From: a virus
Length of the DNA: 24,188 nucleotides
Strand: one strand, 5' to 3'
Virus record (IMG/VR): IMGVR_UViG_3300005534_000046
Coordinates: 1-24,188 of that record
Positions 1-24,188 of this stretch are shown in pieces. The position numbers and the translations under genes were made by a program. A model generated the notes under the pieces. The model saw only the letters and a list, made by a program, of their open reading frames with translations. It was not told the DNA's origin and made no database searches. Each line of letters begins with the position of its first letter. Position 1 is the first letter of the stretch.

Positions 1-244
1 GAAAGTCTCGTATCCTTATCCCGGCTTTCTTCAATCGGTAGCTCACCTGTCCCCGGCTCAAATGCGTGAAGCTGGCGATGGTGTCCATCGTCATCCCGAA
101 CCGCGCCAGCATCAGGCATTCGAAATCCTCCTGCCGCGCCAGAAACGCGACGCGATGGTTCGGCTCGTTGCCCGTCCCGTCCGGAGCCGCTGGCGCGCGC
201 CACTTCGCCAGCGACCAATTCTCATGCAAGAGTGGATGGCTCAT
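1..244 (-). CDS. Partial HTH-like protein, cut by left window edge
   Basis: An ATG at 244-242 opens a frame that stays open to base 1, giving 81 visible residues; the C-terminus is outside the window. It is too small to stand out among longer overlapping frames. GGAG lies four bases upstream of the ATG. Residues about 44-75 (CLMLARFGMTMDTIASF, then HLSRGQVSYRLKKAGI) have the spacing of a helix-turn-helix: a first helix, a turn, then a recognition helix LSRGQVSYRLKK. This suggests DNA binding, perhaps late-gene regulation. It sits 26 bp downstream of the 139-aa gene and is probably co-transcribed with it. I do not recognise the family. The reading frame is well supported; the regulatory role is inference. 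Confidence 0.6.
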   Translation of the reverse strand, partial: MSHPLLHENWSLAKWRAPAAPDGTGNEPNHRVAFLARQEDFECLMLARFGMTMDTIASFTHLSRGQVSYRLKKAGIRIRDF

Positions 245-270
245 CAGTCTCCGTTGGTATGACTGGGCGC

Positions 271-690
271 TTACAGGAACAGCCGGTGCAACGGATTGCC
301 GCATTTCGGGCAGAACTGCACTTCCGCCAGCATCTCCAAAAGTTCCTTCCGCGCCATCTTCCGCGCGCTCTTGGCGATCTCCATCTCGATCTGCTCCCTC
401 GTCAACGGCGCGTCCGGCTGCGCCGCCACTTCGGGATTGCCGCCGTCCCGTTGGGCTTTGAAGTAAGCAAAAGACCCTTTTTCGCGGTGTCGTCTTGCCG
501 TCATACAAACCCAGTTACGAGACTTAAATCCGGCATCCCAACCGGGTTTTTTGCGGTCCAGTTGTTTCAGGTCCAGGTTTCCCTGTGCGTCCGCGTGTTC
601 CAGCATGAGACTTAAGATTGCTTGCGAATCCCGGTTGAAAGTGCCTCGTGGTTTATACGGTCTGGTTGAAGTTCTCTTGCTGGTGTTCAT
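271..690 (-). CDS. Hypothetical protein with C-terminal CxxC knuckle
   Basis: A 139-residue protein that I do not recognise. The N-terminal 20 residues are strongly basic (many K and R), the middle is a helical charged region (LTREQIEMEIAKSARKMAR at about 96-114), and the end carries CPKCGNPLH, half of a zinc-ribbon-like motif. With only one CxxC pair plus a His, metal binding would need a partner or dimer. AGGA sits eight bases upstream of the ATG, which supports this start. About 120 bp of apparently untranslated DNA precede it. Nucleic-acid binding is plausible from the basic start and Cys pair, but this is inference. Confidence 0.7.
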   Translation of the reverse strand: MNTSKRTSTRPYKPRGTFNRDSQAILSLMLEHADAQGNLDLKQLDRKKPGWDAGFKSRNWVCMTARRHREKGSFAYFKAQRDGGNPEVAAQPDAPLTREQIEMEIAKSARKMARKELLEMLAEVQFCPKCGNPLHRLFL

Positions 691-948
691 GTTTTATCCT
701 GTGGTTGTTTGTTTTTTGCTGCCAAGGTCTGCTGTAGGACACGTTTAAGGCTTACCGCCGGAATGCGCAAGCTTTTTTTTATTGCCAAAATCCTCCGGTT
801 TCCGCATAAAACCCTCCCATGTTGACTTTGCCGGCGGCGATGGACCGTGCGCTCTCACCCCGCGCTCTCACCCCTTTGCAGGAAATCCAGCTTTACGTCC
901 GCCGTCAGGGCGGGCGCTGGCGCACCCTTGATTATCCCGAACCGCCCC
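691..948. other. 258-bp gap with a 20-codon microgene candidate and a tandem repeat
   Basis: No gene of ordinary size is convincing here. On the minus strand a GGAGG ribosome-binding site five bases before an ATG (807-805) opens a 20-codon frame ending in TAA at 745, encoding a lysine-rich peptide MRKPEDFGNKKKLAHSGGKP. A run of eight T (plus strand 773-780) codes its lysines. A perfect 13-bp tandem duplication lies at 849-861 and 862-874. The plus-strand frame starting near 819 runs into the antisense of the secreted-protein gene and looks like a shadow. Confidence 0.4.
849..874. repeat. Perfect 13-bp tandem repeat
   Basis: The unit GCGCTCTCACCCC occurs twice head to tail (849-861, 862-874) in the non-coding gap. 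It could come from replication slippage or be a protein-binding pair. No partner copy was noticed elsewhere in the window. Confidence 0.85.
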
Positions 949-1563
949 TTACAGCACCTTCAAGTTCTTCGACCAGCCCACAAAAAAGTGATACCGCTTG
1001 CCGCTGTAAAGCCCGGCGTTGTCCCATTGGCCCCAGGCCGCGCCCGCGTCCAGCGAGCCACCGAACACCCGCCCGAACTGAAAATATCCGCCCGTGTCCT
1101 CGATCAACACCGCCCCCGGCCCGCCGCTGCTCGTTCCCCCCGTCCCGCTCAATGGTGCAGCCGCGCCCATGAGTTGAAACGGCACAATCGCCACCGTCGC
1201 CAGACTGGCCAGAATCCCGTTCGTCTGCGTGATGAACGTGAAGGGATGGACCGGCAGTTGCAGCGTGGCATTGGCGGACAGGATGTTGAACCGCCCCAGT
1301 TCGTCGCCGCCCAGACCCACCCCCACGTAATCATTCACGTTGTAAATGGCGATAAACCCGCCGCCCACATGCTTCGGCAGCGTCGGCGCATAGGTCACAT
1401 ACGCGTTGAAGCTGTAGTTGCTCGCCGATAGCAACCCCGAGTTTTCCGCCGCCAGGATGATTCCCCCCAGCCCGTTCGTGCTCTGCGCGCGCAAAACTTG
1501 TCCACCCAAAAGTCCCCAAACCGCCAGCACTGCCGCCATGATTTTTAATTTTGCCTTTTTCAT
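949..1563 (-). CDS. Exported protein with signal peptide, possible outer-membrane-type
   Basis: A 204-residue protein. The start at 1563 is chosen because AAGGA precedes it by eight bases, its ATG overlaps the upstream stop (ATGA), and the sequence begins with a clear signal peptide: MKKAKLK, hydrophobic residues to about 23, and a likely cleavage site at VLRA/QS. A longer frame reaching 1659 only adds out-of-context residues. The mature part is rich in G, A, N, F and Y with alternating hydrophobic stretches (IYNVNDYVGVGLGG, NATLQLPVHPF) and ends in FFVGWSKNLKVL, suggesting beta-strands. It is the last gene of a short run after two small membrane proteins, so a role at the host envelope during lysis or superinfection control is possible. 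I recognise no characterised family; function is inference. Confidence 0.75.
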   Translation of the reverse strand: MKKAKLKIMAAVLAVWGLLGGQVLRAQSTNGLGGIILAAENSGLLSASNYSFNAYVTYAPTLPKHVGGGFIAIYNVNDYVGVGLGGDELGRFNILSANATLQLPVHPFTFITQTNGILASLATVAIVPFQLMGAAAPLSGTGGTSSGGPGAVLIEDTGGYFQFGRVFGGSLDAGAAWGQWDNAGLYSGKRYHFFVGWSKNLKVL

Positions 1564-1799
1564 TTTGAATTTTCCTTCTGTTGTTGGTCCACACTGTCCG
1601 AGTAAGTCCGGCTGCGATACATCTTGAGCGCGGCGCAGCCGGACCCAATCACCGCGCACACGCCCTTCACGTAAAAGATCACGAATGGATTGCAGTATTT
1701 GTAGGCTTCATCCGACCCGAAATACGTCTGGATCGCCAGAAACACCGCGATGGCCACATACAGCGTCCCGTCAATCCACACTGGCGTCGGCAGCTTCAT
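1560..1799 (-). CDS. Small two-TM protein, holin candidate
   Basis: A 79-residue protein with two hydrophobic segments, LYVAIAVFLAIQTYF (about residues 13-27) and FVIFYVKGVCAVIGSGCAA (about 39-57), and a charged, Lys/Gln-rich tail. Both ends are stop/start overlaps of the ATGA type: its ATG overlaps the stop of the 108-aa gene upstream and its TGA overlaps the start of the secreted protein downstream. Size, topology and position in a cluster of envelope proteins at the end of the late region fit a class II holin. No specific holin family is recognised, so the assignment is contextual. Confidence 0.65.
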   Translation of the reverse strand: MKLPTPVWIDGTLYVAIAVFLAIQTYFGSDEAYKYCNPFVIFYVKGVCAVIGSGCAALKMYRSRTYSDSVDQQQKENSK

Positions 1800-2122
1800 C
1801 GTTGCAAAGTCTCGCGCGGCTGCCCCCGGTGTTCCACCGCTCGCACCGTGCCGTCATCCGGCTGCAACCCCAGCCGGTCCGCCATCACCGCCACCTGTCC
1901 GCTCACATCATCCACCTTCATCTCCACCCGGTCAATCCGCGTCAGGATTTGCTCGAACTGCTGCCGTGCCAGATACCCCAGCAACACCACCAGCACCGTC
2001 ATCAGTTTCAGCATGAACCCGTTGAATTTGCTTTGTCTTTCCATAAGTTTATCAAACAGTTCGCGCACGATTTCCTTGACATTCTCGCACAGATTTGCGG
2101 TAATGGGATTTGTGAACACCAT
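1796..2122 (-). CDS. Single-TM coiled-coil protein, lysis-associated candidate
   Basis: A 108-residue protein: an amphipathic N-terminus (ENVKEIVRELFDKLMERQS), one membrane segment at about 36-51 (FMLKLMTVLVVLLGYL), then a heptad-like region (FEQILTRIDRVEMKVDDVSG) and a polar tail. The layout resembles small phage membrane proteins near holins, with elements in a different order from XhlA. GGGGA lies just upstream of the ATG at 2122. That ATG shares a CATG palindrome with the plus-strand moron start at 2121, so the two genes diverge from overlapping start codons. Its stop overlaps the next start (ATGA). The lysis role is inferred from context. Confidence 0.65.
   Translation of the reverse strand: MVFTNPITANLCENVKEIVRELFDKLMERQSKFNGFMLKLMTVLVVLLGYLARQQFEQILTRIDRVEMKVDDVSGQVAVMADRLGLQPDDGTVRAVEHRGQPRETLQR
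2076..2104 (+). promoter_or_regulatory. Candidate sigma-70-type promoter for the plus-strand moron
   Basis: A perfect -35 TTGACA (2076-2081) is followed after 17 bp by GGTAAT (2099-2104), which matches four of six -10 bases. Transcription would start near 2111, about 10 bases before the ATG at 2121. It lies inside the minus-strand 108-aa gene. Confidence 0.5.
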
Positions 2123-2408
2123 GAATCCCCGTCAGCGGCTTTGTATTTTCTTCACCATTTGCGCCCTTATCGCAGCACTGCTTTGGCCCCCGTGGGAATT
2201 TGTTTATCGTAATGGCACCGTGAAAGTCGCGGTGTCCGGCGGTTACGCCCTGTTGTGTTATCCCCCCGAACCTCCCGCTGGCGATGGCATCAGTCTCGCG
2301 TATGGCCGCTTGTTCGCCGAGTGCCTGGTTCTGATTCTGGCTGGCGAAGCTTCTTATCTGGTCTGTGCGATTCCGCTCATCCACGAGCGGTCCCAGCCAC
2401 CATCCTAG
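2121..2408 (+). CDS. Small two-TM protein of the RQR...PPW type (cargo/moron gene)
   Basis: A 95-residue protein starting MNPRQRLCIF. It has a hydrophobic segment (IFFTICALIAALLW, about 9-22) followed at once by PPWEF, a polar loop containing GYALLCYPPEPP, and a second hydrophobic segment (LFAECLVLILAGEASYLVC, about 64-82). Small proteins with an RQR start, a PPW after the first membrane segment and a GY..L..PPE loop are, from memory, common in Verrucomicrobia and Planctomycetes chromosomes, with no known function. It runs against its neighbours, starts in the same CATG as the divergent 108-aa gene, converges on the 1232-aa gene with 11 bp between stops, and has its own promoter candidate. 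The minus-strand frame covering the same DNA starts in an ATGA overlap but looks less protein-like. Confidence 0.65.
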   Translation: MNPRQRLCIFFTICALIAALLWPPWEFVYRNGTVKVAVSGGYALLCYPPEPPAGDGISLAYGRLFAECLVLILAGEASYLVCAIPLIHERSQPPS

Positions 2409-2419
2409 TTTCACCCAGT

Positions 2420-5400
2420 TCATCGCATCACCTTGCGGTATTTGAATTCCCGCCATGCCTTGGCTTTGTCTTCTGGATTTTCCAATCGGTCCACGGCCTG
2501 TTGGAGGAAGATTTGCCTTTGTTCCGGCTCTATTTTACGTGCTCGTCCAATCACGTCGTCAATGTAGTCATTGGCCTGCGCCCGCCGGACAATGGCCGGA
2601 TAATCCTCCATCATTTCCGCCGGCTTACCGGGTTGTGGGGTGAAACGCGGAAGTTGGGATTTGAGGATTTCTGAGGAACCGGTCGAACCTACCTGTTGGG
2701 ACCGTTGGATCCCTGCGGCCACCGGACTGGCCTGAATCAACGCCTGTTTGAAATTTTCGATAGCTTGGGATTGACCTGGTGGTACCACCGCTGATTGACG
2801 ACCCACATTGATGGCGGTCGGATAACCTGTAGCGGCGCCCACCGCAAACCGAATCGGTGGCCCGGCCCAGGGAGCGATGGCCGAATTGATGATGTCCCGC
2901 GCGCCCGAATCCAAAGCGACTTCGTTCGGCAATCCCTGCATTTTAGCCTGGATGATTCCTCGCAAACCAAGCACACGCAAGCCGCGTCCGGCGGAAGTCA
3001 TGTTGAACAACGCGATGTATCGTGGCCGCCCGTTTTTATCGTCGGTTCCCAAATCAACCGCGCCTAGGGGCACTCCCGGTCGCCCCATCGCGCCGCCGCC
3101 TTTTTTGTCTTTCGTCAGCAAATAATTCAGAGTGGCTATGGTGCCAACGGTCCCCACCAGTTTCGCGGCCATATTGGCCCGTAGTGCTAGAGCCGCTGGT
3201 ACGCTCGCTCCCCGAACTGCGGGGTCCAACAATGCCGCTCGTACTCCCATCGTGTTAAAAGTCGTGCCCGCCGTAACAAACGGTCCCAATCCACTGTCAC
3301 GGAAGAAGCGTTTGTAATAGCCTTGTGCGCGTTTGTTGTATTGGCCTATCTGGTTGACGAATTCGCGGCGCGCGGTTTCCGAGTTTTCCACCAGTCCATC
3401 ATGCGCCAGCCGTTTGTAGGTGTCGTCCAGCGCCAGCCGCGTGGTCTTGTCCAGCCATTGGATGACTTGCGAAGCCTGACGCATTCCCGGCGTTCGCGTC
3501 GGCTCGTATTGTTCTTTCAAGGCTCCGATTTCAGCCAGTGACGCCAGTTGCGCCCGATTGTCCTGGAATCCTTTGACTAATGCCCTAGCTATGGACACTG
3601 GCACGTCGGGCCGTCCCGGCAGTGCGCTCAAAAGCGAGTCATTCAACAAACGCCCTGCTGTTCCAGGCAGTGTCATCAGAGCAGATGCCAGATTTACCAT
3701 GTGGGTCGTGGCATCTGTGCCTGACAGTAATGCGGCCTTATTCAGCACACCGGTCACGGCTTTGAGTGCCAGCGAGGGTGGTTTCATGTCCACATTGGCT
3801 GCGATCCGGTACTCGGTTGCCAGTCTTGCGTTCACATAGATGTTTTTGTTCTGGTTCACGCCGGTCGCACCCGACTCGTTGGGTAAAATAACCCGCTGGC
3901 GTTTCAATGGAAATGGAACGGCTTTTTGGCCGTCAATCATCACGGTTTCTCCCGGCGGGGCAATCACGGCCTGTCCCTTTTCGACCAGGGCGTTTTCAAA
4001 GGCGTTCTTGTTGGCAATCTCCAACTGCTTGCCAAAAGTGTTTTCCATCAGGTCGTAGTAATTGACGTGGTACGCCTGACCGGTTCCCCTAGCCTGTACA
4101 CCAAATGGGGACTTCTTGCGCATGGTGCCCATCAGATTTCCGCGCCCGACACTTCGCACCACATCGCGCGGGTTTTCGTGCTCCAACACCGCCCGCAGAT
4201 TAATGCGCGCACCGGTCTGCAAGCCGCGCGTCGGCAGTTCCACATCGGGGTCAAGCTGCATCGCTTGTTTGTATTGCGGCTCGACCACGTTCTTCCACAG
4301 GTCGATGTGCCGGGCGATGACCTGTTTCACTTTTGGGTCGTTCAAGAACGCCTGATATTCTTCCTCGGTTTTGAACGGGGAAGTTTCCTTGCCGATCAAA
4401 CTCATCACCGCGGCGGCTTTCTCCGGCTGCCCGCTGTCGGCAAACGCCTTTTTTACCGAGCGCAGGTTGTCCTCGGTCAAGGCCGCTCCCAATTTGCGCG
4501 GATCAACTCCGGAATCACCGATGGCATCCGCTGCGAAGACTTCCGCCACCGGGCGGGCGGCGATGCGGCTGGAAATCCAGCGCGCTCCCAATTCGCCCAG
4601 TTGTTTTGATTTCAAAGTCGTGCGCGGAAAAGTCTTGCCCGCCAGTCCGCCGATGAATCCACGCACATTTTCCACCGCCGACTTCAAAGCCGCAATCATT
4701 CCATTAGCCACCGGTGCAGCCTGTGCGGAAACATCCGCCGGCGGTGTTGGTCGTTCGGGTGCCAGCTTGCCGGTGATTTGGTCTTCCATCGTCGGTATTC
4801 CCGAACCTTCGCCTTCCGCTTTCGCGGTCGCCGCCCCGGGACCGGCAGGCATCGCGGAGGGTTGCTCTTGCGCTGCTGGCTGTACGCCGCCGCCAGTGCC
4901 TGCTTCTGCGGGTGGCCCGATTTTATCATCTCCCGCACGTTCTCCTGAAACACTGCTTTCGACTTGCCCTTTTTGAGTGGCATTTGGTTTTTCCTCGGTT
5001 GTGGCTGCAATTTCCGGTGCAGCCGTTGTTTTTTGTTGGACGGTCTGCGGAAAAGCCTGGCGCCGCAACGCTGCCGCTTGTTCCCGTGTGAATTTCGCTT
5101 CGGGAAATAACGCCTGAACTTTGGCCGTGGTGTCCGCTTTGGCTCGTTGAATCTCAGCAATGATGGACATGCCGCGTTCCGCTTCCGGTGGGGTTTCTGG
5201 CACAACCACCGGCTGCGCCCGTTTGGTTCCCGCTGGCCCTGGTGTCCATGAACGGCCTTGGTTGGCGACATCAAGTGGTTGCGCTGCGGGCGCAAATTGT
5301 TGTTGCTGCGATTGGCCCACGGTGTTTTGCAGCGGGGCTGCCCGCAAAGTAAACCCCTTGAAAGGGTTAGCCGCATTCGGTTCCAAATCGCTGGTATTAA

Positions 5401-6118
5401 TCTCTCGCGCCAAATATTCCGCCGGGCCTTCCGGCTGTGGCAACTGGATGCCCGTTTTCGCAATGTGCGTCGCCAATCCCGTGGCCATTGCCGTGGAATA
5501 TCCAGCGTCGGCAAACGCGCTCACCTTGTCTTGAAAACTGGCTTTCGGGTCGGTCGCCGTGTCCACCGCGCGCACGAGAGCTTCGGGTGCCTGCTTGGCG
5601 GCGATGGCCGCGTAAATCCCTTCCGCAATCTTGGGAATCACCCCGCCGCCTTCGCTGATGGCCAAAGGCGCGATGGAAGCCGGATTGGCCACCGCTTGAT
5701 TGGCCATTTGCGCCACGGGATTATAAAGCGCCGCTGCGACCGCTGCGACCTTGTTGGTCTGCGGACCGGCAATGGGCAACGGATGAATGTTCGGGTCCGG
5801 TTTGAACAGTCCGCCTTGCGGCGCGGCCCAAGCGGTGCTGCGCGGCGATGGCCCCAGAAAGAATTCCGTTCCGGGAAGATCGCGGAATTGCTGAAACAAT
5901 GTCCGGGGCGCAGCGGGACTGAGCGTGCCCTGTGCTAGCAATTTTTGGCGGTCTGCTTCCGGCAGCGTCTGGTCTGGCGGCAATACTCCCGGCGGCAGGG
6001 TCAACTTGGGCAGGTAAGTGTCACCTTGCGTGGGAATGACCTCGTCGTCCGGATTGAACTTCAAGTCCACCGTTTCATCATCCGGATTGAAAGTGATGCT
6101 ATTCGTTGTCTCCGGCAT
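2420..6118 (-). CDS. Large virion-associated protein, putative ejection/internal virion protein
   Basis: About 1232 residues from the ATG at 6118 (20-bp overlap with the upstream gene); a GTG at 6145 would add nine residues, and neither start has a strong ribosome-binding site. The N-terminus has a tandem FNPDDE repeat and Pro/Ala-rich stretches. Residues about 260-500 are low-complexity and Q/A/P/E-rich. From about 600 on it is better ordered, with a region containing [15 protein letters not shown], several Ala/Leu-rich possible membrane-interacting segments ([20 protein letters not shown]) and a basic C-terminus (EFKYRKVMR). Its size, position after the tail genes and C-terminal pattern resemble giant virion or ejection proteins of podoviruses, which enter the cell with the DNA. 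No catalytic motif was recognised. Structural role moderately likely; exact function unknown. Confidence 0.75.
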
Positions 6119-6926
6119 CGCTCGTGGTGGTTTGAGTTTTGGCACCAGCCTTGCGCTTCAACTGGCCATTGAACAGGTAAGTGGACCCGGCAGGCAGTGA
6201 ATCATACTGGTCTTGCGATTGAATCAACGGCGGACCGGTGTTGGCCGGCGCACTTGGCGCTGGACCACTCTGCGCGGCGGCGGGCGCAAGGTTTCTGAAA
6301 GCCGCTGTTGGCGCATTCGTGCCCATGAACGGGGCCACGGACTCAGGCGAGCCGCTGACTTCGTAATCCGGCGTGGTCGCATCCGCCTTGGGATAATGCT
6401 TGTAAGTCATCGTGGCTGGTTTGGTCTTGCCCGCTTCCAGCCGCGCCTCGCGCTGTTCGGCCAGCGCCTGTTTTTTCGTCGCAATATCAAGCTGTTGTTG
6501 CACGAAATCCGAATCTTCCTTGCGCGCCTCGCTCAAGGCTTGCGGCGTCAACAACCCCGGATTTTTATACAGCGCCTGTTCCGCCGTCAGACCGCTTTGC
6601 CGGTCGCGCGCGTAACTCTGTTGCGCCGCCCATTTCATCGCCGCCGCTTTCGTGCGCTCCGCGTTGGCCGCTTGAATCTCCTGCAACCGCTGTTCGCGCA
6701 AACCGGTTTCGGCCTGGATGCGCGCGTTCTCGGTGGCAATCCGCGCCCGCTCGAATTGCGTCTGCCGTTGCAGCGTTTCCTGCCGGGCCTGCGTTTCCAT
6801 TTGCGCCCGCGTCTGTTCCTCTTGCAGCCGCGCCCTTTCGCTGCCGATCTGCGCCCCCAGTTGCGCGCCTCTCAGCCATTCCGCCGCCGGGTCCGCCGGG
6901 GCCAGCCAGTCAGGAAGTTGTGGCAT
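6099..6926 (-). CDS. Coiled-coil structural protein
   Basis: A 275-residue protein starting MPQLPDWLAPADPAAEWL. The start at 6926 lies one base after the stop of the upstream gene; residues ahead of it in the longer frame are a shadow of that gene. Residues about 20-175 are a long helical, Gln/Arg/Glu/Ala-rich stretch (for example ERARLQEEQTRAQMETQARQ) typical of an extended coiled coil. The rest is Pro/Ala/Gly-rich and ends in a short basic then acidic tail. It lies between an Ala/Gly-rich protein and the giant virion protein, so the three may form an internal virion or ejection set. Function is inferred from position. Confidence 0.75.
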   Translation of the reverse strand: MPQLPDWLAPADPAAEWLRGAQLGAQIGSERARLQEEQTRAQMETQARQETLQRQTQFERARIATENARIQAETGLREQRLQEIQAANAERTKAAAMKWAAQQSYARDRQSGLTAEQALYKNPGLLTPQALSEARKEDSDFVQQQLDIATKKQALAEQREARLEAGKTKPATMTYKHYPKADATTPDYEVSGSPESVAPFMGTNAPTAAFRNLAPAAAQSGPAPSAPANTGPPLIQSQDQYDSLPAGSTYLFNGQLKRKAGAKTQTTTSDAGDNE

Positions 6927-6927
6927 A

Positions 6928-7821
6928 TCAGTAGGCAGCGCCGCCCGCGCCGTAGTCCGGTAGTTGTGCGTCTGCCGTGTCCGCCTCGTCCGGTGGCAGC
7001 GCTGCCGCGTTTTGCTGCGTTTGATACCGGTTGAGCAAATCCTGCAAGTCGGAATACGGGTTCGCGCCCGCCAGCACCTGCTGCCCATTCAAGACTTCGT
7101 ATCCCGGCGGTCCGCTCAATATCCCGTTGTTCGGTGCCGCCGCCGCCATCGGTGTCGCCGCCGGAACGGTCGTCGGCAGAGGCAACCCCCGGCTGCCCGC
7201 CGCACCCATGCCCGCGCCAAAGCCGCTGCCCACGGCACTCAGGTTCGCCGCCGCCGCCGCGCTCGGGTTCGGTGCCGCCGCCAGAAAGCTGTTCTCCAAC
7301 TGCGCGTTGTACTGCTCGCCCGGCGTCAGATAGAAACCCGGATTGTTCGCCACGCTCGCCCCCGGCAATGTCGGCAGCAAACTGGTCAAATTCTGCTGGC
7401 CCATGTTCGTCAGGTCCAGCGAAGTCAATCCCAGCGCCCGCAGATAGGCCGCGTTGTTGTTCGGGCTGCCGGGACTCCCGGTGGCCACGCCACGTTCCGC
7501 CGCCTGCTGCTGGATTTGCGCCAGCACATCTGCCGGCAACTGTCCCTGTGTTTCCGAATTGATGTTCGCGCCGATGTTCCCGATGTCCGCGTTATATTGT
7601 GGTAGCTGGTTGTAAACGCTGTTCCCCGCCGCGATGGCCTGGGGCACCACCTGCGGCGCGGTGCTCTGCGCCTGCACCGGCGCGGGCACGCTGCCCACCG
7701 CTGCCGGACTCACCGACTTGGGCGTCGGTGACGCCGCGCCCGGACTGTTCTCGCTGTTCCAGAAGTTTTGCAGCGCATACAGTCCCGTCTGCGCTCCCGT
7801 GGCTTGTAAAGGGTTGGCCAT
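6928..7821 (-). CDS. Ala/Gly/Pro-rich virion-type protein
   Basis: A 297-residue protein. AAGGA seven bases before the ATG supports the start; the upstream stop is four bases away. Low-complexity Ala, Gly, Pro and Asn stretches surround a more ordered centre at about 75-150 (LPQYNADIGNIGANI, then LAQIQQQAAERGVATGSPG, NAAYLRALGLTSLDL). This centre, with its AERG..TGSPGSPN turn, resembles uncharacterised proteins I associate with environmental podovirus-like genomes. There is no signal peptide or catalytic motif. Downstream are the coiled-coil protein and the giant virion protein. A structural or ejection role is inference. Confidence 0.75.
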   Translation of the reverse strand: MANPLQATGAQTGLYALQNFWNSENSPGAASPTPKSVSPAAVGSVPAPVQAQSTAPQVVPQAIAAGNSVYNQLPQYNADIGNIGANINSETQGQLPADVLAQIQQQAAERGVATGSPGSPNNNAAYLRALGLTSLDLTNMGQQNLTSLLPTLPGASVANNPGFYLTPGEQYNAQLENSFLAAAPNPSAAAAANLSAVGSGFGAGMGAAGSRGLPLPTTVPAATPMAAAAPNNGILSGPPGYEVLNGQQVLAGANPYSDLQDLLNRYQTQQNAAALPPDEADTADAQLPDYGAGGAAY

Positions 7822-7825
7822 AATC

Positions 7826-8923
7826 TTATCCTTGCGCGACCGCGCACATCACCCGCCGCAAATCGCCGCGTCGGCCATACGGTGCCACATTGATGGCTGG
7901 CCAGTTCTTGCCCAGATAATGCGTCAGTTCATCGTTGAGTAACTTGATGGCCTTGGCGTGTGACTTCGCCTCCAACGCCGCCGCGTTCGGCACGTCCATG
8001 TCCGCGTAACGGATGGCCTTGCATTCCTCGATCAGTGCCGGGATGTTCCCAATCACCAGAAAATCCGTGTCGTTGAACACCGGCACGAATTCCAGCTTCA
8101 CCAGCGCCGTCACTGGTATCAGCCCCGTGCTGCCCGGCGGGACGATGCACGGACTCGCCGGGGTCACCACGCCACAGGTGCATGGCACGTTGTTCAGGTA
8201 ATACCGCCGGTACGCCGGGTTCGTCTCGTATGCGCCGTAACGCGAGAGCAACACCTGCGCCCCGGTCGTCGCGTCCTGCTGGTAAAGCAGCACGTCGCCA
8301 AAGGTCACGTCCTTCTGGATGCCGCCGATGCTGGTCACAATCGTCGGCTGCCCGTTCACGGTGCCGATGACGTTTGGCTGGGCCAGCGTCATGAAAAACC
8401 CGTTCACCTGCGCGTTGCCCACCGTCGAATAAATCGGATTGCCGTTTTGATCGAGGCAATTCGAGATGCACAGGTTCTTGCCCACGTCGCGCGGGTCCGT
8501 GGGGTAGGCGACGAGGTATTGGTTGCTCGGCGTAAGGTCCGTGTTCGTCGGGAAGGTGCCCCGGTCGTAGCCCTGCGCCTCGCCGCACCAGTTCGGCGCG
8601 CCGGGGATTTTGCAGAAGTCCTGCAAGCCGATGCCTTCGGGTAGGATTTCATAGAATTCATTCTGCATCCGCACCGGATGCCGGCAGTACGCCAGTTCGA
8701 TCACCCGCGCGAACTGATACGGCATGGTCACATACGGGTTGCACCGGCTCACGCTGAACACCACCTTGCGCCAGCCGCCCCACCACCCGGTTTCCCCGCC
8801 CGCCTTTATCAGCCGTTCCTGCGCCAGATTGACAAACGAGGCCACGCCCGGAATGTCGGCCTGGCATTTGCCCACCGCTTCCGGCAACCGGCTCTGTCTG
8901 ACTTGCGCCAAACTCACGCGCAC
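7826..8923 (-). CDS. Putative tail/connector structural protein
   Basis: About 365 residues from a GTG at 8923, chosen because AAAGGA sits six bases upstream; the longer frame to 9007 runs into the promoter and start of the HNH gene. The N-terminus (SLAQVRQSRLPEAVGKC, DIPGVASFVNLAQERL) is helical. It then turns beta-rich, with many aromatic residues and 12 cysteines including a CTC and CISNC. The C-terminus is again helical (IPALIEECKAIRYADMD, LEAKSHAKAIKLLNDEL). The helical start followed by a beta body recalls podovirus tail-tube or gatekeeper proteins, but I cannot place it in a family. The HNH gene separates it from its natural upstream neighbour at 9606. Confidence 0.75.
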   Translation of the reverse strand: MRVSLAQVRQSRLPEAVGKCQADIPGVASFVNLAQERLIKAGGETGWWGGWRKVVFSVSRCNPYVTMPYQFARVIELAYCRHPVRMQNEFYEILPEGIGLQDFCKIPGAPNWCGEAQGYDRGTFPTNTDLTPSNQYLVAYPTDPRDVGKNLCISNCLDQNGNPIYSTVGNAQVNGFFMTLAQPNVIGTVNGQPTIVTSIGGIQKDVTFGDVLLYQQDATTGAQVLLSRYGAYETNPAYRRYYLNNVPCTCGVVTPASPCIVPPGSTGLIPVTALVKLEFVPVFNDTDFLVIGNIPALIEECKAIRYADMDVPNAAALEAKSHAKAIKLLNDELTHYLGKNWPAINVAPYGRRGDLRRVMCAVAQG

Positions 8924-8936
8924 AATGAATCCTTTG

Positions 8937-8966
8937 TTGACGTTAATAGGGTTATTGTCATATAAT
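8937..8966 (+). promoter_or_regulatory. Near-consensus sigma-70 promoter for the HNH gene
   Basis: TTGACG (8937-8942) and a perfect TATAAT (8961-8966) are 18 bp apart. The expected start of transcription, six to eight bases after the -10, is at or next to the ATG at 8974, so the mRNA would be leaderless or almost so. No ribosome-binding site is seen ahead of that ATG. Confidence 0.75.
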
Positions 8967-8973
8967 ATGTGCC

Positions 8974-9609
8974 ATGAAAGGCAGAAAAGATTTTTACGAA
9001 CGCACATTTAACGAACGGTTTTGGCGTAGAGTAGAACCGCAAAATGGTGGAAAATGCAGAAATTGGCTCGGCACCTGTGGAAGTCATGGTTACGGAATGG
9101 TGAGCCGCAACGGAAAGAATGTCAGAACACATCGCGTTGCGTACGAATTGGTCTTTGGAGAATTTAACGTGGCCTTTGACGTGCTTCACAAATGCGACAA
9201 TCCGTTGTGCTGTAATCCTGAACACCTTTATCTTGGCACGGATGTTGAAAATCAACGCGATGCAGCGCAACGCGGCGGACATAAAGCAAAAATGGGGGAA
9301 CAACACCCTATGGCCCGGCTCAATTCGAGTGACATCATAAATATCCGCAATTCCTTTCACAAGAAAGGCGTCTTTCAACATGTTTTGGCCAAACAGTACG
9401 GAGTGACTAAGACCCAGATTTCCCGTATTGTGCATAACCGGGTGTGGAAATCCGTTGGTGGCCAGACCAGTCCGCCGCTCAAACGGCTTGACCAAAAGGT
9501 CAGGATTCAAATCCGCCTGCTTAGACAGCAAGGAATTACTCAATCCAAAATGGCAAAGATGTTTGGCGTCACTCAAAGTGCAATTAGTCGGATTGTGCGT
9601 CATGTTTAA
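8974..9609 (+). CDS. Free-standing HNH homing endonuclease with two HTH repeats
   Basis: A 211-residue protein. Residues 71-85 form the HNH core, LHKCDNPLCCNPEHL, with His72, Asn81 and His84 as likely active-site or metal residues; a second His is in THRVAYELVFG (about 52-62). Two helix-turn-helix units follow: AKQYGVTKTQISRIV at about 139-153 and AKMFGVTQSAISRIV at about 194-208, near-duplicates of each other. HNH homing enzymes nick or cut DNA at a target and spread their own gene; HTH units supply DNA binding. It is on the opposite strand to its neighbours and visibly more A/T-rich. Its TAA overlaps the stop codon of the convergent Ig-domain gene (9606-9609), and it has its own promoter. 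These are signs of an inserted mobile gene. Confidence 0.9.
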   Translation: MKGRKDFYERTFNERFWRRVEPQNGGKCRNWLGTCGSHGYGMVSRNGKNVRTHRVAYELVFGEFNVAFDVLHKCDNPLCCNPEHLYLGTDVENQRDAAQRGGHKAKMGEQHPMARLNSSDIINIRNSFHKKGVFQHVLAKQYGVTKTQISRIVHNRVWKSVGGQTSPPLKRLDQKVRIQIRLLRQQGITQSKMAKMFGVTQSAISRIVRHV

Positions 9610-10658
9610 GGTGTCTGCCATTCGAACCAAAAGATTTGATTGCCGCTGCCGCCGCTCGTCAGGGTCAACTGGACCTGGATGGGATTCCCGCAGCCGTTCG
9701 TCGAGAACGACCCCGAAAACGCCGGAAATTGCGGCACGCCGTTGATGGTCACGCCGGGGATGTTCGAACCGCCGCTGAAACCGGCCTTCCAGTTCCACGT
9801 CGCCGCCGTCGGGCTGATGAAGTTCAGGAACAACTGGCTGATGCCGTTGAAGTCGCCCACCCAGATGGTGTCGTATCCGGGGTCCGGGTTGACGCCATAC
9901 GCCGGTCCCTGCACCCAGCTTGGCCCCTGCATGACCACCGTGTAGCTGATGCCGCAGTTGAGCGTGTAAGTCTTCTGCATGGTATCGCCCAACGGGTCTG
10001 TCACCTGCACCGTAAAGGTGAAGCTGCCGGACACGCTGGCCGTCCCACTCAGGGTGGCCGTGTTGCCGCTCGCGCTGAAATTGATTCCCGTGGGCAGGCT
10101 GCCCGACACGATCCGCCATGTGGGATTCGCGCCCAGACTGCCGCCCGTGGCCGTGATGGTGCCCGTGTAGGGCACGCCCTGCGTGTAGGTCGTGTCGCTC
10201 AGATTGCCCAGGCACACCGCCCGCACGTTGGCCTGCTGGCACGCAAAGGTGCTCGCCGCCGTGTCCGCCGCCATCTGGCTGTTCGCGCTGAAAAACTGTC
10301 CCGCCGGCACGGTGAAAGTGAAGGGCGACCCATCCGGGCAGTTCACGGTGCAGGATTGTTCATTGCTGAAAAATCCGCTCTGCGGCGGGCTGCCCTCGCC
10401 CGCGAATGGCGAGATCAATCCCTCCGCGCAAAGCTGCGCGTCCAGCGTCGCCAGCATGTCCGCCGCGCTCTGGCTGGTCTGGCTTTGTGCGAAGAACATG
10501 CAAATCAGTTGCGTCCAGGTGTCGTTGCCCAGCGCCGGGATGACGCTCGCGTAACCCGTGCTCAGAAAATTGATGCTGTCCGGCGCTTCACTGTTGTAAG
10601 TCGTCGTCGGCAGATTGTCGCACGGACACGTCACCGCTATGGCGCAGGGCTGGTTCAT
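9606..10658 (-). CDS. Ig-like domain virion protein
   Basis: A 350-residue protein whose ATG at 10658 overlaps the upstream stop (ATGA). Residues about 1-150 are Cys-rich (CAIAVTCPC, SCTVNC) with a helical segment. At about 155-235 there is a putative Ig (He_PIG-type) domain: YTQGVPYTGTITATGG, then WRIVSGSLPTGINFS, then GSFTFTVQVTDPLGD, the usual 'too-good, lower-energy state' pattern of this fold. The C-terminal third is aromatic and beta-rich (TAATWNWKAGFSGGS, QIFWFEWQTP). Ig-like domains on phage virions usually mediate weak surface adhesion. Its place in the tail cluster suggests a tail or head surface protein; there are 11 cysteines in total. The domain call is good; location in the particle is inference. 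Confidence 0.75.
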   Translation of the reverse strand: MNQPCAIAVTCPCDNLPTTTYNSEAPDSINFLSTGYASVIPALGNDTWTQLICMFFAQSQTSQSAADMLATLDAQLCAEGLISPFAGEGSPPQSGFFSNEQSCTVNCPDGSPFTFTVPAGQFFSANSQMAADTAASTFACQQANVRAVCLGNLSDTTYTQGVPYTGTITATGGSLGANPTWRIVSGSLPTGINFSASGNTATLSGTASVSGSFTFTVQVTDPLGDTMQKTYTLNCGISYTVVMQGPSWVQGPAYGVNPDPGYDTIWVGDFNGISQLFLNFISPTAATWNWKAGFSGGSNIPGVTINGVPQFPAFSGSFSTNGCGNPIQVQLTLTSGGSGNQIFWFEWQTP

Positions 10659-11143
10659 AGCTTGAACGTCTCCAAGACGTGTTCCAGCGCCGGGGTTTTC
10701 AGGAAATCCACCGGGTCCACCTTGTTCGCGGGCCAGTTTGGGCTGATGGCGTTGAAGTTCCCTTCCGTGTACCACAGCGTCATGAACGCGGAGCAGAACA
10801 GCCGGTTCGGCGTCTGCTGGTTCTCGGCGCTGAAAAAGTCCGGCAGCAAATCCTGCCAGTCGTAGCCGTCGCCGTTCACGATCTCAAACCAGTTCATCGC
10901 ATTGTTCAGGTCGAACGTCGCCGGTGGACGCAACACCGCCACCAGTCCGTCCAGCCGCAACGCATATTTTCCCACCCCCACGCCGTTCCGTGACGCCACG
11001 CTCTCGCTGTCGCCGATGTATCCCTCGATGTGCGCCACCGGTCCGCCCGTGACGTGCTCGATCACCCAGTCCACCGGGTCCGTGCTCGAATACAGCAACG
11101 CGTCACCGGGCTTCAAATCATCGGGTAGCCGCACGATGTTCAT
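10655..11143 (-). CDS. Permuted NlpC/P60-type (YiiX-like) cysteine peptidase
   Basis: A 162-residue protein with its ATG at 11143 overlapping the upstream stop (ATGA) and AGGGA 11 bases upstream. The pattern is that of circularly permuted papain-like NlpC/P60 enzymes: PGDALLYSS at about 12-20, the catalytic His in GGPVAHIEGYIGD (His38), then the Cys in LFCSAF (Cys117). Members usually cut peptide bonds in peptidoglycan stems or amide links of other substrates. Between two tail genes, it is likely carried by the virion to open the cell wall during DNA entry rather than acting as the lysis endolysin. There is no signal peptide. Catalysis is inferred from motifs. Confidence 0.75.
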   Translation of the reverse strand: MNIVRLPDDLKPGDALLYSSTDPVDWVIEHVTGGPVAHIEGYIGDSESVASRNGVGVGKYALRLDGLVAVLRPPATFDLNNAMNWFEIVNGDGYDWQDLLPDFFSAENQQTPNRLFCSAFMTLWYTEGNFNAISPNWPANKVDPVDFLKTPALEHVLETFKL

Positions 11144-13002
11144 GCGCAGTTGATCCCTTCGTAGGCCCGTTCTTCCACCGGTATCGCGTGCAGGATGATG
11201 CCCCGCACCCGGCAATAACCGAGGATCGTCAATCGCACCTGGAACTGATACCCGCGCGTCGTCGGGCGCATGTTCGAAACGTCACAACGGCCCGGCTGCG
11301 GCTTGGGCATCCGCAACGCGAACTTCTGCCCGTCGCAATAAGTCGTCACCACCGGATAGGCCGGGTTGCTCGTGGCCGTCACTCCCGTCAGTTCGTTGGA
11401 GTTGCGCGCGCTGCACAGCTTCACCTGTGCCCACGGCTGCCAGCACGGGCTGGCGTCCTCCCGATAATGGATTTGCATCTCCACCGTGCCGCTGATGGTG
11501 TCCAGCCAGATTTCGCCGCAATCCAATTCCTTCAAATCAAACTCCCGGTTCCAGGTGTAGGCCGGGGTTTCCACCGTCCAGCCGACGCGTTGATCCCCGT
11601 TTTCCGTCCGACTGGTCTTCGTGATTTCCCACACCCAGATGCTTGAGTCCGTCTTGTTATGCACCACCGCAAAGCAGCGTTGCTGTCCGCCGAAATCGCC
11701 TTCAAAGGTTTGCAGCACGTCCAGTCCGTCATACACGCCTTCCCAGGCCGGCGGCAGTTTCTCCTGCAACGTCGAGATCAAATCGAAGTTGAGCGTCGCC
11801 AGCGCCGTGAACGCCGTGCCCACGGGCGTCTGCACCGGACACAACCCCAGCAGCAGCCGGTTGTCGAATTCCACTCCGGGCTGCGTCCCCAGCAGCGTCG
11901 CCGTCGTCTGGTCCAAGGCTCGTTGCACATTCCGCGAGATGGGCACATTGCCCCATTGCTGGAAATACCGCGTGGCCACCGTCAGGCTGCGGATGGCCGG
12001 CTCGGGCGAGCCAAAGAACAAATCGCCGTTCACCCGCACGATGTTCCGGTCGCTATTGCTGCCATACCGCGTCAACGCCACCAGTTGTTGCGGCTGGTTG
12101 TTGTTGCCCGCCGCGATCCACGCGCTCCGGCTCACCGGGACCACCAGACTGTTCACCTGCCGACGCGTGAAGATATAAAGGTTGCTTTGCCCCAGTGTCG
12201 CGTCCAATTGCGCGGTATAGGAAAGCGCCGTGATATTTCCTGCCTGGCTCGGCATGGTGAAACCGTCGCCGCCTATCGCCAGCGGATTTTCCGTCACCTT
12301 GAGGACGCTGTCCGTGAAATTGTAGGTCGCCGTGCCGCTCGCCTGGTCGCCCACGATGTCCCCCGCCGTGTACACCCGCCCGTTCGCATACCACAACCGG
12401 TCCTGAAAATAGGTCATCGCCAGCGCCGCCGGCAGTTCGTTGTAGGGCGTCGCCGGGTACGGCACTCCCGGCACATTGCTCGGGCTGATGATCCCCACGC
12501 TGCGCCGGATGGTGCTGCCGTCCCAGAACAATGGCAGCGTACCCGCGTTGTTCACCGCCCAGTCCCCGGCCTGGATCACCAAAAACTGTTCGCCCTGGCA
12601 CATATAGCCCTGCGGCACCGTGGCCGGATTGACCACACTCGCACCGTTGATGTCCAACTGTCCCGGTTTCGTGATGGCGACCACCGCGTTGTTCGTGTCC
12701 ACCCGCACCTGGTAAATCAATCCGCCGATGGACAGCATCAGGTAGGGGTTGCCCGTCTGCGGCTCATACAGCCAGCCGCTCTGGTAAAGCCCCGCCGTCA
12801 CCGACGCCACCCGCGCCAGCGGCTGCCAGCCGTATCGAACTGTGATGCCCCCGTTCCTGACGGTTCCGTTCGTCAGCCATGCCAGCATCTGACGCGGCAG
12901 GCCGTTAGGGTTCGCCGGTGATTGCACCGTCGTTACCCGCCCGCTGTCCACGCCCAGGCTGAAATCCAGGCTGCCGTCCGTGATGCGAATTGCCGATGCC
13001 AT
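11140..13002 (-). CDS. Large beta-rich tail protein (tail-tube/hub type)
   Basis: About 620 residues from the ATG at 13002 (MASAIRITDG); a TTG at 13029 would add nine residues that are encoded by a 9-bp tandem repeat and is less likely. The protein is strongly beta: GLDFSLGVDSG-like start, GLPRQMLAWLTNGTVRNGG, NLYIFTRRQVNSLVV, NGDLFFGSPEPAIRSL and a C-terminus FQVRLTILGYCRVRGIILHAIP. The overall style resembles podovirus tail-tube B or stabilisation proteins, which form beta-propeller-like nozzles. It is first in the minus-strand run left of the terminase and is followed by the cell-wall peptidase. Ten cysteines are spread through it. The structural call is confident; the precise equivalent is not. 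Confidence 0.75.
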   Translation of the reverse strand: MASAIRITDGSLDFSLGVDSGRVTTVQSPANPNGLPRQMLAWLTNGTVRNGGITVRYGWQPLARVASVTAGLYQSGWLYEPQTGNPYLMLSIGGLIYQVRVDTNNAVVAITKPGQLDINGASVVNPATVPQGYMCQGEQFLVIQAGDWAVNNAGTLPLFWDGSTIRRSVGIISPSNVPGVPYPATPYNELPAALAMTYFQDRLWYANGRVYTAGDIVGDQASGTATYNFTDSVLKVTENPLAIGGDGFTMPSQAGNITALSYTAQLDATLGQSNLYIFTRRQVNSLVVPVSRSAWIAAGNNNQPQQLVALTRYGSNSDRNIVRVNGDLFFGSPEPAIRSLTVATRYFQQWGNVPISRNVQRALDQTTATLLGTQPGVEFDNRLLLGLCPVQTPVGTAFTALATLNFDLISTLQEKLPPAWEGVYDGLDVLQTFEGDFGGQQRCFAVVHNKTDSSIWVWEITKTSRTENGDQRVGWTVETPAYTWNREFDLKELDCGEIWLDTISGTVEMQIHYREDASPCWQPWAQVKLCSARNSNELTGVTATSNPAYPVVTTYCDGQKFALRMPKPQPGRCDVSNMRPTTRGYQFQVRLTILGYCRVRGIILHAIPVEERAYEGINCA

Positions 13003-13011
13003 ACCGTGTTG

Positions 13012-13029
13012 AACTGACAAAACTGACAA
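13012..13029. repeat. 9-bp tandem repeat ahead of the tail gene
   Basis: AACTGACAA is repeated head to tail (13012-13020 and 13021-13029) in the intergenic region between the divergent tail and terminase genes, just upstream of the tail-gene ATG. Confidence 0.8.
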
Positions 13030-13133
13030 AACCCCAAGGCATCCACCGCGTTCACATCTTTGCTTGACCGTCGCCTGTCACCCACCAAAAGTCCATACCT
13101 TGAATAAGCAAAGGCCGCAGTCCACCGTGCCTG

Positions 13134-14936
13134 GTGGAAACCATCAAGTACGGCCACGTCTGGCCCGGCAATAACGCCCTCCAAATCGAGATCGGTTGCA
13201 TCCGGCGCGGCGGCTCCTGGACCGAAAACGGCCAGACCTGCGGCCAAGGTCTTCCCTTCCATTACGAGCAGATGCGCCGGTTGCTCTGGCCCCGCCTCGA
13301 TGGCGAGCATAACGGCCAGCGGTGGCATGTCCTTACCCGCGATGAAATCCTCGCCCACAAGGTCACCGTCCTCATGGGCAGCGGCGGCACCGGCAAGACC
13401 CATTCCGCCGCCTGGATTTATCTCGTGGATTACTGGTGTCACCCGGAGGATACCATCGTCCTCGTCAGTTCCACGGATTTGCGCGGCCTCGAACTGCGTG
13501 TCTTCGGTGAGATCAAAAAGCTGTTCGAGGAAGCCAAGACCAACCATCCCGGCCTGCCCGGCAATCTCATCGAGTCCAAGCACGCCATCGCCACCGATAA
13601 TCTGGACGAAGAAACCGTGCGCGACCTGCGCAAGGGCATCATCGGCATTCCCTGCGTCCAGAACGGCAAGTTTGTCGGCCTGGGCAAATACGTGGGCATC
13701 CATCAGAAACGCGTGCGTTTGATCGCCGATGAAGCGCAGTTCATGGGCGCGTCCTTTCTCTCTGCTTTCGCCAATCTCAACCAGAACGAGGATTTCAAGG
13801 CCACCATTCTGGGCAACCCCAATGACCCGTATGACCCGCTGGGCAAGGCCGCTGAACCGGTGGACGGCTGGGCCAGCCACATGCAGCCCGGCAAGACCAG
13901 CGTTTGGGACACCAAATTCATGCAGGGCCGCTGCGTCAATCTCATTGGCACGGATTCTCCGAACTTCGATTTTCCTCAAACCCGGTTCAAATATCTCCCG
14001 CACAAACAGCAAATCGCCGAAACCCTCGCATCGTGGGGCATGGACTCGATGGAATATCATTCCCAGTGCGTCGGCTCCATGCGCACGGGCGAACTGCTGC
14101 GCCGCGTCCTCACCCGCGACCTTATCCGCCAGTTCGAAGCCCAGTCCAAAGTGGTCTGGAAGGGCACGCCCATCATCCGCATCTACGGGCTGGATTCCGC
14201 GTATGGCGGCGACCGCTGCGTCGGCGGTTACATCGAATTCGGCGAGGACATCACCGGCAAAACCATCCTCGCGGCTGCCGACTGCTGGATGATCCCCATC
14301 CGCATCGCCACCGGCAAATCCCCCGAGGACCAGATCGCCGACCGCGTCCGCTCGGATTGCGACACGCTGGGCATTCCCCCGGAAAATATGTTCCACGATT
14401 CCACCGGACGCGGTTCGCTCGGCACCGCCCTCGCCCGCGTCTGGTCCGCCCAGACCAACCCCGTGGAATTCGGCGGTCGCCCCACCGACCGGCCTGTCAC
14501 GCTCGATATGTTCATCCGCGATCCCCAGACCGGCCAGCGCCGCCTTAAACGCTGCGATGAACACTACGTCAACTTCGTCACCGAACTCTGGTACACCATC
14601 CGTTACGCGGTGGAAGCCTCGCAAATCCGCAACCTGCCCGAGGACGTGGTCGAGGAACTGTGTATGCGCCAATGGGACAAGACCAAGGACGACAAGCGGC
14701 AGGTCGAACCCAAGCGCGGCACGCCCAACAAACCCGGCATGAAGGAGCGCACGGGTCGTTCGCCGGACATGGGCGATTGGTTCGCCATCTGCCTTGAGGG
14801 TGCCCGCCGACGCGGTTTCAAGATCAGCAAATTGGCCAATGAGGAAAGCGAAGCCGCCAATCTGCAATGGCTGGAAGACCTCCGCGTCGCCGCCCGTCGC
14901 CGCAGCGAGCGCCATGTCCTCGATTACCGCGCTTAG
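13134..14936 (+). CDS. terL: Terminase large subunit
   Basis: A 600-residue packaging motor: an N-terminal ATPase pumps DNA into the prohead and a C-terminal RNase H-fold nuclease cuts the concatemer. Walker A is GSGGTGKT at 82-89, Walker B is VRLIADE ending at Glu200, and the coupling motif is ILGNPN at about 225-230. Nuclease acids are likely Asp354 in YGLDSAYGGD, Asp422 in FHDSTGRG and Asp545 or Asp548 in SPDMGDWF. The start is a GTG at 13134, the first in-frame start after a TGA at 13101; no good ribosome-binding site is visible. It lies on the opposite strand to all other packaging and head genes seen here. Its TAG overlaps the stop of the convergent 133-aa gene. No small terminase or portal was found in the window. 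Confidence 0.93.
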   Translation: METIKYGHVWPGNNALQIEIGCIRRGGSWTENGQTCGQGLPFHYEQMRRLLWPRLDGEHNGQRWHVLTRDEILAHKVTVLMGSGGTGKTHSAAWIYLVDYWCHPEDTIVLVSSTDLRGLELRVFGEIKKLFEEAKTNHPGLPGNLIESKHAIATDNLDEETVRDLRKGIIGIPCVQNGKFVGLGKYVGIHQKRVRLIADEAQFMGASFLSAFANLNQNEDFKATILGNPNDPYDPLGKAAEPVDGWASHMQPGKTSVWDTKFMQGRCVNLIGTDSPNFDFPQTRFKYLPHKQQIAETLASWGMDSMEYHSQCVGSMRTGELLRRVLTRDLIRQFEAQSKVVWKGTPIIRIYGLDSAYGGDRCVGGYIEFGEDITGKTILAAADCWMIPIRIATGKSPEDQIADRVRSDCDTLGIPPENMFHDSTGRGSLGTALARVWSAQTNPVEFGGRPTDRPVTLDMFIRDPQTGQRRLKRCDEHYVNFVTELWYTIRYAVEASQIRNLPEDVVEELCMRQWDKTKDDKRQVEPKRGTPNKPGMKERTGRSPDMGDWFAICLEGARRRGFKISKLANEESEAANLQWLEDLRVAARRRSERHVLDYRA

Positions 14937-15334
14937 TTCGTGTACCAGACCGTCCGGTAAAAACACTGGTTGTTCGTGAAACCATTGTTCACCCGCACAT
15001 AACCGTCACCCGCCGGCATCCAACCCAGTGCCACCCAGCTCCTTAAATCAAACGAGTATTCCAAGAGAATGGGCCGGTTCGTCAGGTGCACGCTGTAAGT
15101 GCCTATGTTCGTTATCGGTCCGCTGGGCGGTGGCGCTGTTGGCGGGTCGGTTACCGCATTAATCACGTTCGTTTGTCCAAAGCGAACCGGCGGCAGAGGT
15201 GGCGGCAAGGGGGCCGGTTTCAGCGGTTCACGAGTCGAGCAACCCGTCGTCAAAATCACTACCACCGTGCTGGCCAGCGCCAGCAACCATAGCAACGCAA
15301 CCAACGTCGTGGCCATTGCCGCTTTCAGCGTCAT
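14933..15334 (-). CDS. Small exported, Pro-rich lipoprotein-like protein
   Basis: A 133-residue protein. A hydrophobic N-terminus (VALLWLLALASTVVVILTTGC) ends at a Cys around residue 32, a possible but imperfect lipobox (Thr instead of Leu at -3). A Pro-rich linker follows (LKPAPLPPPLPPVRF), which recalls outer-membrane spanins (Rz1). The C-terminus reads LLEYSFDLRSWVALGW and ends NQCFYRTVWYTN, a pattern common in Verrucomicrobia extracellular proteins. The start at 15334 is six bases after the upstream stop, with GAGAG before it. The gene converges on the terminase with overlapping stops. Export is likely; a spanin or surface role is inference. Confidence 0.7.
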   Translation of the reverse strand: MTLKAAMATTLVALLWLLALASTVVVILTTGCSTREPLKPAPLPPPLPPVRFGQTNVINAVTDPPTAPPPSGPITNIGTYSVHLTNRPILLEYSFDLRSWVALGWMPAGDGYVRVNNGFTNNQCFYRTVWYTN

Positions 15335-15340
15335 GCGCTC

Positions 15341-16867
15341 TCAGTGCGAACAAATGATGTTCCAGTTCGTCCCGTCCGATTGCACCCAGTCTGAATTGTG
15401 GGCCGAAAGCGCAACCGTCGTGCTCCCGTCAATCGTCTGCGAACCGGTCGTGGCGATGGTCACGGTGGCTACCCCCACATTCTTGATGATATGCGTGCGA
15501 TATTTGCATGAACTGGTGCTGTCTTCCAGCGTGATGGTCGTCGTTCCGCTGGCGTAAATGACCTGGTCGTCCGCAGTCGCCGTATATGCGCTGGTTTTCC
15601 ACACCGCCTTCATTCCGACCGAGCCTTGCAGATTGGCCACCGAAAACTGGTTGCCTCCGCCGGCCTGGCTGGCGGTATTGGTAGTCTCCGCATCGGTGCC
15701 ACCTATGGTGGTCGCATGAAAACCGATCCAGTTTGCATTAGGCCCATCTGCGGGGGTCATATAGACCTGGGTATGAAAACCCCCGCCAGAACCTTCCAAA
15801 CCCAACGCCAGACCGGAAATAGTGCCGGGACCGACTTGGCCGCCCATGCCTGCGGTGATTCCTACTGTGCTGATCTCAAATTGGTAATTTCCAGCCTGTC
15901 CGTAATTTACATCATAGGCGTCGTGAAAGCCTCCATTGGTTGAAATGACGATTTGGCTTGAGCCATTTACGATATTCTCATTCGACACCATGACGCTGCC
16001 GTTGAGAAACGTGCTGCGCCCCGTCTGCGCGTTGTAGTCGTAACCGAGCAGCATCCCGTCCTGCGCTTTGTTGAAAAAGTTCGTCCCGTTGTTGCGGATT
16101 GTGATGCCATACGGATAATGGTTGGTTGAACCGTCCAGGATTCCGAAGCCGACGTGGTTGCCCTGCGTCGTGGTTCCGATCATCTCAACCAAGGGCTGAT
16201 GCTCGTTTCCCGGCCCGGCGGGTGCGAACACGAAAGGCGCGCCGGCGTTTTCGACGAACAAAAGTCCCGCGCCCGCGTTATTTCCAAATGTGTTCGATGA
16301 CCCGTATCCCACGCTGACGATCTGCGGGTTGTCCATGATGACGTAGCCCTCGCTATTCGTGCTTTGGCTGGGCGCGGGCGCGTTGTCTATCAGATAATCG
16401 TAACCGATGCCCTGTCCGGAACTGTTCGCCGACCCCGTGAAGAACACACCCCCATCCTGCGCCGGGCTCAACGTGTTGTCGAACGTCCAATGCACCCCGT
16501 TCAGGCCGCTTTGCGGACTGTAAAGCTGTCCGACCCGCAGTGGCGCATTCTCAAAGTTATTGCTGCTGCTGCTCGCATAGGTGTTGTTCGCTGTCAGGCT
16601 CGCTCCACCCAGCGCGCTCAACGCCGCCGGCGCGGTGGTTTGTCCCGTCCCGCCGTTGGGGATCGAAACCGGCAGGCTCGGCACCGTCGGCGTCCCCGTG
16701 ATGTCGGTGTAGGGAATGCTCGTTCGCCCGCTGCCATCGTCTTGAAAGCTGCCCACATACAGGTTGCCCGCCGCTCCCAGAAGCAGGACTGTCGCCAGAC
16801 CAAGCAGCCATCCGGCCAAAAGCCGGTCGTTCTTCTGTAACTTCCCGCCGTCGAGTTTCGTTTTCAT
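15341..16867 (-). CDS. Tail-fibre-like protein with an N-terminal membrane segment
   Basis: About 508 residues from the ATG at 16867, which shares a base with the upstream stop (TGATG) and has AGGAG ten bases upstream; earlier in-frame ATGs lack this spacing. Residues about 15-33 (LLAGWLLGLATVLLLGAAG) form a transmembrane or signal-anchor segment, unusual for a fibre. After it comes SLPVSIPNGGTGQTTAPA, the NGGTGQT motif frequent in tail fibres, and a Gly/Asn/Ser-rich beta region. The C-terminus has the pattern YTATADDQVIYASG, then GSQTIDGSTTVALSAH, then WVQSDGTNWNII, seen in phage fibre ends. It probably helps recognise the host; the membrane segment leaves open that the protein sits in the host envelope. 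Confidence 0.75.
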   Translation of the reverse strand: MKTKLDGGKLQKNDRLLAGWLLGLATVLLLGAAGNLYVGSFQDDGSGRTSIPYTDITGTPTVPSLPVSIPNGGTGQTTAPAALSALGGASLTANNTYASSSSNNFENAPLRVGQLYSPQSGLNGVHWTFDNTLSPAQDGGVFFTGSANSSGQGIGYDYLIDNAPAPSQSTNSEGYVIMDNPQIVSVGYGSSNTFGNNAGAGLLFVENAGAPFVFAPAGPGNEHQPLVEMIGTTTQGNHVGFGILDGSTNHYPYGITIRNNGTNFFNKAQDGMLLGYDYNAQTGRSTFLNGSVMVSNENIVNGSSQIVISTNGGFHDAYDVNYGQAGNYQFEISTVGITAGMGGQVGPGTISGLALGLEGSGGGFHTQVYMTPADGPNANWIGFHATTIGGTDAETTNTASQAGGGNQFSVANLQGSVGMKAVWKTSAYTATADDQVIYASGTTTITLEDSTSSCKYRTHIIKNVGVATVTIATTGSQTIDGSTTVALSAHNSDWVQSDGTNWNIICSH

Positions 16868-17124
16868 CAATGCCATGCTCCTGCGTAATAGCTCCATTGC
16901 CGTCCGTTCGAGTCGTCAAAAGCGATTGCCGGGGCCAGCGGCGGGGTGAACGGCGGCGCGCTCCCGGCATAGTTCCCCTCAAAAATCTGTTGCGTCCCGC
17001 CCTGTCCCGCCCCGTTCGCTATCTGGCACCACAAATAAATGAGCACCGCCATCTTCATCCCGTCGGGGATGCAGTGGTCTATGCACACGCTTTGGAGCGC
17101 CAGGGTTTGTGGATCACACGCCAT
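16867..17124 (-). CDS. Cys-module protein (copy A)
   Basis: An 85-residue protein whose start at 17124 is one base after the upstream stop. The N-terminal module reads ACDPQTLALQSVCIDHCIPDG, then MKMAVLIYLWCQIA, with paired cysteines and an amphipathic helix. The C-terminus has FTPPLAP, AIAFDDSN and WSYYAGAW. It is clearly related to the 84-aa gene at 18218-18472 and to two modules in the protein between them. I know the module style from environmental phage genomes but no function is established. It immediately precedes the fibre-like gene, so it may be a baseplate, adaptor or fibre-cap part. Confidence 0.75.
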   Translation of the reverse strand: MACDPQTLALQSVCIDHCIPDGMKMAVLIYLWCQIANGAGQGGTQQIFEGNYAGSAPPFTPPLAPAIAFDDSNGRQWSYYAGAWH

Positions 17125-17125
17125 G

Positions 17126-18214
17126 TCAGGGTCTTCCCATCGAGGTGTTGAACGTGGTGAGGATGGTTCGCAGTGAGGCAACTTGCGTGTTGCTCAAGCC
17201 GCCGCCAACGAACAGCGTCGCAAACGATTCCTGCGGCTGGACGTTGCTCAAGAGTTGTAAGTTCTGATTGGGCATTGAGGTGCTGTTCACGGACTGCCCT
17301 ACACCAAGACCCGCCGGCGAATAGGTGTTTATAAACGTGGAAGATGTACGGGTGCCAACGCCCATGCCGTATTCGGTCGGTTGTATGTCTATCCGTTGCG
17401 CAGCCACCAGATTGCTGTTGGAAGCATCAAACGCCAATGCCAGGTGCGTCTGCGCGGGGTTGAAATTGCTGAAATCGTAGTTGATTTGCAGGATCGCAGT
17501 TGCCGTTCCCTGAAACGCTGAGTTTCCCCAAATGTAATCGGGTATTAATTCCCCGTTGAATGGCACAGGGATGGACGATCCTTTCGAACGGTAATAACCG
17601 TAGGAAAAAGAGTTGAGGCTGAAATTAAATCCTGCTGCCGACATATTCAGCGCAATCGTGCCCGATATAGACCCACCAACTCCGTACTGGTTGATGGTCG
17701 GAGTGCCGTTCCAACTGATGGGCAGGAACAGTGGCCCCTTCAAATTCAGGCTGACACTGTTCACCGTGCCACCCACCATCGGATAGATGGCGTCCATGAC
17801 CGTCCACAGGCCGTTGCTTTTAAGGCTCTGAACCAGTGTGCAGATCGCGTTGGTCGTCGTCGTGTCCGTGATGCCCGCTGTGGACAGGAAATTATTCGCG
17901 TCAGCATCTGGACAACTGGCAGGTGGCGGTGGCGGTGGCGGTCCGCCCGGTCCAAGTCCGGCGATGATGCACCCCAGATTGACCAGCGTGGCCATCTGGA
18001 TGCCCTGTGATGCCGCGCCGTACGGCGGATACAAGCTGCACGCCAGACACCGCGCGTTGTTCACCAGCGTTTGCAGGCTGGCCTTGTCCGTGGGTTGCCC
18101 CACAAATTCCGCCGCCAGCGCGATCAACACGCTCAACTGCATCCCCGCCGGCAGGCCGCAGTCGTAACACTTGGCCGCGTTCACCAAATCCTGCGGGTCA
18201 CAGGCGATTGCCAT
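17126..18214 (-). CDS. Tail protein with two Cys modules, a Pro linker and a beta domain
   Basis: A 362-residue protein. Two Cys modules lie at about 4-42 (ACDPQDLVNAAKCYDCGLPAG, MQLSVLIALAAEF) and about 45-90 (LQTLVNNARCLACSLYPPYG, IQMATLVNLGCIIAG). A run of seven prolines follows at about 95-101, then a helical DANNFLSTAGITDTTTTNAI region with GLWTVMDAIYPMVGGT. This helical stretch and the beta domain after it resemble a widespread phage tail-surface domain (FL..AGITD...I..LV..LK..G.W..M.AIYP.VGGT) found before lectin-like folds. The start is three bases after the upstream stop. A receptor-binding or structural role is likely; the ligand is unknown. Confidence 0.75.
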   Translation of the reverse strand: MAIACDPQDLVNAAKCYDCGLPAGMQLSVLIALAAEFVGQPTDKASLQTLVNNARCLACSLYPPYGAASQGIQMATLVNLGCIIAGLGPGGPPPPPPPASCPDADANNFLSTAGITDTTTTNAICTLVQSLKSNGLWTVMDAIYPMVGGTVNSVSLNLKGPLFLPISWNGTPTINQYGVGGSISGTIALNMSAAGFNFSLNSFSYGYYRSKGSSIPVPFNGELIPDYIWGNSAFQGTATAILQINYDFSNFNPAQTHLALAFDASNSNLVAAQRIDIQPTEYGMGVGTRTSSTFINTYSPAGLGVGQSVNSTSMPNQNLQLLSNVQPQESFATLFVGGGLSNTQVASLRTILTTFNTSMGRP

Positions 18215-18217
18215 GCT

Positions 18218-18472
18218 TCAAGCGAGCGTGCTCCACGCTCCGTTCGTGTATTTCCACTGGTTGCTGCTGTCCAAATCAAACGCGATGCCCACACCCGCCG
18301 AGGGCGTGAACGTCGGCGCGGCTCCCGCATAATGGCCCTGCACCACCACGCCCAGCGTGGTGGCGATCTGGCACCACAGGTAGATCAGGACCGGGATTTT
18401 CATCCCATCCGGAATGCAGGTGTCCAGACAGGTCGCCTGGTTCGCCAGGGTTTGCGGGTCACATGCGGCCAT
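18218..18472 (-). CDS. Cys-module protein (copy D)
   Basis: An 84-residue paralogue of the gene at 16867-17124: ACDPQTLANQATCLDTCIPDG and MKIPVLIYLWCQIA match it closely, as do FTPSAG, IAFDLDSSN and WKYTNGAW at the C-terminus. The start at 18472 follows the upstream TAA by four bases. The pair flanks the two-module tail protein, which points to repeated duplication of one unit. Function unknown; a virion component is likely from position. Confidence 0.75.
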   Translation of the reverse strand: MAACDPQTLANQATCLDTCIPDGMKIPVLIYLWCQIATTLGVVVQGHYAGAAPTFTPSAGVGIAFDLDSSNQWKYTNGAWSTLA

Positions 18473-18476
18473 AGTC

Positions 18477-18788
18477 TTATTTCGCCAGCGCGTTCAACCG
18501 GCCCATCGCGCCGTCCATCGTGCCCTCGTCCTTGTCCTCGTCGCCTTCGTCCCCTTTCTTCTCGTCGGCGTCGGACGACAGGTATTGCAGTTCGCACTGG
18601 TCGTCGTAGCAATGGACCACCTTGAACGTGCAGGTCTGGCCCGGCTCCGGTTGGTGGTCGCCAAAAACATCATTGGCCACCAACGCCGTCTGGCCTTCCA
18701 TTTCCTCGCCCTTGTCCTGGTCCCCACCGTCCCCGCCGGAGGGCGCGGCGTCCGCGTTTTCGTCCGGTGGATAATAATTGTCTGCCAT
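18477..18788 (-). CDS. Small acidic protein downstream of the capsid gene
   Basis: A 103-residue protein starting MADNYYPPDENADA; AAAGG seven bases before the ATG at 18788 sets the start. It is very acidic, with a C-terminal Asp/Glu/Lys-rich stretch (DADEKKGDEGDEDKDEG) and a central beta-like part with CTFKVVHCYDDQCELQYL. I recognise no family. Small proteins here in phages are often head decoration or completion proteins, but the acidity could also suit a DNA-mimic. Both are inference. Confidence 0.7.
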   Translation of the reverse strand: MADNYYPPDENADAAPSGGDGGDQDKGEEMEGQTALVANDVFGDHQPEPGQTCTFKVVHCYDDQCELQYLSSDADEKKGDEGDEDKDEGTMDGAMGRLNALAK

Positions 18789-18814
18789 AAGTCGCCTTTG
18801 TTTTTGTGAAAGGC

Positions 18815-18842
18815 GGCGGTCGGATAACGACATACGACCGCC
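18815..18842 (-). terminator. Perfect 8-bp hairpin upstream of the acidic gene
   Basis: GGCGGTCG (18815-18822) pairs with CGACCGCC (18835-18842) around a 12-base loop. In the minus-strand transcript it is followed by only a short U stretch, so it could be an attenuator or RNA-processing site rather than a full terminator. Confidence 0.5.
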
Positions 18843-18863
18843 ACCCAGTTCGCTCGGCGGGAA

Positions 18864-18890
18864 GGCTGGCGCGTTCGTACCGCGCCAACC
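18864..18890 (-). terminator. 10-bp hairpin just after the capsid gene
   Basis: GGCTGGCGCG (18864-18873) and CGCGCCAACC (18881-18890) form a 10-bp stem (one G-U wobble) with a seven-base loop, 19 bases beyond the capsid stop. No U run follows. It may slow or partly end transcription so that capsid exceeds downstream genes, or protect the mRNA. Confidence 0.5.
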
Positions 18891-18908
18891 CCGTCCCACC
18901 TAATCAGT

Positions 18909-20297
18909 TCAGTCCACAATCGGATTGCCCGTGCAATCCACCGGATCGGACTCGTAGTTCTGCGCCGGGTAGCCGGGCGACGCGCTGCACGGAGTGATCT
19001 GGATCACGCAGGATGGCTCGCGCATGTGGAAGATCAATTCCACCAGTTCCGTGTACTGGGGCCGCACCGCCTGCTTGAAGTCGGCGATGAATTGCCCCTT
19101 GTTCCGCCGCTTGTTCTCGATGGGCTGCCCGTTGATGTCCGCGCCCAGGTTGTCCATCACGAACTGCCAGCGCCCGCCGAAATTCCGGCTGCTGAAAGGC
19201 ATCTCGGGATTGACCGGCGTGGCGTCCGCCACCAGCACCTGCAAACCTTTCCGGTGCCAGATGTACGACCAGCAATACTGCGCCAGTTGGAAGCTCGGGT
19301 TGACCAGGTCTTTCAACCCCGCCGCACCACCCGCGCCGCTGGACGGCACGTTCACATACGGCAGCACGACTTGGAAGCGTGTCAGCGCCGGGTTCGCCGG
19401 GCTGGCACCCACCAGGTTGAACCGGATTTGGAACGGGTCCACCCGCACGACATAGTTGCCGATGCTCCCGCTGAATCCGTATTTCCAGTACTTCTGGCTG
19501 GCGTCCCATTGCTCGAACCGCCAGTTGCCCGCGATGCTCGGCACCCCGCCGTAACCCTGCTGCCCGCCCAGGTGGTCGAGTTCCCAGCAGGTTTCCAGGT
19601 CCGTCACCAGTTCGATCATCGGCGGCATGTCCTTGAACGGCTGCTTGCCAAAGTAACCGACCTGCATCAGCGGTTGCACCTGCCGTTGCAGCATCTGCGG
19701 CGTCAGCTTGCTCACCGGCGCGCCGCTCGCGTCGATGTAGATTTCCTCGTCGCCCACCACGATCCAGCTATAGCTGAATGTGGACAGCGTGCTGTTCGCC
19801 AGAATCTGCGTCCCGGCGTATTGCGCCACCCGCTTGCGCAGGTAGTTGGACCAGATCGCGCTGGTCGCGGGTTTCAGGATGTCCGAGATGATCTGCCGGA
19901 ACTGCTCCCGCGCGTGCGTGATGTGCATCTCCTGGTCGAAGCACAGCAGCGGGGTCGCCCACGACTGTTCCTCAAGGAAATACACCAGCCGCGTCGCGCC
20001 CCAGGTGATGTAATGCTCCACCTTGTCGCAGGGCGTGCCCAGACAGTTGCCCGCCACCGTCGCCGTCCACGTCTTGGTCACGTTCGGCCAGACATGGTTG
20101 AAGCGGTCCAGCGTGTGCTGCACACCCGCGTAGGCTTCGAAAGTCCCCGTATCCACATGCAGAATCCAGCCGTCCTCGGGCCGGATGTCCTCCAAGATCA
20201 GCTTGTCATAGACCGGTTCCTGGTCCACGAGAAACTGCGTGTACGAACACCCGGAAAGCTTGGAGTTGCTCTGCGGGCATGGTGCCGTGTTTGCCAT
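18909..20297 (-). CDS. Putative major capsid protein
   Basis: A 462-residue protein without signal peptide. It follows the scaffold-like gene directly, the usual scaffold-to-capsid order, and is preceded by the window's longest structured non-coding stretch, as expected for a highly expressed gene. Mixed alpha/beta content and lengths near 300-500 suit a capsid of HK97 type. Recognisable parts include REQFRQIISDILKPATSAIW, AGTQILANSTLSTFSYSW, a dimer- or loop-like GGQQGYGGVPSIAGNW, and a C-terminal FHMREPSCVIQIT. Ten cysteines are spread along it. No ribosome-binding site precedes the ATG, which sits inside an 11-bp inverted repeat. I rely on order and size, so another head protein remains possible. 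Confidence 0.65.
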   Translation of the reverse strand: MANTAPCPQSNSKLSGCSYTQFLVDQEPVYDKLILEDIRPEDGWILHVDTGTFEAYAGVQHTLDRFNHVWPNVTKTWTATVAGNCLGTPCDKVEHYITWGATRLVYFLEEQSWATPLLCFDQEMHITHAREQFRQIISDILKPATSAIWSNYLRKRVAQYAGTQILANSTLSTFSYSWIVVGDEEIYIDASGAPVSKLTPQMLQRQVQPLMQVGYFGKQPFKDMPPMIELVTDLETCWELDHLGGQQGYGGVPSIAGNWRFEQWDASQKYWKYGFSGSIGNYVVRVDPFQIRFNLVGASPANPALTRFQVVLPYVNVPSSGAGGAAGLKDLVNPSFQLAQYCWSYIWHRKGLQVLVADATPVNPEMPFSSRNFGGRWQFVMDNLGADINGQPIENKRRNKGQFIADFKQAVRPQYTELVELIFHMREPSCVIQITPCSASPGYPAQNYESDPVDCTGNPIVD

Positions 20298-20374
20298 AAA
20301 AATCGTTGCTGCTGCTGCGTTAAACCGTCTGCTCCGTATGCGCCAGTGCGCGCGGAGACTTCTCGATTTTTATG
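20295..20374 (-). promoter_or_regulatory. Hairpin with the capsid start codon in its 3' arm
   Basis: CATAAAAATCG (20295-20305) and CGATTTTTATG (20364-20374) are perfect 11-bp inverted repeats, 58 bases apart. In the minus-strand RNA the 3' arm ends in the AUG of the capsid gene. Inside the loop, GCGC (20340-20343) pairs with GCGC (20348-20351) around CAGT, extended by CTCCG (20332-20336) with CGGAG (20353-20357). The layout could hide the start codon until the structure opens. Confidence 0.65.
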
Positions 20375-20663
20375 AGTGGATGATTCCTCGCGGGCCTTGC
20401 GGTCCGCCTGCCCGGCATGAACGGGCATCCTTGGCGCTCGTCCAACACGCCCGGTAGGGACGATAAAGTTATCCGACTCTCGCGGTCGGGCTGCCGATGC
20501 CCGAGTCTTGCTGGCCGAACCAGCGGCTACTGCACCACTCCACTATCCGCCCCTTTTTGTCAAGGGAATGAAATGTGGCACAAGGGTCACACTGGAAAAC
20601 CGCCATTAGTTACGTTTCTCACGTACCAGCCTTCCCGACCTCATTGCGCCACATCTGAAAGTC
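20298..20663 (-). ncRNA. Structured 366-bp intergenic region, candidate leader RNA
   Basis: No convincing protein frame lies between the scaffold-like stop and the capsid start. The minus-strand RNA can form many hairpins: 20390-20407 (stem closed by a GCAA GNRA tetraloop), 20409-20427 (6 bp), 20486-20504 (6 bp), 20510-20524 (5 bp), and 20611-20625 (5 bp). GACTC (20475-20479) can pair with GAGTC (20503-20507), competing with the 20486-20504 stem. A TTGACA (minus strand, 20563-20558) is present but no good -10 follows it. No tRNA cloverleaf or known riboswitch was recognised. Confidence 0.55.
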
Positions 20664-21971
20664 TCAGCGCGCCCGTTTCTGCAAGTCGGCGAACACCTGG
20701 TCCATCGCGTTCAGCGCCGGTGTCCCCGGCTTCCCGTTGGCATCGCCGCGTCCCGGTTCGCTGGCCTCGTATTCCTTCAATTTCGCCCGCAGTTCCTTCA
20801 CCGTCCCGCGTTCCTTGTTCAGCAGATACGCCACATGGTCAAACCACCGCATCTTGTTGTACAGCGCGGCGTGCAGCTTCGCCGTGTCCTGTGGACTGCG
20901 CGTCACCGGCTTCCCCTCCGCGTCCGTTTCCGGCGCGCCATACGCGATGTCCGCCCACTTCTGGCCGTTCTCCAAAAACTCGCGACTTTTCTGGTCGCCC
21001 TCGATGGCCTTGCTCCAGGAAAACTTTTCCTCGCCGCTCTTGATCTCCTGCTTCCACAACGCCGCGTTCTCGGCCTTGCTGCGCTTGGCCTGCTCCTGCC
21101 TCTGCGTCTCCCGCGCGGTCCCGTTCTTCCGGTATTCGTCCAATGCCTGCACCCGCGCTCCGTTCAACTCATTACAACGCTCCCGGTGATACATCACCAC
21201 CGCCGCCTTGTTGCCCCACCGTTCCGCCGCAAAATCACCCGCCGCGTCGTCGTCGCTGATGGACATGAGCGCGTCAAAATCCTCCTTCGTGCCCTGCCGC
21301 ACTTCCCCGCTGGCCGGGTCCGTCATTTTCAGGCTGGCCACCTTGTTGCGCCCGGTCTGATACGCGTTCACGAATGGCGCTTCGTATTTGTCCTTGTACT
21401 CCTGGCTCCGCTCGTAATTGTTGAACCGCTGGTCTTCTTCCAGTTCCGCCAGCCGCTTCTTCGTGTTCGCCAGTTCCTCCTGCGCCGCCTTCACTTCCGC
21501 GCTCGGCTCGCTGGACTTGGTTTCCAGTTCCTTGATCCGCGCCTGCGCCTTCGTCAATTCCGCCTTCGTGGTGTCCAGCGTCTGCCTTAGCGTGGATGCC
21601 TTCACCTTCGCCGGTTGTTCACCCGCCTGTCTCTGCGCTTCCTCGCTGGCCAGTCGCGCCTCATTTTCTTCCGCCGTTTCGCCCACCGGCTCCGCGTTGG
21701 TGTCCTGCGGTTTGGTGCCGTCCTTGGGCTTGGGCACATGCTTGTTCGGGTCGTTTGTGCCCAGTTCCACCGGCGGTCCCTTGTCCGTGTTTTCCAGGGA
21801 CGCAATCATCGCCATCGCATCGGCCATGCTGTCCGCCGGCTTGGACACCGGCTGGAAACGTCCCGCCGGATCGCGGGTCGGCTGCGGCGCTGGTGCGGCG
21901 GGCTTGTCCGCCATAGCTCCGGCAGGAGCGGCGGCGGATGCTGGGGGTGTGGCTACGGCAGGTTCGGGCAT
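20664..21971 (-). CDS. Scaffold-like coiled-coil protein
   Basis: A 435-residue protein, Ala/Pro-rich at first (residues 1-50), then disordered and acidic to about 110. A long coiled coil follows (ASTLRQTLDTTKAELTKAQA, ELETKSSEPSAEVKAAQEEL, KKRLAELEEDQRFNN), then a charged helical region and a basic end (LQKRAR). Directly upstream of the putative capsid gene, this composition is that of phage scaffolding proteins, which shape the prohead and then leave. The start at 21971 is four bases after the upstream TAA. No protease motif is seen. Good contextual support; no sequence family recognised. Confidence 0.7.
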   Translation of the reverse strand: MPEPAVATPPASAAAPAGAMADKPAAPAPQPTRDPAGRFQPVSKPADSMADAMAMIASLENTDKGPPVELGTNDPNKHVPKPKDGTKPQDTNAEPVGETAEENEARLASEEAQRQAGEQPAKVKASTLRQTLDTTKAELTKAQARIKELETKSSEPSAEVKAAQEELANTKKRLAELEEDQRFNNYERSQEYKDKYEAPFVNAYQTGRNKVASLKMTDPASGEVRQGTKEDFDALMSISDDDAAGDFAAERWGNKAAVVMYHRERCNELNGARVQALDEYRKNGTARETQRQEQAKRSKAENAALWKQEIKSGEEKFSWSKAIEGDQKSREFLENGQKWADIAYGAPETDAEGKPVTRSPQDTAKLHAALYNKMRWFDHVAYLLNKERGTVKELRAKLKEYEASEPGRGDANGKPGTPALNAMDQVFADLQKRAR

Positions 21972-21975
21972 AAGA

Positions 21976-22254
21976 TTAAAGTCGGTGTTCCAGATTGTCG
22001 CCTTCGCGGGCTTTTGGTTTCGCGGGCGCGGGGTCGGCCAGTGTCATGAGGATGTGCAGAAAACGCTTCGCGCCTTCCTTCTGCCAGTGCAACGCCGCGC
22101 TGGTGGCCAGATCGGTCGGCTTCGCCGCTTCATGCTGGCTGAATTCCCACCACGCCGCCATCACCGCTTCCCGCATGATGCGCGAGTCCACGGTGTTCAC
22201 CCAGACCTTCATCGCGTCCGGGTTGGCTCGAAAATCTGTTACCGGATTCAGCAT
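21976..22254 (-). CDS. Hypothetical 92-aa protein
   Basis: Starts MLNPVTDFRANPDA at 22254, one base after the stop of the 47-aa gene; a GTG at 22278 would overlap that gene and is less likely. It is a helical protein (EAVMAAWWEFSQHEA, ALHWQKEGAKRFLHIL) with a basic Pro/Lys-rich tail. I do not recognise it. It is followed by the scaffold-like gene after a four-base gap, so it belongs to the head module; it may be a small head-assembly factor, which is inference. Confidence 0.65.
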   Translation of the reverse strand: MLNPVTDFRANPDAMKVWVNTVDSRIMREAVMAAWWEFSQHEAAKPTDLATSAALHWQKEGAKRFLHILMTLADPAPAKPKAREGDNLEHRL

Positions 22255-22255
22255 G

Positions 22256-22399
22256 TCATTTGATGAACTTCGGGTCACGCCGCACGTTCCCCCGGTGTTT
22301 CTTCACCGGCTTGCGGTGCTTGCGACGGTTGTCGTAGATCGGCGTCTGGTTGACGAGTTGCTGGCTGAACTTGCAGCCGCTTGATTGCATTGCGCTCAT
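22256..22399 (-). CDS. 47-aa very basic small protein
   Basis: A gene too short for a usual length cut-off. The ATG at 22399 has AAGGA seven bases upstream and overlaps the GroES stop (ATGA); the TGA at 22258-22256 is one base from the next ATG. The product starts MSAMQSSGCKFSQQL and is rich in K, R and H in its second half (YDNRRKHRKPVKKHRGNVRR). The tight fit at both ends is strong evidence that it is real. Its charge suggests nucleic acid binding, for instance condensing DNA or binding RNA. No family recognised. Confidence 0.7.
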   Translation of the reverse strand: MSAMQSSGCKFSQQLVNQTPIYDNRRKHRKPVKKHRGNVRRDPKFIK

Positions 22400-22821
22400 A
22401 GATTTTCCTTCCCGCAGCCGTCCAGTTTTGGTTGTAGTTGAGCCTTGTTGTGAGGGTCACCAGAGCAACTGGACTCCGTTTCAGCCGACGCTGCGGGTCG
22501 CCGCTGTGAATTACCCTCTAAGACCGAAATTTCCTCCATCACGCACAATATCTGGTCCGCATCCAGAATCTTCCACTTCTTGTCCCCGCTCTGCACGTCC
22601 CGCGCGTGCAGCCAGTTGAACACAATCAAATCCCCCGGCTGACAGGCAATCGGCATCAGCCGCCCCGCGTAATCCATTTTGCCGGTGCCCACCGCCACCA
22701 CCCGGCCTTCACCCGGCGGGGTCTGGAACTGTTCGGGCAGATGGATGCCGCCCGTGCTTTGCCTAGGCGTTTCCACCGTCTCGATGATGATATGGTTACC
22801 GAGTGGCCGTGGTCTTTTCAT
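22396..22821 (-). CDS. groES: Phage-encoded GroES-type co-chaperonin (Cpn10)
   Basis: A 141-residue protein whose first ~97 residues follow Cpn10: MKRPRPLGNHIIIETVETPR, mobile-loop-like STGGIHLPEQ, PGEGRVVAVGTGK, then QPGDLIVFNWLHARDV, and KILDADQILCVME. GroES caps the GroEL barrel; the mobile loop with its hydrophobic GIHL binds GroEL. The last ~45 residues are an extra polar tail. T4 gp31 is a precedent: phage co-chaperonins help fold large capsid proteins with host GroEL. The gene lies four genes upstream of the capsid gene, which fits that job. The start overlaps the upstream gene by 26 bp. No GroEL gene is seen in the window. Confidence 0.9.
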   Translation of the reverse strand: MKRPRPLGNHIIIETVETPRQSTGGIHLPEQFQTPPGEGRVVAVGTGKMDYAGRLMPIACQPGDLIVFNWLHARDVQSGDKKWKILDADQILCVMEEISVLEGNSQRRPAASAETESSCSGDPHNKAQLQPKLDGCGKENL

Positions 22822-23032
22822 GCTTCTTGCGCCGTGATTTCGTGGACTTCGAAAGTTTCAGATGCGGCTTGCGCACGACCTTGAGCAAACCTTTCGCCGC
22901 TTTCACCGTCGTCGTGCGCGGGGCCAGGTCTTCCGGTCGCGGAATGCCGCGCGGGCTGCGGTGCGCCGCGTGCTGCTCGGGTGTGAATTCCTTCTGGTAT
23001 GCCGGGAGATTCGGCCAGTTCGCGTCAGGCAT
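22796..23032 (-). CDS. Small protein with basic C-terminus
   Basis: A 78-residue protein, MPDANWPNLPAYQKEFTPE at the start, then GIPRPEDLAPR, and a very basic end (LLKVVRKPHLKLSKSTKSRR). Its start overlaps the upstream stop by eight bases (ATGCCTGA) and its end overlaps the GroES start by 26 bp. I do not recognise it. The basic tail suggests binding to nucleic acid or an acidic partner. The overlap pattern supports a real, co-translated gene. Confidence 0.65.
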   Translation of the reverse strand: MPDANWPNLPAYQKEFTPEQHAAHRSPRGIPRPEDLAPRTTTVKAAKGLLKVVRKPHLKLSKSTKSRRKKHEKTTATR

Positions 23033-23393
23033 CGGTGCTGGCCTCCGGGCTTTGGCCTCCGGGCTTTGGACTTTGGACCGGTTCGGTGGCCGGCTGCGGC
23101 AGCAGCATCGTGCGTATCCACGCCGCCGCTTCGCGCAGGTGATACGCCGTGGCCACCATGTGCTCCCGCTGCACCATCGGCGGGTCCGGGGCCATCACCG
23201 CCTTGGTCGTCAGTTCCGTGGCGTCGTGCTCCAATTGTCCCGCCGTCAGTTCGAACGCGCGGAACATGATGGCCCGTTTCCGGTCCAGTTCGGTGGGACC
23301 CGTCTCCATGATGTGGTCCGTCAATTGGACCACGTTTGCACGCGCGTCTTCCGCGGTGTTGGCTTCGCCTTCCGGCGTGTCGTTATCTGCCAT
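23025..23393 (-). CDS. Hypothetical helical protein, ~122 aa
   Basis: Starts MADNDTPEGEANT at 23393; a GTG at 23405 is a weaker alternative, and neither has a strong ribosome-binding site. The middle is helical (HIMETGPTELDRKRAIMFR, AFELTAGQLEHDATELT, HLREAAAWIRTML) and the end is Pro/Ser-rich. The tail is encoded by a 14-bp tandem duplication read in two frames. I recognise no family. The gene overlaps the next by eight bases. Confidence 0.65.
   Translation of the reverse strand: MADNDTPEGEANTAEDARANVVQLTDHIMETGPTELDRKRAIMFRAFELTAGQLEHDATELTTKAVMAPDPPMVQREHMVATAYHLREAAAWIRTMLLPQPATEPVQSPKPGGQSPEASTDA
23040..23067. repeat. 14-bp tandem repeat inside the end of a gene
   Basis: GCCTCCGGGCTTTG occurs twice (23040-23053, 23054-23067). 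Because 14 is not a multiple of three, the copies encode different residues (SPKPGG and QSPEA) at the C-terminus of the 122-aa protein. Confidence 0.85.
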
Positions 23394-23433
23394 ACAAGGC
23401 ACCACTCGTTCACGCCCCGCGAAAAAGCAATAC

Positions 23434-24188
23434 TCAATCTTCCATCACGACCGCCGGTTCTGGCGTCGGTTTGTCGCTGAACTCGATGCCTTCCTTGCTG
23501 GCTTCGTGGATTTCCTTGAGCACATAGCCCAGCGTTTCCGTGCTGGCATCCAGTCCGTCCGGTAGTTCGTCGGCCAGCGCGTTCATGCCCAAAATCGTTT
23601 CTTTCTGGTCGTCGCCGGTGTTCACCAGCCAGCCCACGTCGCCACCGTCATGTTCGTTGGGCGGAAATGCCAGCACGCCGTTCACATTGCAGCAGCCGGT
23701 CAAAAACAGGTGTTCCTTCATGTCGCCTTCCGGCTCGCGGCACGTCCGCCAGCGGTTGCCTTCGCCTTTCAGGTTCACGATGCTTTCCGCCGCGAACGCA
23801 TACCCGTAGTCCGGCTGCACCAGTTCGCCATGCGCGCCGTGATAGATCACCTGGCTGGCGTTCTTCATCCGGAGAAAACTGTTCGTGCTCGGCAAACCGC
23901 CGCGACAGGTCGGGTCAATGAAAAAGCCCGTGTCCTCCTTCACCCGCACTTCCATGCTGAACTGGTTGCGAAAACCGCTGCGTTCGAGCACAGTTCCAAA
24001 TGCGTTCAGCACGTCCTGAATCTGCTGCGGCATGTCCTCCCGCTTGGTGACCGCCGCGAAGTACGATTTGTCCTTCCATTCCAGCCCGTGCAGCATCACG
24101 TCCGGCCATTTGCCGTCCACGCAAAAAGTGTCGGCACCGATCTCCAACGGCGTGTCTATGTTCGGAAATACGATGAACCGCACCAGTT
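23434..24188 (-). CDS. ATP-grasp-like protein, cut by right window edge
   Basis: At least 249 residues are visible; the frame reaches within five bases of the right edge, so the true start is probably outside. The segment EVRVKEDTGFFIDPTCRGG, LPSTNSF and later GAHGELVQPDYGYAFAAESI and VGWLVNTGDDQKE recall the end of PurD-type (phosphoribosylglycinamide synthetase-like) ATP-grasp proteins found in phages, with the 'E/R...FIDPTCR' catalytic strand. Such enzymes make peptide-like bonds using ATP. The N-terminal ATP-binding half is not in view, so activity cannot be judged. Its role in the phage is unknown. Confidence 0.5.
   Translation of the reverse strand, partial: LVRFIVFPNIDTPLEIGADTFCVDGKWPDVMLHGLEWKDKSYFAAVTKREDMPQQIQDVLNAFGTVLERSGFRNQFSMEVRVKEDTGFFIDPTCRGGLPSTNSFLRMKNASQVIYHGAHGELVQPDYGYAFAAESIVNLKGEGNRWRTCREPEGDMKEHLFLTGCCNVNGVLAFPPNEHDGGDVGWLVNTGDDQKETILGMNALADELPDGLDASTETLGYVLKEIHEASKEGIEFSDKPTPEPAVVMED

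Follow-up and report, generated by a model that had tools for sequence, protein, structure and literature searches.

A conserved RNA fold beside the start of a phage capsid gene and its likely role as a leader at the 5' end of capsid mRNA

The gap between the scaffold-like and capsid genes

What occupies the stretch between the scaffold-like and capsid genes of a viral record of 24,188 bases, which was analyzed at its full length (hereafter designated the window)? The capsid open reading frame (ORF) starts at position 20297 on the minus strand and the scaffold-like ORF ends at 20664 on the same strand, leaving a gap of exactly 366 bp (20298–20663). A first inspection made from the letters only (the sequence-only reading) had described this gap as devoid of a credible ORF and had placed in it, at 20390–20625, a candidate structured non-coding RNA encoded by the minus strand. 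The ORFs that reach into the gap (20198–20428 on the minus strand, and 20239–20457 and 20417–21043 on the plus strand) all run into the flanking genes, and no conserved reading frame is common to the window and the related loci L019 and L098. The absence of credible coding content was thus borne out, in the window as well as in these homologues.

Folding of the gap against shuffled sequences gave z = −1.56 on the minus strand, where 5 of 100 shuffles were equally good; for the plus strand, z was −1.29. Since this single-sequence signal is marginal, the sequence by itself is no proof of an RNA, and relatives are required. Searches with Rfam release 15 returned no family at or above the gathering threshold in the window or in 20 related loci, the best sub-threshold match within the gap having E = 1.7, and ARAGORN detected no tRNA or tmRNA gene; these results agree with the initial impression that no tRNA or riboswitch is recognizable here.

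The downstream gene (18909–20297, minus strand), to which the putative leader described below would belong, was characterized through structure prediction. An AlphaFold model of its product, derived from 54 relatives (pLDDT, 74; pTM, 0.71), matched in Foldseek the capsids of phages N4, Moo19, and DEV with E-values down to 3.4e-9, while PHROGs and Pfam contained no match to the protein. The matches to the three capsids identify the product as the major capsid protein with a predicted N4-type fold. The upstream gene (20664–21971, minus strand) has a homologue 5' of the capsid gene in 14 related loci and is named scaffold-like from gene order only. Relatives of the capsid were found on about 80 contigs and on one genome-bin contig, and there was no match in the phage collection searched. 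Among Verrucomicrobiota genomes, the capsid gene occurs in one bin only, on a single 7.4-kb contig, and is absent from 387 others of the phylum, so that the phylum is at most a candidate host.

Hairpins and their conservation among relatives

On the minus strand, the gap contains a row of hairpins, designated Ha to Hf, which were compared with their counterparts in a helix table aligned by hand, with extra relatives added for the helix P1 described below. For the window, L098, L019, and L018, this table comprises 42 pairs and 227 cells, of which 7 are broken, and 18 of the pairs are doubly changed. Hairpin Ha (20510–20524; GCUGG/CCAGC) has three of its five pairs doubly changed and none broken among the window, L098, and L019. 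Hairpin Hb (20487–20503; CGGGC/GCCCG) also has a hairpin at its place in L098 and L019 but was left out of the count because its length differs in both. In six sequences, double changes were seen at four of the five pairs of Hc (20465–20480; AGAGU/ACUUU, loop CGGAUA), at five of the six pairs of Hd (20438–20463; UCGUCC/GGACGA), and at three of the four counted pairs of He (20410–20426; GCCCG/CGGGC). The loops are conserved among the relatives as CGnAUA in Hc and GCGUGUU in Hd, and the latter is retained in L050, where the helix of Hd has been rebuilt. The GNRA tetraloop noticed from the sequence is present in Hf (20390–20407) as GCAA at 20397–20400 of the minus strand, but in L098 and L019 the corresponding hairpin carries other loops.

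The central part, Hc-Hd-He, was evaluated statistically in two alignments. With three sequences aligned by MAFFT without fitting to structure, 100% of the cells were paired with five double changes, a result reached by 3 of 500 shuffles. With six members, in an alignment fitted to a covariance model and hence leaning towards structure, 97.8% of the cells were paired and 12 of the 15 pairs carried double changes (4.5 expected), whereas none of 500 shuffles was as good; with the partners slid, at most 2 double changes were obtained. These compensatory changes support the several-stemmed minus-strand RNA proposed in the sequence-only reading, which had itself named covariation in relatives as its check. 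Moreover, most non-seed matches of the covariance model R1 (20410–20480), which was built on the three-sequence alignment and searched over 561 kb, were located directly 5' of capsid starts (L021, L050, L047, L022/L023, and L005/L025), and 10 of the 11 matches of the refined model R2 (523 kb) lay upstream of capsid genes. When viral contigs were scanned with a permissive DNA pattern for Hd, the matches listed were mostly chance occurrences, and no conclusion is based on them.

The capsid start region and the probable working of the leader

The row of hairpins is followed by a domain closed by the helix P1, whose 5' strand (UCAUAAAAAUCG; 20364–20375, minus strand) pairs with a 3' strand (CGAUUUUUAUGG; 20294–20305) containing the capsid AUG (20297–20295), with a shuffle p of 0.01 in the window. 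No Shine-Dalgarno sequence precedes the capsid start of the window. Within P1 lies the P2/P3 hairpin (20331–20359; GUCUCCG CGCGC ACUG GCGCA U ACGGAGC), which was also entered in the hand table; two of the five P3 pairs are doubly changed among four close relatives, and P2, with its pairs either invariant or broken, is uninformative either way. Because divergent members could not be aligned with MAFFT over the P1 domain, P1 was tested by alignment-free means. Counterparts of unrelated sequence were found at capsid starts, for example AGGUUCUAAAAAC/GUUUUUAGAACCU in L068, AAUCUUCGUUAGUU/AACUGACGGAGAUU in L059, and ACCAAAAGGU/ACUUUUUGGU in L025. The best stem in the start region, compared with shuffles, had a median p of 0.12 at capsid starts versus 0.47 at other genes (MWU p = 2e-5), and the leaders paired better with their own than with foreign strands, giving strongly skewed ranks (KS p = 1e-9). 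In many relatives, P1 ends several bases short of the AUG. Because about 36% of the leaders have fewer than nine closing pairs in their MFE structure, and shuffled leaders reach nine in 36% of cases, P1 rests on an excess over the whole set rather than on every leader. These computations show that the conserved fold lies beside the capsid start and that in the window P1 extends over the AUG.

With the capsid AUG lying in this final helix, the element is assigned to the capsid mRNA, and the non-coding RNA candidate placed at 20390–20625 has to be corrected in kind and in extent: rather than a free-standing RNA, it is most likely part of a capsid mRNA 5' leader, with its key helix over the AUG, and the functional element reaches the start codon at 20294. 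We favor, with a probability of about 0.62, the reading that the region from 20294 to about 20560 (minus strand) serves the major capsid mRNA as its 5' untranslated leader, in which P1 most likely restrains the start.

At the distal end of this putative leader, the window carries an intact TTGACA (20558–20563, minus strand), a candidate −35 box for a promoter of the leader. The accompanying −10 box is poor, and a strict promoter scan found neither a promoter nor a good −10 in the window itself. In nearly all relatives, however, a sigma70-like TTGACA-type −35 box with a −10-like hexamer is located usually 100–255 nt before the capsid ATG. In 61 non-redundant leaders, which are mutually related so that the tests are not fully independent, TTGAC with a −10-like hexamer was present in 57 (93%) versus 10% of the remaining ORF starts of these loci, and TTGAC occurred at −300 to −80 of the capsid ATG in 97% versus 26% of other genes. 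A Shine-Dalgarno sequence was found in 3% of the leaders versus 18% of other genes, and the mean MFE z of the leaders was −2.07 versus −0.42 for other genes (p = 2e-11). The MFE of the window's own leader is not exceptional. Leader length ranges from about 105 to 255 nt across the relatives. L042, L043, L046, and L048 have short leaders, with 105–125 nt from the −10 box to the ATG (about 108 nt for the short form in L046) and the closing helix kept (GGCUUCAAA/UUUGAAGC), representing a natural minimal form.

The DNA upstream of the leader shows features of its own. The −35 box is directly preceded by a long inverted repeat with imperfections (20571–20655, minus strand; GAUGUGGCGCAAUGAGGUC ... 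GACCCUUGUGCCACAUU), which is the dominant feature of the gap's predicted structure and had no match among the related loci. In some relatives, genes are situated between scaffold and capsid: a RelA/SpoT-domain gene (E = 2.6e-19) is inserted there on the contig of a Pedosphaera bin (L098:894-1913, minus strand), and small Cys/His-rich ORFs lie there in L002 (4240-4635, minus strand), L064 (2180-2794), L075 (2199-2813), L079 (214-564), L057 (2084-2767), and L024 (567-1310). The latter resemble HNH endonucleases by eye, have no Pfam name, and in several cases end near the leader promoter. The scaffold-capsid gap, measuring from about 330 to 3,200 bp, looks like an insertion hot spot. In L073 and L053, a conserved folded stretch (CUCAGGUGAAA...CUGAGCGGACCGAAAGUCC) lies 5' of the leader promoter, at about 200–400 nt ahead of the capsid gene; it is small-ribozyme-like by eye and has no Rfam match.

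The leader would be transcribed from its own promoter, as the family suggests, and/or by read-through from the scaffold gene. The RNA would then fold into the row of hairpins Ha to Hf followed by the P1 domain enclosing P2/P3, and the closing helix P1, in a start region lacking a Shine-Dalgarno sequence, would keep the capsid start site closed or half-open. Presumably, how strongly or when the capsid gene is translated depends on the folded leader for as long as P1 stays unopened; candidates for opening it are a protein of the phage or of its host, perhaps the capsid protein, the docking of a ribosome on the leader, and temperature. Judged from sequence comparison, the leader probably controls the amount and timing of the capsid protein, and we infer that P1 gates capsid translation.

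Other readings of the same data were also considered. The hairpins might merely shield an abundant capsid mRNA from nucleases, without regulation. In the closest relatives, the identity of the leader is 44–66% versus 79–82% for the capsid gene, and the base pairs are kept; the leader thus drifts much faster than the gene that it precedes, with its fold maintained against the drift. Such rapid drift with preserved pairing, which also counts in favor of the gating leader proposed above, would suit a protective leader, as would the high abundance of the product and the variable leader length. However, the conserved loops of Hc (CGnAUA) and Hd (GCGUGUU) and the helix that recurs at the start region exceed the needs of protection and make this account unlikely.

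A translational riboswitch, with two exclusive folds in which an upstream arm takes the 5' strand of P1 and frees the start on a signal, is quite unlikely. Strong candidate arms are seen in L068 (GGAACC...GGUUCU...AGAACC-U-AUG), L070, L076, and L092, whereas in the 29 leaders in which P1 is clear, such an arm is at chance level (median p, 0.43 against shuffles and 0.48 against swaps), and the window itself, with p = 0.97, has none. As for the mutually exclusive pairings proposed from the sequence around 20475–20507, both are possible in the window, but only the half corresponding to Hc (AGAGU/ACUUU, 20465–20480) is conserved and the alternative is not. A general anti-sequestor arm against P1, which appeared convincing by eye in several leaders, was rejected as being no better than chance over the 29.

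A separate functional RNA, cut from the stretch or ending within it like the packaging RNA of phage phi29, would accord with a compact, conserved multi-hairpin element that is located among structural genes and has its own promoter-like −35 and −10 sequences in relatives, but it is highly improbable in view of the last helix taking in the capsid AUG and of the lack of a terminator in searches within and after the leader. Least credible of all is an action of the repeats as DNA (operator, promoter, or recombination site), to which the adjoining promoter-like sequence might point, given that G-U pairs are used in P1 (L021, L022, and L016), Hc, and Hd and that compensatory changes in numerous short hairpins are typical of RNA.

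Returning to the capsid mRNA leader, a cis-acting phage leader is a known kind of element, and the RNA family appears to be new; no description of such a capsid leader was found in the literature searched, the coverage of which was incomplete. A further-reaching proposal, that this is a new RNA family limited to a group of uncultured phages and replacing the Shine-Dalgarno sequence in the selection of the capsid start site, is put forward as doubtful; if it is true, the folded leader itself would position or gate the ribosome and couple the output of capsid protein to a signal from assembly. Few phage genes are usually translated as strongly as the capsid gene. The one described here nevertheless has no Shine-Dalgarno sequence and stands behind a conserved fold over its start, offering a testable case of RNA control of virion assembly in a phage group unrepresented in the phage collection searched, and extending the catalogue of phage leaders by a structured RNA family.

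Comparison with known systems

Like the phage-associated cis-regulatory motifs of Rfam, the leader is a candidate for a structured RNA within the 5' UTR of a phage gene; it differs from them in that no Rfam release 15 family reaches threshold in it. Autogenous translational operators are known in the coat protein hairpins of RNA phages and in the leaders of ribosomal protein mRNAs. The capsid leader shares with them a structured 5' region on the gene of an abundant assembly protein; unlike them, it is a larger, multi-hairpin leader in a DNA phage, with no binding protein known for it.

By analogy, the nearest described mechanism is that of the start-sequestering hairpins of the T4 genes e, soc, 49, and I-TevI, which cover the Shine-Dalgarno sequence and/or the AUG (PMC3014915). 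For I-TevI, the 5' part of the sequestering structure has a late promoter close to it (PMC3014915). No T4-type late promoter was found inside or after the 5' arm of P1; the conserved promoter-like site is located upstream of the whole leader and hence 5' of both arms, so that both would always be transcribed and promoter choice could not remove the 5' arm. The capsid leader also departs from the T4 hairpins in lacking a Shine-Dalgarno sequence and in bearing several further conserved hairpins. The likeness is that a helix spans the start region of each of these phage genes; in the window it takes in the start codon, as in T4-type sequestration, and it is expected to lower 30S binding.
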